Positions 1 to 64,000 of a stretch of DNA of 64,000 nucleotides are shown in pieces (position 1 is the stretch's first letter; each line of letters opens with the position of its first letter). The stretch is from Nostoc cf. commune SO-36 (GTDB taxonomy: Bacteria > Cyanobacteriota > Cyanobacteriia > Cyanobacteriales > Nostocaceae), in assembly GCF_023734775.1 (NCBI RefSeq), contig NZ_AP025732.1, forward strand, positions 5,640,501-5,704,500, read 5' to 3'. The notes beneath the pieces are model-generated. The model ran no database searches, was not told where the DNA came from, and saw only the letters and a program-made list of their open reading frames with translations. A program made the translations under genes and the position numbers.

Positions 1-879
1 AGTTATTGCAACATCTAGAGCATCGAATGTTCGAGTTTTAGCCGCAACGTTGAATTTCTTTTAACTTTGACCAACATAACTCAATTGGTGATAAATCAGG
101 TGAGTATGGAGGCAAAAACTTAACCTTTGCTCCAACAGATTCTATTAAAGATTTTGCAGTCCCAGCATAATGTACAGGTAAGTTATCCATAACTATAATC
201 GCTCCAATCCATAATGATGGTAGTAATATTTGCTCAATAAAAACTAAAAAGCTAGCAGTGTTCAGACTACCTGGAAAAGTCATAGTGGCAATTAAGCCCT
301 CATCACTCATAGCTCCAATTACAGTAATATTTTTGCCTTTATTACCCGGTCGCTCATCATAGACTCTTCCTCCGTCAATACCTCTGGCATAATGTCGTGT
401 CATAGCCAGATTTACACCTGTTTCATCAATAAATATGAGGTTTTTGATATCTATAGTATCTAGCCAACGTCGAAATTCATAGCGTAATTTTTGTACTCTT
501 TCTGTAGTTTGCTCAGTCGATACTAAAGTTTTTTTTTACGATTTAATTTTAAGCGTTTAAGAGTGCGGGATAAACTTGATATACTTACATTTATTTCTGT
601 GCGTTCTTTTATTGCTTCTTGAATTTCTCGCAAATATATATCGCTTTGCTTTGTCACCATTACCTTTAATAATTCTTGCTCAATACTATTAAGCTTAGAG
701 CGGCGATCTCCTCCTTGGGGTCTGGCAGCTATCTCTGCCGTCTCTCGATATCGACGTAAAAAGTCACGGATAAAAGACAAACTGACTTTAAATCGTTTTG
801 CTAATTCCCTTTGGCTGCCTTCTTTGTTTTGCCAGGCACTCAATATCTTTTGTCGTAAGTCAATTGAATATGCTGCCAT
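1..879 (-). pseudogene. IS630-family transposase, frameshifted and cut by the window edge
   Basis: The first reading frame (879 to 523) encodes a 118-aa helix-turn-helix DNA-binding region. The DDE catalytic region follows in the -1 frame, with FIDETG (first Asp), VMDNLPVH (second Asp) and SPIELCWSKLK (Glu). The junction is a run of nine A on the minus strand near 527-536. A -1 slip there reads ...RKKKTLVSTEQTTER and joins the two halves, which is the arrangement expected of programmed frameshifting in IS630 elements. A second break lies near 45-50: after KEIQR the frame runs into a stop, while the shifted frame continues VAAKTRTFDALDVAIT, the expected C terminus. That second shift looks disabling. 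No convincing terminal inverted repeat was identified. The element continues past base 1. Confidence 0.85.
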
Positions 880-1017
880 CTTTAAATATTATTCTTTACA
901 TTTTTACAGTTTACTATCTTTGTGGCGGGTTTGATATCAAATTGCTGTAATTTCTCCGAAAAAGGGGGAATTTTATTAGGGTTCCCTCCTTTTCAAGGCT
1001 TGCTCATCAAGAGCAAT

Positions 1018-1066
1018 AAGTGCCTAAAATCACGGTTAACCACTTTTCAAACAACCTCTCAGGCTC
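1018..1066 (-). repeat. Solo end of the MITE-like element seen at 8139-8345
   Basis: This stretch (AGTGCCTAAAATCAC ... ACTTTTCAAACAACCTCT) is close to the reverse complement of 8139-8180, the left end of the MITE-like element downstream of the Roco gene. The matching second end was not found here, so it looks like a fragment. Bases 900-1370 otherwise hold no convincing gene. Confidence 0.5.
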
Positions 1067-1372
1067 TTAACGAGAAATTATGATGTAGTCGATGAGAAAG
1101 CTCGGCTCTAAATTTGACAACAGGATTGTTGGTAACTAAATAGTTAAAAGTCAAAATATAGAAAAAAAATTAAGAATGTGATTAAATATCATAGCAATCA
1201 TTTTGCGGTGGCATCTTTAGATCACAATAAAAAGAAAGCGATTCAGAGATTCAGTGAGCAGGTTATGCTCTATCCTCTTTTCCGAAAGGGAGAGGCTAGC
1301 GCCAAGAGAGAACACTTGCTAACGACAGGAACCACCCAAACTGCTACCCTTTCACCACAAAGCGTCTATGCC

Positions 1373-1434
1373 AAAAAAAACCCCCCAGTGAGCTTTAGCC
1401 AACCAGGGGAGTTAGTTATCAGGGTGCATCTACC
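1373..1434 (-). ncRNA. nsiR1: NsiR1 unit 1 (farthest from hetF)
   Basis: Read on the minus strand, TCCGGA at 1470-1465 lies 36 nt upstream of a predicted 5' end at GGTAGATGCACCCTGATAAC. The RNA ends with a CCCC/GGGG hairpin followed by eight T. The layout (TCCGGA at -35, about 60-nt RNA, U-tract terminator) matches the heterocyst-specific NsiR1 RNA known from Nostoc sp. PCC 7120, which comes from a tandem array upstream of hetF. The 5' end is inferred from spacing, not measured. Confidence 0.82.
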
Positions 1435-1505
1435 AATTAAATGTTCTTAAGTTGAACCCCATACTCCGGATGAATTTGTCTAAAGGCTAAGTTATTTTTT
1501 TAAAT

Positions 1506-1565
1506 AAAAAAAACCCCAGTTGGTGTTAACCTACTAGGGGAGTGAGTTATCAGGGTGCATCTACC
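1506..1565 (-). ncRNA. nsiR1: NsiR1 unit 2
   Basis: TCCGGA lies at 1601-1596 and the predicted 60-nt RNA starts 36 nt downstream. The terminator hairpin runs from CCCCTAGTAGG to CCAACTGGGG and is followed by T8. The stem is close to continuous, with one bulge and one mismatch. Nearly identical to unit 3 in the flanking spacer, which suggests recent unit duplication. Confidence 0.85.
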
Positions 1566-1636
1566 AATTAAATGTTCTCAAATTGAACACCATACTCCGG
1601 ATAAATTTGTCTAAAGGCTAAGTTATTTTTTTAAAT

Positions 1637-1695
1637 AAAAAAACCCCAGTTGGTGTTAACCTACTAGGGGAGTCAGTTATCAGGGTGCATCTACT
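1637..1695 (-). ncRNA. nsiR1: NsiR1 unit 3
   Basis: TCCGGA lies at 1731-1726, 36 nt before the predicted 5' end (AGTAGATGCACCCTGATAAC). A terminator hairpin with a T7 tract follows. The promoter spacer differs from unit 2, but the -35 motif and its distance are kept. Confidence 0.82.
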
Positions 1696-1757
1696 AATAA
1701 TCTTTTCTAGGGGCTACCAGTATTTTCCGGAGAAAATGGTTAAAATCAGGGTTAATG

Positions 1758-1786
1758 GCGGTGTCTATGAAGGGCTACGCCTAAGC
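1758..1786. repeat. Diverged copy of a 29-bp interspersed repeat
   Basis: GCGGTGTCTATGAAGGGC... is a degenerate copy of the repeat found perfectly at 39934-39962 and within hetF (4012-4040) and murT (12489-12517). It lies between NsiR1 units 3 and 4. Confidence 0.55.
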
Positions 1787-1792
1787 AACTAG

Positions 1793-1851
1793 AAAAAACC
1801 CCCAGTGGGTGTTAGCCTACTAGGGGAGTTAGTTATCAGGGTGCATCTACC
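1793..1851 (-). ncRNA. nsiR1: NsiR1 unit 4, -35 motif altered
   Basis: The RNA part and terminator hairpin are intact, with A6 on the plus strand giving the T tract. The -35 hexamer at 1887-1882 reads TCCGGT on the minus strand instead of TCCGGA, at the usual 36-nt distance from the predicted 5' end. Promoter strength may be reduced. Confidence 0.72.
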
Positions 1852-1931
1852 AATAATCTCTTCTAAAGTGAATGGGTGGCTACCGGATAAATTAGCAAAC
1901 GTTGAAGATGTTACTGTTTGTTTATTCAGAG

Positions 1932-1970
1932 AAAAACCTCAGAGGGGTTAGTTATCAGGACAGACTTACC
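1932..1970 (-). ncRNA. NsiR1 unit 5, degenerate
   Basis: A shortened copy keeps part of the 5' segment and a reduced CCTC/GAGG hairpin with T5. The position where TCCGGA should sit (about 2006-2001) carries no match, so this unit probably has no promoter. Confidence 0.5.
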
Positions 1971-2088
1971 AATTAAGTGACCAGTGTGCTGCCTTACAAA
2001 ATGCCTGTGTCAGGGTTAATTAACATCGCCGCATCTCCCCTTCTTTGCATCAAAGCGTCTTTATGAGGCTAAGAATTATGCAATTTAA

Positions 2089-2206
2089 GGACTTCCAGTA
2101 AAAAAACATCCCATCCCTGCGGGACGCTCCGCGAATGTAGAGGCGCAAGACCTTGCGCCCCTACAAATCTACAAATAATTTGGGGTAATTTATTTTTTGT
2201 AAGTCC
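2089..2206. mobile_element. MITE-like insertion inside the NsiR1 array
   Basis: About 118 bp bounded by imperfect inverted ends (GGACTTCCAGTAAAAAA on the left, TTTTTTGTAAGTCC on the right). It contains a second inner inverted repeat, GTAGAGGCGCAAG/CTTGCGCCCCTAC. It has no coding capacity. It lies in the unusually long gap between units 5 and 6 (305 bp against about 135 bp elsewhere). Confidence 0.55.
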
Positions 2207-2236
2207 CTTAAAAACCGATTAGCTTACTTCCTGTAC

Positions 2237-2296
2237 AAAAAAACCCCCAGTGGGCCTTAGCCAACCAGGGGAGCTAGTTATCAGGGTGCATCTACC
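2237..2296 (-). ncRNA. nsiR1: NsiR1 unit 6
   Basis: TCCGGA lies at 2332-2327, with 36 nt to the predicted 5' end GGTAGATGCACCCTGATAAC. The terminator hairpin CCCC...GGGGG is followed by T7. All elements are intact. Confidence 0.83.
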
Positions 2297-2370
2297 AATT
2301 AAATGTTCTAGGCTTAACCATCATGCTCCGGATAAATTTATTAGAAAATTAATTGTTGTAGTGTGTCAAT

Positions 2371-2433
2371 AAAAACAAGAGTGGATGTTAACTGAATTAG
2401 GGAAGTTAAAGATCAAGGGACATCCATCTATAT
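2371..2433 (-). ncRNA. NsiR1 unit 7, degenerate
   Basis: Only scattered identity to the other units remains: AAAAAC, GTGGATGTTAAC and GATCAAGG on the plus strand. The terminator stem is weak, and the -35 position near 2464-2469 (TTCTGG on the plus strand) is only a loose match. Probably a dead copy. Confidence 0.4.
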
Positions 2434-2510
2434 AATCAAGTATTCTAGAATTAAGCACTATTTTCTGGTAGAGAATATCTGCGTCAGAAGTTGCTGTCGT
2501 TTGCCCAAAC

Positions 2511-2571
2511 AAAAAAAACCCCTAGTGGGTGTTAGCCAACTAAGGGAGTTGAAGATCAAGGTGCATCTACC
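2511..2571 (-). ncRNA. nsiR1: NsiR1 unit 8 (nearest to hetF)
   Basis: TCCGGA lies at 2607-2602, with 36 nt to the predicted 5' end GGTAGATGCACC. The terminator hairpin has a variant stem (CCCTTAG...CTAGGGG) followed by T8. This unit starts about 180 bp upstream of the hetF start codon on the opposite strand, so a hetF transcript starting upstream of it would carry its antisense sequence. Confidence 0.82.
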
Positions 2572-2754
2572 AATTAAGTGTTCTAGTCCCAAGTAATCCG
2601 ATCCGGATCAAAGTTGTAAAGGCAGGAAAAACCAAAACAGCACCGAATCAGAAACATTCAGGGGCGCGATGCATCTAAATTATCAGAGGGAGCGAAAAAT
2701 CGACTTGAAACTTTCGCGTTTCAAACCAGATTTAGGAGGCGAACACGAGAAACT

Positions 2755-5277
2755 GTGACCCAGGAATTCCACATTTCGGTAACTCCTGTAGGGCAAAATG
2801 ACTACTTGGTGCGGACGGAACAAGTCGCGCCTGGGGTACCATTGGCAGAAGAATTGGTGACTTGGCCTATAGCCGATTGGTTGATGGCTGCTGGGCATTT
2901 AATGAATGACCCGTTGAAGTCGGTTTTGCAAGGAGATCCGTATGCTTCTGGCGGGCATGAAAGCGACATCGCCAGAAACTCTGTTAATTTGGTGGCGTTG
3001 GGTCAACAATTTTATAATGCCCTATTTCAAGGCACTCTCAGAGATAGTTGGATTACTGCCCAAGGTATTGCCCAGAACCATCAACAAGTACTACGCTTAC
3101 GTTTGGGGCTAAAGGACACTAGGTTAGCTCGTTTGCCTTGGGAAGTGATGCACGCAGGCGATCGCCCTTTGGCTACTGGCCCTTATGTGGCTTTTTCTCG
3201 CTTCCAAAGTGGAATTTTGGGGGCTTCGCCTTTGCGATCGCATATACCCACACCACGAGCAGAAGGTGGTGTAAAAGTATTAATGGTAATTGCTTCTCCC
3301 TCAGATCAAGTCCGTCTTGATTTACAGAAACAGGAAGCTATCAAACTGCAAGCAGAACTTCACCGTCAAACATCACGACTTGCTGAAGGTAGCAGTCGTT
3401 TCCCAGAAATTGAACTCACTGTATTAGATCAACCAGGACGGGAAGAACTGACGCAAGCCCTAGAACAAGGCAGATACCACGTTCTACACTACTCTGGTCA
3501 TAGTAATTTAGGCAATAATGGCGGAGAAATTTATCTTGTTAGTCGCAGAACTGGCTTAACGGAAATTTTGACTGGGGACGATCTGGCAGGTTTGCTTGTC
3601 AACAATAATATCCAAATGGCAGTGTTTAATTCCTGCTTGGGGGCGTACACAGCTGCATCTAATGCCTCTGGAGATACTGGCGAACGAAATCTCGCAGAAA
3701 GTCTGGTGAAGCGGGGAATTAGAAGCGTTTTGGCGATGTCAGAACGGATTCCAGATGAAGTGGCGTTGACGCTTACACAATTGTTTTACCGCAATTTGAG
3801 CCAGGGATATCCAGTAGATTTGTGTGTCAGTCGGGTGCGCCAAGGATTAATTTCTGCTTATGGTTCTCACCAGATGTACTGGGCATTACCGATTTTATAT
3901 CTCCAGCCAGAATTTGACGGTTTTCTCAGCCAGGAAACTGAGTTATCTCAAAGTGCCGAGTCGCTGAATCAATATAGTTCGCCTTTAGGCATAACTTCCA
4001 CAATGTACTCTGCGATGTCTACGACGGGCTACGCCAACGCCGATGATACTGAGATGGCTTTAGGAATGGAGGATATGATTCCTTCTGGTTTGACGCGTGA
4101 CTCTTCTGGGTTGGACTGGCTGGGTGAAGATACTTGGGGCGATCTGGTTGATGAAATTGAGTATGATGACCCAAGTTATGAAGAAGATTCTGCCATAGTT
4201 TCGGATTTGTTTCGTCAGTTAGATAACCAAAAAGCCTCAACTGAACCGGATCAACAAATCCACGAAAATAGTCTTCACCAAAGCCAGGTTTCAGAGGAAA
4301 TGACTTCTTTGCCAGAGGAAGCAGACTTATGGGGCGAAGTTCCACCGCCGCCACCTGCAACTGGTGGGAACCTTGAAGAAAAGTGGCAAAATTCTAATTC
4401 TTTGCGTTCGCAACCAGCCCCACCAAGAAATCGTACCCGTCGCCGCAAGCTGTGGCCGATTGTCGGTATTGTGGGGATCAGTGCGATCGCAGCTGCGATC
4501 GGTTTAAATTGGTGGTGGCAAAATCGACCCCAAGCAATGCCGAAAATACCAGTAATTCCTACCCAATCTCTACCTGATTCTCAACCGATTCAAAAACAGC
4601 CAAACATCGATTTAGAAACAGCAGCGACTGGGATTGTCACCGCTACTGCTACGGAAAAATTGAGCCAGGGTGAGTTGCAAGGTGGGTTGTTAGCTGTAGA
4701 AGAATTACTCAATCGGGGCGCACTAGCTGCGGCTGAAACTTCCTTAAAACTAATTCCCAGTAAACAAGCTGACGATCCATCTGTGAACTTTTACAAGGGA
4801 CGATTAGCTTGGCAGTCTATTCAAACTGGAGACAATAACTATAGCGTTGATGATGCCCGCCGTTACTGGGAAACTGCTGCCAAAGCTAAACCCGAATCGC
4901 TTTTGTATAATAACGCTTTGGGATTTGCCTACTACACAGAGGGGAATCTGAATCGCGCCAATGATTCTTGGTTCAAAGCTTTGAATTTAGCTCTCAAAGA
5001 ACAGAACACAAATTCAACATCCACAAAGACAGCAGTGCCTCAAGATGCTTTAACTTCTTATGCTGGTTTAGCTCTTGGATTGTATAAATCTGCACTTAGT
5101 CAATCTAGTGGGAAGCAGACGCAATATCTGAATGAAGCGATCAAATTGCGGCAAATGGTTCTCAAGTCTGATCGAGAAAATTTCCAGGTAGATAAATTAG
5201 CTAAAAATTGGCTGTGGACGGAGAAGGCGATCGCAGATTGGCGATCGCTCCTTCAGGAGAAAGGTGAAGAGCAGTAA
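2755..5277 (+). CDS. hetF: HetF, CHAT-domain (caspase-like) heterocyst differentiation protein
   Basis: An 840-aa protein starting at GTG with AGGAGG about 15 nt upstream. An N-terminal region (1-170) leads into a CHAT peptidase fold (about 170-395) with the His of HYSGHSNLG (H249) and the Cys of FNSCLGA (C294) as the probable catalytic dyad. A low-complexity acidic linker (about 410-555) follows, then one transmembrane helix (about 565-585, after RTRRRKLWP), and a C-terminal TPR-like helical region to the end. In Nostoc sp. PCC 7120, HetF is needed for heterocyst formation and influences HetR levels. Identification rests on protein architecture plus the NsiR1 array directly upstream. A 29-bp interspersed repeat encodes about ten linker residues (SAMSTTGYANA), an oddity not expected in all orthologues. 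Confidence 0.9.
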   Translation: MTQEFHISVTPVGQNDYLVRTEQVAPGVPLAEELVTWPIADWLMAAGHLMNDPLKSVLQGDPYASGGHESDIARNSVNLVALGQQFYNALFQGTLRDSWITAQGIAQNHQQVLRLRLGLKDTRLARLPWEVMHAGDRPLATGPYVAFSRFQSGILGASPLRSHIPTPRAEGGVKVLMVIASPSDQVRLDLQKQEAIKLQAELHRQTSRLAEGSSRFPEIELTVLDQPGREELTQALEQGRYHVLHYSGHSNLGNNGGEIYLVSRRTGLTEILTGDDLAGLLVNNNIQMAVFNSCLGAYTAASNASGDTGERNLAESLVKRGIRSVLAMSERIPDEVALTLTQLFYRNLSQGYPVDLCVSRVRQGLISAYGSHQMYWALPILYLQPEFDGFLSQETELSQSAESLNQYSSPLGITSTMYSAMSTTGYANADDTEMALGMEDMIPSGLTRDSSGLDWLGEDTWGDLVDEIEYDDPSYEEDSAIVSDLFRQLDNQKASTEPDQQIHENSLHQSQVSEEMTSLPEEADLWGEVPPPPPATGGNLEEKWQNSNSLRSQPAPPRNRTRRRKLWPIVGIVGISAIAAAIGLNWWWQNRPQAMPKIPVIPTQSLPDSQPIQKQPNIDLETAATGIVTATATEKLSQGELQGGLLAVEELLNRGALAAAETSLKLIPSKQADDPSVNFYKGRLAWQSIQTGDNNYSVDDARRYWETAAKAKPESLLYNNALGFAYYTEGNLNRANDSWFKALNLALKEQNTNSTSTKTAVPQDALTSYAGLALGLYKSALSQSSGKQTQYLNEAIKLRQMVLKSDRENFQVDKLAKNWLWTEKAIADWRSLLQEKGEEQ
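4012..4040 (+). repeat. Interspersed 29-bp repeat inside hetF
   Basis: GCGATGTCTACGACGGGC and the following eleven bases match the repeat at 39934-39962 with one mismatch. It is translated in frame within the acidic linker of HetF. Confidence 0.75.
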
Positions 5278-5396
5278 GATGTTGTGGTGGTGCGATCGCT
5301 TTTAATTAGTAAATCTTAAGTGCGATCGCTCTGTTGATTCACACTGGCAATTGCGGTGATGATTGTCTTCGCATCTGAAATAGGTTTAGATTTATC

Positions 5397-8000
5397 TTAA
5401 TTCTCGGATGCTGGGACTCCATAAAAGAATAGAAGAAATACAAAGACAAACGCTGCAAATGCTCCTCCAGCTTTAATATTAGTTTTATTCAAAGGTACGT
5501 GTGCTTCTAAACCAAGACTACCTGTGAAAAAATAACCTGATATCCCAGCAAATATAGCTGCTAAAAATCTAATTATTGCTAAAGTGCTACCTTGCATTGC
5601 TCGTGGGTTGAGTACAAGAACAATAAAGACTGTTAAGACCGCCAGAGCCATAGCAAGAGCTATTCCACGTTCAGCAGGTGAAATTTGCGAGGATGGTTTA
5701 TGCTCTTCTCGTTGAGGATTATTTTCCGGTTCAAATCGTTTCGGCATATCTTCTGCTTTCTCTAGCTCCTTTCTATTCATCACATCATCAATTAAGCCCA
5801 AGACATCAATCATTTGATAGCTTTTTTGACATTGAATGCGTTCTTGCTTATCAGCTACAAACTGTCGCAATATGTCAAAGGGGTAAAAGTGTGGCTCTTG
5901 GTTATCTTTGCAAGTCACACAATTACAGGGAATTAACTTGTTGTACTTTAGTCGCTTGTAGGAGTCATGAATTTTATCGAGTTCATGTGTAACTATAGTC
6001 ATCAAATCTCTTTTGTGACGACCTGAGAATCGAATCTTAATCTCCCGCTTGCCGTAATATTCAATCACCTCTGCCTGCGTCTGGTCTTTGCTGAGAACAA
6101 CGCCGCTTTTCCAGACACATTTTTGTTCATTTATCAACTTATGCATGGCGACGATGAACTGGGTGATGATCCCCTTGGGCATGAACTCGTAAGTGTAACG
6201 CAGTATCAGGTTGTTGGTTTCATTCCACTTATAGGAGGGTTGATTTGCAGATAGCAGTTGTGGGGCAATATACTTTCCTTGGCTTCTAGGAATTTCATAA
6301 CACAGCTTGAAGTTGATCATCAGGCGCAATAGTTCATCATGCATCGTGGCGTATTCATCTTCACGCCAGATGTTTGTCAAGTCAGACCGTGTGAAACTGC
6401 CGAAGTTGCAAATAACCTTTTCATTATCCAGCACTTTGTAGACTGCATCAGTTCCCCACTTGGGTTTGAGGATGACGGTCTTATTCAAAAGTGGGTCTTC
6501 CTGGAAGTGCAAGCATACTCCCAAATCGTGCAGATAGCTGCTTAACGGCAACTTGTCATTTGTTTCGGTAAACCCATTTTGTTGACAGATGCTCAGGTAT
6601 TCATCCAAGCCGATGTAATTGCGTGAGTCACTTTCCAAAGCTTTCCGGACTTTAACCCAGGTTCTTGGGAGCGGACTGCCAATATGAGGCAAGCTTTGAA
6701 TATAAAGCTTGATTTGTTTTAAAACTTGTTCTAAACCTCTGTTAGTAGCAAGGTTCGTTGGTAAAGTTTCCTTCAAATTAGTAAACTGCCCCCGTAACTG
6801 GAGTTCATTAATTTCCCGGTGGCGGTCTTGTTTCTCATTTTTGATGATTAGCAGTGGACTGTTATCGCTCAACAGTTCCACCACATTCAACCAGTAATTA
6901 AAATCCGTGTCTTCCTTGCGGGTATCTGCCACTAAGACATAGAGGGAACGCTTGGTGAGGAAAAACTGGTGAGTTGCATGATAAATCTCTTGTCCCCCAA
7001 AATCCCAGATATTGACTCGAAATTCTTGCCCATTTTCCATTGGAAAACCCCACTGGATCACCTCAATTCCCTTCGTAGAGTCTTCCTCTCGGAGTTGATA
7101 ATTTACGTGTTCAATCTTTTTCGCCAGTGTTGTCTTCCCTGCGCCTCCTTCGCCGATAATTAGTAACTTTGCTTCATACAGATAATCTGTACCTTGTGCT
7201 TTCAGTTGCCGGAAATAATCCTTAATAGCCTTAATACCTTTTGCAACAATTTCTGGTGGTGGCTGTTCGATGGGGTTGTCCTTTAAATCCAGGGAATTGA
7301 GTTGTTGCAGATCAGCGATCGCTTCTGGCAGTGTCGTTAATTTGTTGAGGTTTAATTTCAGAGTGGTGAGTTGTTGCAGGCGGGCGAACCCTTCTGGCAG
7401 TGTGGTTAATTTGTTGCGGCTTAAATACAGGGTGGTGAGTTGTTGCAAGCGGGGGATCGCTTTTGGCAGTGTCGTTAATTGGTTACCGCTTAAACCCAGA
7501 GAAGTGAGTTGTTGCAGATTAGCGATCGTTTCTGGCAGTATCTTTAATTTGTTGAGGCTTAAATTCAGGGAAGTGAGTTGTTGCAGATTAGCGATCGCTT
7601 CTGGCAGTGTCCTTAATTGGTTGCGGCTTAAATTCAGGGAAGTGAGTTGTTGCAGATCAGTGATCGCTTCTGGCAGTGTCCTTAATTGGTTGCTGCTTAA
7701 ATCCAGGGAAGTGAGTTGTTGCAGATCAGCGATCGCTTCTGGCAGCGTCGTTAATTGGTTGAGGCTTAAATTCAGGGAAGTGAGTTGTTGCAGATCAGCG
7801 ATCGCTTCTGGCAGTGTCCTTAATTGGTTGTAGCTTAAATTCAAAACCTCCAACCATTTCAGTTCAAACACCTCAGCAGGAATTTCCGTTAATTTTTCCT
7901 TGTCATTAGTACTCCAATTATTGCTTAAATCTAGTTCTTTAAGCTTTTTCTGTTTCGCTTCTCGGATTTTTTTAAGGTAACGTTGAGGCGTATTTGCCAT
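5397..8000 (-). CDS. Membrane-anchored Roco protein (LRR-ROC GTPase-COR)
   Basis: About 867 aa from the ATG at 8000; a GTG four codons upstream is the alternative. Nine leucine-rich repeats of 23 residues (TLPEAIADLQQLTSL type, about 30-255) precede a ROC GTPase domain with P-loop GEGGAGKTTLAKK and G3 motif WDFGGQEIYHATHQF. A COR dimerisation region (about 430-700) follows. The C terminus (about 785-867) has three hydrophobic segments, predicting a membrane anchor; most bacterial Roco proteins are soluble. The LRR DNA is built of near-identical 69-bp modules, a sign of recent internal duplication. Substrate and partners are unknown. No operon partner: hetF is convergent. Confidence 0.9.
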   Translation of the reverse strand: MANTPQRYLKKIREAKQKKLKELDLSNNWSTNDKEKLTEIPAEVFELKWLEVLNLSYNQLRTLPEAIADLQQLTSLNLSLNQLTTLPEAIADLQQLTSLDLSSNQLRTLPEAITDLQQLTSLNLSRNQLRTLPEAIANLQQLTSLNLSLNKLKILPETIANLQQLTSLGLSGNQLTTLPKAIPRLQQLTTLYLSRNKLTTLPEGFARLQQLTTLKLNLNKLTTLPEAIADLQQLNSLDLKDNPIEQPPPEIVAKGIKAIKDYFRQLKAQGTDYLYEAKLLIIGEGGAGKTTLAKKIEHVNYQLREEDSTKGIEVIQWGFPMENGQEFRVNIWDFGGQEIYHATHQFFLTKRSLYVLVADTRKEDTDFNYWLNVVELLSDNSPLLIIKNEKQDRHREINELQLRGQFTNLKETLPTNLATNRGLEQVLKQIKLYIQSLPHIGSPLPRTWVKVRKALESDSRNYIGLDEYLSICQQNGFTETNDKLPLSSYLHDLGVCLHFQEDPLLNKTVILKPKWGTDAVYKVLDNEKVICNFGSFTRSDLTNIWREDEYATMHDELLRLMINFKLCYEIPRSQGKYIAPQLLSANQPSYKWNETNNLILRYTYEFMPKGIITQFIVAMHKLINEQKCVWKSGVVLSKDQTQAEVIEYYGKREIKIRFSGRHKRDLMTIVTHELDKIHDSYKRLKYNKLIPCNCVTCKDNQEPHFYPFDILRQFVADKQERIQCQKSYQMIDVLGLIDDVMNRKELEKAEDMPKRFEPENNPQREEHKPSSQISPAERGIALAMALAVLTVFIVLVLNPRAMQGSTLAIIRFLAAIFAGISGYFFTGSLGLEAHVPLNKTNIKAGGAFAAFVFVFLLFFYGVPASEN

Positions 8001-8138
8001 ACTGAGGTTCACTTGTTAACGAAAATTATATATAATGCCCCTGATTCGCTGGACAATCTCGCAACCATTAATATTTTGCACTAATCCCAACAACCGCCAC
8101 AGGTTAGAAACGTCTGGCTGATAGCGAAAGTCCTCTTA

Positions 8139-8345
8139 GAGGTTGTTTGAAAAGTAGTTGGCTGTGATTTTAGGCACTCATCGATTCCCCCTAACCGCCC
8201 TTTTTAAGGGGGGAACCCGGAGTCAAAGTCCCCTTTTTGAAGGGGAGCCAGTGCGGTCTTGGGGGTTTCCCCCATGAGCAACTGGCGTGGATTTAGGGGG
8301 ATCTAAAAGTTTTGTTACCGAGAAAAGGACTTTTCAAACATCCTC
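8139..8345. mobile_element. MITE-like element with long inverted ends and TTA flanks
   Basis: About 207 bp begins GAGGTTGTTTGAAAAGT and ends ACTTTTCAAACATCCTC, an imperfect inverted repeat of about 17 bp. TTA flanks both ends (8136-8138, 8346-8348), consistent with TA target duplication as made by IS630/Tc1-type transposases. Inside are further hairpins (CCCCCTAA.../...TTAGGGGG). No coding capacity. An IS630-family transposase lies at 1-879, but the link is not shown. The rest of 8001-8570 holds no gene that I can support. Confidence 0.65.
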
Positions 8346-8570
8346 TTAAGAGGGCTAAATTCTTTCCAGGCTTGGATTTTAGTCCATATTGAATAGACTT
8401 TGGCTATGAGAAAGGAAATTCGAGTTGCAGGCAAAGGTGGGTGTTAATTAAGAATGCTGCAAGATATCAAAGCAATTTACTATTCTGTGTATTACTACAC
8501 GAGTGCTAATAATTTTTACTGAATCTAAAAAGAATTTATCATTCCCAATGGTTCAGATTGGCTTGTCAAC

Positions 8571-8812
8571 GAGTCTCTAATACTCATTAATGAGGTTCGG
8601 AACTCCGTTAATGAGTCTTTGATACTCGTGGACGAGTCTTTGATACTCGTGGACGAGTTTTTGATACTCGTGAATGAGTCTTTGATACTCGCCGATGAGT
8701 CTTTGATACTCGTGGATGAGTCTTTGATACTCGTGGACGAGCCTTTGATACTCGCGGATGAGTCTTTGATACTCGTGGATGAGTCTTTGATACTCGTGGA
8801 TGAGTCTTTGAT
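8571..8812. repeat. 21-bp tandem repeat array A
   Basis: Twelve units (the last partial) have period 21, with consensus GAGTCTTTGATACTCGTGGA plus C or T. The first two units are diverged. Each unit boundary contains a dyad, ACTCGT-GG-ACGAGT. Because 21 is a multiple of three, long open frames arise without meaning. A related array lies at 12812-13108. Confidence 0.85.
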
Positions 8813-8838
8813 GGTTCTTTTACTTCTTTAGCGGTTTT

Positions 8839-9461
8839 TTACGCGACTTCACCAGCCTGAAAAATCTGTTCAGCAGTTAAATTTAACTCTGGAAACGCTA
8901 GCGAGTGAATGCGGTCATTTCCCCTAAATTGCCTAACTTGATATTCACCTTCAATTAATTGGTAAATTGAGATAGTTGGTTGTTTTGGATTGCCAATAAA
9001 GCGCCTACCACCTAAACCTAAATAGTCTACAATCCAGTATTCAGATATTCCGACCTCTTCATATTTACCTGCTTTGGTAAAATAGTCATCTCGCCAGTTG
9101 GTACTTACCACCTCAATTACTAAAGGAATTGATGCCGCTTGGCTTACAGTAGATTCTTTTTTCCACAGAGGTTCATTTACTAAATTAGAGTTATTCAATA
9201 ACAGTACATCTGGTGAGTAAGCTGCTTCGCTTTGAGTCGGTTTAATAAAGCTGTTTTGGGGATGAAATAAGGTAGTTTTAAACGTTTGTATTCTGTAACT
9301 ATTTCCCCAACTAAAAATCCAACAATCTGTTCATGTTCACCTGTGGGAGGAGCCATTTCTACAATTACTCCATCATGAAGTTCATAGCGTCGTTGTGAGT
9401 TTTCTGGATACCAAGCGATAAATTCATCAAATGTTACTACTTTGCGTAAGGTTTGAGTCAT
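8839..9461 (-). pseudogene. Uma2-family (DUF820) nuclease-like protein, frameshifted
   Basis: The N-terminal part (MTQTLRKVVTFDEFIAWYP...) and the C-terminal part (NEPLWKKES...IEVVSTNW...YWIVDYLGLGG) lie in different frames. Around 9243-9248, GCTTTATTAAACC lacks one A relative to the expected GCTTTAATTAAACC. Restoring it reads ALIKPTQSEAAYSPDVLLLN and rejoins the protein. It is a paralogue of the intact gene immediately upstream (9514-10122), with near-identical C-terminal halves. Uma2 proteins have a PD-(D/E)XK-like fold and are highly expanded in cyanobacteria; their function is unsettled. Confidence 0.85.
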
Positions 9462-9513
9462 ACTTTCCTCTTGCTTTAAAGTAAGATAAAAATTTAAACC
9501 TTAGCCACATAAA

Positions 9514-10122
9514 TTACGCGACTTCTCCAGCCCAAAAAATCTGTTCAGCAGTTAAATTCAAATCTGGGAAAGCTAGCGACTGAATGCGGTCATTTCCTCT
9601 AAATTGCCTAACTTGATACTCGCCTTCAATTAGGTAATAAATCGAGATAGTTGGTTGTTTAGGATTGCCAATAAAGCGCCTACCACCTAAACCTAGATAG
9701 TCTACAATCCAATATTCAGGAATGCCCAAAGACTCGTAATCTTGTAGCTTCAAAGCATAATCATCACTCCAGTTGGTTGAAACAACTTCTACAACCAACT
9801 TGACGGAACTACCCAGCGTAATGATAGATTCTTTTTTCCAACGAGGTTCATCCCTAACAGCTTGTCTATCAAGAACGATGACATCTGGTTCATAACCTGA
9901 ATCAGTGTTAATTGACTTGATGACGCATTCTTTAGGGATGGACAAACGGTTGATTTCAATAAACAAAGAACCATTGATAAACCCGGCTATCTCCGAGTGC
10001 TTCCCTCTTGGCTTAGGCATTTCAACAATTACCCCATCATGTAGTTCATAATGCCTGTCTGAATCGGGATACCAAGCGATAAATTCATCAAATGTTACTT
10101 GTTTGGTTAAAACTTGAGTCAT
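9514..10122 (-). CDS. Uma2-family (DUF820) restriction-endonuclease-like protein
   Basis: A 202-aa, full-length member of the family. It starts MTQVLTKQVTFDEFIAWYPDSDRHYELHDGVIVEMPKP and carries SGYEPDVIVLD (the likely Asp of the PD-(D/E)XK core), KLVVEVVSTNW (the E-x-V/S segment) and YWIVDYLGLGGRRFIG. It is tandem with the broken copy at 8839-9461; the pair probably arose by duplication. No methylase or toxin-like partner adjoins it, so a role in restriction cannot be claimed. Confidence 0.85.
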   Translation of the reverse strand: MTQVLTKQVTFDEFIAWYPDSDRHYELHDGVIVEMPKPRGKHSEIAGFINGSLFIEINRLSIPKECVIKSINTDSGYEPDVIVLDRQAVRDEPRWKKESIITLGSSVKLVVEVVSTNWSDDYALKLQDYESLGIPEYWIVDYLGLGGRRFIGNPKQPTISIYYLIEGEYQVRQFRGNDRIQSLAFPDLNLTAEQIFWAGEVA

Positions 10123-10210
10123 GCTTTGCCCTCTTTATGTCAAATTTGACCCCTCTCCAAACCTCTCCCCGACACGGAGAGAGGCTTAATCAGCGAACTT
10201 AGGTTAAACC

Positions 10211-10280
10211 AATTCGCAATTCGCAATTCGCAATTCGCAATTACGTTTTGTGACGGGGATTTAGACCCCGACACAAAACG
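10211..10280. repeat. AATTCGC heptamer repeats and a palindrome
   Basis: Four tandem AATTCGC heptamers (about 10211-10240) are followed by an inverted repeat at 10244-10280, CGTTTTGTG-CGGGG...CCCCG-CACAAAACG. The hairpin lies downstream of gatD but lacks a T tract, so it is a repeat more than a proven terminator. Confidence 0.6.
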
Positions 10281-10321
10281 CGCTGCCTATAGAGGCAGGG
10301 GACTTAAACCCCCAAAGTTTG

Positions 10322-11140
10322 TTAAACTTTCGCCGCAGCAGCATTTGGTAAACTCACTTTCAATCGCTTAAACATCGCTTCTCGTGCTTGTAAAGCAAGA
10401 CTATCATCTAAAGGTTGTAACTTAATTTCCTGCTGATACTTTAGCCGCAGTGCTGTTTGAATTAACCAATCGGCGACAAAAGGATTTTTTGGTAACAAAG
10501 GGCCGTGAGAATAAGTAGCGATCGCATTCTGGTAAAATGCTCCTTCTGTACCATCCTCTCCATTATTTCCCAAACCGTACACCACTCGCCCTAAAGCTTC
10601 CACTTTTCCTAGTTTGGTACGTCCGCCGTGATTTTCAAAGCCTACCAAATATGGTGTATTGCCCGTCATCTCTCGCAATTCTTGCGCTAAACGTGAAGCT
10701 GTCACTTCAATTACCAAGTTACCAATACAGCGCTTAGTATTTTCACCAGGATGCACGGAAACTAAATCGAGTATTCCCAAACCATCAATCCGTTGTCCTA
10801 ATCCTGGTTCATAATAATGTCCCAGCAGTTGGGGTGAACCACAGGTAAATACTCCTGGTGTTCCATTTTCGATTTTCTCGCGCATAGCGTCAGCTTTCGC
10901 ACCTTGCAAATCACGCATGACTATTTCTTGCTGACGATCTTGTGCGCCACCACCCACGATTACATCTACAGTTTTAATATCTGCGGCTGTGGCATTTTGA
11001 TCTAGGGGTAAAACTTTAACATCGTATCCCCGCCACTCGGCGCGACGTTCTATAGTAATTACATTACCGCGATCGCCATAGGTACTCATCAGCGTCGGGT
11101 ATAACCAACCAATTGTTAATTCCAAATTTTGAGAACTCAT
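10322..11140 (-). CDS. gatD: GatD, glutaminase subunit of lipid II isoglutaminyl synthase
   Basis: About 272 aa from the ATG at 11140 (MSSQNLELTIGWLYP). A longer open frame reaches 11215, but its extra residues are translated CCCAATG heptamer repeats, so the short start is preferred. It is a CobB/CobQ-like class I glutamine amidotransferase with nucleophile Cys in FTCGSPQLLG and catalytic His in GFENHGGRT. It supplies ammonia to MurT, which amidates the alpha-carboxyl of D-Glu in the lipid II stem peptide. It lies directly downstream of murT on the same strand, matching the murT-gatD operon of other bacteria. Acts in the cytoplasm on the inner membrane face. Confidence 0.9.
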   Translation of the reverse strand: MSSQNLELTIGWLYPTLMSTYGDRGNVITIERRAEWRGYDVKVLPLDQNATAADIKTVDVIVGGGAQDRQQEIVMRDLQGAKADAMREKIENGTPGVFTCGSPQLLGHYYEPGLGQRIDGLGILDLVSVHPGENTKRCIGNLVIEVTASRLAQELREMTGNTPYLVGFENHGGRTKLGKVEALGRVVYGLGNNGEDGTEGAFYQNAIATYSHGPLLPKNPFVADWLIQTALRLKYQQEIKLQPLDDSLALQAREAMFKRLKVSLPNAAAAKV

Positions 11141-11151
11141 AAATTTTGGGA

Positions 11152-11200
11152 ATGGGGCATTGGGCATTGGGCATTGGGCATTGAGCATTGGGCATTGAGT
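11152..11200. repeat. GGGCATT/CCCAATG short tandem repeats between murT and gatD
   Basis: Heptamers of the GGGCATT type repeat about seven times. This short tandemly repeated sequence is typical of Nostocales intergenic DNA and falsely extends the gatD reading frame. Confidence 0.8.
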
Positions 11201-11238
11201 ATTAGCTTTAGACAAATGACCAATGACAAATGACTAAT

Positions 11239-12597
11239 TTAAAGAATTTTCCGACCAGTTAAGACTTCTCGCACTTCTAACATGGCTGAGTAGGTGGGCA
11301 GAATATGCAAAGTTTCATTCTCTGGTGTATGCTCTAATGCAGTTGCGATCGCTTGTCGCAAATCTTCTTCCACAATTAAATTTAAGTTACTTTCAGGGGA
11401 CTTTTGGCTGTAACGTAGACGTAGTGCCATATCATAGACGCGATCGCCACTCACTACTAAAGTCCCGCCGCGTTCGACTAATTTCTCGGTATCTACGTCC
11501 CAAATCCAGGATACATCAGTGCCATCGGGTGTGCGATCGTTTAATATTAGCAGTGTGGTTTTATCTGTGCTTTGAGTAACTACGCGAATGGTTTCGTTCG
11601 TTCCTACAGGGTTTTTTGATAGCAATATCCGTACTCGTTTACCGTTAATTACTAAATCTTCCGCACGACCAAATGCAGCTTGAAAGGTATTAATAGTATC
11701 TCTGATTGTTACTTCATCAACTCCTAACTCAATAGCCGCAGTAGCAGCCGCTAAAGTATTATATTTGTTGTACAAACCAACCAGAATTTGCGACCATTCA
11801 CTACTTTCGAGAGTAGGTTTACTTTTACTAAAACCACACTTGGGACAAGTGAAATCTCCCAAATGAGACAAATAAACACCTTTGTAATCTAGAGAATGTC
11901 CACATTTGGGACAATAAATAGAATCAACGGCGTGAGGAATTGCTTCTAAATAATGTTCTGGTTCATTCAAGCCAAAGAATAACACCCGTTGGGGTAACTG
12001 CTGACCGAGGTTAGATAAAGTTGGGTCATCAGCATTGGGAATTACTACTGTTTCTGCTGGTAGCGTAGAAATAACTTTTGTCCAACGCTTACTAATTGTG
12101 TCTACTTCGCCGTACCTATCAAGTTGGTCACGGAACAAGTTTAAACAGAGAATAATTCGCGGCTGGAGTGGTGCTAATACTCTTGGGACAATATTTTCGT
12201 CAACTTCCAGAATGGCGTAATCACTATTTAGCGTACCTAGTAAGTTGGTGCTTTCTAACAGCGCCGTCATCAAGCCATTTTCTAGATTTGCACCTGTAGA
12301 ATTATGAGTGACGCGAAAACCTTTGCGTTCTAGGATTGTGCATAAAAGCAGCGCTGTAGTGGTTTTGCCGTTAGTACCAGCAATTAAAATCACTCCATTT
12401 TTAACTTGCTGACTCAATAATTGTAAAAGTCGGGGTTCAATGCGACGAGCAATTGCGCCTGGTAATACACTTCCAGCACCCAGACGGAGCGTAGGTGCAG
12501 CCCGTCGAAGACATCGCACTATAAACGTCACACTTTTTGCCACTGACACCGCGAAACCCAATCGCAGCCTATCTATGAATTGTATTTTGTTTCCCAC
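11239..12597 (-). CDS. murT: MurT, Mur-ligase subunit of lipid II isoglutaminyl synthase
   Basis: 452 aa. An N-terminal segment (LRLGAGSVLPGAIARRIEP) leads into the Mur-ligase P-loop [12 protein letters not shown]. The MurT-specific zinc ribbon follows, with paired CPKCG motifs in CPKCGHSL and FTCPKCGF, and then the C-terminal DUF1727 domain (LLILNDRTPDGTDVSWIWD). It activates the D-Glu carboxylate with ATP and receives ammonia from GatD, encoded about 100 bp downstream. Residues 28-37 (near RCLRRAAPTLRL) are encoded by a diverged 29-bp interspersed repeat (12489-12517), so this segment may be a repeat-derived insertion. Confidence 0.92.
   Translation of the reverse strand: MGNKIQFIDRLRLGFAVSVAKSVTFIVRCLRRAAPTLRLGAGSVLPGAIARRIEPRLLQLLSQQVKNGVILIAGTNGKTTTALLLCTILERKGFRVTHNSTGANLENGLMTALLESTNLLGTLNSDYAILEVDENIVPRVLAPLQPRIILCLNLFRDQLDRYGEVDTISKRWTKVISTLPAETVVIPNADDPTLSNLGQQLPQRVLFFGLNEPEHYLEAIPHAVDSIYCPKCGHSLDYKGVYLSHLGDFTCPKCGFSKSKPTLESSEWSQILVGLYNKYNTLAAATAAIELGVDEVTIRDTINTFQAAFGRAEDLVINGKRVRILLSKNPVGTNETIRVVTQSTDKTTLLILNDRTPDGTDVSWIWDVDTEKLVERGGTLVVSGDRVYDMALRLRYSQKSPESNLNLIVEEDLRQAIATALEHTPENETLHILPTYSAMLEVREVLTGRKIL
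12489..12517 (-). repeat. Diverged 29-bp interspersed repeat inside murT
   Basis: The minus strand reads GCGATGTCTTCGACGGGC..., with three mismatches to the 39934-39962 copy. It is translated in frame near the MurT N terminus. Confidence 0.6.
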
Positions 12598-12702
12598 ATC
12601 AGTACCCTAGTCTTCTGGCAGTTGCTAATTGAAAGTATTTAATTGCAAATTTAATCTTGTGAGTTTAGCGAATCCTGGCTGAAAAAGCCAGCCCCAGAAT
12701 TA

Positions 12703-13240
12703 AGGGGGAGCAGGGGGAGCAGGGGAGGCAGGGGAGGCAGGGGAGGCAGGGGAGGCAGAGGGGGTAGAAGGGGTAGAAGGGCAGAAGAGATATATTTTGG
12801 AATACAACAACGAGTCTTTGATATTCGTGAACGAGTCTTTGATATTCGTGAACGAGTCTTTGATATTCGTGAACGAGCCTTTGATATTCGTGAACGAGCC
12901 TTTGATATTCGTGAACAAGCCTTTGATATTCGTGAATGAGCCTTTGATATTCGTGAATGAGTCTTTGATATTCGTGAATGAGCCTTTGATATTCGTGAAT
13001 GAGCCTTTGATATTCGTGAACGAGCCTTTGATATTCGTGAATGAGCCTTTGATATTCGTGAATGAGCCTTTGATATTCGTGAACGAGCCTTTGATATTCG
13101 TGAATGAGTTTTTTTTACTAGTGGACGCACATCATAACTCCACCTTCTACCCCTCTGCCTCCCCTGCTCCCCCTGCTCCCCCTGCTCCCCCTGCTCCCCC
13201 TGCCTCCCCTGCTCCCCCTGCTCCCCTGCCCCTCTGCCCC
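12703..13240. repeat. 21-bp tandem array B between inverted GC-skewed repeats
   Basis: The core at 12812-13108 has fourteen full 21-bp units plus a partial one, consensus GAG(T/C)CTTTGATATTCGTGA plus A(C/T). It is a sequence relative of the array at 8571-8812. The left flank (about 12703-12780) is GGGGGAGCAGGGGAGGCA-type purine repeat. The right flank (about 13140-13240) is its complement (CTGCCTCCCCTGCTCCCC type). The whole block is therefore a large imperfect inverted repeat with the array in the loop. Long open frames here are translation artefacts. Bases 13241-13390 hold nothing I recognise. Confidence 0.85.
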
Positions 13241-13390
13241 CTACTCCTCATCTCCATCATCCACTTACAAGAGATAATCTCAGTAGGCGTTATCTTAAAA
13301 ATTAGTACACGGGCGTAATTACATATCCAGCCCAGTTGGCCGAATTCAGCACAAACTCACGACAAGTAGTAGCTTACAAGGTTCCTTTTG

Positions 13391-13978
13391 ATGAATAGCA
13401 CAAAGTTTCTTTTTTTACATAAACAAATTACTGGCTGGCGAAGGTGGTTGTCCAAATGCCTGTTATTGCTTGCAAGTCTTTTAATTATAAGTATGCAACC
13501 TGCATACGCTGGTCTCGATAATGATTTATATGATGGCAACATCTTTGTCGTTTATGCTGGCAATGGCTCATTGGTTCCTCCCAGACAGACACTGGCACAG
13601 GCTTTAGCGGAACATAAACCCATATTTTTGGCCTTTTATTTGGACGACAGCAGCGATTCTAAAAGATATGCCATTTCCATTTCACGGGTACAGGAATTCT
13701 ATGGTCGGGTAGCAGAAATTATGCCTATTAATGTAGATGCTATCCCGCTTAAACAGACCTACGACCCTACAGAAATAGGATATTACTATTCTGGCGCTGT
13801 TCCTCAAGTCGTGGTGTTTAATAAATCAGGTGAGGTCGTTTTGAATAAGAAGGGTCAAGTACCTTTTGAAGAAATAGACGAGCAATTTCGCAAAATCTTT
13901 GATTTGTTACCCAGCACGGAAACAGGACAGTTAAAACGACGAGCATTCAATGAGTTTAGTAGTGAGTTAGCTAAGTAA
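13391..13978 (+). CDS. Exported thioredoxin-like protein without a CXXC motif
   Basis: 195 aa from ATG 13391 (a TTG one codon earlier is less likely). A positively charged N terminus and the hydrophobic stretch CLLLLASLLIISMQPAYA end in a plausible signal-peptidase site (AYA-GLD). The mature part has a thioredoxin-like pattern (PIFLAFYLDD...MPINVDAIPL...YYSGAVPQVVVFNKSGEVV), but the usual redox CXXC position reads DDSSDSKR. It resembles the cyanobacterial family named thylakoid photosystem I accumulation factor, from memory only. Expected location is the thylakoid lumen or periplasm. A clear terminator follows. Confidence 0.6.
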   Translation: MNSTKFLFLHKQITGWRRWLSKCLLLLASLLIISMQPAYAGLDNDLYDGNIFVVYAGNGSLVPPRQTLAQALAEHKPIFLAFYLDDSSDSKRYAISISRVQEFYGRVAEIMPINVDAIPLKQTYDPTEIGYYYSGAVPQVVVFNKSGEVVLNKKGQVPFEEIDEQFRKIFDLLPSTETGQLKRRAFNEFSSELAK

Positions 13979-13983
13979 ATTAT

Positions 13984-14015
13984 GGGGTAGACCAAATTGG
14001 TCTGCCCTAATTTTT
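13984..14015 (+). terminator. Rho-independent terminator
   Basis: The stem GGGTAGACC/GGTCTGCCC with loop AAATT is followed by TAATTTTT. It lies just after the thioredoxin-like gene. Confidence 0.8.
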
Positions 14016-14153
14016 AGTGATATCTGTTACTACATTGTCGTCAATGTCAAAGCATAATATTGAAATATCAGTGTTCACAATTGAGGAAATTAATCCATAG
14101 TCTATAGTCCGTAATCAATGCCCAATGCCCATGACTAAATAGAGTGTACTCTG

Positions 14154-14762
14154 ATGTCAAAAGTTTACACCACCCAGGAGCTAATTCAAATTTTGGCAGC
14201 CGAACGCCAAGCTTGCCTCAAAGGAAAACGCCTAAAATTAGAAATAACAGCCTCTGGCAATCCTGTAATTGACCAGTTTATCAGAACTGATGGGCTGCAA
14301 CAGTTCACTGCTTATCAAGATTTCAAAACTGCAATTCACGAGTATCAGAAAGAAAATCGAGTTTCCGGTATTATCTGGCGGGAATTGACAGTTAAAGGAA
14401 AAAGCTTGCACTATCCCGAAATAGATACTGAGTTAATTGCCCTCAATGGTGACTTAGAGATATTAAAAGCCGCTAAAAATTCCATCGTAGAATTTTGGTA
14501 TGAAGTCTCTATCGGGATGGATTTGTACTTGAGTTTCAATAATAGTAAACAATACCAACAAATTGTCACATCTGATGTAGAGAGAATTGTTCAAATAACA
14601 GAGTGGGCAAGTTTGTGTAAGTGGGAAAATACTAGTTTTTTGGAAATGATTTTGCAGCTAGGATGGGGTAAACCAGAAGAAGCTTATTATAAACGAGGAA
14701 GGCCGCGATCGGGTAGTGAATATATTCATGCAGTCAATCCCGGAAATCGCCCCATTGGTTGA
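14154..14762 (+). CDS. Conserved-looking hypothetical protein
   Basis: 202 aa, not recognised. It has no signal peptide or membrane segment and a mixed alpha/beta composition. The N terminus (MSKVYTTQELIQILAAERQ) suggests a short helix. The C-terminal tail, RGRPRSGSEYIHAVNPGNR, is basic and Gly/Pro rich. The gene stands alone, with a terminator-separated neighbour upstream and the convergent PEP-CTERM gene downstream. Steady codon use and length argue that it is a real gene. Confidence 0.7.
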   Translation: MSKVYTTQELIQILAAERQACLKGKRLKLEITASGNPVIDQFIRTDGLQQFTAYQDFKTAIHEYQKENRVSGIIWRELTVKGKSLHYPEIDTELIALNGDLEILKAAKNSIVEFWYEVSIGMDLYLSFNNSKQYQQIVTSDVERIVQITEWASLCKWENTSFLEMILQLGWGKPEEAYYKRGRPRSGSEYIHAVNPGNRPIG

Positions 14763-15024
14763 TTGATATATTGAGTAGCAATGCTGAAGTTTGAGGTAAT
14801 CTGCATTCCACAGATATTTGCTCATAAAAATGGAAGACCCACTCTGAGACGATTTAGGGTGGGGTACTTCATTTGCACTTCACTATAAGCGGAGAACCTC
14901 TTATTTCGTAACGCGTGGAAACTTTCTAAGCTTACGTTTCACACTATTTACTTTCACTTTAGAAAAGCAAAGAATTAGTTTGCCTAGATGTCTATTTAGT
15001 ACATCTAAGTTAATTTACTCTTTT

Positions 15025-15783
15025 TTAAGATGCCAGTAATTTTTTAGAAGTATTGCGCTTTTTCAAAGAAACTAATCCCAAGCCAACTACAACCATTCCT
15101 GCCATTGTACTGGGTTCTGGAACTGCTGTTGCACTAGTAACCAGTTTCACATCATCAATATAGGCTCCGTAAGTATCTAAATTTCCTTTATAGTTAAATT
15201 GTATTCGTGATAGCGCATTGTTTGCTGTGAAGGTCGTAGTAAAGATTGACCAAGCAGTATTTGCACCACCTGCACCATCAGAAATGGTCGTTTTGAAAAT
15301 ATTGCCAACATTGCCGATGTCACCAACCAAGATATCAAAAATATTCTCTGCTGCGGCTATATTTGGACGAGCAGAGTAAGCAAAAGATAGAGTATAGCTT
15401 TGACCTGCTACAGTGGCAACGTCTTGGTATAAACCCAAGGGGTTATTTGCAGAAAACTTGCTTTTATCATAGTTGTGGCTATCCAATTCTATTAGGTTTG
15501 AACCAGCATAAGGAGTACCAGCAACACCACGTTGAACTTCGATTTTACCGTTTGGAGTTGCAGACCAACCGTTGATCTGAGAATAAGTTGCCCAACCGCT
15601 TGTTAGTTGAGCTTGAGAAGTACCCGCTAAAGTTGTATCTTCAAAGCTGCCATTAACGAGTAAGTTCACTGAGGTAACTGGCGTTGAAGCAAGGACGGCA
15701 GAGGCTGGTGCTTGACTGATACCTACAGCCGAAAGAATAGTTAATGTTGCGCTAAGTGATAAGGTGCGGAGAGATAATTTCAT
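15025..15783 (-). CDS. PEP-CTERM sorting-domain protein with a carbohydrate-binding-like domain
   Basis: About 252 aa from ATG 15783, the start of a normal signal peptide (MKLSLRTLSLSATLTILSA...APASA); the longer frame to 15843 is not needed. The mature part begins with NLLVNGSFED, typical of beta-sandwich domains of the CBM/DUF642 type, and later has YIDDVKLV. The C terminus is VPEPSTMAGMVVVGLGLVSL followed by KKRN, the PEP-CTERM signal: VPEP, a hydrophobic stretch, then a basic tail. Expected to be exported and processed by an exosortase. No exosortase gene is in the window. Confidence 0.85.
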   Translation of the reverse strand: MKLSLRTLSLSATLTILSAVGISQAPASAVLASTPVTSVNLLVNGSFEDTTLAGTSQAQLTSGWATYSQINGWSATPNGKIEVQRGVAGTPYAGSNLIELDSHNYDKSKFSANNPLGLYQDVATVAGQSYTLSFAYSARPNIAAAENIFDILVGDIGNVGNIFKTTISDGAGGANTAWSIFTTTFTANNALSRIQFNYKGNLDTYGAYIDDVKLVTSATAVPEPSTMAGMVVVGLGLVSLKKRNTSKKLLAS

Positions 15784-15964
15784 AATTCTTAATTTCAGGG
15801 AATAACACCCCTCAACCTTAAGTTTGTAGTAAGAAATCGGCAATATAAAAACTAATAGGTTTAGGAAAAATTATTAAAAAGATTATTTTGCATGATTTGT
15901 TTGTGAAATTGAAGATATAATCTCAAATTTTCGTATAAATACTGATGCCGTCAAATTTGCAATA

Positions 15965-16064
15965 ATACCAATTCAAATCATATTTGCGACACATCAATTA
16001 TTTATAAGGGCACAACATTGTTGTGCCCCTGTCCATCTGCCGCATTCTTTTTTCAAATTGGTAT
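15965..16064. mobile_element. MITE-like 100-bp repeat
   Basis: Ends are inverted (ATACCAATTCAAA on the left, TTTCAAATTGGTAT on the right). The centre holds a palindrome, AGGGCACAACA/TGTTGTGCCCT. It is non-coding. The remainder of 15784-16559 holds no gene that I can support. Confidence 0.6.
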
Positions 16065-16559
16065 AACTATTATTCATAATAAAAAATAAAGTATTAAAAA
16101 CTTAATTTTAAACTACTTTTAGCATTCTGAGATTAATAGGCAAATACAAAGCCTAGCTTTATGTCTTTGGAGTTTTGATGGGCATCTTGCTCGCCCAGCT
16201 TATGCAATTTACAGCAGTTTTCGATCAAGCCCACCACAAAATAAATCCTAAAACAAAGCCCAGTATTGCTTTCAGTACTTTTATCTGTAGCACGTTTGAT
16301 TGCAATTTGCTGTAAATGTGGAACAGCTTAACCCTCTTTTGTCAGAGTGGGAAAAGCCAATAATCCAAACGATTACGGGGCTTTCGTTTTGTTTCCACTT
16401 TTTAAGCTATAAATTTTAGTTTCTATTAGAAAATAAAGTCTCAAACCTTGATTAAATCAAAGCCTCAGAATTTGACTTTGATTATTGTTTTCCGAGAGTG
16501 ACAAAACAGGGTTAAAAGAACCCTCCCCGCTTGCCTATGGTGTACACATAAGACAAAAC

Positions 16560-16580
16560 AGCCTCCAAACTTTGGAGGCT
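16560..16580 (-). terminator. Terminator of murD
   Basis: Perfect stem AGCCTCCAAA/TTTGGAGGCT. On the minus strand it is followed by GTTTTGTCTT. Located 33 bp after the murD stop. Confidence 0.75.
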
Positions 16581-16612
16581 GCCTTCATAAAAGATTTGTG
16601 GACAAACAATGC

Positions 16613-18139
16613 TTATCGACTTTGAACTATGGACTCTTGACTAAAGCTTTCAAGTTCTGGAAGTTCTACTCTGGCAGGCTGCCAACCTCCCACCCAAGCG
16701 AGGCATAATTGACGGAAACGATCGCCCCGCACCTCAAAATTTGGGTATTGGTCGAAACTCGCGCAAGCCGGAGACAGCAACACCACCTGCGCTTGATACT
16801 GCTTGGCTAATTCTGCCGACTTGGAAACTGCCCTTTCCATAGTTTCCACAATATGGTATGTATGATAACCAACCTCTTGGAGACGTTTGGCAAATGCAGG
16901 TGCAGCAGAGCCAATCAATAACACAGCAGCAGTCTTTGTTTGAATTTGTGCTAGCCAGGCAGTATCATCTCCTGCTTTGGCTTCTCCACCAGCAATTAAA
17001 ATCGCTGGACTGTCAACGGATGCTAAACCGACTTCGGCAGCATCGTAGTTGGTGGCTTTGCTATCGTTAATGAAATCAATACCTTCCCAAGTGCAGATAT
17101 GTTCCAAACGATGAGGAACACCGGTAAATTCTCGAATTGCAAGTGCGATCGCATCACGATTAATTCCCGCTAATCTTGCCGTTGCTACTGCCATCAAAAG
17201 ATTTTGCTGGTTATGTTCCCCCACCATCCGCAAAGTAGATACCTTCACAATCGGTTCTGGTGTAGAGGTTGCAGTCAACTTTTCCACAACCCAGCCGTCT
17301 TCGATATAAAAGCCTTTTTCGCTAATCAGGAAATCTTTTCCTTTGACACTTGTCCAATAAGCATCAGGCCAAGCACTTAAACCTAGCTGGCTCAAGTAGG
17401 CATCATCGCCATTGAACACTTGCAATTCGGACTGACGTAATAACTTGGCTTTGATGTTGTAATAGTTCTCTAAAGTCTGATGGCGACTGAGATGATCCGG
17501 TGTGAAAGTCGTCCAAACACCGATACGTGGTGCAAGAGAACTCGAAGATTCTATTTGATAGCTGCTAACTTCCGCAATCACCCAATCAATATGATTTCGG
17601 ATTTTAGATTTTGGATTTTGGATTCGAGTTTCCCCACCTCTTTCCTTATCCCTCTGTCCCCTATCCTCTGTCCCCTCTCCCCTATCAGATAGGGCAACAT
17701 CACAAGCAGCGTAGCCAATATTACCGCAGGCGGGTGCATTTAATTCTGCTGCTTTAAAAATGGCAGCAATTAAAGCTGTGGTAGTAGTTTTGCCGTTAGT
17801 GCCGGTAATTCCTACCCAAGGTAGCCCTTGCAAATTTCGCCAAGCGAGTTCCATTTCCCCAATGGTTTCAATACCTAATTGGCGTGCCTTAATTAATACG
17901 GGAATATCCCAAGGCACGCCAGGACTAACAACTATTAATTGGGGTAAATTATCACCATTCAATTCTAGGGATTGGCCTAGTTTCACGGTTATTTGCTCGG
18001 CAGCGAGTTCTTGTTGTTGTTGTAGGAGGGTTTCGGAGGTGTTGCTATCACTTAGCTCTACCTCCCAACCTTCCCGTTTCAACAATCTCGCCGCAGCAAC
18101 ACCGGACTTTCCCAATCCAATTACAGTAGCTCTAGGCAT
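16613..18139 (-). CDS. murD: MurD, UDP-N-acetylmuramoyl-L-alanine:D-glutamate ligase
   Basis: 508 aa, long for MurD (about 450). The N-terminal Rossmann-like domain ([15 protein letters not shown]), ATP-binding P-loop [15 protein letters not shown], the central [15 protein letters not shown] motif and the C-terminal [19 protein letters not shown] are all present. It adds D-Glu to UDP-MurNAc-L-Ala in the cytoplasm. A roughly 30-residue charged insertion (about residues 150-183, including [20 protein letters not shown]) lies just before [13 protein letters not shown]. Its DNA (17592-17690) consists of the heptamer-type repeats seen in intergenic regions, so it is an in-frame repeat insertion. 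Downstream of glyS on the same strand, 82 bp apart. Confidence 0.95.
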
Positions 18140-18221
18140 AGATTGCAGCAGAGTCCCTGGTTAAGCACTCCCTATAGTAGCGTTTCTTGGCAAAAATTAC
18201 ACAACTTTTTGTTGACCTACG

Positions 18222-20375
18222 CTACAGATTTTTGACGATCGCACCAAAATCAGCTAAAACACGGGCATGATTGCGAACTAGTCCCAGTAAATGCAATCGA
18301 TTACGCTTGACTGCTGGATCGGAGTCCATAACTAAAACGCTATCTGGCCCATCAAAGAAGTTACTGACTGCCGGAGCAATTTTTGCTAATGCTGCTACTA
18401 ATAGTTGATAATTTCGCGTCTGTTGTGCTGCTTGAGTTTGCGGCACTGATTCGATTAGGGCATTATACAAAGCTGTCTCAGAGGGTTTTTGGAATAGTTC
18501 TTGACGAACTACAGTTGTTGGTTCTAGCTGTTTTGTATCCAAATCACCTTGGGCAGCTAATCGGGTAGAACGGTTAACGGTTTCGTAGATGTTATCTAAG
18601 GTACTGTCGTTGCGGATTTGTTGTAAGTATAGGGCGCGATCGCGTACATCCAATAAACCTTTTAACGCCCGTTCTGTGTATTCTGGGTCATTTTCTCCCA
18701 AAACTGCATTTACTAGGTCGTAATCAATCTGTTTTTCTTCTTGTAGTAAAGTGCGGATGCGTTGCAAGAAAAATTCTTGTAATGCGGCGGTTAATGATAC
18801 CCCATCTTTGTGATATTTGGCTGCAAAATCTGTCGATATTTGTGCCAATAACTCATCTAAATTTATTGGTAAATTGTAAAACCAAGTAATTTTAACTACA
18901 GCATTAGCAGCACGGCGCAAGGCGAAAGGATCGGAGGAACCAGAGGGAATTAAGCCTAAACCAAAGATACTCACTAAGGTATCTAATCTATCTGCCAAAG
19001 CAACAATTTGACCCGTGAGTGTTTCGGGGAAATTATCACTGGCTCCTGTGGGTAAATAATGTTGATAAATTGCCTTTGCTACTTCTCCATCTTCGCCACT
19101 GGCTAAAGCATATTTTTCTCCCATAATCCCTTGCAATTCGGGAAATTCATACACCATTTGAGTAACCAAGTCTGCTTTACATAATAAAGCGGCACGTTGG
19201 ATTCTTTGGCTTTGATTTTCCGTTAATTTTAATTGGGTGGTTATTCGTTCGGCAATCTTAACTACTCTATCTACCTTGGTACGCACCGAACCCAATTCTT
19301 CTTGGAAAGTGACTTTTTCTAACTGGGGTAAAAAGCTTTCTATTGGCTTAGTTAAATCAGCTTCGTAGAAAAATCTGCCATCAGCTAATCTGGCACGAAT
19401 TACCCTTTCATTCCCGACGGCAATAATATCTGATTTTTTAGGATCACCGTTAGAAATGGTGATGAAGTTGGGCAATAATTCTTGCTCGGAGCTATCTGGT
19501 TTAAAGACAGGGAAATAACGCTGATGAATAACCATAACTTCAGTAATTACCTCAGTTGGTAATTCCAAAAATTCTGGTTCAAATTTACCGACAACTGCGG
19601 AAGGATATTCTACAAGGTTGGTTACTTCCGCTAACAAATCGGGGTAAATTACTGTATACCCGCCTAAATTCTCGGCTACTGTATTTACTTGCTCTTTGAT
19701 TAAATTTGCCCGTTCTTCTGGGTCAACGGTGACATAAGCAGATTTGAGGGTGGTAACATAATCAGTAGCTTGGGCAATTGTCACAGGTTCAGAATGTAAG
19801 ACACGATGACCTTGAGAAATGCGATCGCTCTGAATCGTTTTAGAACCATTTACTAATTCTAGAGGTAGCACCGTTTGATCTAACAAAGCTACCAGCCAGC
19901 GAATCGGTCGAGAAAACCTCGCATCTCCATTTCCCCAACGCATTAACCGTTTACCTTCTAACCCCCAAATCCACTGGGGAATAAGTTCTGTCAAAATTTC
20001 CGCCACCGGACGACCGGAAATTCTTTTTTGTACAAATACAAATTCGCCTTTGTCAGTGGGGCGAACAGACAGCGCATCCAGTTCCACACCTTGCTTTTTG
20101 GCAAAGCCTATCGCTGCTGGTGTCGGCTGACCATTTTTAAAGGCGGCTTGAGCGGGAGGCCCTTTAATTTCTTCTTCTCGGTCTGCTTGCTGGGATGGTA
20201 AACCTGTAATTAATACCGCCAGCCGCCGGGGAGTACCGTATACCTGGACACTTTCACCTTTAAGGCTGTTTGCTTCCAGGCTTTGAGGAATGCGTTCCTG
20301 CCATTGCACTAAAGCATCACTGAGAAAACTTGCAGGTAGTTCTTCTGTACCAACTTCTAATAGAAACCCAGGCAT
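18222..20375 (-). CDS. glyS: Glycyl-tRNA synthetase beta subunit
   Basis: 717 aa, the usual length. The start [18 protein letters not shown] is the family signature. [17 protein letters not shown] and [20 protein letters not shown] are also characteristic. The C-terminal part (about 580-717) is the anticodon-binding-like helical domain ending in [18 protein letters not shown]. It pairs with an alpha subunit (glyQ), which is not in the window, to charge tRNA-Gly. First gene of a likely glyS-murD unit. Confidence 0.96.
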
Positions 20376-20895
20376 ATAATACTGTTTTCAACTTTGCGTA
20401 GCTCAACTTTATCAGGTATTCTCAGGCGATCGCTCGTGATTTTTAGGTAATTAGTACTGCAACGCAAAAGTCAAAAGTCAATCTTGAACCAGTGCGCCCC
20501 TGCGATACCAACTTGTAACCCTACGAGAAAGCAAGCTACGCTATTAGCATTAAGGCAGGATAACAACTGGATCTCAAAAGTCACGCATAATTGTATTCCG
20601 AGCTTCTTGTGCCATTTCAATTAACCAGACAACAAGTTGCTGAAGCAACTTCTTAAAATTAAGCAGACTCCCGCCACATAATACTAGAGTTTGGATGTTT
20701 TGCGTAAATTTTTAACTTAGATAAACTTAGCATTTTATGCAAAACTTCACAAAAAAAGTGTTTTACTTCACTGATTCATTACATTAGCTACCGTAGTTGT
20801 GTGCGGTATTTACGTGTATATATTTCTAATGTAAGCTTAGTTTTGTTTAATGCATTGATATCTGCATTATTTCAATCAACTTTGGAGCTATGACC
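20376..20895. promoter_or_regulatory. Intergenic region before the PEP-CTERM pair
   Basis: No gene seen. The last 60 bp (TAAGCTTAGTTTTGTTTAATGC... to TTTGGAG) are repeated nearly identically before the second copy at 21491-21550. The duplicated unit therefore includes the leader and Shine-Dalgarno, and probably part of the promoter. Confidence 0.6.
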
Positions 20896-21471
20896 ATGAA
20901 AAACATTTTCAGCAAAATCGGTGCGATCGCAGCAACTACTGTTGCGATCGCAGCTGCTAACAACCCAGCCCAAGCTATTGAATTAAACTTTAACTGGCTA
21001 GGCGATGCTGGTTATTCAGCCACAGGTTCATTTAGCTACGACGAAACTACAGCACCAACAATCATTTCCGAAGCTGGTCGTGGAGCAACCAACTTTTTAC
21101 AATCCTTGAATGTATCCTTCCTAGATCCATCTAAAAATCTTTTAGGAACTTATGACACCGTTGCTGGTGGAGTATCACAGTCTGATTTCTTCGCTTTCAA
21201 CTTTGATACTTCCACTCATACATTGTTTAGCTCCTTTGATATAGCCGGAGGTACGGGTATAATTGGCGAATATTTCTTTCAGGGAACGGTTGACGACTCT
21301 TTGTTCTTACGTCAGGACATCGATCAAGTGTCAGCATTTAGAACATTAGATCAAAATTCTGGTTCTATTCAGGTATCCAAAGTCCCTGAACCTGCTTCTA
21401 TGTTGGGTTTATTGGCATTTGCTGGGTTGGGTGTAGCTTCAACTCTGAAGAAAAAGCAAGCCTCTTGCTAG
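20896..21471 (+). CDS. PEP-CTERM protein, tandem copy 1
   Basis: 191 aa from ATG 20896, which has TTTGGAG eight bases upstream and corresponds to the start of copy 2. An ATG two codons earlier is not conserved in copy 2. The signal peptide MKNIFSKIGAIAATTVAIAA ends near NNPAQA. The mature domain starts IELNFNWLGDAGYSATGSFSYDE. The C terminus is VPEPASMLGLLAFAGLGVAS followed by TLKKKQ, a PEP-CTERM signal. Exported, probably anchored or released after exosortase processing; function otherwise unknown. Differs from copy 2 mainly in residues about 118-150. Confidence 0.88.
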   Translation: MKNIFSKIGAIAATTVAIAAANNPAQAIELNFNWLGDAGYSATGSFSYDETTAPTIISEAGRGATNFLQSLNVSFLDPSKNLLGTYDTVAGGVSQSDFFAFNFDTSTHTLFSSFDIAGGTGIIGEYFFQGTVDDSLFLRQDIDQVSAFRTLDQNSGSIQVSKVPEPASMLGLLAFAGLGVASTLKKKQASC

Positions 21472-21555
21472 AAATTAGAACTTTTCTATCGTAAGCTTAG
21501 TTTTGTTTGATGCATTGATATCTGCATCATTTCAATCAATTTTGGAGTTATAACC

Positions 21556-22131
21556 ATGAAAAACATTTTCACCAAAATCGGTGCGATCGCAGCAACTACT
21601 GTTGCGATCACAGCTGCTAACAACCCAGCGCAAGCTATTGAATTAAACTTTAACTGGCTAGGCGATGCTGGTTATTCAGCCACAGGTTCATTCAGCTACG
21701 ACGAAACTACAGCACCAACAATCATTTCCGAAGCTGGTCGTGGAGCAACCAACTTTTTACAATCCTTGAATGTATCCTTCCTAGATCCATCTAAAAATCT
21801 TTTAGGAACTTATGACACCGTTGCTGGTGGAGTATCACAGTCTGATTTCTTCGCTTTCAACTTTGATACTTCCACTCATACATTGTTTAGCTCCTTGAAT
21901 ATCGGGGGAGGAACGGGTGTAATTGGAGAATACTTCTTTTCTGGAACTGTTGGCGACTCTTTGCGATTACGTCAGGATGTAAATCAACAAGGGACATCAA
22001 TAACACTAGATCAAAACTCTGGCTCTATTCAGGTATCCAAAGTTCCTGAACCTGCTTCTATGTTGGGTTTGCTAGCATTTGCTGCCTTGGGTGTAGGTTC
22101 ATCTTTGAAGAAAAAGCAAGCCTCTTGCTAG
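21556..22131 (+). CDS. PEP-CTERM protein, tandem copy 2
   Basis: 191 aa, same length and domain plan as copy 1. The first 115 residues are almost identical at DNA level, and the divergence is concentrated in one block (GEYFFSGTVGDSLRLRQDVN against GEYFFQGTVDDSLFLRQDID and the following residues). The repeat unit of about 660 bp includes the upstream leader. The PEP-CTERM signal is VPEPASMLGLLAFAALGVGS followed by SLKKKQ. This pattern suggests a recent duplication with local diversification. Confidence 0.88.
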   Translation: MKNIFTKIGAIAATTVAITAANNPAQAIELNFNWLGDAGYSATGSFSYDETTAPTIISEAGRGATNFLQSLNVSFLDPSKNLLGTYDTVAGGVSQSDFFAFNFDTSTHTLFSSLNIGGGTGVIGEYFFSGTVGDSLRLRQDVNQQGTSITLDQNSGSIQVSKVPEPASMLGLLAFAALGVGSSLKKKQASC

Positions 22132-22183
22132 AAATTAGGGCTTTCTAGTTAGAGCTTGCCATATTTACTGAATCTCTATTCTA

Positions 22184-22212
22184 GCCCTACTAGTTCACTA
22201 AACTGGTAGGGC
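22184..22212 (+). terminator. Stem-loop after the PEP-CTERM pair
   Basis: GCCCTACTAGTT/AAACTGGTAGGGC with loop CACT forms a stable hairpin 52 bp after the second stop. The T tract is poor (CATCATT), so termination is likely but not certain. Bases 22213-22687 hold only a doubtful 74-codon frame (22246-22470) and no gene I can support. Confidence 0.55.
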
Positions 22213-22687
22213 CATCATTAAAACTCATTAATTCTCATCAACACTATGTGCCAGTTTAAAGGGCGGAATGCGGGTTATATGCATGAGCTTGAATATGATG
22301 GTAAAATCCCCCATGTTGTAAATTTAGACATTAGTTCCGAAATAACTAGGACAAATATTGTCATAAATAACCAGAAATTAAAAACTATGCCTAGAAGTGG
22401 ATGTTTTCAAAGGACATTTTACTTTCATAGTGAACACAACGAAGAATTTCATTACATAACTAAAAGCTAATGTTTTCGTTGTAATTTATACAAGTCGAAA
22501 GAAGAAAATTATACCCCCCTGGAATTTTTAAAACAACCTCTAAAAAATTCATCAACGATGTTTAACGCATTGTTAATGAAGCAAAATTAAAAATTCAAAT
22601 AAGTAATAAATAGTAGCAGCCCGTACTGACTATGAAGGAATAAATCCGATTATCTCAGGCTGTCTTTAAAAAATTCACAAATAGCTC

Positions 22688-23977
22688 ATGCACATTCTGA
22701 TTTATTCCTATAACTATCATCCAGAGCCGATTGGTATTGCTCCGTTAATGACTGAATTAGCAGAAGGACTAGCAAAGCGAGGTCACGAAGTGCGGGTGGT
22801 TACGGGAATGCCCAACTATCCTCAGCGCGAAATTTACGATGAATATCGGGGTAAGTGGTATATTACTGAACAAATAAATGGTGTCATAATTCAACGAAGT
22901 TACTTACGAATTAAGTCTAAACCTAATCTCCTAGATCGCTTGTTGCTGGAGTTGAGCTTTGTTTTTACGAGTTTACCTCAAGCTTTTAAAGGCAGACGCC
23001 CAGATGTGATTATTTTAACAATACCGCCTCTTTTCGGTACTTTACCAGTAACAATATTTGCTTGGTTATACAACTGCCCAGTAGTTCTAAATGTGCAAGA
23101 TATTCTACCAGATGCTGCGGTACGTATCGGGCTATTGAAGAACAAGTGGATGATCCGAACTCTTGCAAGTCTGGAGAAATTTGCATATCAGTCCGCACAC
23201 ACTATTAGTGTCATTGCCGATGCTTTTCGTGAGAATTTAGTGAATAAAGGAGTACCTGTTAATAAAATTGTTTGTATTCCCAATTGGGTAAATGTAAATT
23301 TCATCCGCCCTTTACAGAAAGAGAATAACTCGTGGATATCTAGCCATCAACTGAATGGGAAATTTGTAGTACTTTATTCGGGAAACATTGCTTTAACGCA
23401 AGGTTTAGAAACGGTAATAAAAGCAGCCGTTTGCTTACGTCATATCAAGGAGATTGTCTTTGTCATCGTTGGCGAATCAATAGCATTGCAAAGATTGCAG
23501 GAATATTGTCTCTTAAATGGAGCAGATAATGTTTTGCTGCTACCGTTACAGCCGCGAGAAAAACTACCCGAAATGCTGGCAGCATCTGATGTGGGGCTAA
23601 TTGTGCAAAAGCGCAATGTGATTTCGTTCAATATGCCTTCAAAAATACCACTGCTGTTGGCGAGTGGTCGCCCGATTGTGGGTTCAGTTCCCGCCACTGG
23701 TACAGCTGCTAAAGCAATCCAACTTAGTGGTGGTGGGATAATTGTTGAGCCAGAATCACCTGATGCAATAGCCGCTGCGGTACATGATTTATATGCTAAT
23801 CCTGCTCTAAGTGCGATGCTAGGTAACAAAGGAAGACAGTTTGCCGAAGAAAACTACTCTTTGGAGCAAGCACTTGATCGTTATGAAGGGTTGCTTTCTT
23901 GTGTTGTTGCTAACCGAAAATCATCTGTAGGAATTTTACCAAAATTAGATTCTAAAAAATCAGTTGTGGATGGTTGA
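22688..23977 (+). CDS. WcaI-family glycosyltransferase (GT4 type)
   Basis: 429 aa. The N-terminal GT-B domain starts MHILIYSYNYHPEPIGIAPL, with TELAEGLAKRGHEVRVVTGMPNYP, the signature of colanic-acid WcaI-like transferases. The C-terminal domain carries VVLYSGNIALTQGLETVI and the nucleotide-sugar-binding region LLASGRPIVGSVPATGTAAKAI...GGGIIVEPESPDAIA. Likely adds a sugar during exopolysaccharide or heterocyst-envelope polysaccharide synthesis at the cytoplasmic membrane face. It stands alone; no other polysaccharide genes adjoin. The acceptor is unknown. Confidence 0.88.
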   Translation: MHILIYSYNYHPEPIGIAPLMTELAEGLAKRGHEVRVVTGMPNYPQREIYDEYRGKWYITEQINGVIIQRSYLRIKSKPNLLDRLLLELSFVFTSLPQAFKGRRPDVIILTIPPLFGTLPVTIFAWLYNCPVVLNVQDILPDAAVRIGLLKNKWMIRTLASLEKFAYQSAHTISVIADAFRENLVNKGVPVNKIVCIPNWVNVNFIRPLQKENNSWISSHQLNGKFVVLYSGNIALTQGLETVIKAAVCLRHIKEIVFVIVGESIALQRLQEYCLLNGADNVLLLPLQPREKLPEMLAASDVGLIVQKRNVISFNMPSKIPLLLASGRPIVGSVPATGTAAKAIQLSGGGIIVEPESPDAIAAAVHDLYANPALSAMLGNKGRQFAEENYSLEQALDRYEGLLSCVVANRKSSVGILPKLDSKKSVVDG

Positions 23978-24762
23978 AGGGCATGGGACACTTGTACTTG
24001 GCTATGCAGTTATTGGAAGCTAATGAGATGTTCACAATACTTTTCGGTTAAGGGGAAAAGGGAAAGAATAAACCTTTCACCTTTCACTTTTCCCCTAAAC
24101 CAAATTCCTCTTTTGAACTGCAAAAACCGACAAGTATGGCGAAAAGGCGTTTTGAAAGGGAATTTTGCTCTCTATAGTTAGCACAGCGAAGCATCTCAGT
24201 ATATAGTGAAAACCTTGATTTGGTGTTATACTTAACCCAATAGAGACGGCAGAATTATACCCTTTAGAGAGAGAAATTTAAAACATCCTCTGAGACGTTC
24301 TCTATGTTCAAAATAGACACCGAGCGAGAATAGCTCACAAAGAGGTGATAAAAATCTCTTTCCCCATCAAGAGTCAACCGTTAAATATTTTCTATAGTTA
24401 AGACTTAGGCGCTGGCAAAAAAACAAATATCAAGGGTATGTTTTTGGTATCCAATAGCCAGACTTTTTAATCATCTTTGTTCAGCGATTTCTATTGAAAC
24501 AAAAATGATTAAAAAGCATGAAATCACAGATTCTCATGAATGCACTCCTGAAATTGTCCAGTGCTTAAGACTTAGATAGTTTGAGATAGTTAAACAAGTG
24601 ATAGGTAAAATCCTTGGAATTAGGGTGAATTTCCGATAATTTACTTATCCTCAAATGTGACATATAAAGTATGCAGATTCCGGTGAATTTGTGTGTCTGA
24701 AAGCACAAATTAAAATTGACAACTGAATTTACTGAAAAAATAGATTGAGGTAGGCAAAAGTT
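23978..24762. other. Intergenic region before the RTX gene
   Basis: No gene seen. A repeat near 24048-24098 (TTAAGGGGAAAAGGGAAAG... against ...CTTTTCCCCTAA) forms a loose inverted pair. AAAACATCCTCTGAG near 24284 resembles the end of the MITE-like element at 8139-8345. Confidence 0.5.
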
Positions 24763-27696
24763 ATGGCAAATGTCATTGGAACCAACAGTAATGATACTTT
24801 AGTAGGCAGCAACGATTACAACGACACGATTAACGGTAAAGCAGGCAACGATACCATCACACCTAACGGGAACGGCGACACGGTTACTGGTGGAGGCGGC
24901 AAAGATGAATTTGTTTACAGTTTAAACAACGACTCATCCAATGAGCGCTATACCATCACTGATTTCAGTGGCGTAGGTAAAGGAACAAATCCGACAGCAG
25001 AAGTCATTGCCGAAGTGGATACGATAAAATTCAAAGGTGATATTTTAACTGCCCGAAATCTGCTACTGGCTCAGAATGGCGACGATCTGGAAATCACTTT
25101 TGAAGGGCAGTCAGATAACAATAAAGTCATCTTGCAAAACTTTGCCCTGGAAAACCTGGATAACCTCAGCAAAACTACAGGAGCCACTGTAGACTTGGGT
25201 AACATCCTGTTTGATGGGCAAACTAGCATCACCGATAGCTTTGATGTCTTCAATGGCAACTCTAGCCAAAGCACTATCTTCAACAAAAACACAGTCACCT
25301 TCCTTAACGACCTCTCCAATAACGTTAACGGCTTTGACAACTCAGATGATGTCATCAATGGTCAGGGGGGTGATGATGTCATTAACGGCTTAAGTGGCAA
25401 CGACATACTGAGGGGTGGTGCAGGTAATGATACCCTTAATGGTGGTGCAGGTGACGATAGCCTCACAGGTGGTAATGGCAATGATATCCTCACAGGTGGC
25501 GGTGGCAAGGATATGCTCAGGGGTGGTGCAGGCAATAATACTCTCAACGGTGGTGCCGATAACGATACCTTAAATGTTGATTCTTTAATAGGCGATAATC
25601 TGCTCTCTGGGGGCGATGGCAATGATTCTCTTTTTGCCTTAGGCTATCAGTACTACCAAAGCTACGGGTCACAAGAAGAAGAAGGAGACCTTCGCTACTT
25701 AGGCAATAATACGCTCAACGGTGATGCAGGTAACGATACCTTGAATGTTACCGGTTCATTCGGCGATAACCTGCTCTCTGGGGGCGATGGCAATGATTCT
25801 CTCTCAGTCTCTGGCTATCAGCAAGGAAGTAGCGACCCGTACAGCGGCACCTCCGTCTTCGACTCTCGATCCTTTGGCAATAATACTCTCAACGGTGGTG
25901 GTGGTGACGATACCTTGGATGCTAGCGGTTCATTCGGCGATAACCTGCTCTCTGGGGGTGACGGCAATGATTCTCTCTCCGTTTCTGGCTTAGATTATAG
26001 AGGTAGTGACACCGGCTATTTGAGTAGTTCGTCTGGCAATAACACCCTTAACGGTGGCGCTGGTAATGATACCTTGGATGCTAGCGGTTCATTAGGCGAT
26101 AATGTACTCTCTGGGGGCGATGGCAATGATACCTTCTACCTAGGCTTATCAGATGGATATAGTAATTTACCCTCTGATTTAGTGACACAAACGGTAGACG
26201 GGGGTAAGGGTGAGGATGTGTTGTCCGTCTATTTTAACTATGATTTTACCGGAGCAATTACAACGACATTCGATGCCGCTACTAGCATTGGCTCAATTAC
26301 GGGAGACAAGAGTCGGGTTAACTACAAGAATATCGAACGATTAAATATCTCAGGTACAGGGTACGATGACAATATTGTGGGGAGCGATGGCAACGATACG
26401 CTCTCCACAGGCAATGCTGGCAATGATACGGTAGATGGGGGCAAGGGAGACGATGTATTGTCCGTCGGTTTTAGCTATAGTGGCACTGGGGGAATCACAA
26501 CGACATTCGATGCCACTACTAAGATTACCTCAATTAAGGCAGGCACGGAGCAGGTTAGCTACAAGAATATCGAACAATTAAATATCTCAGGTACAAGGTA
26601 CGATGACAATATTGTGGGGAGCGATGGCAACGATACGCTCTTCCCGGGCATTGGTGGCAAGGATACGGTAGATGGGGGTAAGGGAGACGATGTATTGTCC
26701 GTCGGTTTTGGCGATAGTGCCACCGGAGGAATCACAACGACATTCGATGCCATCACTAGCATTACCTTAATTACAGCAGGCAAGAGTCGGTTTAACTACA
26801 AGAATATCGAACGATTAAATATCTCAGGTACAGGGTACGATGACAATATTGTGGGGGGCGATGGCGACGATACGCTCTCCACGAACAATGGTGGCAAGGA
26901 TACGGTAGATGGAGGTAAGGGAGACGATGTATTGTCCGTCAGGTTTGGCTATGGTGCCACCAGAGGAATCACAACGACATTCGATGCCATCACTAGCATT
27001 ACCTCAATTACGGCAGGCAAGAGTCGGGTTAACTACAAGAATATCGAACGATTAAATATCTCAGGTACAAGGTACGATGACAACATTGTAGGGAGTGATG
27101 GTAACGATACACTGTCCACGGGCAGTGGTGACGATGATAATAGGGTAAATGGGGGCAATGATACGGTAGATGGGGGCAAGGGTGACGATTTGTTATCCGT
27201 TGATTACACCTATGCTAACAGCAGGATGACAACGACATTTAATGCTACTAATAACATTGGCTCAATTGCGGCAGGTACGGATCAAATTAGCTACAAGAAT
27301 ATTGAACGATTAAGTATCTTAGGCACACAGTACGATGACTACATTGTAGGGAGCAATGGCAATGATAACCTCTATGGAAACAATGGTACTGATACCTTTG
27401 CCTTCTATACTTACAATCAAGGACTTGATACTATTTATGATTTCGACGCTACTAATGAACTCATTCAAGTATCATCTGCTGGTTTTGATTATGGGTTATC
27501 AATAGGTTCGCTCTCAGCTAGCCAGTTTATAATCGGAACATCTGCAATGACAAGTAATCAACGATTTATCTATGACAATACTACAGGTGCATTGTACTTT
27601 GACCAAGATGGCAATGCGGGTGCATTTGCTCAGGTACAATTTGCACAACTATCAAATGGATTGTCACTAACCGAAAACAATTTTGTGGTTGTTTAA
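24763..27696 (+). CDS. RTX-type (hemolysin-type calcium-binding repeat) secreted protein
   Basis: 977 aa, no signal peptide. Glycine/aspartate nonapeptides (GGAGNDTLNG, GGNGNDILTG) start at about residue 200. A central set of GDNLLSGGDGNDSLSVSG modules follows. Five roughly 85-residue repeats (about 480-890) then carry TVDGGKGDDVLSV, ITTTFDA, YKNIERLNISGT and YDDNIVGSDGNDTL. The C terminus (FIYDNTTGALYFDQDGN...TENNFVVV) matches the end of type I-secreted cyanobacterial RTX proteins, where the export signal lies. Calcium probably orders the repeats outside the cell. No enzymatic domain or type I secretion genes adjoin. DNA repeats make assembly errors possible. Confidence 0.9.
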   Translation: MANVIGTNSNDTLVGSNDYNDTINGKAGNDTITPNGNGDTVTGGGGKDEFVYSLNNDSSNERYTITDFSGVGKGTNPTAEVIAEVDTIKFKGDILTARNLLLAQNGDDLEITFEGQSDNNKVILQNFALENLDNLSKTTGATVDLGNILFDGQTSITDSFDVFNGNSSQSTIFNKNTVTFLNDLSNNVNGFDNSDDVINGQGGDDVINGLSGNDILRGGAGNDTLNGGAGDDSLTGGNGNDILTGGGGKDMLRGGAGNNTLNGGADNDTLNVDSLIGDNLLSGGDGNDSLFALGYQYYQSYGSQEEEGDLRYLGNNTLNGDAGNDTLNVTGSFGDNLLSGGDGNDSLSVSGYQQGSSDPYSGTSVFDSRSFGNNTLNGGGGDDTLDASGSFGDNLLSGGDGNDSLSVSGLDYRGSDTGYLSSSSGNNTLNGGAGNDTLDASGSLGDNVLSGGDGNDTFYLGLSDGYSNLPSDLVTQTVDGGKGEDVLSVYFNYDFTGAITTTFDAATSIGSITGDKSRVNYKNIERLNISGTGYDDNIVGSDGNDTLSTGNAGNDTVDGGKGDDVLSVGFSYSGTGGITTTFDATTKITSIKAGTEQVSYKNIEQLNISGTRYDDNIVGSDGNDTLFPGIGGKDTVDGGKGDDVLSVGFGDSATGGITTTFDAITSITLITAGKSRFNYKNIERLNISGTGYDDNIVGGDGDDTLSTNNGGKDTVDGGKGDDVLSVRFGYGATRGITTTFDAITSITSITAGKSRVNYKNIERLNISGTRYDDNIVGSDGNDTLSTGSGDDDNRVNGGNDTVDGGKGDDLLSVDYTYANSRMTTTFNATNNIGSIAAGTDQISYKNIERLSILGTQYDDYIVGSNGNDNLYGNNGTDTFAFYTYNQGLDTIYDFDATNELIQVSSAGFDYGLSIGSLSASQFIIGTSAMTSNQRFIYDNTTGALYFDQDGNAGAFAQVQFAQLSNGLSLTENNFVVV

Positions 27697-27735
27697 TCTT
27701 GACTAGCGCTGTGCGATCGCTAAACAGTACAGTTG

Positions 27736-27769
27736 GCGAGGTGCTAAAAATAGCACCTCGCATTTTATT
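27736..27769 (+). terminator. Terminator of the RTX gene
   Basis: Perfect stem GCGAGGTGCTA/TAGCACCTCGC, loop AAAA, followed by ATTTTATT, 40 bp after the stop codon. Confidence 0.85.
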
Positions 27770-28275
27770 GCTCAATGCAAGCCGCATAAGTGCCTTGATT
27801 GAGATAAATTAAATCACCCATTTGGGTGAATTAGAAACCAACCGATCGGGTGAACTAACTGTAGGAAGTTGAGACGGCTCAAAAGTAGGACTCTAGAGAA
27901 CACTGATTGATTGCACGTCGTTCTTGGTGAGGATAACTAAATGAAACTTGCAAGCTTGATTAATAAAGCTAAATTAAGCAGCGTACTATTTGCCTACCCC
28001 ACGCTCCCCGAAGGTGGAAACAAGCTAGCTACACGCAGTGTGTCGCAGACAAGCCTCTCCAAAAGTTGGCATCGCTCCATACCCTTCTCTTCCCTAAGAT
28101 CAATATTCACTAATAATTAAGAGCGATAAACTCATCTGTAACTTATACACAATCTCGTTTAGCAAGTAAGTAGGCATGATAAAAGCAAAGTATGTGAAAA
28201 AAAGTAAACACAGCTTAAACCCTTTTTGCCCTGCTCCCTGCTTTGTCCCTCCCTCTTTATCCCAATTGATAATTA

Positions 28276-28305
28276 TTTACACCTACCTACCTATCTGGTT
28301 ATAAT
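28276..28305 (+). promoter_or_regulatory. Sigma-70-like promoter
   Basis: TTTACA (28276-28281), an 18-bp spacer, then TATAAT (28300-28305). It would start transcription near 28312, about 18 nt before a small reading frame. Bases 27770-28275 hold no gene I can support. Confidence 0.5.
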
Positions 28306-28329
28306 GCAAGCAAGCACTTGCAAACATTT

Positions 28330-28491
28330 ATGGAAGACTTAGTATCAAGGAGGGCACAAACTGCTGGACGCTTGATAAAGGCGGCAATTAAGGTGTTTGC
28401 AATCTTATACGAAACTGACAAATCGCTGCGCGAACAAGTGGTTGTTTACTTACGCAAGAGTCAAGAGCAGGGCGCAGTGTCTGCGATATAG
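28330..28491 (+). CDS. Possible small protein of 53 aa
   Basis: ATG 28330 to TAG 28491 encodes MEDLVSRRAQTAGRLIKAAI and a further 33 residues, with a predicted amphipathic helical character (AAIKVFAILYETDKSLREQV). It follows a canonical -35/-10 pair. No clear Shine-Dalgarno was seen, and the protein is not recognised. Bases 28492-28969 contain nothing further that I can support. Confidence 0.3.
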   Translation: MEDLVSRRAQTAGRLIKAAIKVFAILYETDKSLREQVVVYLRKSQEQGAVSAI

Positions 28492-28969
28492 ATTGAAAAG
28501 TATCTCTGAGTAATTTAACGGCTATGTTGCTTCACGGTATGCTGCATTTTAGCCATATACTTACCAAACTAAAATATAGTCGTGAATACTACATAAAAAC
28601 TTTTGTGAATTTATTTGTGCGCGATATTGGCACTTTGCCATTGCAGGAGGCAAGCGTTTCAGTTGATTAGTCTGCAACAATATGAACCCTGTTTTATCTT
28701 TGAACTAAGGCACTGGTTTTATACTACCTAAAAAAAGTTTTATAAATTACACTTTGACAATGATTTTAGCTAAGTAATGTACAAAATAAACATAATGTGG
28801 TGAACAATATTTATTTCAGGTGCTAGACAACGTGAGCGATCGCCCCAATACCCAATATATACATTTGACACCAACATCAAAAACAAAGGGCTAAAAAACT
28901 ATTCAAACAATCCTTTTTTACTGAAGAGTAGATTGCCCAAGTTTAAATCCACAAGACGAGAAACCGAAG

Positions 28970-30602
28970 ATGTCCAATTCTGAGTTCCCTGATTCTCCCC
29001 TACCCATTGAAACAGAACAGGCTTCTGTTAACGATTTTAATCAAGAGTCGCAACCATTGCTCCCGCGATCGCCTAAGCCACCTCAAAAACGGCGTTGGCC
29101 CATGATATTGGGCATCGTCCTTTTAGTTGCAGGTATTGGTTTTGGTTGGCGCTGGTGGCAAACTAGTAACGCTAGCAATCCAGGAGCAGGTGGGCCTGCT
29201 GCTGGTCAACCGATGGCAATTCCCGTCAAGCTAGCGACTGTGCAAACAGAAACAGTGCAGGAAAGTTCGGAGTTTATTGGCTCCTTAGAGGCTCCCCGTT
29301 CGGTAATCATCAAGCCACAGGTTGATGGACGAATTACCAATATTTTTATTCAAGAGGGCAATCGTGTTCAACAGGGGCAAGCTATTATTAGCCTCGAAAG
29401 TGATAGTGTCCAAGCGCAATTATCACAAGCAAAAGCTGGACTAGCACAAGCTCAAGCACGTCTTGCTGAAGTCCAAGCGGGTACGCGACAAGAAGAAGTT
29501 GCCCAAGCTAGAGCGCAGTTAACCCAAGCTCAAGCTCGTCTTCGAGATGCCCAATCAGGATCGCAACCACAAGAAATTGCTCAGGCTGAGGCTCAAATTC
29601 AGTCAGCTAAATCGGATGTGGAATTAGCACAGTCACGAGCCAAACGATACGCACAATTGAGAAAAGAGGGCGCAGTTTCTCAAGATACCTTAGAAGGATA
29701 TGTCAAAGAACAGCAAAGTGCTGAAGCTGCCCTTGTCGTAGCCCAAAAACGCCTAAGCCAACTCCGCCAAAGCAGAACTTCTAGTATCAATGAGCTAACT
29801 GGAGCCTTAGAACAACAGAGACAAAACTTAAGACAACTAGAAAATGGTTCCCGTCCAGAAGAAATTGCCCAAGCGCGATCGCAAGTAACTCAAGCAGCAG
29901 CCCAAGTCGAAGCTGCCCAAGTCCAACTGCAATACACAAAAGTTCTGGCTCCTTTTACCGGCATTGTTGGCAACATTCCCACAAAGGTGGGAGATTTTGT
30001 CGAAAGAGCAGACCAACTCACTACACTTACTAGAAACGACTCTTTAGAACTGAATATTTCCGTTCCCCTAGAAGAAGCCAAAAAACTGCGCTTAGGATTA
30101 CCAGTGCAAATGCTGAATGCTCAAGGGCAACCCGCAGCAAGGGGTAAGATAAGTTTCATTTCTCCAGATGCCAGTTCAGATTCGCAGACAATTTTGAGTG
30201 AAAGCCAACTTTGGTAATTCTAGAAATCAACTGGTAAATCGCCAGGCGGTGCAAACCAGAGTGATCTGGAACCAACGTCCGGGAATTTTAATTCCAGTTA
30301 CAGCAGTATCTCGCTTGGGTGGAGAAACTTTTGTATTTGTGGCTCAAGCACCAGCAGAAAAAAAAGCTGAAGCGCCAACAGAAAAAAAAGCTGAAGCGCC
30401 AGCAGAAAAACAAGCTGGAGCGCCATCTTTAGTTGCTCAACAAAAACCTGTGAAATTGGGAGCTATTGAGGGGAATAATTATCAAGTTATCGAAGGATTA
30501 AAAGCTGGAGACAAAATTGTTGTTTCCGGTATTCTCAACCTAACTAATGGCGCTCCCATCGCTCCCGCACCGCAAGAAGTGGGTAGTATTCAGAAGCCAT
30601 AG
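28970..30602 (+). pseudogene. RND efflux periplasmic adaptor (HlyD/AcrA family), frameshifted
   Basis: The first part (28970-30217) has a cytoplasmic tail, one membrane helix (RRWPMILGIVLLVAGIGFGW), a lipoyl-like half (SVIIKPQVDGRITNIF), a long coiled coil of Gln/Ala-rich helices (about 150-310) and the second half (KVLAPFTGIVGNIPTKVGDF). The frame ends after DSQTILSESQLW. The +1 frame continues VKANFGNSRNQLVNRQAVQT and ISVTAVSR-like sequence to 30602. An extra base near 30191-30198 explains the break. Without the membrane-proximal domain the product is likely inactive, unless this is a sequencing error. It would pair with the pump gene downstream. Confidence 0.88.
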
Positions 30603-30605
30603 GGA

Positions 30606-30726
30606 GAGGCAGGGGAGCAGGGAGCAGGGGAAGCAGGGGGAGAGATTGATTATTGATTATTTATCAATGCCCCATGCCCAATGCCCAATGCCCAATGCCC
30701 AATACCCAATACCCAATACCCAATGC
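30606..30726. repeat. Heptamer repeats between adaptor and pump genes
   Basis: GGGGAGCAGGG-type repeats (30606-30640) are followed by about eight CCCAATG/CCCAATA heptamers (30663-30726). A short frame across them (30547-30822) is not a gene. Confidence 0.8.
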
Positions 30727-30755
30727 CCCAATATCCAAAGCCTAATTTTTAAACT

Positions 30756-33700
30756 ATGTTTGTTGACTTTTTTATTAAGCGACCAATCTTTGCATCGGTC
30801 TGTGCGATCGTCATCCTTTTAATAGGATTAATTAGTATTCCTACACTACCGATCGCTAGGTTCCCAGAAATCAGTCCCACGCAAATTAGTGTAACTTCCA
30901 ACTATAGCGGAGCTAGTGCAGAAGTCGTAGAAAGCGGAGTGACAAATATCTTAGAAAGGCAAATCAACGGGGTTGAGGGGCTAAGATATATGACTTCCAG
31001 CAGCAGTAACGATGGTACTAGTACCATTACAGCCACCTTTGATTCATCACGGGATAAAGATATTGCGGCTGTGGATGTGCAAAATCGGGTTTCTGTTGCC
31101 CAACCACAACTACCAGATTCTGTGCAGCGCACGGGAGTGCGGGTATCGAAAGAATCTAGCAACATTCTTTTAGCGATTGGTTTATTCGCTGAAAATAAAG
31201 AGTACGACAATATCTTTTTAAGCAACTATGCTGACCTTTACTTAGCAGATGCTTTAAAAAGAGTCAAAGGCGTGAGCAACGTTCAAATTTTTGGCGAACG
31301 CCGCTACGCAATGCGTTTGTGGTTAGATCCAAGTCGCCTAGCCAGTCGGAGGCTAACAACTCAGGATGTAGCGGATGCTTTATCTGAACAAAACTTGCAA
31401 GTTGGTGCAGGGAGAATTGGACAAGAACCAGCTCCTGAAGGACAAAGGTATCAACTTGATGTGCGTGCTGCTAGCCGATTAACAGAACCATCAGAATTTG
31501 AAGAAATTGTCCTCAAAACTGAAGAGGATGGCACCTTAGTCAAGCTCAAAGATGTTGGTAAAGCAGAACTGGGGGCAGAAAATTACAACACATTTTTGCG
31601 ATTTCGGGGCAATGATGCTGTAGGTTTAGGGATTTATCAGGTTCCTGGCAGTAATGCCTTGGATGTAGCCAAAGGAGTCAAAGATGAAATAAAGCGATTA
31701 GCTCCGAGTTTTCCGCCAGGCATGAAATATCAGGTAGCTTTTGACACGACATCCTTTGTAGAAGAGTCGATGTCAGAAGTCATCAAGACTCTGATTGAAG
31801 CGGTGGTGCTGGTTGTAATTGTAATTTTTGTGTTCTTGCAGGATTGGCGAACCACTTTAATTCCAGCACTGACTATTCCTCTAGCACTAATTGGGACGTT
31901 TGCCTTTGTCAAAATTTTTAACTTTTCTATCAATAGTTTGACTTTATTTGGTCTAACTTTAGCATCGGGGATGGTGGTAGACGATGCGATCGTTGTGGTG
32001 GAGCAAATTAGCCGTTTTATTCAGGATAAAGGCGTAAATCCTCGTCGAGCCGCAAGTGAGTCAATGAGAGAACTGTTTGGCGCGGTTATTGCCACTTCAC
32101 TTGTGTTGATGGCGGTGTTTGTGCCAGTGGCGTTTTTTCCGGGAACCACAGGCGCACTTTATCGGCAATTTGCGCTAACGATCGCCTTTTCCATTGCGAT
32201 TTCGACATTTCTAGCTTTGACCCTAACACCTTCTTTGTGTGGGGTGCTGCTACGTCAAGAACAACAAGTACCAAGGTGGATTGGCTGGTTTTTTGACCTG
32301 ATTAATCGGTTATTGGAATGGGTCAGGTCAAGTTACGAGCGATCGCTTACCTGGATGGTACGATTCAAAAGCATCGTCATTGGACTATTTATCGTCTCTT
32401 TGGGCATGACTGCTTGGCTGTACACCACAGTACCAACCGCCTTTCTACCCGATGAAGACGAAGGCTACTTCATCACCATCATCCAAGGGCCGCAAGGGGT
32501 TTCGCTGCAATATACCAGCGATGTCATGGCACAAGTAGAAAAAGAAATTCTACCACTTCCAGAAGTGCTAGGGACTTTCGCCGTGGGAGGATTTGGTTTT
32601 AGTGGTAGCACCGCCAATAGCGGTATTATATTTACCACTTTAAAACCTTGGGCAGAACGCTCAAGACCCGATCAATCAGTACAGGCGATTATTGGCAGCT
32701 TGCAAGGGAAATTATTGTCAATCCCAGAAGCCAGGGTTTTTCCAGTTAACCCGCCACCAATTCAGGGTTTAGGTAACTTTGGCGGCTTCGTCTTTCAACT
32801 GCAAGACCGCAGAGGTAACAGTGGGTTAGAAAATTTAGTCCAGTCAATGGGTAAGTTGCTCGGTCAAGCTAATCAAACACCTGGATTACAAGCTGTATTT
32901 AGTACCTTTGCCGCAGATACACCACAATTGCTTGTGGAAGTAGACCGCAATAAAGCCAATTCATTGCAAGTTTCTATAGATGATATCTTCAGTACTTTAC
33001 AAACTGCTTTGGGATCACAATATGTAAATGATTTCAATCTCCAGCAGCGCAATTACCGGGTGTATATCCAGGCAGATCAACAGTTTCGTTCCAATCCAAA
33101 AGATATTGGCAAACTATACGTTCGTTCTCAAAGGAATCAAATGATTCCTTTGAGTAACTTAGTCACAGTTACTCCGACTGTGGGAGCGCAAACGATAAAT
33201 CACTACAATCTATTCCGCTCAATTGAAATTAATGGTTCTGCCGCTCCTGGTTATAGTTCGGGAGACGCAATTAAGGCAATGGAACAAGTTGCTAAAGTTT
33301 TACCAGCAGGTTATGGTTATGAATGGTCAGGGACTGCATTAGAAGAAATAGATTCTGGTGGTTTAGCACCCCTAATTTTTGGATTAGGAATAATCTTTGT
33401 GTTTTTGGTATTAGCCGCTCAATACGAAAACTACATTGATCCCTTTATCATATTGTTATCAGTTCCCTTAGCTATCTTTGGAGCGCTGATAGCTCAATCA
33501 TTGCGCGGTTTTTCTAATGATGTTTACTGTCAAATTGGGCTGGTAATGTTGATTGGGTTAGCTAGTAAAAACGCAATTTTGATTGTGGAATTTGCTAACC
33601 AATTGCGAGACCAAGGACTTTCGATTACCAAAGCAGTAATTGAGGCTTCACAAGAGCGGTTACGTCCAATTTTGATGACTGCCTTTTCTACACTCTTGGG

Positions 33701-33944
33701 AATTTTCCCGTTAGCTATTGCTACAGGTGCTGGCGCTGGTAGTCGTCAATCTTTGGGAACAACAGTATTTGGTGGAATGTTAATTGCGACTTTCTTGAGT
33801 TTGTTTGTAGTGCCAATTTTGTATATCGTCATTAAGACAACAACGGAGCGCTTTATCAAACCAAATAGACATCAAAAAGTGCAAACAGAAGCCATGTCAT
33901 TGAATGGTAATACTGCTGTATATTCAACAAAATCCGAGGATTAA
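30756..33944 (+). CDS. RND efflux pump, HAE1 family (AcrB-like)
   Basis: 1062 aa, the full length of the family. The N terminus MFVDFFIKRPIFASVCAIVI is the first transmembrane helix. Two large periplasmic loops and twelve membrane helices follow. The proton-relay Asp pair is in TM4 (LASGMVVDDAIVVVE) and the relay Lys in TM10 (GLASKNAILIVEF). It forms a homotrimer that exports hydrophobic or amphipathic compounds using proton influx, and needs the adaptor encoded just upstream (frameshifted here) and an outer-membrane TolC protein. The pump is intact, so another adaptor may serve it. Substrate unknown. Confidence 0.95.
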   Translation: MFVDFFIKRPIFASVCAIVILLIGLISIPTLPIARFPEISPTQISVTSNYSGASAEVVESGVTNILERQINGVEGLRYMTSSSSNDGTSTITATFDSSRDKDIAAVDVQNRVSVAQPQLPDSVQRTGVRVSKESSNILLAIGLFAENKEYDNIFLSNYADLYLADALKRVKGVSNVQIFGERRYAMRLWLDPSRLASRRLTTQDVADALSEQNLQVGAGRIGQEPAPEGQRYQLDVRAASRLTEPSEFEEIVLKTEEDGTLVKLKDVGKAELGAENYNTFLRFRGNDAVGLGIYQVPGSNALDVAKGVKDEIKRLAPSFPPGMKYQVAFDTTSFVEESMSEVIKTLIEAVVLVVIVIFVFLQDWRTTLIPALTIPLALIGTFAFVKIFNFSINSLTLFGLTLASGMVVDDAIVVVEQISRFIQDKGVNPRRAASESMRELFGAVIATSLVLMAVFVPVAFFPGTTGALYRQFALTIAFSIAISTFLALTLTPSLCGVLLRQEQQVPRWIGWFFDLINRLLEWVRSSYERSLTWMVRFKSIVIGLFIVSLGMTAWLYTTVPTAFLPDEDEGYFITIIQGPQGVSLQYTSDVMAQVEKEILPLPEVLGTFAVGGFGFSGSTANSGIIFTTLKPWAERSRPDQSVQAIIGSLQGKLLSIPEARVFPVNPPPIQGLGNFGGFVFQLQDRRGNSGLENLVQSMGKLLGQANQTPGLQAVFSTFAADTPQLLVEVDRNKANSLQVSIDDIFSTLQTALGSQYVNDFNLQQRNYRVYIQADQQFRSNPKDIGKLYVRSQRNQMIPLSNLVTVTPTVGAQTINHYNLFRSIEINGSAAPGYSSGDAIKAMEQVAKVLPAGYGYEWSGTALEEIDSGGLAPLIFGLGIIFVFLVLAAQYENYIDPFIILLSVPLAIFGALIAQSLRGFSNDVYCQIGLVMLIGLASKNAILIVEFANQLRDQGLSITKAVIEASQERLRPILMTAFSTLLGIFPLAIATGAGAGSRQSLGTTVFGGMLIATFLSLFVVPILYIVIKTTTERFIKPNRHQKVQTEAMSLNGNTAVYSTKSED

Positions 33945-34133
33945 ATATTTCTCCTTTTTAGATTATTTAGTGCCAATTCTGTATGAAGCATCTGGAACCC
34001 AAATTATGGTGCTATATTGCTGAACTTGATGTTTGAGATATAGCTGTTTTATTCCTATCGGAATATAAACTATGTGTGTATTTAAACCACGTCTATCTTG
34101 AAACCTGTAGTTCTTCTCTGATGAAAAGGATTT

Positions 34134-34231
34134 GCCCTCATCCCCCAACCTATCCCCCATATCTGGGAGAAGGGGAGCTAGAATTTCAAAGTCCCTCTCC
34201 CAGATATGGGAGAGGGATTTAGGGTGAGGGC
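34134..34231. repeat. 98-bp inverted repeat (hairpin-forming)
   Basis: GCCCTCATCCCCCAACC...CCCATATCTGGGAGA on the left mirrors TCTCCCAGATATGGGAGAGG...GGGTGAGGGC on the right. It is a non-coding interspersed repeat between the converging pump and transporter-HEAT genes, and may act as a terminator for both. Confidence 0.65.
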
Positions 34232-34261
34232 GAAAACTATGGTTCTCAACTTAGATGAGGT

Positions 34262-37200
34262 TTATCTGATACAAGTAACTTGGTATTTTTTGAGTAACTC
34301 TTTAACTTGAGCAGCCACCAAAGGATGTGGATCTTTTTGTAACTGGGGTAAAATTTGTAGGAGAACGCGATGTGAAACCATATTTAAGTATGCGATCGCA
34401 GCTTCTCTAACAAAGCCTGTTGGATGACGCAAACTTACTAAAATCTCCGAACTGGTTAGTCGAATACGCGTAACTTCAGCATAATGAAAACAGCAAGCTA
34501 GACACCAGTCAGAAAGGAAGTTACCTAACATCAGCAATCTGTGGAGGCGATCGCTAACTAACATATTCTCATATTCTACGATCTTAGCTTCTACAAGATG
34601 TTGCAATTTTTCTGACTGCGGTCGGTTATCTAAAATATTCAGCAATAGAGACTTTGAAGAGAGAGTTATAGTATGCTCTAAAATTTCTAACCCCCGCGCT
34701 AAGTTTACCACTGAGAGCGATCGCAGATTGAAGGATGCAGCCTGCATCTTTTCTGGCGAGTAAAGCAGTTTTAGTAATAGTAACAGCCGTTCTTTGACAT
34801 CCAATTCCAATTCTAAAAGGGCGCGTTGCATTAACTCAGAGACAATCCCAACCCTCTGGCTTGATTGATGATTTTCTTTTTCGCCTAATGTTTTAAAGTC
34901 TATGTATGCAGCGTAAATCTCACCTAAAAACTTTAATTCTTGTTTGATTAAATTTTCTACCCGATTTTCATAAAACCGATCCACTAAACCTGTAATTCCT
35001 GGTTTTTTGTGGATTTTTAGTAAGCTGCGGAGAATATGATCCCTATTACTACCCCAGGATGTCTCCAAGTTCTCCCATAAAGTCTCCAATGCTTCCTGAG
35101 TGCCGACTTGAGCAATGGTACGCCAAGCGTACATCCGCACTACTTCTGGTTTGTAAATATTGGTAGCCAACCGCAGCAGCATTTCTAAAGCTTCATTTTC
35201 CAGCCGCATTAGGGCTGACATGGCTGTACTGCGGGTTGATTTGTAATAAAGTGCTGCAATCAGTGCCGAATAGTACTCTTCTAAATGGGTGGCTGCAATC
35301 ATTTCCAAAACGGCACAGCGCACCCGTAATGACTCATCTTGTAATAAATTTGGGATGTGAATCCGCAATGCCTGCAAATAAACTGCTTCTCTCAGCGCTC
35401 TAACTCCATTTACCCGTTCCCGTTCTTGCTTATGAGTCAGCATCCGGCGCATGGTTTGGGTAGCTACTACCTTTTGCATGGGTGTTCCCTGGCGTAAAAC
35501 TAAAGCGGCGGCGGTGGCGCGGATGAGTGAGTTTTGCCGGGGGTTCAGGTATTCTTCTAGGAGGCTTAAATTGGGATTTGGTTCCGCCAGCCAAACGTAG
35601 CGTAGCGCTAAGGCAAAAACTTCGGGGCTAGTTTCTTGAGATTCTTCTAATAAAGGACGGATGGCAGATAGATAAGCAGGATTTGCACCTCCCATCAGCA
35701 TTACTTCCAAACTTTGGCGCTGCAAATCTGGGGTTAACTTGACTAGTAGAGGTGCTAAAACTTCGGCGGCTCCAAGGGAATCCATTTGGGCTAAAAGTTC
35801 AATGCAAGAGCGTTTATCAGCATCACTGCCTTTTTCTGCCAAAGCTTTGACTACTCCCTGTTTAAAGAATCGTAAGCCCATGTTGGCTGCACTTAATTGA
35901 CCCCGTGCCACACTCAAGACTAATAGTTCAACATAGCGCGATCGCAATTCCCAAACTACTGTTAAACAAGTGCCAGCTATCAGCATTGTTTCTGCTACTA
36001 ACACCCACTTTTGCAATGGTACAGGTATAAACCGTCCACAAAATACTAGAGTTGCAAAAATTAGCGCTCCTGTCAAACCTGTAGCGATCGCTTCAGCAGT
36101 TCCACCAGATAAAGTCTGCATCCGGCTGCGAATTCCCTCTGGAATCGGTTGGTACAGGATGGGGCCACTACTCATGACAAAGGTGTAGCGCAGAAGTTCA
36201 TCGCAGAATTTGACAATTATCAAACCCCAAAAAAAGCTTTGCGATTGGATGGCTGGAATTAAATGCAGAAATATCAGCACACTTGGTAGTGAAAAGCCTA
36301 CAGTGATTGGTAAAAGCGTGGCAGTGAAAAATACCCCCATCCGTTCGATGAGTCGGCTGGAAATAAACCACTGCAACAATAACTCGCACAGTCCTAACAT
36401 CCCACCAAACAGACCCAAGAAGCTGGCGAGTTCTCGTTCGCCCAAATTGGATTGGAGTTCGCGCAGATACTGAAAATCTATTAATAAGCCAATGACTTGT
36501 AACAGACCGACAAAGGCAAACAACTGCCAGACATACCGTTTCAGGGGACTTTTAATGAAACGTTGTCGTGAAGCTTGTTCTTCAGGAATTAGTTTTTGTG
36601 GGGTTTCAGGAAAAGCTGCTCGATAATGATGCGTCAAATAAAATAAAATCCCCGATCCTAGTAATATCACTACACAGGCGATAAGGATGATTCTATTCAG
36701 TGTGGTGTATTGCACTAGCCAAGGCAAACTAAAGCCACTGATTACATCTGCGACCAAAAGACCACTACTCACCAGTGGGTAAGTGCGTTTAATCTCCCGA
36801 ATGTTAAATAGTTGGTTGGCGACAATGGAAATGTTGAGGTCATTGACCACATAAAGCGCATCTACCCACAGCCGCAGCAGAAATACCGAAATAACTGCCA
36901 GATAGGAAAAATGAGATCCCCAACGTAATACAACTAATAAAACTAATGGCATCAACATGCAAGGTGCGATCGCCACAATCACCCGCCGTAAGGGAAAAAT
37001 CTTTTGCAGCCAGGAGTATAAAAAAACCATTCCGGCACTGATAGCAGCACTGCCAATATACATCCACGGCAGCAGATTAGTTCCATATTCATCCAAAAAC
37101 AGCGCCACCGTACTGTCCTCTGCCCACCGCAATCCTACAGACACAGTTGTGTAAAAAATAAACATTATCTGAGTTCGTTCGCTCTCCTCTGGTCGGAGAT

Positions 37201-37267
37201 TCACCCACTGTAATAGTCGTGGTAAAGCCACTTTATTTGCAGCTAACCAGTAATTTTTCAGTTCCAT
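34262..37267 (-). CDS. Membrane transporter (MFS/nucleotide-translocase-like) fused to HEAT repeats
   Basis: 1001 aa. The N-terminal 440 residues have about twelve hydrophobic segments (for example WMYIGSAAISAGMVFLYSWL and VIVAIAPCMLMPLVLLVVL). The start MELKNYWLAANKVALPRLLQW and RPEESERTQIMFIFY resemble cyanobacterial proteins related to ATP/ADP translocases. The remaining 550 residues are HEAT-like helical repeats (DADKRSCIELLAQMDSLGAA, LRVRCAVLEMIAATHLEEYY, HPTGFVREAAIAYLNMV), predicted to be cytoplasmic. Such fusions are known in cyanobacteria, but the cargo is uncertain. The HEAT part could gate the transporter or recruit a partner. Monocistronic. Confidence 0.82.
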   Translation of the reverse strand: MELKNYWLAANKVALPRLLQWVNLRPEESERTQIMFIFYTTVSVGLRWAEDSTVALFLDEYGTNLLPWMYIGSAAISAGMVFLYSWLQKIFPLRRVIVAIAPCMLMPLVLLVVLRWGSHFSYLAVISVFLLRLWVDALYVVNDLNISIVANQLFNIREIKRTYPLVSSGLLVADVISGFSLPWLVQYTTLNRIILIACVVILLGSGILFYLTHHYRAAFPETPQKLIPEEQASRQRFIKSPLKRYVWQLFAFVGLLQVIGLLIDFQYLRELQSNLGERELASFLGLFGGMLGLCELLLQWFISSRLIERMGVFFTATLLPITVGFSLPSVLIFLHLIPAIQSQSFFWGLIIVKFCDELLRYTFVMSSGPILYQPIPEGIRSRMQTLSGGTAEAIATGLTGALIFATLVFCGRFIPVPLQKWVLVAETMLIAGTCLTVVWELRSRYVELLVLSVARGQLSAANMGLRFFKQGVVKALAEKGSDADKRSCIELLAQMDSLGAAEVLAPLLVKLTPDLQRQSLEVMLMGGANPAYLSAIRPLLEESQETSPEVFALALRYVWLAEPNPNLSLLEEYLNPRQNSLIRATAAALVLRQGTPMQKVVATQTMRRMLTHKQERERVNGVRALREAVYLQALRIHIPNLLQDESLRVRCAVLEMIAATHLEEYYSALIAALYYKSTRSTAMSALMRLENEALEMLLRLATNIYKPEVVRMYAWRTIAQVGTQEALETLWENLETSWGSNRDHILRSLLKIHKKPGITGLVDRFYENRVENLIKQELKFLGEIYAAYIDFKTLGEKENHQSSQRVGIVSELMQRALLELELDVKERLLLLLKLLYSPEKMQAASFNLRSLSVVNLARGLEILEHTITLSSKSLLLNILDNRPQSEKLQHLVEAKIVEYENMLVSDRLHRLLMLGNFLSDWCLACCFHYAEVTRIRLTSSEILVSLRHPTGFVREAAIAYLNMVSHRVLLQILPQLQKDPHPLVAAQVKELLKKYQVTCIR

Positions 37268-37463
37268 GCAGTTTTATTTTCTGGTAGTATCACTACTTAA
37301 TGGGAGTGGGGCAGGGGAAGCAGAGGAAGCAGGGTAAGAAAATACTTCCTTGCCCCCCTCATCTTCTCGAAATAGGAAAAATCCTGAGCAACTGAGTATT
37401 ATGTTTCCCACTTAGCCTTCAGGATTATCGATTTTAGATAAATTTAACTAGAACAGCAGAAGT

Positions 37464-37495
37464 CCCATATCTGTACTGTACTCAGTCAGTGTGGG
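37464..37495 (+). other. Left-end hairpin of the TnpB element
   Basis: CCCA at 37464-37467 pairs with TGGG at 37492-37495. The inner stem is CTG-ACTG/CAGT-CAG. Upstream and downstream contexts match the second TnpB element. Confidence 0.6.
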
Positions 37496-37575
37496 ATGAA
37501 TGCGCGTGAGTGATAGCGAAGCGGTAGCGAGTCATCGAGCGTCGTCATTGACCAACAAGCGATATTGAACGCAGT

Positions 37576-37740
37576 TCAATTAGTATCGTTGGTCAATGAC
37601 GAGTGAACTTTTTCTGAATTGAGAGAATCAATCCAGTCTTCTACACACGATGTAATAGTTTTGTCTTTAGTTGCAGCATAAGTTTGCAACACTCGCATTC
37701 TTCTTTCGCTAATTCTTAGGCTTAGTCTTTTATTTTTCAT
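37576..37740 (-). CDS. Small ribbon-helix-helix-like protein, divergent from tnpB
   Basis: 54 aa, ATG 37740 to TGA 37576. The sequence begins MKNKRLSLRISERRMRVLQT. The pattern of a short basic beta strand (KRLSLRIS), a helix (ERRMRVLQTYAATKDKT), a turn and a second helix (ITSCVEDWIDSLNS) fits an RHH/CopG DNA-binding fold. It is inside the TnpB element and shares a 63-bp intergenic region with tnpB, in which TATTAT could be the tnpB -10 box. It might repress tnpB or serve as an antitoxin-like regulator. Fold assignment is by pattern only. Confidence 0.6.
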   Translation of the reverse strand: MKNKRLSLRISERRMRVLQTYAATKDKTITSCVEDWIDSLNSEKVHSSLTNDTN

Positions 37741-37803
37741 TTTGGGTGGTTAATGGCTATCCTTTGTGTTATTATAGCAAGAGGTCGAAACAAAAGGAAC
37801 AGA

Positions 37804-39037
37804 ATGAGAACGTCATACCAATACAGATTACGCCCAACAAAAACACAGGTTATTCAGCTTGATAGGTGGCTAGATATGTTGAGATGCCAGTACAACTATT
37901 TGTTGGCGGATAGATTTCGTTGGTATGAAGAAAATCGATGCTCAATTAACTCCTGTTCAATATTAGTTTGCCATCTACCAGAGTTAGGAGATAGCCCTAC
38001 ATACAATAGTCAACAAGACTCGTTGCCACAACTAAAGAAGGATCGTCTTTGGTACAAGGAAATTCATTCACAAGTGTTGCAAAATGCAGCTAAAAGAGTT
38101 GAATTAGCTTTTGACAGGTTTCTGGGAGGCGATTGCAATGGCAAACGAAGTGGAAGACCAAGATTCAAAGGGGTTAATCAATACAAAACTTTTACCTATC
38201 CAAAAGTCAAAAGTGATTGTATTGACAATGGTTTTATAACCCTACCTAAGTTTGGCAAGGTAAAGCTAGTACAACATCGGACTATCCCTGACGGATTCAA
38301 AATTAAAACTTGTTCTGTTACGAAAAAGGCTGATGGCTTTTATGTAACATTGAGTCTTGAAGACAAGACTGTACCTACTGTTAAACCAGATTTCAACCCT
38401 GATTCAATAACAGGTATTGACGTTGGGCTAAAAGAATTTCTGACGACCTCTGACTCGGAAGTTGTCGCAATCCCTCAGTATTGCCGCAAGGCTCAAAAAC
38501 GTCTGCGAGTTATCCAAAAGCGTGTATCTCTCTCGCAGGAAGAAAGGTAGTAATCGTAGAAAAAAAGCCGTCAAGCAACTAGGTAGACAACATAAAAAGG
38601 TTGCTGATAAACGTAGAGATTTTCATTTCAAGACCGCTAACAATTTATTGAAAAAATATGATGTTATTGCGGTTGAAGATTTGAATATAAAAGGACTTGC
38701 ACGGACTCGATTAGCGAAGTCTATACTTGATGCTGGATGGTCAAGCTTTCTGTCGATACTAACAAACAAAGCCGAAAACGCTGGTCTGTGTGTTATCCCA
38801 GTAAAAGCATCTGGTACAAGTCAAGACTGTTCTAGTTGCGGCGTGAAGGTTCCCAAAAAACTGCATATTCGATGGCACGACTGCCCTAATTGTGGGTGTA
38901 GTTTAGATCGAGATCATAATGCAGCGATAAATATAAAAAATAGAGCGGTAGGGCATTCCGTTCTTAAAGCCAAGAGTCTCCTAAGCACTAGCCGGATTGT
39001 CTTGGAAGCCTACACTTACTGCAAAGCAGAAGTGTAG
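37804..39037 (+). pseudogene. tnpB: TnpB RNA-guided nuclease, frameshifted
   Basis: The start is ATG 37804 (MRTSYQYRLRPTKTQ); the frame open from 37753 adds upstream non-coding codons. The first frame contains the RuvC-I Asp in GIDVGLKEF and ends at 38550. The +1 frame carries AVEDLNIKG (RuvC-II Glu), the zinc finger CSSCG...CPNCG and [11 protein letters not shown] (RuvC-III Asp). The break is at TATCTCTCTCGCAGG (about 38525-38540). Removing one CTCT reads [15 protein letters not shown] and rejoins the protein, so CT slippage is the likely cause. Inactive as it stands. An omega RNA would normally come from the 3' end of this gene through the right-end hairpin. Confidence 0.88.
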
Positions 39038-39038
39038 G
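39009..39038 (+). other. Right-end hairpin of the TnpB element
   Basis: Stem CCTACACTT-CTGC/GCAG-AAGTGTAGG, overlapping the tnpB stop codon. Its equivalent at 62089-62117 has the same outer stem. In TnpB systems the sequence just past the right end acts as the guide. Confidence 0.65.
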
Positions 39039-39087
39039 AGATGTCACATAACTCAAAGCCTTGGGCGCATATCGAAACGAAACATCA

Positions 39088-39118
39088 AAAAATCCCCTGG
39101 CTAAAAGTCAGGGGATTT
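39088..39118 (-). terminator. Terminator of infC
   Basis: AAAATCCCCTG and TCAGGGGATTTT form a strong stem with T/A tracts on both sides, 31 bp after the infC stop. It could work in both directions. Confidence 0.8.
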
Positions 39119-39148
39119 TCAAACTTGGTCTATTAAACAATTAGAGGA

Positions 39149-39682
39149 TTATTTTTTGGGGGAGATGAGCATCATCATGTTTCGCCCTTCTTTTTTAGGC
39201 GCTTGTTGAAGCTCACCATAAGGCTCCAAATCCGTTGCCATTCGCTTGAGCAAATCTTCTGCTAGGTCGCTGTGCTGAATTTCTCGACCCCGGAACATCA
39301 CAGTCGCTTTGACTTTATCACCATCTTTCAAAAAGCGCTCTGCTTGTTTGACACGAACGTTGTAGTCGTGTTCTTCTATTTTGTAGCGCATCTTAACTTC
39401 TTTGACATCAGCTGTGTGTTGTTTTTTCCGGGCTTCCCGCGCCTTTTTCTCCTGCTCAAACTTATATTTCCCATAGTCCATAATCCGACAAACTGGCGGG
39501 TCAGCTTTGTCACTTATTAGCACCAAATCTAACTCTTTCTCTTCTGCTAGTTGTAGTGCTTCTTGTGGGAGCATAATTCCCAGTTGGGCACCATCAGGAT
39601 CAATTACCCGAATTTTGGGGAAGCGAATTCGTTCGTTAATTTGGGGCAGATCGCGAGTTCTTTTCTTCTCAATCACAGGCAT
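39149..39682 (-). CDS. infC: Translation initiation factor IF-3
   Basis: 177 aa with ATG start. The N-terminal domain ([20 protein letters not shown]), [20 protein letters not shown] linker and C-terminal domain ([19 protein letters not shown]...[13 protein letters not shown]) are all canonical. It binds the 30S subunit and checks start-codon choice. Not followed by rpmI/rplT, as is often the case in cyanobacteria. A terminator lies directly downstream. Confidence 0.97.
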
Positions 39683-40242
39683 TATGATTTGTGGGAGCTC
39701 TTAATGAAGGATTTGGTGTGGTCTAAATTTGCGATGCCTCGGAGGCAAAATATAGAAGTAACTCAGGACTGAAAACATAGTCTACAGTTCTAGGGTAACT
39801 AATCCATAAAATAGTTGCGTCCTCGTATTTGTCATTTTACTAACTCTCAGAGAACTTCTCTGCAATAGTTAATCTAAATTACACAACCTAGACTATGTTA
39901 AATATTATTACAATTATTTAGCAATACTTTATTGCGATGTCTACGACGGGCTACGCCTACGCACTAACAATTAGCTTGGCAGATTGAGTTTTCTCTGGTG
40001 CAATTTAAGCTATTCTAATTCTCCTTATGTTTTGACGCTGCATCCACACTTTGAGTACTTATTTATACATTAATGCTATCGAGTGTTAAATAAATCTGAA
40101 TCAAGCAGGAAGTAAAATTTGTTTACTTTTTACTCATAATCGAAGTATTTTGTCAAGTAGACAAACTCCTACTTCACTGTGGTGACAGCCTGATGAACGA
40201 ATCGGGTAAATTAAGATAAGTAAAGAAAACGCTTTGAACTAA
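39683..40242. other. Intergenic region infC / HEAT protein
   Basis: Divergent promoters must lie here, but no clear pair was picked out. It contains the best copy of a 29-bp interspersed repeat (39934-39962, GCGATGTCTACGACGGGC plus eleven bases). No gene seen. Confidence 0.6.
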
Positions 40243-40923
40243 ATGGCAGCTCTAAGCTTAGAAGAAATTTCTACTCAGTTAGAAAGTCCGAATTTACGCG
40301 ATCGCATGGTAGCCCTTGCTAATCTGCGTAATGTTCCCCCTGAAGATGCAGTCCCTTTGATAAAAAAGGTACTAGACGACGAATCTTTGCAACTGCGATC
40401 GATGGCAATATTTGCCCTCGGAATCAAGCCGACAGCAGAATGTTATTCGATTTTGGTCAGAATTCTCGAAAATGACCCAGATTATGGTATGAGGGCTGAT
40501 GCCGCCGGTGCATTAGGATATTTGGGTGATGCCAGAGCCTTTGAGGTACTATCGCGGGCATTTTATGAAGATACTGATTGGCTAGTACGCTTTAGTGCAG
40601 CAGTTTCTCTTGGTAATATTAAAGACCCCCGTGCCCGTCAAATTCTTCTTCAGGCATTGGATAGCAAAGAAGTAGTATTGCAACAAGCTGCAATCTCTGC
40701 ACTGGGAGAAATTAAAGACATTGAGTCTGTAGATAAAATCCTCCGCTTCGCCCAATCAGATGATTGGTTAGTAAGGCAGCGTTTGGCAGAATCTTTAGGG
40801 AATCTTCCCACCCCCAAGAGCGTTTCCGCTTTGAAATACTTGGAAAAAGACAATCATTTCAACGTTGCTGAGGCAGCGAGGATTGGACTCAAGAAGCTTG
40901 AAGAAATGGACAATCAAGCTTAA
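40243..40923 (+). CDS. nblB: HEAT-repeat protein, probable phycobilisome degradation protein NblB
   Basis: 226 aa formed almost wholly of HEAT/PBS-lyase-like repeats (SPNLRDRMVALANLRNVPPE, DPDYGMRADAAGALGYLGDA, DTDWLVRFSAAVSLGNIKDP, SDDWLVRQRLAESLGNLPTP). Size and repeats match NblB, a relative of the CpcE/CpcF lyase subunits needed for phycobilisome breakdown during nutrient stress. The next gene, 76 bp downstream on the same strand, is a phycobiliprotein lyase, which supports a phycobilisome role. Other small cyanobacterial HEAT proteins look similar, so the name is probable only. Confidence 0.7.
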   Translation: MAALSLEEISTQLESPNLRDRMVALANLRNVPPEDAVPLIKKVLDDESLQLRSMAIFALGIKPTAECYSILVRILENDPDYGMRADAAGALGYLGDARAFEVLSRAFYEDTDWLVRFSAAVSLGNIKDPRARQILLQALDSKEVVLQQAAISALGEIKDIESVDKILRFAQSDDWLVRQRLAESLGNLPTPKSVSALKYLEKDNHFNVAEAARIGLKKLEEMDNQA

Positions 40924-40999
40924 TATAAAAACCTCCTGCTACCTTTTAATAAATAATTAAGTGAGAATCTTAGCATTTTGATGCAGGGTAATTTCATTC

Positions 41000-41566
41000 A
41001 TGAATATTGAAGAGTTTTTTCAGTTGAGTGCCGGTAAATGGTTTTCTCATCGAACTAGTCAACATTTGGCTTTTAATCAATCGGAAAATAGCAAGTCAGA
41101 CATCATCATTGAAACGCTGGCAGTAGATCATCCAGAGGTGAGCAAGCTGTGTCAGAATTACAACATTAATCCTAGTTCTGCTTCTTGTGCTACGAAAATT
41201 AGCTGGAACGGCACAATGGACAAGGATCAAGCAAAACACAGTGGTTCAACTGTGTTAGTTTCGGTTCCTGATGCGGATAATCCAGCCCAAGGAAAATTAC
41301 TGCGAGAAATAGTTGATGCGAAGAAAACTCCAGTTGCCGGACGCTATAAATTTGATAGTGATGGTGCTTTGATTTTAACTATAGAGGATGAAACCATCTG
41401 GTCAGAAGAGCGCCTGTGGTTTGCTAGCCCAAATTTGCGAATGCGGGTAAATGTCCTCAAGAGTTTTGGTGGATTTAGTATCACTTCGTTTACTTCTGAG
41501 ATTCGCATGGGTGGTTTTCCGCCAGCCGAGAAGCCTTCGGAAGCGGCTAATTCAGTATCTAGTTAG
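41000..41566 (+). CDS. CpcS/CpeS-family phycobiliprotein lyase
   Basis: 188 aa. The start [24 protein letters not shown] and later [37 protein letters not shown] and [19 protein letters not shown] are typical of the lipocalin-like S/U-type lyases. These attach phycocyanobilin to a cysteine (often Cys-84) of phycobiliproteins. Which of the S, T or U subtypes it is cannot be decided by eye. Probably co-transcribed with the nblB-like gene upstream. The 3' end overlaps the truncated Uma2 fragment on the opposite strand by 15 bp. Confidence 0.82.
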
Positions 41567-41959
41567 TTTAATTACAAAACATTCCCTCCAGAAATGGGGG
41601 GAATTAACTAGTAGTCTGTCAAAGACATTTTGACGGATACTAACGGTAGATTCTTTTTTCCATAATTTTTCGTTTTCCAGATTTGCACGGTTTAGCACCA
41701 ACACATCTGGAATGTAACCCGAATCTTTTTCAGGAGGTCTAACTATAACTTGGTTGGGCATGAAGTACGAGAGGTGTAATCGGTCAAACTCAACTGTTAC
41801 TTTTCTTGCTAAAAAACCTTTAACTTCTTCATGTTCCCCCACTGGTTGCGCCATCTCAACAATTTCTCCTTTATGTAGTTCGTAGCGTACTCGTCGGGTT
41901 TCGGGTAGCCAATCGACAAATTCCTCAAAGGTTACTAGCTTGGGTATAGCTTGAGTCAT
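41552..41959 (-). pseudogene. Truncated Uma2-family gene
   Basis: 135 codons. MTQAIPKLVTFEEFVDWLP and SGYIPDVLVLNRANLENEKL are clear Uma2 sequence up to WKKESTVS. The conserved C-terminal half (IEVVSTNW..., YWIVDYLGLGG) is then replaced by unrelated codons. The gene has lost about 70 residues, presumably by deletion next to the lyase gene. Confidence 0.75.
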
Positions 41960-42000
41960 GGCTTTCGAGAATTACTGATGATATAAATATTATCTCTAAT

Positions 42001-42159
42001 CTAGGGGACTGCGGACAGCTTTTTGACCACGGTTAAAAACGGGTCAAGCGCGATCGCATCATCCGTGACAGAATTTTGAGAGTTGGAGTTTTGAACATCA
42101 GAAATGTAACTGGCTAAAACCGGAGTTATCTCTGCCGCAGGTGAAGTCTCTAACAACAC
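42001..42159 (-). other. Short coding-like remnant
   Basis: A 52-codon minus-strand frame (LETSPAAEITPVLASYISDV... then ALDPFLTVVKKLSAVP) ends at TAG 42001 and is closed upstream by an in-frame TGA. It reads like the C terminus of a longer lost gene. No family recognised. Confidence 0.25.
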
Positions 42160-42220
42160 TGTTCAAATCCCATTGCCCGGTTTGAATTTCCCCTACCGTG
42201 TTGCCCACACTGAGAAAACC

Positions 42221-44794
42221 ATGCTAAAGCCTCTCTCTACTGCCCTTAAAATCACCTTCCTAAGCTTCTCACTGCCTCTGCTCTTCGCTGGCAATGCCTG
42301 GGCAAAAACCTGTACAGAAAAGGAAATTGAGACCTACATCAGTGATAAAAATCGACCTGCAATAATTGACTGCGGGGCAGGAGCGGTTCCTGATTTGCTC
42401 AAAGCTCTGAAAAAGGGTGGAACGACAAGCGAGGTTGCTGCTGAAGCTTTAGAATACATCGATACAGATGGTGTTACCGTTGTTCCTACCTTAATTGAAG
42501 CCTTTAAACATGGGACTCTAGATGCTCGTAGAAGCATTTCTTGGGCTTTGGTTGTTCAGGCAAAGAAGGACGAAGAAAAAAAAGTTATTGTGCATCTTTT
42601 TATTGAAGCTCTTCAAGGGCAAGACTTAGAGAACCGAATAATAGCTGCTAATGGCTTAATGTACTTGGTAACGTACTTGGGTGCGGAAGCTAAAGAAGCT
42701 ATTCCTGTACTGGTTGACAACTTGGAGCATAAATACTCTCTTGTTCGTGGGAATGCTGCTTCTGCACTTGGTGCGCTTGGTTTGGATGCTGAAGCGGCTG
42801 TTCCGGCACTGATTAGAAGGCTTAAAGATGAGAATGCAACTGTCCGTACCTTTGCTGCTTCTGCCCTCGGCTCAATTGGCAAAAAGGCAAAAACTTCAAT
42901 TCCCGGTTTGGTTGAATTGCTGAAAGATAGAGATGCGACTGTCCGCGCTAATGCTGCCTATGCTCTGGGATATATCTTCAATAATAACGTAATAAATGTA
43001 GAGTACAAACCTGCTTTTCCTGCGCTGATGACAGCGCTCAAGGATCAAGATGATACCGTGCGTGCCGGATCTGCCTACAGTCTGGAATACTTTGCTCAAG
43101 ACAATAAAGTGGTTGTTCCTGCCTTAATTGCAGCCCTCAAAGATAAGAGTGTCAAAGTTCGTAATCAGGCAGCAACCTCTCTAAGGAACATCTCTAGGCA
43201 ACTACAAGAAGAAGCTAAAAATCTTCAGGAAGCCGAAAAAGCGATCACCGTTGTCAAGCAAATTCAGACGGCTTTCGGCAACTCACCAGAATTTGAAGAT
43301 ACTCGCTTAGGGGTGGATAAAACCTTAGCAACACTTGGCGATCGCAAACAATCGTTTCTGCTCCAATCATCTGCTAAATGGGTTTCAGCCGGAAAAGAGA
43401 TTTGGCTAGCTCATGCAGTATTTTGGCTGGCTCTGATTCTCGTCTATCCTAAGTCGCCTCAAATTCAAGCTATCTTCTTCTGGAATCCCTGGGTGCGGAA
43501 GATTATGGGACTGGGGTATGTAGGCTTTGCCTTGACCTGGATACCCTTTTTGCGGCGATCGCTTTTTGCCCCCTTTCGTGAATCACTGCTTGCCGATGCA
43601 GGGCTGAAGAACTTTAAACCAGCCGCCTACTTTGAGAATTCAGACATCAAAAATCCAAATTCAGGAGAGATTCAACCCATTCAAGCGGCGGTTCCAGGGT
43701 TTAAGGGGCAAGTTGTGCTGGAAGGTGCGTCGGGATTGGGGAAGACGATGTTTTTACGGCATCTCTGCCAGCAGTCGCAGCGAGTTGTGGTGTATCTTCC
43801 GGCAACCAAGTGTGCTGATGGTGTAATTGAGGCAATTCAAAAGAAACTGCATGGAGAGGAGATTAAAGACCCGAAATTTTTACAGAATTTGATTTACAGT
43901 GGTGCGATCGCCATCTGTATTGATGGTTTAAATGAAGTGAGTGCTGACACACGGGCAAAAATTGTCGAGTTCACCGAAAACTACTTCAAGGGCGACATTA
44001 TTCTGGCAACGCAACCAATGGAATGGACACCCCCTTCAACTGCAAAACGGTATGTGATGCAACCATTGGGGCGATCGCACATTCAAGCATTCCTGCTCTC
44101 TCGCAAACCTCTAATCCCTGACTATGCTCCGGTTCGAGAGGAAGTCTATGAACAGTCTTGCTCTCGTTATCTTGAACAAGTGCTAAACGATCGGCAAGCT
44201 TTAGAAGAACTGGAAGCAAATCAACGGATTCTCTCTAATCCAATGGATTTGACCGTGATTGCTGCGATGCTTGCCGCAGGCAAACAGCCTGATTTATTTC
44301 GCTTACAAGAGCAACAGTATACGGTGATGACCGAGGAATACCAGGAAAAGCATTTGAGGCAAGAATTCCCTCTGGATAGTTTCTCGGAAGCGGTCTACCA
44401 AATGCGGCTCAAGGATGAGACACAGTTGCCAGAAGAACAGTTTTTAGAGGAACTATTGGGCATGGAACGGCACAAAATGGTGGTCAGCCGTCAGTCCAAA
44501 GATAGCGAAGGTAAACCTGCTAAAGAATGGCACTTTCGCCATGACAAAATCGCGGAGTTTTTCATTCTTCAGACCTTTCTGGAACACCCAGAGCGACAGG
44601 AGCAACACTTAGGCGATCCGCGCTTTCGAGGTGTATATTTCATGTTGGCGAATTTTCTCAAGTTTGAGGATGCGATCGCTCTCCGCGAAATGTTGATTCA
44701 GTATGCTGCTGACACGAAAGATCACACTGTTAGCGATATGTTTGTCCAGTTGGTGCGATCGCGTAAAGCAGCGTTAATCCAAACGGCAGCATAA
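42221..44794 (+). CDS. Membrane STAND/NACHT-type NTPase with exported HEAT repeats
   Basis: 857 aa from ATG 42221; the longer frame starts at a TTG and lacks sense. A signal sequence (LKITFLSFSLPLLFAGNAWA, then KTC) is followed by about eight HEAT repeats (about 35-345: YSLVRGNAASALGALGLDAE, NATVRTFAASALGSIGKKAK, DATVRANAAYALGYIF). Two hydrophobic helices come next (AHAVFWLALILVYP and IMGLGYVGFALTWIPFL, about 400-450). The cytoplasmic part has Walker A EGASGLGKTMFLRHL (about 500), Walker B AICIDGLNEV (about 565) and a helical C terminus with EWHFRHDKIAEFFILQTFL, typical of NACHT proteins. It thus looks like a receptor whose sensor faces the periplasm and whose NTPase faces the cytoplasm. No effector domain is recognisable. 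Function unknown. Confidence 0.75.
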   Translation: MLKPLSTALKITFLSFSLPLLFAGNAWAKTCTEKEIETYISDKNRPAIIDCGAGAVPDLLKALKKGGTTSEVAAEALEYIDTDGVTVVPTLIEAFKHGTLDARRSISWALVVQAKKDEEKKVIVHLFIEALQGQDLENRIIAANGLMYLVTYLGAEAKEAIPVLVDNLEHKYSLVRGNAASALGALGLDAEAAVPALIRRLKDENATVRTFAASALGSIGKKAKTSIPGLVELLKDRDATVRANAAYALGYIFNNNVINVEYKPAFPALMTALKDQDDTVRAGSAYSLEYFAQDNKVVVPALIAALKDKSVKVRNQAATSLRNISRQLQEEAKNLQEAEKAITVVKQIQTAFGNSPEFEDTRLGVDKTLATLGDRKQSFLLQSSAKWVSAGKEIWLAHAVFWLALILVYPKSPQIQAIFFWNPWVRKIMGLGYVGFALTWIPFLRRSLFAPFRESLLADAGLKNFKPAAYFENSDIKNPNSGEIQPIQAAVPGFKGQVVLEGASGLGKTMFLRHLCQQSQRVVVYLPATKCADGVIEAIQKKLHGEEIKDPKFLQNLIYSGAIAICIDGLNEVSADTRAKIVEFTENYFKGDIILATQPMEWTPPSTAKRYVMQPLGRSHIQAFLLSRKPLIPDYAPVREEVYEQSCSRYLEQVLNDRQALEELEANQRILSNPMDLTVIAAMLAAGKQPDLFRLQEQQYTVMTEEYQEKHLRQEFPLDSFSEAVYQMRLKDETQLPEEQFLEELLGMERHKMVVSRQSKDSEGKPAKEWHFRHDKIAEFFILQTFLEHPERQEQHLGDPRFRGVYFMLANFLKFEDAIALREMLIQYAADTKDHTVSDMFVQLVRSRKAALIQTAA

Positions 44795-45032
44795 GTTTAG
44801 AAATGGGCGATCTCTTGTGCTTGCCTGCAAATTATCAAGCTAAGTAATTATATACTCAAGATAGATGTCATAGTATCTAATATGTGATTATTCTTCAATA
44901 CTGTTAACCGTGGGATTGAAAATTAAGATTTTTCTACATAAAATTAAAAATCTAAAATAAAAAATTGGTAACACTGATGGTTAGGAGTGTTAGAGTTTCA
45001 AGAAATTCACCGAAACTTTTCAGCGGGTATTC

Positions 45033-47227
45033 ATGCTGAAGAAACTACAGAAAAAGCAAATTTCGATAATTGCGGGTGCGGCACTGTTTGCCTTTCTAGC
45101 TGGGGCAATGGTATCAGCACCTGAGATTGGCAAGTCTCTGGGAAAATGGCTCAAACTGAGCCAGAATCAAACAGAGCAAACATCAGACGGTAGCATTGCC
45201 CAATCAGCCGTCTTTCCCCTGATCTCGCAATCGTTGCCAGAACGGGCGGCAAAACTAGCAGCGATCGCAGATCAATCGCGATCGCCAGACCGGAATCGCG
45301 CTCGTTATCTTTTGGCGAGTGATTATATTGAAAGAACCCAAGCGCAAAAAGCCCTAGCTTTACTCCAAGGACTAGAGAAAGACTATCCCGTTCTTGCGCC
45401 CTACATTTTGCTCAAACAAGCCCAGGCAGAGGGTATGCTGGGTGAGGACGGCAAAGCCTCGGATCTCAGACAAAGTGTAGTGAAGTTGTATCCCAAAGAA
45501 GCGGCTACGGTAAAAGCGCTATATCTGATTGCCCAACCGAAGCAACAAGAAATAGCGATCGCTCAATTTCCTGCCAATCCTCTGACTTGGGAAATTATTC
45601 GCAAACGCTTGCAAGAAAATCCCAATCAGCCACAATTACAGTTGATTTTGGCTAAATATGCTTATGACCAGCCAGGCATAGTGGGCGTTTTGGATCAGCT
45701 AGTAAAACAGCCTACCCTGACACCCGAAAACTGGGAACTGATTGGTACAAGCTATTGGGAAAATAGTCAATTTCTCAAAGCGGCAAATGCTTATGCCAAA
45801 GCACCCAAAACATCGCGCAATCTCTACCGTACTGCACGGGGATTACAGGTAGGAGGCAAAGATAGAGAAAAAGCGATTGCTACCTATAAACAATTAGTGC
45901 AGCAGTTTCCGAATACTGAAGAAACTGGAACTGCACTACTGCGGTTAGCAGAAACCGCAAAAACTCCTAAAGACGGCTTACCCTATCTTGATCAGGTAAT
46001 TAGTAAATTTCCAAAACAAGCTGGTACTGCACTGGTACAAAAAGCCAAAACTCTCCAAGCTCTCAAGGATCAAAAGTCAGCTAGCGCAGCGTGGCAATTA
46101 CTCATAGCCAAATACGGCAATTCTGATGAAGCCGCAGAGTATCGCTGGAAAATCGCCCAAGATAAAGCTAAAGTCAAAGATTACGTTGGTGCTTGGCAAT
46201 GGGCAGAGCCAATTGTCACCAACAATCCCAATAGTATTTTGGCTCCGAGAGCAGGCTTTTGGATAGGCAAATGGGCAGCTTCACTAGGGAAACAGCAAGA
46301 ATCTCAAACTGCTTATGAGTTTGTGGTTAGCGAGTTTCCCTACTCTTATTATGCATGGCGAGCAGCAACCATGCTGGGCTAAACGTCGGCAACTTTGACA
46401 ATGTGCGCGTCATGAACCCGGAAATAATCACACCCCAGCGTCCATTACCACCTGCTGGTTCTGAGACTTTCAAAGAACTGTATCTGCTGGGCCAAGACCG
46501 CGATGCCTGGTTACAATGGCAAACAGAATTTCAGAATAAACTTCAGCCAACGGTAGCAGAGCAATTTACTGAAGGGCTGGTGCGGATGGCTAGGGGAGAA
46601 AATCTCATCGGAATTGACAAAATTTCTAAGTTGGAAGATCGGGAAGCACCAGATGAACAAGCCCAATATCAGACTCTCAGCAAACAGAGCAGCTACTGGC
46701 AAGCGCGTTATCCATTTCCCTATTTCCGAGAGATTCAAAAGTGGTCTACTGAGCGTCAACTTAATCCTCTGCTAGTCACCGCTCTGATGCGTCAAGAGTC
46801 ACGGTTTGAGCCAAAAATCAAATCCGTTGCTGATGCTACTGGCTTAATGCAGGTGTTGCCGAGTACAGCTAAATGGATTGCCCCACAAATTAAGCTGGAT
46901 AGCAAAACAATAAACTTAGAAAACCCCAATCAGAACATCATGCTGGGTACATGGTATTTAGATCATACTCATGAGCAATATAACAATAACTCCTTGCTGG
47001 CGATCGCTAGTTACAATGCTGGCCCAGGCAATGTCTCTAAATGGCTGCAAACTCTCACTACAAAAGATCCAGATGAGTTTGTTGAACAAATTCCCTTTGA
47101 TGAAACCAAAAATTATGTGCGGCAAGTATTTGGCAACTACTGGAATTATCTGAGGCTTTACAACCCTGAGATTTCTGGCATTGTAGCAAAGTATTCGACT
47201 ACACACCCAAAACTACCGTCACAGTAA
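45033..47227 (+). pseudogene. slt: Soluble lytic transglycosylase (Slt), frameshifted
   Basis: The first frame (45033-46382) has a membrane anchor (ISIIAGAALFAFLAGAMVSA) and a long TPR-like superhelix, ending at TMLG-stop. The -1 frame carries on with GLNVGNFDNVRVMNPEI and the catalytic domain: ALMRQESRFEPKIKSVADAT (catalytic Glu), GLMQVLPSTAKWIA, NIMLGTWYLDH and IASYNAGPGNVSKWL, to 47227. One missing C in CTGGGCTAAACG (about 46377-46383) explains the break. The enzyme cleaves peptidoglycan between MurNAc and GlcNAc in the periplasm. As read, the catalytic domain is separated from its export signal. A single-base sequencing error remains possible. Confidence 0.9.
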
Positions 47228-47265
47228 TTTTGCTGTTTGAGGGTAGAAAATAAATTTGTAGAATT

Positions 47266-47381
47266 GATCTCGTTTCCAGCCCAGAGGCTGGAAACGAGAT
47301 CAATTGCGGCAGAGCCGCAAGTCTTGAGGCGGAGCCTCAATGACAGGCATTCCCAGTCGGAGACTGGGAACGAGGCAATCC
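47266..47381. repeat. Modular hairpin repeat (four consecutive palindromes)
   Basis: In order: GATCTCGTTTCCAGCC/GGCTGGAAACGAGATC, TTGCGGC/GCCGCAA, TTGAGGC/GCCTCAA and CATTCCCAGTC/GACTGGGAACG. Related modules recur at 63936-64000. Located between slt and map; may end transcripts from both sides. Confidence 0.7.
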
Positions 47382-47481
47382 TGAAAGCTTTTTCTAGACT
47401 GGTTTTTACGTTAAGTTGACACCTATGCAAGTCCTTGCGCCCCTACGTTTGCGGAGTGTACCGGAGGGATGAGATATCTTT

Positions 47482-48267
47482 TTATGCAGACCAATAATTC
47501 TCGCCTTCAGGGAGGGTGAGAATTTCAACACCATCTTCAGTTACAGCTAAAGTATGCTCACATTGAGCAGAAAGCTTGCGATCGCGCGTTACCGCAGTCC
47601 ACTTATCGCCCAGAACCTCAACTTCGTAAGTGCCTTCGTTAATCATTGGCTCAATAGTAAAAACCATCCCTGGTCTGAGACGCTTGCCCTTACCGCGTGT
47701 GCCATAGTGGGGAACATCCGGTGCAGTATGGAAAATGTTACTGATACCGTGTCCCACAAAATCTCGCACTACAGAAAAGCCTTGTCCTTCAGCATACTCT
47801 TGAATGGCTGCACCAATGTCGCCAATGCGTGCCCCAGGTTTCACTTCAGCAATACCCAGGCGCAAACACTCCTCTGTCACCTCTACCAGCTTCCTCGTTT
47901 TTGGGGAAGGAGTACCGACAAAAAATGTCTTGGATGTGTCGCCATGATAGCCCTCAACAATCGGCGTTACATCAATATTAATGATGTCACCTTCCTTCAG
48001 GATTTGTTTAGCGTTGGGAATGCCATGACAGATTACCTCATTTACACTGGTGCAAATCGATTTAGGATAACCCTTATAACCAAGAGGTGCGCTTTTTGCT
48101 CCATGCGCTTGCGTCCAACGTTCGGCTTCATCATTTAGTTCAAGAGTACTCACCCCTGGTTTCACAAACGGTTCCAAATGCTGGAGAAGTTTAGCTGCTA
48201 AACGCCCAGCTTGACGCATTTTGTCTAATTCTCGTTGGGATAAAATAACAATTAGTTCGGTTTTCAT
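47482..48267 (-). CDS. map: Type I methionine aminopeptidase
   Basis: 261 aa. Substrate and metal-ligand regions are visible: CHGIPNAKQILKEGDIINID, DVTPIVEGYHGDTSKTFFVG (two Asp ligands), RDFVGHGISNIFHTAPDVPH (His), VFTIEPMINEG (Glu) and CEHTLAVTEDGVEILT (Glu). It removes the initiator Met from nascent proteins. The start follows the oxidoreductase stop on the same strand by 10 bp, so the two are probably co-transcribed. Confidence 0.96.
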   Translation of the reverse strand: MKTELIVILSQRELDKMRQAGRLAAKLLQHLEPFVKPGVSTLELNDEAERWTQAHGAKSAPLGYKGYPKSICTSVNEVICHGIPNAKQILKEGDIINIDVTPIVEGYHGDTSKTFFVGTPSPKTRKLVEVTEECLRLGIAEVKPGARIGDIGAAIQEYAEGQGFSVVRDFVGHGISNIFHTAPDVPHYGTRGKGKRLRPGMVFTIEPMINEGTYEVEVLGDKWTAVTRDRKLSAQCEHTLAVTEDGVEILTLPEGENYWSA

Positions 48268-48277
48268 TAACTTTTAT

Positions 48278-49282
48278 CTAGATATCTTTCATAAACATAG
48301 TTAAGCCTGTTTGTGCAGCTCTTTGTGCAGCATCAGCAACCTTTAGGGTATACAAGCTCTCCTCTGGAGTAACATACAAAGGAGTGCCATCAAAAAGATG
48401 GTCTAACACCATACTTGTGTCTTTGGCGAACAAACCCCGGCGAGGGCCAACCTCTATAGGTGTTGTTTCCCCTGGCTGGATAAAAATTCCTGTGTCGCCA
48501 TCAAAAATTAGACCACCTTTTTCACCGTGAACTTCAAACTTGCGTTGTGATTGCCAAATACTTTCACCTTTGCCATAGACTACTTGGGCTAAAAGTCCAC
48601 TGTTAAATGACAGTTCACTAGTGCAGAAACAGGTTTGGTAGTATTCCGGTTCTATTTCCCAATATCGCTGGTGACAGTTAACTGTAAATACTTTACCAAA
48701 TAAATCGGTGAGACGATGTAGGCGAGACAGCGCCCCCATTAAGGGAAAACCGAACAACTCGTGGTTATAAGTCCATTTGCGGGGTGCAGGATTCTGGGGA
48801 TTGATGGTGCTGTAGCGAACATAAAACACCTCACCAACTTTAGCTAAGTTTTGCTTCAAGGCTTGATGCAAACCACCCAAAAGTTCTAGGTGTTCGACGT
48901 GCAGCAGTTTTTGTTGGGCTTTGGCTAAGGCAATAAGTTCTTCTGCTTCGAATACATCCAACGAAAGAGGATACTCTACGATTACATGTTTGCCGTTGGT
49001 AAGTGCTGCACGAGCGATCGCACCATGATCTCGATTAATAGTACAGATCACCACTAGGTCGATATCTTCACGCTCTACTAACTCTTGCCAAGAACTCAAC
49101 ACTTCAATCTGATACTCTTTGGCAAAGGATTCGGTTTTTTCTGGGCTATGACCAACAACTGCAACTAAATGCGATCGCTCATCACGGAGCAATGCCTCAG
49201 CTCGAAATTTTGCCGCATACCCAGTACCTACCAAACCTACACGCACTCTTGCTTTTTCCAAAGCTGCTCCTGAATTATACAT
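48278..49282 (-). CDS. Gfo/Idh/MocA-family oxidoreductase
   Basis: 334 aa. The N-terminal Rossmann fold is clear (VRVGLVGTGYAAKFRAEALL), and VICTINRDHGAIARAALTNG and HVIVEYPLSLDVFEAEELI match the NAD(P)-binding and active-site segment. The usual catalytic EKP is replaced by EYP, so classical dehydrogenase activity is uncertain. The C-terminal sheet domain carries EVHGEKGGLIFDGDTG. Upstream partner of map, 10 bp apart. Some cyanobacterial relatives are linked to pigment metabolism (biliverdin reductase-like), but nothing here decides that. Confidence 0.82.
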   Translation of the reverse strand: MYNSGAALEKARVRVGLVGTGYAAKFRAEALLRDERSHLVAVVGHSPEKTESFAKEYQIEVLSSWQELVEREDIDLVVICTINRDHGAIARAALTNGKHVIVEYPLSLDVFEAEELIALAKAQQKLLHVEHLELLGGLHQALKQNLAKVGEVFYVRYSTINPQNPAPRKWTYNHELFGFPLMGALSRLHRLTDLFGKVFTVNCHQRYWEIEPEYYQTCFCTSELSFNSGLLAQVVYGKGESIWQSQRKFEVHGEKGGLIFDGDTGIFIQPGETTPIEVGPRRGLFAKDTSMVLDHLFDGTPLYVTPEESLYTLKVADAAQRAAQTGLTMFMKDI

Positions 49283-49497
49283 GATTCTCGCTGGTTCTCT
49301 TTTTGATCTTCTCTCTTCATGGGGTTCACCAGTCTAGACTCTACAACATTCGTCTTACGCCCTCAAGGACGAACAAGACTTTATTTGAAGGTAGGCAGAA
49401 GTACGTATACTCAAAATGGCAGACTTCAAAAGAAAAGCCCTCTTTTTTTAAGCTGAGACTCCATAAGATAAAATAAAAGCTTTGTCAAAGTTAGAGT

Positions 49498-49526
49498 AAT
49501 GACTAATGACTAATGACTAATGACAA
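49498..49526. repeat. TAATGAC heptamer repeats
   Basis: Four tandem heptamers lie immediately before the start codon of the broken histidine kinase, where a ribosome site would be expected. Confidence 0.75.
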
Positions 49527-50801
49527 ATGTTTGATCGTAGCCGTCGTAATCTCGCTCACTGGTTCGCCCTGTCAATGGGTGGAATTTTGTTCGCTTTTGC
49601 AGGGGTGGGCTATTGTCTGAGTGTAGAAGAACAGTTGCGAGTTTTTGACGACGAACTTTTTTCACAAAGTAAAGTTTTTGCTGCCAAGACTCAATACTCG
49701 CTTTATCAAAGTCAATGGAGAAATCAGCACAGCAAAACTCCCATAGAAAACGGAGCATCTTTAAATGGCGGACTAATATATGCGCGATGGTACAACTCTG
49801 ATAAACAACTTTTGCAATTATATCGGTTCATCGGGTAACACCAGTTGACAGCAGAACCAGGATTTCAAACGCTACAACTACCACTAGGTAGTGAATATTT
49901 GATAAGAACCTGGGTTCGCCAAGTCACAATTCCTATTTTTGAAGATAAGCGGCTCATTGGCTACTTCCAAGCAGCAGTGCCAATGAACTCTCTACGCGTT
50001 AACCTGAACCAAGCCCGCTTGTTTTTAACTTTTGGGGTTCCTGTGACGTTTGGTGTAATTGGTCATTACAGGTTGGTTTTTGGGCGGGTTGGCAATGCGA
50101 CCGAGCCTCCGTGCTTATCAGCAGTTGCAGCGATTTACAGCCGATGCTTCCCATGAATTACGTACACCCGTTGCTACAGTATTAAGCAATGCCCAAGTTG
50201 CCTTGATGCCCCCCGAAGACCCCTTGGAGCAAAGATTGCGGTTGCAAAATATTGCCCAAACTGCTAAGTCCATGAGTACGCTGATCAATGATTTGCTTTT
50301 TTTGTCGCGTCATAATGGCTCCCTTGCGGAAACCGGATTAACACCTGTTGATTTGTGTGAGATATTGCGATCGCTTGCTCAGCGAGTTCTCAGCCCTTGC
50401 TCCTGACCAAAATCTCAATTTCAATGCTCACCTTCCAGAGCATCCCATTCATGTTAAAAGCCGATGCTACTTTGCTCAAACAAGCTGTGATTATCTTCTA
50501 ACTAATGCCTTCAAGTACACACCAGCAGATGGTAAGGTAGAATTAAATCTTTTTACCCAGTCTCCACTGTGCGGTAATTCAGGTCAAAGACAACGGAATT
50601 GGTATTCCGTCCACTGATTTGCCACACATATTTGATCGTTTTTATCGTGTAGATACTGTTCGATCTCGGCAAACAGGTGGCTTTGGACTTGGACTTGCTA
50701 TCGCTCAACAAATTGTGCAACGATATGGAGGGCAAATTACTGTAAATAGTATTCTAGGTGAAGGCTCCACATTTCAAATTAGCCTTCCTCTAAAACTTTG
50801 A
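49527..50801 (+). pseudogene. Sensor histidine kinase with several lesions
   Basis: Pieces of one kinase lie in order: a membrane-anchored sensor (WFALSMGGILFAFAGVGYCL), an in-frame TAA at 49836-49838, more sensor sequence, then a +1 shift near 50065 into GWFLGGLAMRPSL. The H-box FTADASHELRTPVATVLSNA follows. Another shift occurs near 50385, then two near-compensating shifts around 50455-50505 (N-box LLTNAFKYTP). A further shift near 50570 leads into VKDNGIGIPSTDLPHIFDRF and GGFGLGLAIAQQIVQRYGG. With one nonsense codon and at least five shifts it is dead. No response regulator adjoins. Confidence 0.92.
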
Positions 50802-50803
50802 GA

Positions 50804-51508
50804 TTATTTTTCCCTATAACCTCCAGCATAGTTAATTACACAGATTGTTCTATATAATTTGTGAGTTCCATAAGCAACGCCAGAGACTTTAAAAGCACCG
50901 TTGAAAATGTTTTTTCGATGACCGCGATCGGGCACACCATCATCAATAATTAACTGCATGACGATATCTTGAGCCGTGTTTGGCCCATAACTGATATTTT
51001 CGCCTGCGGTTGTTAACCATGTACCATAACGGTTAATGCGAGTAAAAGGGTTGCTACCATCGCTACCATCATGGCCTAAAGCACCTTTTGGCCCTTGGTC
51101 TTTAATGTGGTCTTTTGCTCCTAAAGACATACCCTTAGATGCACTCAAGGCTCCCACGGGACGCGCTGATTTCAAAAATGCGATCGCCTCATCGACTGCT
51201 TTAACTCCTTCTTGAGTTCGCAAATAGGTATTATTAGAAATTTTGACTCGGTTTCCCTCAAAGCGCTTTCTATAGTTTTGCAGAATCGGGAGATATGACT
51301 TGGGATTTGTTCTAACTTTATTTGTTTCAACAATTACCTGTTGTTCCAACGGTGTAAGGTAACTTGCTTTTGCTAACAAAGTTGGACTAGTTTGTTTAAC
51401 TACTGCGGGGCTAGGTTTGGCTACAGACGGGTTAGATTGAAATAGTTGATCTGAGCAGCCGAATATCAAGGCTATTGGCAAAAATACCCAAAATTTTAGG
51501 CGATGCAT
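50804..51508 (-). CDS. CAP/SCP-domain lipoprotein
   Basis: 234 aa. A lipobox at LPIALIFGC marks lipid attachment. A Ser/Pro-rich linker precedes a CAP domain: [79 protein letters not shown] and [20 protein letters not shown]. The conserved His/Glu ligands (LGHDG, AGENI, RGHRKN) are present. Bacterial CAP proteins are exported, and most lack a known activity. Convergent with the dead histidine kinase, three bases apart. Confidence 0.88.
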
Positions 51509-51702
51509 TCATTACCTCAGAATTTTTCTCTGGATTAATTTAGGGAATTAGAAGAAATAAGAATTTTCAACGCACAGATAAGTCTATAAACGCTTCTGCC
51601 GTTAGAAACTATCTTAGAACCTAAGTCAGTTCATCAAACGAAAGCGCAGATTAACGCCCCACTAATATAGATAAAGTTGCAATCGCCTTTGTTCCTAAAA
51701 TG

Positions 51703-52833
51703 TTACACTTTGAGAAACCAGCGTTGCCGATACATCAAAACACCAACAGCCCACCACAACAACACGGTGACTAGGGCAAATAATAGGGAACCATTCAGCG
51801 CCCTCTGCCCAAGATGTGCGAAAAAGTTCTGATAAATCCAATTGTAGGTACTGGGAACGTCTTTGCCACTGCCAATAGTGGTTTTCACTAAGATTTTAAT
51901 CAATAAAACCGATGCAACGAAAAGAGCGATCGCATTTAAGCCCATAATTTCAAAAGGTTTACTCCAACGACGAATTAGCCGTACTTCGATAAATTCATAA
52001 CAAGCTGCCAGCAACAGTAACGCCCAACCGCTAGTAAAGACTACATAAGAACTTGTCCACAGCTTTTTGTTGATGGGGAATGTCCACCCCCATGCCCAAC
52101 CAATAATTAAGCAACCAACTCCAAATAATGCTAAACCTATACTTGTGCGTGACTGTACAGGTTGACTGCGTATCCATTGCCCAGTGAAGTAGCCAGCGAG
52201 AACGCTTACGATGGCGGGAATAGTACTGAAGAGTCCCTCTGGATCTCCCATAAAGTTGAAACTATCACCTTTATATAGATGTGCTTTGGGAATAATCAAA
52301 CGGTCAACATAAGCGCCAAAATTACCTTCCCGCGTCAGCACTCCCGCGCCATATTCTGGCACTGGTAAATACATTATCGTTAACCAGTAACCGATGAGTA
52401 GCACTGCTGCTAATATCCATTGACCTTTACGCGACAGGTTGAGAACTATCAAAGAAGCCAGCAGATAGGTAATGCTGATGCGCTGCAACACTCCCATAAT
52501 GCGGATACTACTCAAATCAAAAGTCCAAACACCTTGATTCCAAAAGCCATTTAGTAGCAATCCCAAGGCAAAGAGAATGGCGGCACGGCGCAATATCCGC
52601 CAGTAAACAGCTGAGGTTGGTTTATTACCTTCGGTATACTTTGACAACGAGAAAGTCATTGCTACACCGATAATGAAGAGAAAGAAGGGAAATACCAAGT
52701 CGGTTGGTGTGCAGCCGTGCCAATTGGCGTGGGCTAAGGGAGGATATATATCATCTGCGACACCCGCCATATTGACGAGAATCATCGCAGCGATCGTGAT
52801 GCCGCGAAAAACATCCAATGAGGTCAAGCGCAT
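51703..52833 (-). CDS. NagX/HGSNAT-type membrane acyltransferase (DUF5009 group)
   Basis: 376 aa with about ten membrane helices. The N terminus (MRLTSLDVFRGITIAAMILV) and HANWHGCTPTDLVFPFFLF, with the conserved active-site-type His, match the heparan-alpha-glucosaminide N-acetyltransferase family and its bacterial NagX homologues. These move an acetyl group across the membrane onto amino sugars. Bacterial members are often linked to cell-wall sugar metabolism, but no such gene adjoins. Substrate not known. Confidence 0.85.
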   Translation of the reverse strand: MRLTSLDVFRGITIAAMILVNMAGVADDIYPPLAHANWHGCTPTDLVFPFFLFIIGVAMTFSLSKYTEGNKPTSAVYWRILRRAAILFALGLLLNGFWNQGVWTFDLSSIRIMGVLQRISITYLLASLIVLNLSRKGQWILAAVLLIGYWLTIMYLPVPEYGAGVLTREGNFGAYVDRLIIPKAHLYKGDSFNFMGDPEGLFSTIPAIVSVLAGYFTGQWIRSQPVQSRTSIGLALFGVGCLIIGWAWGWTFPINKKLWTSSYVVFTSGWALLLLAACYEFIEVRLIRRWSKPFEIMGLNAIALFVASVLLIKILVKTTIGSGKDVPSTYNWIYQNFFAHLGQRALNGSLLFALVTVLLWWAVGVLMYRQRWFLKV

Positions 52834-52951
52834 AAGCGGAATTTGGTGTTAGATGAGTATCTAAGCTACTCCGGTTGATGCAGGTAATCAAGCAAAATTT
52901 ATAAACTTGGATACAAGGTAAAATTTTGTTAAGTCATTACTACCATTTGCT

Positions 52952-53410
52952 ATGCCAATCAAAGTTGGAGATACAGCTCCTAATTTCAGTCTACCTGCTC
53001 AAAGCGGCTCAACAATTAGCCTCCAAGATTTTCGCGGCAAAAAAGCTGTTATTTTATATTTTTATCCCAAGGACGACACACCCGGATGTACGACTGAATC
53101 TTGCGCCTTTCGTGATCAGTATGAAGTCTTCAAAACTGCTGGCGCTGAAGTTGTCGGCGTGAGTTCTGATTCCATCGAATCTCACCAAAAATTTGCTGCG
53201 AAATACAATCTACCTTTTACTCTGTTAACTGACAAAGGCGACCAAGTACGGAAGCTATATGGCGCAACAGCAGCCTTTGGCTTGTTTCCTGGTCGCGTTA
53301 CTTACGTTATTGACCAACAGGGAGTTGTGCAATACGTGTTTGATTCAATGTTTAACTTTAAAGGTCATGTTGAAGAAGCGCTGAAAAGTTTGCAACAGAT
53401 TGCAAAATAG
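52952..53410 (+). CDS. bcp: Peroxiredoxin, Bcp/PrxQ type
   Basis: 152 aa. KVGDTAPNFSLPAQSGSTIS, FYPKDDTPGCTTESCAFRDQ with the peroxidatic Cys (PGCTTE) and the resolving Cys five residues later, and FTLLTDKGDQVRKLYGA are typical of PrxQ. It reduces hydrogen and alkyl peroxides with thioredoxin as donor. Preceded by an alternative frame only; monocistronic, divergent from the acyltransferase gene. Confidence 0.95.
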   Translation: MPIKVGDTAPNFSLPAQSGSTISLQDFRGKKAVILYFYPKDDTPGCTTESCAFRDQYEVFKTAGAEVVGVSSDSIESHQKFAAKYNLPFTLLTDKGDQVRKLYGATAAFGLFPGRVTYVIDQQGVVQYVFDSMFNFKGHVEEALKSLQQIAK

Positions 53411-53411
53411 G

Positions 53412-53527
53412 GAAATGGGCATTGGGAGTTGGGCATTGAGCATTGGGCATTGGACAATAATTAATATGCTCCCCATTCCCTATGCCCCATGCCCTATTCC
53501 CTATGCCCTATTCCCTATGCCCTATTT
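53412..53527. repeat. Inverted heptamer repeats between bcp and raiA
   Basis: GGGCATTGGG-type heptamers (53415-53450) face CCCTATGCCCTATTC-type heptamers (53470-53525), so the converging genes are separated by an imperfect inverted repeat. The block reaches the raiA stop codon. Confidence 0.75.
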
Positions 53528-54166
53528 AGAATGCGACTTTTCCGGCATGACAATATTAGCGTGGCTTGCCTTACCATTCTTGCCGTTAGTATGAGCATTA
53601 GCATTGCGGGGATGAATTACACCATAACCACCGTGGTTGCGTTCGTAAATTACATTAATCTCTCCAGTTTCAGAATTGTGGAACATATAAAAGTCGTGTC
53701 CCACGAGTTGTAGTTGTTCCAAGGCTTCTGCTACGGTCATCGGCGGCATGGAAAAATATTTGGTGCGGACGACTTCATTGGGCAATTCGGGGGTGCGATC
53801 GCCAATTAAATCTGTAACTACCGATTCTACAACAACGACTTCTTCTGGTTGAGGCTGAGTTTTCTGGTCTTGACGTCGTTCTTTATATTTCCGCAGTTGA
53901 CGGGCAATTTTATCTGCAACTAAGTCAATACTGGCGTATAAGTTTTCGCTACTTTCCTCGGCACGAATCACGCTACCATTAGCATAAATAGTTACTTCAG
54001 CCGCTTGTCTTGTATTAATTCGGGGGTTACGGGCGACGCTAAGATGCACATCCACTTCATTTGTAAGGCTTTGAAAGTGACTAACTGCTTTTTCAATCTT
54101 TTGATGTACATACTCACGAATCGCATCGGTGATTTCAATATTTTTGCCGTGGATGACAAGCTTCAT
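53522..54166 (-). CDS. lrtA: Long ribosome hibernation-promoting factor (LrtA/RaiA)
   Basis: About 214 aa from ATG 54166 ([20 protein letters not shown]). The frame to 54250 has an N-terminal extension without family support. The N-terminal domain (1-100) binds the 30S subunit. A charged linker ([15 protein letters not shown]) leads to the C-terminal dimerisation domain ([40 protein letters not shown]). It forms inactive 100S ribosome dimers in the dark or at rest. LrtA is light-repressed in other cyanobacteria through a long leader, which the 600-bp upstream gap could hold. Confidence 0.93.
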
Positions 54167-54792
54167 GTAATACTCTCCCGCTGAATATTTGGATGTATGA
54201 ATTTGCTTTGTATGAAAAGAAGTTGCGGTAAGCTCTATTACTCCCGCCAAAACAAATTGTGGACTATATTGTATTTACTGCTGGTAAGCTGTTTCTGAGC
54301 TTGCTGCATCTAAGTTGTTATCAAGTGTACCCTTGATTTGCCTCCTCATCTCTGCGCTGATATCCAATTGGATATCCACCTAGGACTCTTAAGTGAGGCA
54401 ATCTCAGTGGTAGCTACTCTGACTACCAACTTCAATAAAGCAACGCTTACAGAACTTTTGATACTTGCTCCTTCTGTGTTCGGTTGAGGTTTGCTTGCTG
54501 TTGTTTAATAATACAAGTCTTTGTGGAAGTTTGATTTTGTTTGTATTTCAAACAATCTTATGAAAATCATCAGCCAGTACATTCGTCTTTTCTTTATTGT
54601 CTTGGCATGATGCTTATTGCAGAGAATTCCTCCTAAAAACCTATTGAGGTTATATATTCAAGCTAGCACTTTGTATTTTCTAATGCATATTCCCTTGACT
54701 TTCCTTTAGAATCCTTTGCAAATCTTGACAATTGTTGATTTCAATCCTGAAACTTGCAATATATTTAGTCTTAAATACGGTTGAATTTTGGC
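54167..54792. promoter_or_regulatory. Long leader/promoter region shared by lrtA and lipB
   Basis: 626 bp without a gene between divergent lrtA and lipB. In unicellular cyanobacteria lrtA has a leader of some hundreds of bases that affects mRNA stability. A similar leader here is inferred from the gap alone; no specific structure was confirmed. Confidence 0.4.
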
Positions 54793-55488
54793 ATGATCCA
54801 TAGTAAAGAAGAACCGCACAAAAACAGTTGTTTGCTGTATAACCAAGGATTAATGCCTTACTTAGACGCTCATAAATGGCAGCGATCGCTCCTTACTGAG
54901 CGCATCCACGACCCCAATCTAGATGATGTGTTAATTTTGCTAGAACATCCACCTGTCTATACTTTGGGGCAAGGAAGCAACTCGGATTTTATCAAATTTG
55001 ATATTGACAAAACTCAATATGATGTGCATCGAATTGAACGAGGCGGCGAGGTGACTTATCATTGCCCCGGTCAACTAGTGGGGTATCCAATTTTAAATCT
55101 GCAACGTTATCGTAAAGACCTCCATTGGTACTTACGACAACTCGAAGAAGTAATAATTCGCGTATTGGCAGTTTATGGGTTGCAGGGACAAAGAATTCCG
55201 GCTTTTACTGGCGTTTGGCTACAAGGGCGAAAAGTTGCAGCTATTGGGATTAAAGTCAGCCGTTGGATTACCATGCACGGCTTTGCATTAAATGTTTGCC
55301 CAGATATGACAGGCTTTGAACGCATTGTACCCTGCGGTATTTCTGATAAACCTGTAGGCAGTTTAGCCGAATGGATTCCAGAAATTACCTGCCAAGAAGT
55401 GCGTTTTTATGTAGCACAGTCTTTTGCAGAAGTCTTTGGTGTGGAATTAGTCGAGTCTCAGCTTGAAGGATTTTTCCAGTCTGAGTAA
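54793..55488 (+). CDS. lipB: Lipoyl(octanoyl) transferase
   Basis: About 231 aa from ATG 54793; a TTG four codons upstream is less likely. Catalytic motifs: [39 protein letters not shown] (catalytic Lys) and [18 protein letters not shown] (catalytic Cys). It moves octanoate from acyl carrier protein to lipoyl domains, the first step of lipoate assembly in the cytoplasm. LipA is not in the window. Confidence 0.96.
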
Positions 55489-55671
55489 GTTCAGATTCTA
55501 ATTATGTAACAAATACTATAGCAGTCCGATTTAAATTGTGAGACACTGATGAGAGTAGTTTATATTTAATAGTAAAAAAATAACTATTTAACTGCGGTTA
55601 TTAAAGCTAAAATCCGATTATTTACAAATTTATATACTAACTTTTTACAGCTGTCAAGCACAACTTTGCGC

Positions 55672-55872
55672 GTGAATTACTCAAATAATCTCCAGGTATA
55701 TGCCCCATCGTTAACGTCTTTGAGAGAACGTGATTGGACAGCTTTGATAGAACTATTTGATAGGGACGACGGTGATGAAATTGAAGCCGACATCCATAGT
55801 AGTTTAATTTGGCTGATACCTGAACCTTGTTGGGAAGACGATCCCTTTGATTTCTTACGCGAGTATCTTTGA
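55672..55872 (+). CDS. Small acidic hypothetical protein
   Basis: About 66 aa from GTG 55672 (or TTG 55666). The C-terminal half is acidic and looks constrained (WTALIELFDRDDGDEIEADI, WLIPEPCWEDDPFDFLREYL). Not recognised. No Shine-Dalgarno stands out. It could be a real small protein, but the evidence is only composition. Confidence 0.4.
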   Translation: MNYSNNLQVYAPSLTSLRERDWTALIELFDRDDGDEIEADIHSSLIWLIPEPCWEDDPFDFLREYL

Positions 55873-55984
55873 TGCGATCGCAAGAGTTGCCACACCGTCT
55901 AATTTAATTCCAGTTGTTGGCATAAGGCAGGGAGCAAGGAGCAGCAAGGAGAATAAGCAATGCTCCATGATCCATACCTAATAA

Positions 55985-56614
55985 CTAATTTCTACCTAAC
56001 CATTTTTGACCATCTAATCGCTGAACTAACCCAAATACCAACAAATCGAGGGTAATTTTGCGCTCATCGATTAAGAATGACTCAAGAGTGCTTGGTTTTT
56101 TGCCTTCATTGCAGGAAAATCCCTTTTTCCCTTGAATATCTTCTTCGGGGAAATACACGTTAAACTGACGCCGACCCTTTTCCGACCAACTACCGATAAT
56201 TTGCCAGCATTCTTCGGCAGATTCAAAGCCAGTGATTGGAACCTTTTGCTTGGCAAAAGACACCTCTAAATCTTGCACACCTTGTTGAGCGATCGCTTTT
56301 TGTAAAGCTGGCAAGTAGTCTTGCTCGATAAATTCTACAAATGGCTTATCTTCAACAGATGGGGCTTTTTCTTTTTTGGCGGCTTTAGCTGCGGCTGCGG
56401 GTTTTTCTCCTGTTGCTGCGGCAGCTGGTTTAGCAGCATTGGGATTATCTTCGGGGTTTGCCGTTTTCGGGTCTGGCGTGTTAGCAGTAGGAAGGTCTGT
56501 GGCTTCTGGTGAATCTGTACTAGGAGCGTGTTCTTCAGCCACACTGGGAGCTTGCTTGTCAACAGTGCTGGGAGCTACTTCTCCCGCTTGATTGTGATTG
56601 GTTGGGTCTGCCAT
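55985..56614 (-). CDS. DUF2996 protein
   Basis: 209 aa. The first 95 residues are disordered, rich in Ala, Pro, Lys and Glu (AKPAAAATGEKPAAAAKAAK). The C-terminal 110 residues (EDKPFVEFIEQDYLPALQKA, DLEVSFAKQKVPITG, CWQIIGSWSEKGRRQFNVYF, ERKITLDLLVFGLVQRL) match the DUF2996 family, found in cyanobacteria and plastid-bearing eukaryotes. Function unknown; no transmembrane segment. Monocistronic. Confidence 0.85.
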   Translation of the reverse strand: MADPTNHNQAGEVAPSTVDKQAPSVAEEHAPSTDSPEATDLPTANTPDPKTANPEDNPNAAKPAAAATGEKPAAAAKAAKKEKAPSVEDKPFVEFIEQDYLPALQKAIAQQGVQDLEVSFAKQKVPITGFESAEECWQIIGSWSEKGRRQFNVYFPEEDIQGKKGFSCNEGKKPSTLESFLIDERKITLDLLVFGLVQRLDGQKWLGRN

Positions 56615-56774
56615 TGCTCAGGTCAATCCTTTAATCTAGCTTTTGGAGCGATCGCTCACCTTGATGTATCGGGTATTTTTATTTTGACATACTAGGGCAG
56701 AAGGGTAAAAATAACTGTGCAGTTAGAAATAAAGTCAAGGCTTAGGATATAAGCTTTCTTCCCCTTTGCCTTCT

Positions 56775-57851
56775 TCAAATTCCCTTGAATCCCATCCCAC
56801 TTTCTACCTCTTGCTGCGCTGGAGTAGAACTTATCTTGTCAGATGCAACTGTCCTAGAAGTCTTATACTTAGTGCCAACTTGACTCAAGAATATGCCTAC
56901 TAAAATTAAGCTACCACCAATATATTGAGGTAGGGTAGGAGCTTCACCCAAAATAAAATAGGCTGCTATAATCCCGACAACTGGGCTAAAAGAGCTAACT
57001 AAGGAAGCCATAGATACAGTAGAAGTTTTCAAGCCTTTAACCCAAAAAGACTGTCCTACAACTACAATCAAACCGCCATAAAGAAACATCCATTGCCACA
57101 AAAATGGTGAGAGAACACCAGCGAAATGATCGCTGCCATAAAGGACTAAAGCAATGAAAAAAAAGATTACGGTTCCGAGTGCAGTCCGAAAAATATTATA
57201 GATTCCTAGGGGTATTTGAGAGAGGTGTTTCTTGCCAATAATTGTGGAAGCGGCAGTAGCCACTGATGCTGCTACTGCCAAAATCTCTCCTATGCCCAAA
57301 CCAAAACCTCCCATGTTCATCATGGCTTCTGTTGGAGGTTGAAGGATAATAGTTAGAATAACGCCGATAAATGCTGCGATCGCTCCAATAAATTCCCAAA
57401 TATTTACCCGTTCTCTTAATAACCAGACTGATAAAGCCAGAGTTAGAGGCGGTTCTAAACGTCCAACCAAGATGATATTGTTCAGTTCTGTGAGTGCCAG
57501 TGCCTGGAAAATTAAACCAGGGGCTAACGCTCCTGATAAAATAGCTACTACCGTTAAACTGACCCAATCCTTCCTTGAGAGTTGCTTCAAATTAGCTTTG
57601 TTCCACTGTCGCCCATAGATTAGGATCAGCAATATCAAGGCACAAAGGTTTCCCACAAATAAAACATTGCACAAAGAAATCGGATTGCTTAACTTGCCGC
57701 CGTAGGCATCGCCTATTAAGTGTTGAGCGCCAATTTCTGTTAACTTCCGGGTAACTGCACCGGATGCTGCAAAAATTAGCATTGCTAGCCAGAGATATGT
57801 TTGTCCCGAAATTCTAGGGGTTAGGCGATGTGCTTTTCTGGGTCTAGTCAC
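56775..57851 (-). CDS. EamA/DMT-family transporter
   Basis: 358 aa with ten hydrophobic segments in two EamA halves. The first half ends LEPPLTLALSVWLLRERVNI; the second carries SMASLVSSFSPVVGIIAAYF and PQYIGGSLILVGIFLSQVG. It belongs to the drug/metabolite transporter superfamily of the inner membrane; substrate not predictable. The start appears to be GTG at 57851, and a downstream start cannot be excluded. Confidence 0.88.
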   Translation of the reverse strand: MTRPRKAHRLTPRISGQTYLWLAMLIFAASGAVTRKLTEIGAQHLIGDAYGGKLSNPISLCNVLFVGNLCALILLILIYGRQWNKANLKQLSRKDWVSLTVVAILSGALAPGLIFQALALTELNNIILVGRLEPPLTLALSVWLLRERVNIWEFIGAIAAFIGVILTIILQPPTEAMMNMGGFGLGIGEILAVAASVATAASTIIGKKHLSQIPLGIYNIFRTALGTVIFFFIALVLYGSDHFAGVLSPFLWQWMFLYGGLIVVVGQSFWVKGLKTSTVSMASLVSSFSPVVGIIAAYFILGEAPTLPQYIGGSLILVGIFLSQVGTKYKTSRTVASDKISSTPAQQEVESGMGFKGI

Positions 57852-58107
57852 AATAAGATTACTGCAATGAAAGCATTGCTTATTATATTAAGTTACCCTC
57901 ATGCACTTCCAAATGAGGTTTTGTTGAGAAAATACTTAAAATATACTGTGACTTCCAGCTACCATCTTTCCCTGAGAAAATGCTGAGAATTAACTAAATT
58001 TTCTCTGGGGATAAATTCATGAAAATAATGGCTTAGTTTCAATAAACTCTAAGTCCCAAGTGAGATGCTTTGGATGTTCGGGATAAAACAGAAAAGAGAA
58101 GTAACAA

Positions 58108-58470
58108 ATGAAACTTTCACCCCTACTTACAAGTGTAGCCTTGGTTGGTTTTTTGACAGTTTGGGACGCACCATTAAAGGTGATCAATCCATCATTAGTG
58201 CAAGCCTCAGCAGCCGAAGAATTGTCTGTAACAAAGAAATTAGACTTGCTCACTAAGAATAAGGGTCAGATTGGTAGTGGCGATCAACTCCGTCGTTTCT
58301 TTTTTGCTGACTTAGAGCCAATCGGTATCCAAGTAGGCGGTGCAGGTCACGTAGTTAACCTTTATAACAAAGCTAATGATGTCACATTCGCTTACTGTTC
58401 GCATTACGATGTGATTGTTGCCGTTAAGAAAGGTAAGATAACTAAATTTGAACCCAGTGAAGTAAAGTAA
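58108..58470 (+). CDS. Small exported hypothetical protein
   Basis: 120 aa, GAGAAG seven bases before ATG. The N terminus (MKLSPLLTSVALVGFLTVWD) is a signal sequence; a site after VQASAA is plausible. The mature 85 residues (AEELSVTKKLDLLTKNKGQI, GVQVGG-like GIQVGGAGHVVNLYNKANDV) have two cysteines at most and no known domain. The gene is alone. I do not recognise a family. Confidence 0.65.
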   Translation: MKLSPLLTSVALVGFLTVWDAPLKVINPSLVQASAAEELSVTKKLDLLTKNKGQIGSGDQLRRFFFADLEPIGIQVGGAGHVVNLYNKANDVTFAYCSHYDVIVAVKKGKITKFEPSEVK

Positions 58471-58704
58471 CTTATTGAAGCTGCTTCTGTCTCAGCTCGA
58501 CTTTATCCAAAATTAAAAACTTGGCTTTCTTTATTCGGCAACAACACTGGCTTTTTGGCAAATACTTTTTCCACGTCACAGATTATGGATGAAGATAAAG
58601 TCGAGCTTAAGATGGCTCTACATTTCCCAGAAAATAACCTAAAATATTATTTTTTTCTACTGCAATCAATAAAAAAAATTGGTGAGTTGAAAACCCTTCA
58701 AAAG

Positions 58705-58749
58705 CCTTGCTCTAATTCCATCTTTAAAAATGATGGAATTAGAGCAAGG
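58705..58749 (-). terminator. Perfect 18-bp inverted repeat after the kinase gene
   Basis: CCTTGCTCTAATTCCATC and its exact complement are separated by a 9-bp loop. On the minus strand it is followed by CTTTTGAAGG, a short T tract. Best read as the terminator of the kinase gene that stops at 58778. A short plus-strand frame across it (58555-58755) is not convincing. Confidence 0.6.
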
Positions 58750-58777
58750 ATGTGAATTCCAAATTTAAACTTTCAAA

Positions 58778-60361
58778 TCACAACAAGCCTCTTTTACCAT
58801 TGGGGCGCACGGTCATCCAGTTTGTTTTTGCTAATGCTAGCTGCTCATCAGAAATTTTGGCACTGGTGAGATTAGCACCACACAGATTAGCCCCTCGGAG
58901 ATTAGCATTGTTGAGATAAGCATTGCTGAGGTCAGCACCTCGTAGGTCTGCCCCTTCTAAATCAGCATGGTTAAAGTATGCTTTGCTCAAATTAGCATCC
59001 TTAAGATTTGCTCGAGTTAGACTGGCTCTGCCAAAGTCACTATTGTGAAGATTAGCTCCTTGGAGATTGGTTTTTTGCAATTGAGCGGAATGGAAATTTG
59101 TTTGGGATAAGTCAGCACCTTGCAGATTCAACAAACTTAAATTGTGTAAGGCAAAATCTCGTCTTCCCTTCAGATAGGCGGTTAATAAACTTTGGGTATC
59201 TAACTTACGCTCAACTTTAGAATTTTGAATTTGTGAACTATTACTGTTGCTATTGGCTAAATTAGAACCCTGGTGTAATCCAGCCGCTTCTGCTGCTTTG
59301 GCTCTTCTAGCACGAATTGCCGCCGCTACTTGTGCCACTCCTGCACTGGTAGCAGTAGCAGGGTTATTACATAAAACAGCAGAATTTTCTAGGTGGTTGT
59401 GTGTTCGCTCTTTAGATCCACTATCAGATTTAGTCAGTAAACCGTTGGCTAAACTATCTAAGTACGGTTCTATTTCTAATGCTCTGAGAACATCTGCTGC
59501 TGACTGATAGCGATTACGTACAGACACTTCTAACATTTTTCGCAATACATTGCTCAAGTGATCGCTCACTTGCACAAGCTGCTCCCACATCATCTCGCCA
59601 GTATTGGGATTGTAATCTAAATCTTTAGGAGTTTTGCTAGTCAGTAAATAAATACATGTGACTCCCAGTGCATAAATATCACTGGCGTAGACTGGACGCA
59701 TAGCCATTTGCTCTGGCGGTGCAAAACCAGGAGTACCAATGGCATAAGCAGTTAATGCTGTCTGTCCTGATGGATTTGTCGTACCTTGGCTGATTTGGTT
59801 TTTAACAGCACCAAAATCAATGAGTACCATTCTGGCATCTTGAGTGCGGCGAATTAAGTTGGCTGGTTTGATATCACGGTGAATCACTTTTTGCTCATGG
59901 ATATATTGCAGCAGTGGCAAAATCTCGCTCAAAAATTGCTTGACTCCAGTTTCGCTCAAGATGCCGTTAAGTTTGACCTCCTCCTGCAAGGTATCACCAC
60001 TGATGTATTCTTGAACTAAATAGAATTGCTCATGATCTTCAAAATAGTCTAACAATCTTGGTACTTGGGGATGATTGCCAATCTTACCTAGAGTTTTGGC
60101 TTCTCGCTCAAAGAGTTCTCTGGCCATCTGTAAAACGTGTGGGGCGCTTCCTGATGGGCGTAATTGTTTAATTACACAACTCGGTTCTCCTGGTAAGCCT
60201 TGATCATTGGCTAAGAAGGTTGCTCCAAAGCCACCCTGACCTAATGGTTTGATCACCTGATAGCGATCGCGCAACAGTAATTGCGAGCCACAAGACTGAC
60301 AGTTTTGGCTATATACCAAATTTTCTGGATTGGGACAGGTAGGATTTAAGCAGTAGCTCAT
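58778..60361 (-). CDS. Ser/Thr protein kinase with pentapeptide repeats (SpkB-like)
   Basis: 527 aa. An N-terminal zinc-ribbon-like segment (CLNPTCPNPEN...CQSCG) precedes a Hanks-type kinase: P-loop PLGQGGFGATFLA, VIKQL (Lys), VIHRDIKPANLIRR (catalytic loop) and LIDFGAVK (DFG). A Ser/Asn-rich linker (about 305-385) follows. About 20 pentapeptide repeats (LQGADLSQTNFHSAQLQKTN, ANLRGANLCGANLTSAKI) fill the C terminus as a right-handed beta helix. The order cysteine motif, kinase, pentapeptide matches SpkB of Synechocystis, linked there to motility and oxidative stress. Soluble; targets unknown. Confidence 0.93.
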   Translation of the reverse strand: MSYCLNPTCPNPENLVYSQNCQSCGSQLLLRDRYQVIKPLGQGGFGATFLANDQGLPGEPSCVIKQLRPSGSAPHVLQMARELFEREAKTLGKIGNHPQVPRLLDYFEDHEQFYLVQEYISGDTLQEEVKLNGILSETGVKQFLSEILPLLQYIHEQKVIHRDIKPANLIRRTQDARMVLIDFGAVKNQISQGTTNPSGQTALTAYAIGTPGFAPPEQMAMRPVYASDIYALGVTCIYLLTSKTPKDLDYNPNTGEMMWEQLVQVSDHLSNVLRKMLEVSVRNRYQSAADVLRALEIEPYLDSLANGLLTKSDSGSKERTHNHLENSAVLCNNPATATSAGVAQVAAAIRARRAKAAEAAGLHQGSNLANSNSNSSQIQNSKVERKLDTQSLLTAYLKGRRDFALHNLSLLNLQGADLSQTNFHSAQLQKTNLQGANLHNSDFGRASLTRANLKDANLSKAYFNHADLEGADLRGADLSNAYLNNANLRGANLCGANLTSAKISDEQLALAKTNWMTVRPNGKRGLL

Positions 60362-60720
60362 GCACTGTTAACTCGCTGCACGAATAATCACGGGGACTGT
60401 TATACTCTCTTTCAATTATTTAGATATTGATCAACTTCTGCCAGGTAATTTTTGCTGGAAATACTGTGAAGATTTCCTAAAGTTTAACTGAATATTACGT
60501 AAAGCGATCGCTAGAAAAAGATAATTTATTATACTCAACATTTAAAAATAGTGTTTACCCTATTCTGTTTCTTTTTCTACAAGAGACTGCGCCAACGGGA
60601 TGGATGCTGCGCGAACGGGAGAGATCCCCAAGATCACACAGCCTTACCCACTGGCTCCCCTACAGAAAATCGCTGTAGAATTTGGATGTCCAAGTTTGGA
60701 GGCAATTTAGCTTGAACCGA
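60362..60720. other. Intergenic region before the second TnpB element
   Basis: No gene seen. It contains fragments of interspersed repeats (CTGCGCCAACGGGATGGATG, GCTGCGCGAACGGGAGAGAT). Confidence 0.5.
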
Positions 60721-60727
60721 CAGAAGC

Positions 60728-60756
60728 CCCACGTCTCACCCGATAGGGGAGCGTGG
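60728..60756 (+). other. Left-end hairpin of the second TnpB element
   Basis: CCCACGTCTCACCC and GGGGAGCGTGG pair imperfectly around CGATA. Same outer context as 37464-37495. Confidence 0.6.
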
Positions 60757-60887
60757 TATGAATGGCGGGCGAGTTGGCGACAGTCTTTCGACCAATTTAT
60801 CCCGCAGGGATAAGAAGGAGAAAGACATGGAGGAAACGAGCAATTCTTATATTATACTTTTTTATAGCAAACGCTATTTACTCTAAA

Positions 60888-62120
60888 ATGTTAAAGGTTG
60901 TCAAAGTCAGATTATATCCAGATTCTCAACAGCAGCAGTCACTAGCGCAAGCTTTTGGCAGTTGTCGTTGGCTCTGGAATTATTGCCTGAATTTGATGAA
61001 TCAAACATACAAAGAAACTGGTAAGGGGCTGTCTGGATACGCAGTAAAAAAGATAATCCCGCAGTTGAAAAAAGAGTATGAATGGTTGACATCGACCTAT
61101 TCACAATGTTTGCAACAAGTTTGTTTAAATCTAGGAGTAGCTTTTAATAACTTCTTCTCTGCGAGACGCTGCGCGAATGAAAAAAGAGCTAAATACCCTA
61201 GATTCAAATCAAAGCATAGCAAACAGTCAATTCAATACCCTCAAAATGTTAAAGTTGTTGATAGTTGTTTGACCCTCCCAAAAATAGGAGATGTCACAGC
61301 GATAATTCATAGACCTATTGAAGGTAAAGTCAAAACCGTAACCATCTCTAAAAATTGCTCTAATCAATACTTTGCAGCTATTCTTTTTGATGATTGTAAA
61401 GATAAACCTAGTTCAAATCCAGAAGGTAAAGCGATAGGTATTGATTTGGGATTGACCCACTTCGCTGTTACTAGCGATGGATCTAAATTTGATAACCCCA
61501 GAATATTAAACAAGTATGAGAAGAATTTAAAACTCAAGCAGCAGCAACTATCTAGAAAACAGAAAGGCTCTAATAACCGTATTAAAGCTAGAAACAAAGT
61601 TGGCTTTGTTCACAGAAAAATTACTAACTACCGTGGAGATTTTTTACACAAGCTATCTCGTAGGATAGTTAACGAAAACCAAGTTATTGTTGTGGAAAAC
61701 CTCAATGTTAAAGGCATGATGCAAAATCACAAACTCGCCAAATCCATACATCAAGTGGGATGGGGAATGTTTTGCACCATGCTGAAATACAAGGCAGAAA
61801 TGGAAGGAAAGATTTATCAGGAAGTTGATAGATTTTTCCCTAGTTCAAAAACCTGTCATGTGTGCCTAAATCAAGTTGGTAGTTTGCCTCTTGATATCAG
61901 ATTTTGGACTTGTGATAATTGTCAAACCAGACATGACAGGGATATCAACGCAAGTATTAACCTCAGAGATGAGGGACTACGGATTTTGACCTCTGGAACG
62001 GGGGATAATAAAGCCTGTTGTCCAGATGTAAGTCGGAGTAAGGGAGGACGCAAGAAATCCACTGCTGCGCTTTCTGTTGGACAGGAAGCCTACACTGTAC
62101 CGTCAGGTCAGTGTAGGTAG
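60888..62120 (+). CDS. tnpB: TnpB RNA-guided nuclease, intact
   Basis: About 410 aa from ATG 60888 (MLKVVKVRLYPDSQQQQ); upstream codons of the longer frame are non-coding. An N-terminal helix-rich region leads to RuvC-I GIDLGLTHFAVTSDG (Asp), RuvC-II VIVVENLNVKGM (Glu), a zinc finger CHVCLNQVG...CDNCQT and RuvC-III RHDRDINASINLRDE (Asp). All catalytic residues are present. TnpB proteins of this type cut DNA using an omega RNA from the element's 3' end, helping transposon retention. The protein differs clearly from the frameshifted TnpB at 37804. Confidence 0.92.
   Translation: MLKVVKVRLYPDSQQQQSLAQAFGSCRWLWNYCLNLMNQTYKETGKGLSGYAVKKIIPQLKKEYEWLTSTYSQCLQQVCLNLGVAFNNFFSARRCANEKRAKYPRFKSKHSKQSIQYPQNVKVVDSCLTLPKIGDVTAIIHRPIEGKVKTVTISKNCSNQYFAAILFDDCKDKPSSNPEGKAIGIDLGLTHFAVTSDGSKFDNPRILNKYEKNLKLKQQQLSRKQKGSNNRIKARNKVGFVHRKITNYRGDFLHKLSRRIVNENQVIVVENLNVKGMMQNHKLAKSIHQVGWGMFCTMLKYKAEMEGKIYQEVDRFFPSSKTCHVCLNQVGSLPLDIRFWTCDNCQTRHDRDINASINLRDEGLRILTSGTGDNKACCPDVSRSKGGRKKSTAALSVGQEAYTVPSGQCR
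62089..62117 (+). other. Right-end hairpin of the second TnpB element
   Basis: CCTACACTG-ACC/GGT-CAGTGTAGG, overlapping the tnpB stop codon, as in the first element. Confidence 0.65.
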
Positions 62121-62154
62121 TTCACAATCGTCTCCGTTATTCGTTAACAGACTA

Positions 62155-62985
62155 TTAGCTGGCTTTCATGTTCACACTAATCAGCTGTTCGATAAGTGCA
62201 AAAACATCACTGCGGCTAAGTTTGTCTTTACCATTAGCAAGGGCATCAAGAGTGCCATTAGCCAAGGTTAAGGGAATTTGGCAAAAATCTAAGGCGGGGC
62301 CCGTAGGAAGGTCTTTAACATAAGCTTCTGCCAAGGCTAAATTTCGCCGGGCATACTCTTGCATATTTTCTGCACTCCAACCCTCTGGGAAGAATTCTAC
62401 CCCACGCCCCAAATCTTCAGTATGGTTACGTAGGATATTGACTGCTTGTAAACCCCGACCAAACCCAATTGCCTGGGTACGGTTCGTTTGTGTTCCATCA
62501 TACCAAGCCCATAAGTCCGAAAGTAACAATCCCACTGCACCAGCAACCCCAAAGGTATAGCGATCTAAATCAGATTCTGTAGAAATTTTCCAGTTTCTTT
62601 CTGCCCAATAAGCCATGCGGTCTGCCATTGCAGCAGTTGCATCCCAAATTCGAGGTGCAATGGTGTCTGGTGCTAGCAGTGACCATTCTCTAATGCTTAA
62701 AGTGACTTCTTCTAATGAATTCTCATACCCACTAAATCCTGCCAAGAAAGCATCTAGCGGGAAGCCATCTACCCCTGCCTGTAATGTCAGGCTAATTGTT
62801 TTTAACAGCTTCGCTTTAGTAGCGCTATCTAATTCGGAATGATCTTCAATTTCATCAATGGCACGCATACACAAATATGCTGATGCTACTGCCTCTTGTA
62901 ATCCTGGCGGTAAAAGACTAATTGGAATATAAAAAGTTCGGCTAGTTTCTTTGAGGATTTGCAATGCATCTCTACGTAAATTCAT
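62155..62985 (-). CDS. Squalene/phytoene synthase family protein
   Basis: About 276 aa from ATG 62985, which has GGGGAG eight bases upstream; the frame to 63018 adds codons before this site. The first Asp-rich motif is RAIDEIEDHSEL (DEIED). The second reads ILRNHTEDLGRG, where the usual DxxxD has Asn in first place. The start SRTFYIPISLLPPGLQEAVA differs from CrtB phytoene synthases, so squalene-type condensation of two prenyl diphosphates for hopanoids is the better guess. Membrane-associated enzyme. No hopanoid or carotenoid genes adjoin. Confidence 0.8.
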   Translation of the reverse strand: MNLRRDALQILKETSRTFYIPISLLPPGLQEAVASAYLCMRAIDEIEDHSELDSATKAKLLKTISLTLQAGVDGFPLDAFLAGFSGYENSLEEVTLSIREWSLLAPDTIAPRIWDATAAMADRMAYWAERNWKISTESDLDRYTFGVAGAVGLLLSDLWAWYDGTQTNRTQAIGFGRGLQAVNILRNHTEDLGRGVEFFPEGWSAENMQEYARRNLALAEAYVKDLPTGPALDFCQIPLTLANGTLDALANGKDKLSRSDVFALIEQLISVNMKAS

Positions 62986-63714
62986 GTTTTCACTCCCCGA
63001 TTGATTTTTGCACCACATGAAGTTTGCAGTTTTTTGATGATACTGGATATAGTTTTGACTAAACTTTAAAAACTATAGACTATAAGATACGCTAGTATTT
63101 CATCTAAAAATTAATAGTTTTTGGTGTTGCAATTAACAAAGCTCTCAAATTTATCAAAGTCTAGTCTAGTATATAGGTTTTTGGGTGCAAAAGTGTTTGA
63201 GGTGTCGTTTGATATAGCGTTCATAAACTTTTAGGAGATATATAAAGAATTATGCTAATATTTGGTTGAATATTGCAAATTTTTTCTATAAGCAAACAGT
63301 CATTTTCGGCATTTGAAAGTGTTTAAAGTCTGCGTTAATCTGACTAAGAAAGTGTAATTATTGTATATATAAAGACAATTTAGGAAAAGCTGATGACGGA
63401 TAACAGCATTTGTACGCATCTCAACGTTCGTACAGTGGCTTGCCGATGAGTTAGGGTAAGTTAAATTGGACACAAAGGGTTGCGGCGGTCGATGTCTACG
63501 CGTAACTTACGATAGTGACATCAAATGACCATAACCTAGAACCAAAAGTTGCCGTATATTTACTTGATTGACAATAAAAAAGTGGACAAAGTGGACTGTT
63601 GTCCACTCAAAAAACATTTGTGAATATTTTTACCAAAGAGCAGCATGACTGCACCTGTAGCAGGGGCGACTTTTTCGACGGAATCAACATCCCCTGGTTT
63701 CACCCACTCTAAAT
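62986..63714. other. Intergenic region upstream of the squalene/phytoene synthase gene
   Basis: AT-rich, with no gene that I can support. A fragment of the 29-bp repeat type (GATGTCTACGCGTAACTTAC) lies near 63493. Confidence 0.5.
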
Positions 63715-63812
63715 TAGGACTTACGCAAAATATCTCTCAAACTCTTATTTCTCCGTGTACTCTGCGCCTCTGTGGTTCGTTATTCCGTAACTCTTGCGTA
63801 AGTCAGTCCTAT
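63715..63812. mobile_element. MITE-like repeat with TTACGCAA ends
   Basis: TAGGACTTACGCAA on the left faces TTGCGTAAGTCAGTCCTA on the right, giving an imperfect inverted pair about 98 bp apart. The core (CTCCGTGTACTCTGCGCCTC) is a widespread Nostocales repeat. The 90-codon frame across it (63645-63917) is not a gene. Confidence 0.6.
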
Positions 63813-63935
63813 AAATATTGGGCAGCAACGTTGAGATTTTCGGATATAGCAGTTCTCAATTGCATAGAATACAGAGCATTCGTAAGGGCACAGCAATGCT
63901 CATTGGTGTCAACTTAAGGTAAAACTCCTTTCAAA

Positions 63936-64000
63936 TCTCGTTTCCAGCCTCTGGCTGGAAATGCTCATCATAGCTGCTCTGCCGCAAGTCTTGAGGCGGA
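63936..64000. repeat. Second copy of the modular hairpin repeat, cut by the window edge
   Basis: TCTCGTTTCCAGCCTCTGGCTGGAAA and CTGCCGCAAGTCTTGAGGCG share modules with 47266-47381. The outer arm is degraded (AAATGCTC instead of AAACGAGA). Confidence 0.7.

Follow-up and report, generated by a model that had tools for sequence, protein, structure and literature searches.

A tandem array of NsiR1 small-RNA genes opposite hetF in Nostoc cf. commune SO-36: a probable multicopy repressor of hetF, and perhaps of patU

Organization of the locus

The sequence analysed, hereafter the window, is a 64 000-nucleotide stretch of the Nostoc cf. commune SO-36 genome. The hetF gene (2755–5277, plus strand) has a GTG start, encodes 840 amino acids and was identified by the NCBIfam HetF model (NF045509; 1467 bits, cut-off 1200). 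It is preceded by a conserved AGGAGG (2734–2739, plus strand), which is its likely ribosome-binding sequence. Upstream of hetF and opposite to it, as an earlier note on this DNA had described, the Rfam NsiR1 family (RF02399, gathering score 39) gives six minus-strand matches with scores of 63.5–75.2 bits and E-values of 4e-13 to 3e-10 over 64 kb; in the whole 64 kb window these six (1374–2572) are the only Rfam matches above threshold. Copy 1, the nearest to hetF (2511–2572; 64.5 bits), comprises 62 nt including its terminator and has its 5′ end 183 nt upstream of the hetF start. Beyond it lie copies at 2236–2297 (71.4 bits), 1791–1852 (75.2 bits, the strongest family match of the six), 1635–1696 (63.5 bits; head TAGTAGATGCACC), 1505–1566 (65.9 bits) and, most distant from hetF, 1374–1435 (70.7 bits). 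A profile made from hetF-linked NsiR1 copies and run on 1.5 kb added two degenerate copies on the same strand, one at 2380–2424 (12.2 bits, E = 2.8e-4 in 1.5 kb; below Rfam detection) and a shortened one at 1940–1959 (9.4 bits, E = 0.0022 in 1.5 kb). The eight units of the earlier note, six of them intact-looking, are thus recovered as six Rfam matches and two degenerate pieces.

Each of the six copies carries its own DIF1-type promoter, as had been proposed. The minus-strand hexamer starts 35 nt upstream of the Rfam 5′ end in 6/6 cases (the spacing of 36 nt given previously is the same geometry counted otherwise). It is TCCGGA in five, at 2602–2607 for copy 1 and at 2327–2332, 1726–1731, 1596–1601 and 1465–1470 for the copies at 2236–2297, 1635–1696, 1505–1566 and 1374–1435, and TCCGGT, likewise foreseen, for the copy at 1791–1852 (1882–1887). 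In all six the hexamer is followed by 16 nt and then by a (T)AGAAC-like hexamer, which is TAGAAC in copy 1. TCCGGA by itself is neither rarer nor commoner in the window than chance would give (six found, 8.0 expected); what exceeds chance in the array promoters is their constant spacing and not the frequency of the hexamer. The first 13 nt are common to the six copies, except that position 2 is A instead of G in a single copy. In the Rfam alignment the two best copies end with a GC hairpin and a U run, and U runs are visible by eye in all six; a simple terminator scan did not pick the hairpins of the NsiR1 copies.

A repeat-like insert with GC-rich palindromic stretches (∼2030–2215) divides the array between the copies ending at 1852 and starting at 2236. 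The far end of the array adjoins two overlapping-phase minus-strand ORFs (38–879) that resemble, by eye, a split IS630-type transposase. Downstream of hetF, a large minus-strand ORF (5397–8012) contains leucine-rich repeats and a GTPase-like stretch and appears ROCO-like by eye. The two degenerate copies and the insert could be taken to indicate an array that is decaying and has no effect in this strain, but promoter, head and terminator are retained in six copies and we regard decay as very improbable.

Comparison with known NsiR1 systems

NsiR1 of Nostoc sp. PCC 7120 is reported as an RNA of ∼60 nt encoded by 12 tandem copies upstream of hetF, each with its own DIF1 promoter, and its expression is HetR-dependent and heterocyst-specific (PMC9045159). 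The array in the window is alike in RNA length, in having a DIF1 promoter for each copy, in tandem arrangement and in lying upstream of and opposite to hetF. It differs in having six intact-looking copies rather than 12, in agreement with the larger PCC 7120 array mentioned in the earlier note, in that no two of the six are identical over the first 26 nt and the terminator, and in being split by the repeat-like insert. Nodularia spumigena CCY9414 likewise has a tandem NsiR1 array upstream of hetF, there with 12 repeats (PMC3610870). NsiR8/NsiR9, hetR, patS and patX share with NsiR1 a HetR-dependent or DIF1/HetZ-dependent expression, as described in PMC4734099 and PMC7377430, but lack the NsiR1 head and are not linked to hetF. 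Multicopy sibling sRNAs of other bacteria resemble NsiR1 in having several near-identical copies with shared targets (PMC9045159); unlike them, one NsiR1 copy is also antisense to the leader of its target.

The array is therefore ordinary for its kind, and the kind, the place, the orientation and the repression of hetF have already been published for PCC 7120; in this respect it adds one strain to a published system. To this the present analysis adds the fixed distance of copy 1, the leader element, the co-occurrence of NsiR1 and HetR, the unlinked siblings and the hetZ–patU motif. These surroundings make it testable what the many copies and unlinked siblings are for, and how proheterocysts manage without HetF, which otherwise clears PatU3.

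The hetF leader and the mode of repression

Antisense control of hetF, suggested independently in the earlier note, is a sound idea for which PCC 7120 provides the published precedent: NsiR1.1 is antisense to the hetF 5′ UTR and inhibits hetF translation, and NsiR1.4 represses alr3234, a HetP-like gene, in trans (PMC9045159). The further suggestion that the hetF leader would complement every copy does not hold in PCC 7120, where the reported hetF start at −256 is inside nsiR1.2, so that only nsiR1.1 falls within the leader (PMC8406250). Copy 1 of the window occupies about −183 to −244 relative to hetF, and a start like that of PCC 7120 would again include one copy.

These leader limits favour a purely cis-acting arrangement, in which copy 1 represses hetF by full pairing and the other copies are spare or serve other targets. 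Conservation of the locus bears on this reading. We compared 81 hetF loci, consisting of the window and the best 80 of 154 relatives, a choice that weights the set toward close relatives, with Nostoc flagelliforme FACHB-838 the nearest (HetF identity 97%). Minus-strand NsiR1 copies, 515 in total, lie upstream of hetF in 75 of these 81 loci. The first NsiR1 5′ end is 177–187 nt before hetF in 61 of the 81, a fixed distance that suits cis action, and at 292–696 nt in 14; the six loci without upstream NsiR1 include one (L086) for which there are 393 nt of upstream sequence only. Of 456 hetF-linked copies from the same best-80-plus-window set, 306 have TCCGGA at precisely −35, 53 more have it between −38 and −32, and 97 lack it there. 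The variation in strength that PCC 7120 copies show on hetF and alr3234 (PMC9045159) also agrees with a purely cis-acting copy 1. Against it, 14 of the 75 loci that carry NsiR1 lack copy 1 or have it more than 290 nt away, the identical central copies of PCC 7120 partly affect hetF in trans, and a non-identical copy acts partly on hetF too (PMC9045159). A strong cis role is further opposed by PCC 7120 fusions that lacked nsiR1.1 or had its −10 box replaced, in which GFP changed little (PMC8406250); this result also counts against the overall mechanism proposed below. Control in cis alone is accordingly possible, though in our view rather doubtful.

Trans action through the NsiR1 head is the best reading, and the leader offers a plausible site for it. 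An element at −98 to −77 (2657–2678, plus strand), lying in conserved columns, is an imperfect complement of the head; read on the minus strand it resembles the head itself, which can therefore pair there. The predicted duplex in the window has an energy of −19.3 kcal/mol, matched by 3/400 leader shuffles and 4/400 head shuffles. Seven loci with an unrelated upstream sequence (L055, L070, L072, L078, L079, L085 and L092) were left out of the leader comparison, which thus covers 74 loci; these seven have a different hetF leader with common GAGCAT repeats, and five of them lack upstream NsiR1. Over the 74 loci, weighted column identity is 0.84–0.93 from −109 to −1, 0.76 in copy 1 and 0.54–0.71 in the remaining stretches above the leader. 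The sequence ATGCATCTA occurs in 65 of the 74 leaders, in a set that leans toward close relatives; GATGCATCTA occurs in only three of 11 leaders of further genomes of the same family and in none of 12 hetF loci of other families. Eighteen loci were tested for pairing between head and leader. In 14 the duplex outdid no fewer than 95% of leader shuffles, with 13 of these duplexes at the −98 to −77 element; in the remaining four (L057, L067, L075 and L080) it was no better than shuffles. When the best duplex over all copies was set against shuffles, support was weaker (mean z −1.4, 73 loci), and that duplex fell inside the scripted site limits in 40/73. No compensating changes in the head were seen where the leader site differs.

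The conservation of the leader may have other causes: it could contain an upstream ORF, serve the copy-1 promoter as a DNA element, or terminate antisense transcripts coming from hetF. Conservation does reach well past the NsiR1 complement, and the minus strand of a possible leader hairpin, TTGAAAC-TTTCGC-GTTTCAA (2705–2724, plus strand; read from the sequence and without covariation support), is terminator-like with a U run (2728–2701). For the ORF, which starts with ATG at −86, the synonymous share is 0.186, the lowest of the three frames, and early stops occur in several relatives; it was rejected as a coupled leader peptide, as it has no codon pattern. Taken together, some cause other than NsiR1 binding is conceivable, but we would not favour it.

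The same leader bases are also a point against the NsiR1 site, since they can pair with the hetF ribosome-binding region: GCAUCUAA pairs with UUUAGGAGGC when the leaders of the window and of some relatives are folded to minimum energy. If the element masked the ribosome-binding sequence, NsiR1 binding would free it and raise hetF translation, the opposite effect. Both strands are nearly invariant, so covariation cannot speak for the pairing, and a consensus fold of 27 leaders, itself without convincing covariation, took other pairs. The published effect in PCC 7120 is repression (PMC9045159), and unmasking by NsiR1 seems improbable.

We thus consider it likely that the array is a tandem, multicopy set of trans-acting NsiR1 genes that represses hetF through the 5′ head. 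In the proposed mechanism the copies are separate genes, each with a DIF1-type promoter that has TCCGGA at −35 and each with a terminator; because of these promoters, they are expected to fire early in cells that are turning into heterocysts, as reported for PCC 7120. The near-invariant head UGGUAGAUGCACC would base-pair and lower hetF translation, copy 1 by full antisense pairing with the hetF leader and any copy by partial pairing with the conserved element at −98 to −77. The anatomy of NsiR1, its promoter geometry and its conservation are direct observations, and heterocyst-specific, HetR-dependent expression and hetF repression are carried over from PCC 7120 by analogy. We infer the second leader site and a dosage effect in trans; the near-identity of the first 13 nt in the six copies leaves such dosage possible.

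Unlinked siblings and subtypes

A whole-genome search gave 11 NsiR1 matches, the six of the array and five unlinked to it. One sibling (C1:1578857–1578907; 50.7 bits) has TCCGGA at −35; three lie together (C1:6287611–6287958; 48.4, 33.0 and 33.7 bits) with CCCGGA in two and TCCTGA in the third; and the fifth (C1:4372883–4372935; 32.3 bits) has no −35 hexamer. Only two of these siblings score above the family cut-off, and all five retain (T/G/A)AGTAGATGCACC or TGGTAGATGCACC. Of the 12 occurrences of the 12-mer TAGATGCACCYT in 7.4 Mb, 11 are at NsiR1 loci; the backward control occurs once. The genome also contains hetR and one HetP-family locus, which may correspond to alr3234 or to hetP.

Two further subtypes were noticed in the loci examined. 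In the first, not linked to hetF, the head is followed by CCCTGGTTAAGC (L010:5858–5908, plus strand; also L130, L138, L141, L149 and L173–L176); it is found in genomes without a HetR match as well, where GCGGAA stands in place of TCCGGA. The other, AGTAGATGCACCCTGATGA, has a GAGAG hairpin and no DIF1 motif (L012:5884–5936, minus strand; L177–L179), and its Rfam scores are all weak.

Distribution of NsiR1 and HetR

The family search over related genomes that the earlier note had called for found NsiR1 in 198 of 291 genomes, in 181 of them above the cut-off (E-values up to 0.001); stricter filters were used here and no more than 17 candidates were scored in any genome, so copy numbers per genome are at-least values. 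One of 14 control genomes, E. coli, gave a match, below the cut-off. HetR_C was found in 164 of the 291 (163 above cut-off), and all 164 have NsiR1; 34 of the 291 have NsiR1 without HetR and 93 have neither (Fisher p = 1e-47, uncorrected for kinship). Judging from E-values, two HetR-positive genomes appear to be among the 17 sub-cut-off NsiR1 matches. Of 53 copies taken from ten HetR-positive genomes (one of them, G031, with a marginal HetR match), 36 have TCCGGA at −35; of 35 copies from 16 genomes that gave no HetR match, five do, and the commonest hexamers there are TCCTGA (12), TCCCGA (10) and GCGGAA (4); the genomes without a HetR match that keep TCCGGA include the incomplete G199 (82%) and G144 (97%). 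NsiR1 adjoins hetF in 12 loci of five other families (HetF identity 55–63%), and an NsiR1-like RNA has been reported in the non-heterocystous Limnospira (PMC8400943). The co-occurrence with HetR over many families suggests a role of the RNA in HetR biology wider than heterocysts, and the near-invariant head points toward a broader regulator connected with HetR.

The hetZ–patU junction as a candidate second target

The genome has 32 occurrences of the seed complement GGTGCATCTA, of which 11 are at the sRNA loci; the backward control occurs five times. Of the 19 other sites read, two closely precede an ORF start, one at the hetZ–patU junction (L207) and one at a RecQ-like ORF (L210). HetZ at the junction is certain (NF037963; 651 bits, cut-off 550). 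No NCBIfam model matched the following ORF, which we call patU by analogy, from the position described in PMC7377430. The site, ATCAGGTGCATCTAC, stops a few bases upstream of the patU ATG. Its duplex energy (−28.7) is second among the 19; the first (L198, −28.8), equal to it by energy, was discarded as it does not lie at a plausible gene start. When synonymous codons were redrawn across the hetZ–patU site, a duplex as good arose in 29/2000 cases.

The junction carries a second signal: TCCGGA stands exactly 16 nt before ATGAATAG, and this is kept across families, independently of the hetZ frame. We compared 59 junctions, from our genome and 60 more searched for HetZ, minus one in which the match stops short of the C-terminus (L237) and one more distant paralogue (L253). 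The pattern TCC[GT]GA-N16-ATGAAT[AG] is present in 54 of the 59 (28/28 of our own family and 26/31 of other families), even where hetZ stops upstream of it (L270, L279 and L283). Its spacing is that of the NsiR1 promoters, and a DIF1-spaced promoter here would start within patU. This placing of a DIF1-spaced motif across the start of patU predates our own family. The NsiR1-seed complement GTGCATCT is in the spacer before patU in 22/28 junctions of our own family and 7/31 of others. Codon conservation at the junction is high, not unique: GCA ranks third among 22 alanines and TCT fourth among 28 serines, and in the adjoining codons a serine ranks 21st of 28 and a threonine eighth of 16.

DIF1 promoters are reported to depend on HetZ, and PatU3 to bind HetZ (PMC7377430); HetF cleaves PatU3 (PMC12288457). 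The accessible text of PMC9045159 mentions neither patU nor hetZ, and the accessible literature naming both NsiR1 and patU yielded no link between them. NsiR1, made from DIF1 promoters that require HetZ, might pair just upstream of the patU start codon in the hetZ–patU mRNA; with patU blocked, HetZ would be released from its inhibitor and more DIF1 promoters would fire. NsiR1 would then be the RNA arm of the HetR/HetZ switch, with positive feedback on DIF1 promoters, a reading we hold tentatively and put forward as a bold lead that can be tested. Once patU is no longer translated, the committed cell would have no further need of HetF, the protease that clears PatU3; if true, this would explain why silencing of hetF by a heterocyst RNA is tolerable. 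Should NsiR1 silence patU as well, the core HetR–HetZ–PatU commitment loop would contain a small RNA. NsiR1 is viewed as a multicopy trans-acting RNA that represses hetF and perhaps patU. At the other site that closely precedes an ORF start (L210), 13 nt that perfectly complement the NsiR1 copy at 1635–1696 lie 19 nt upstream of the RecQ-like helicase ORF.
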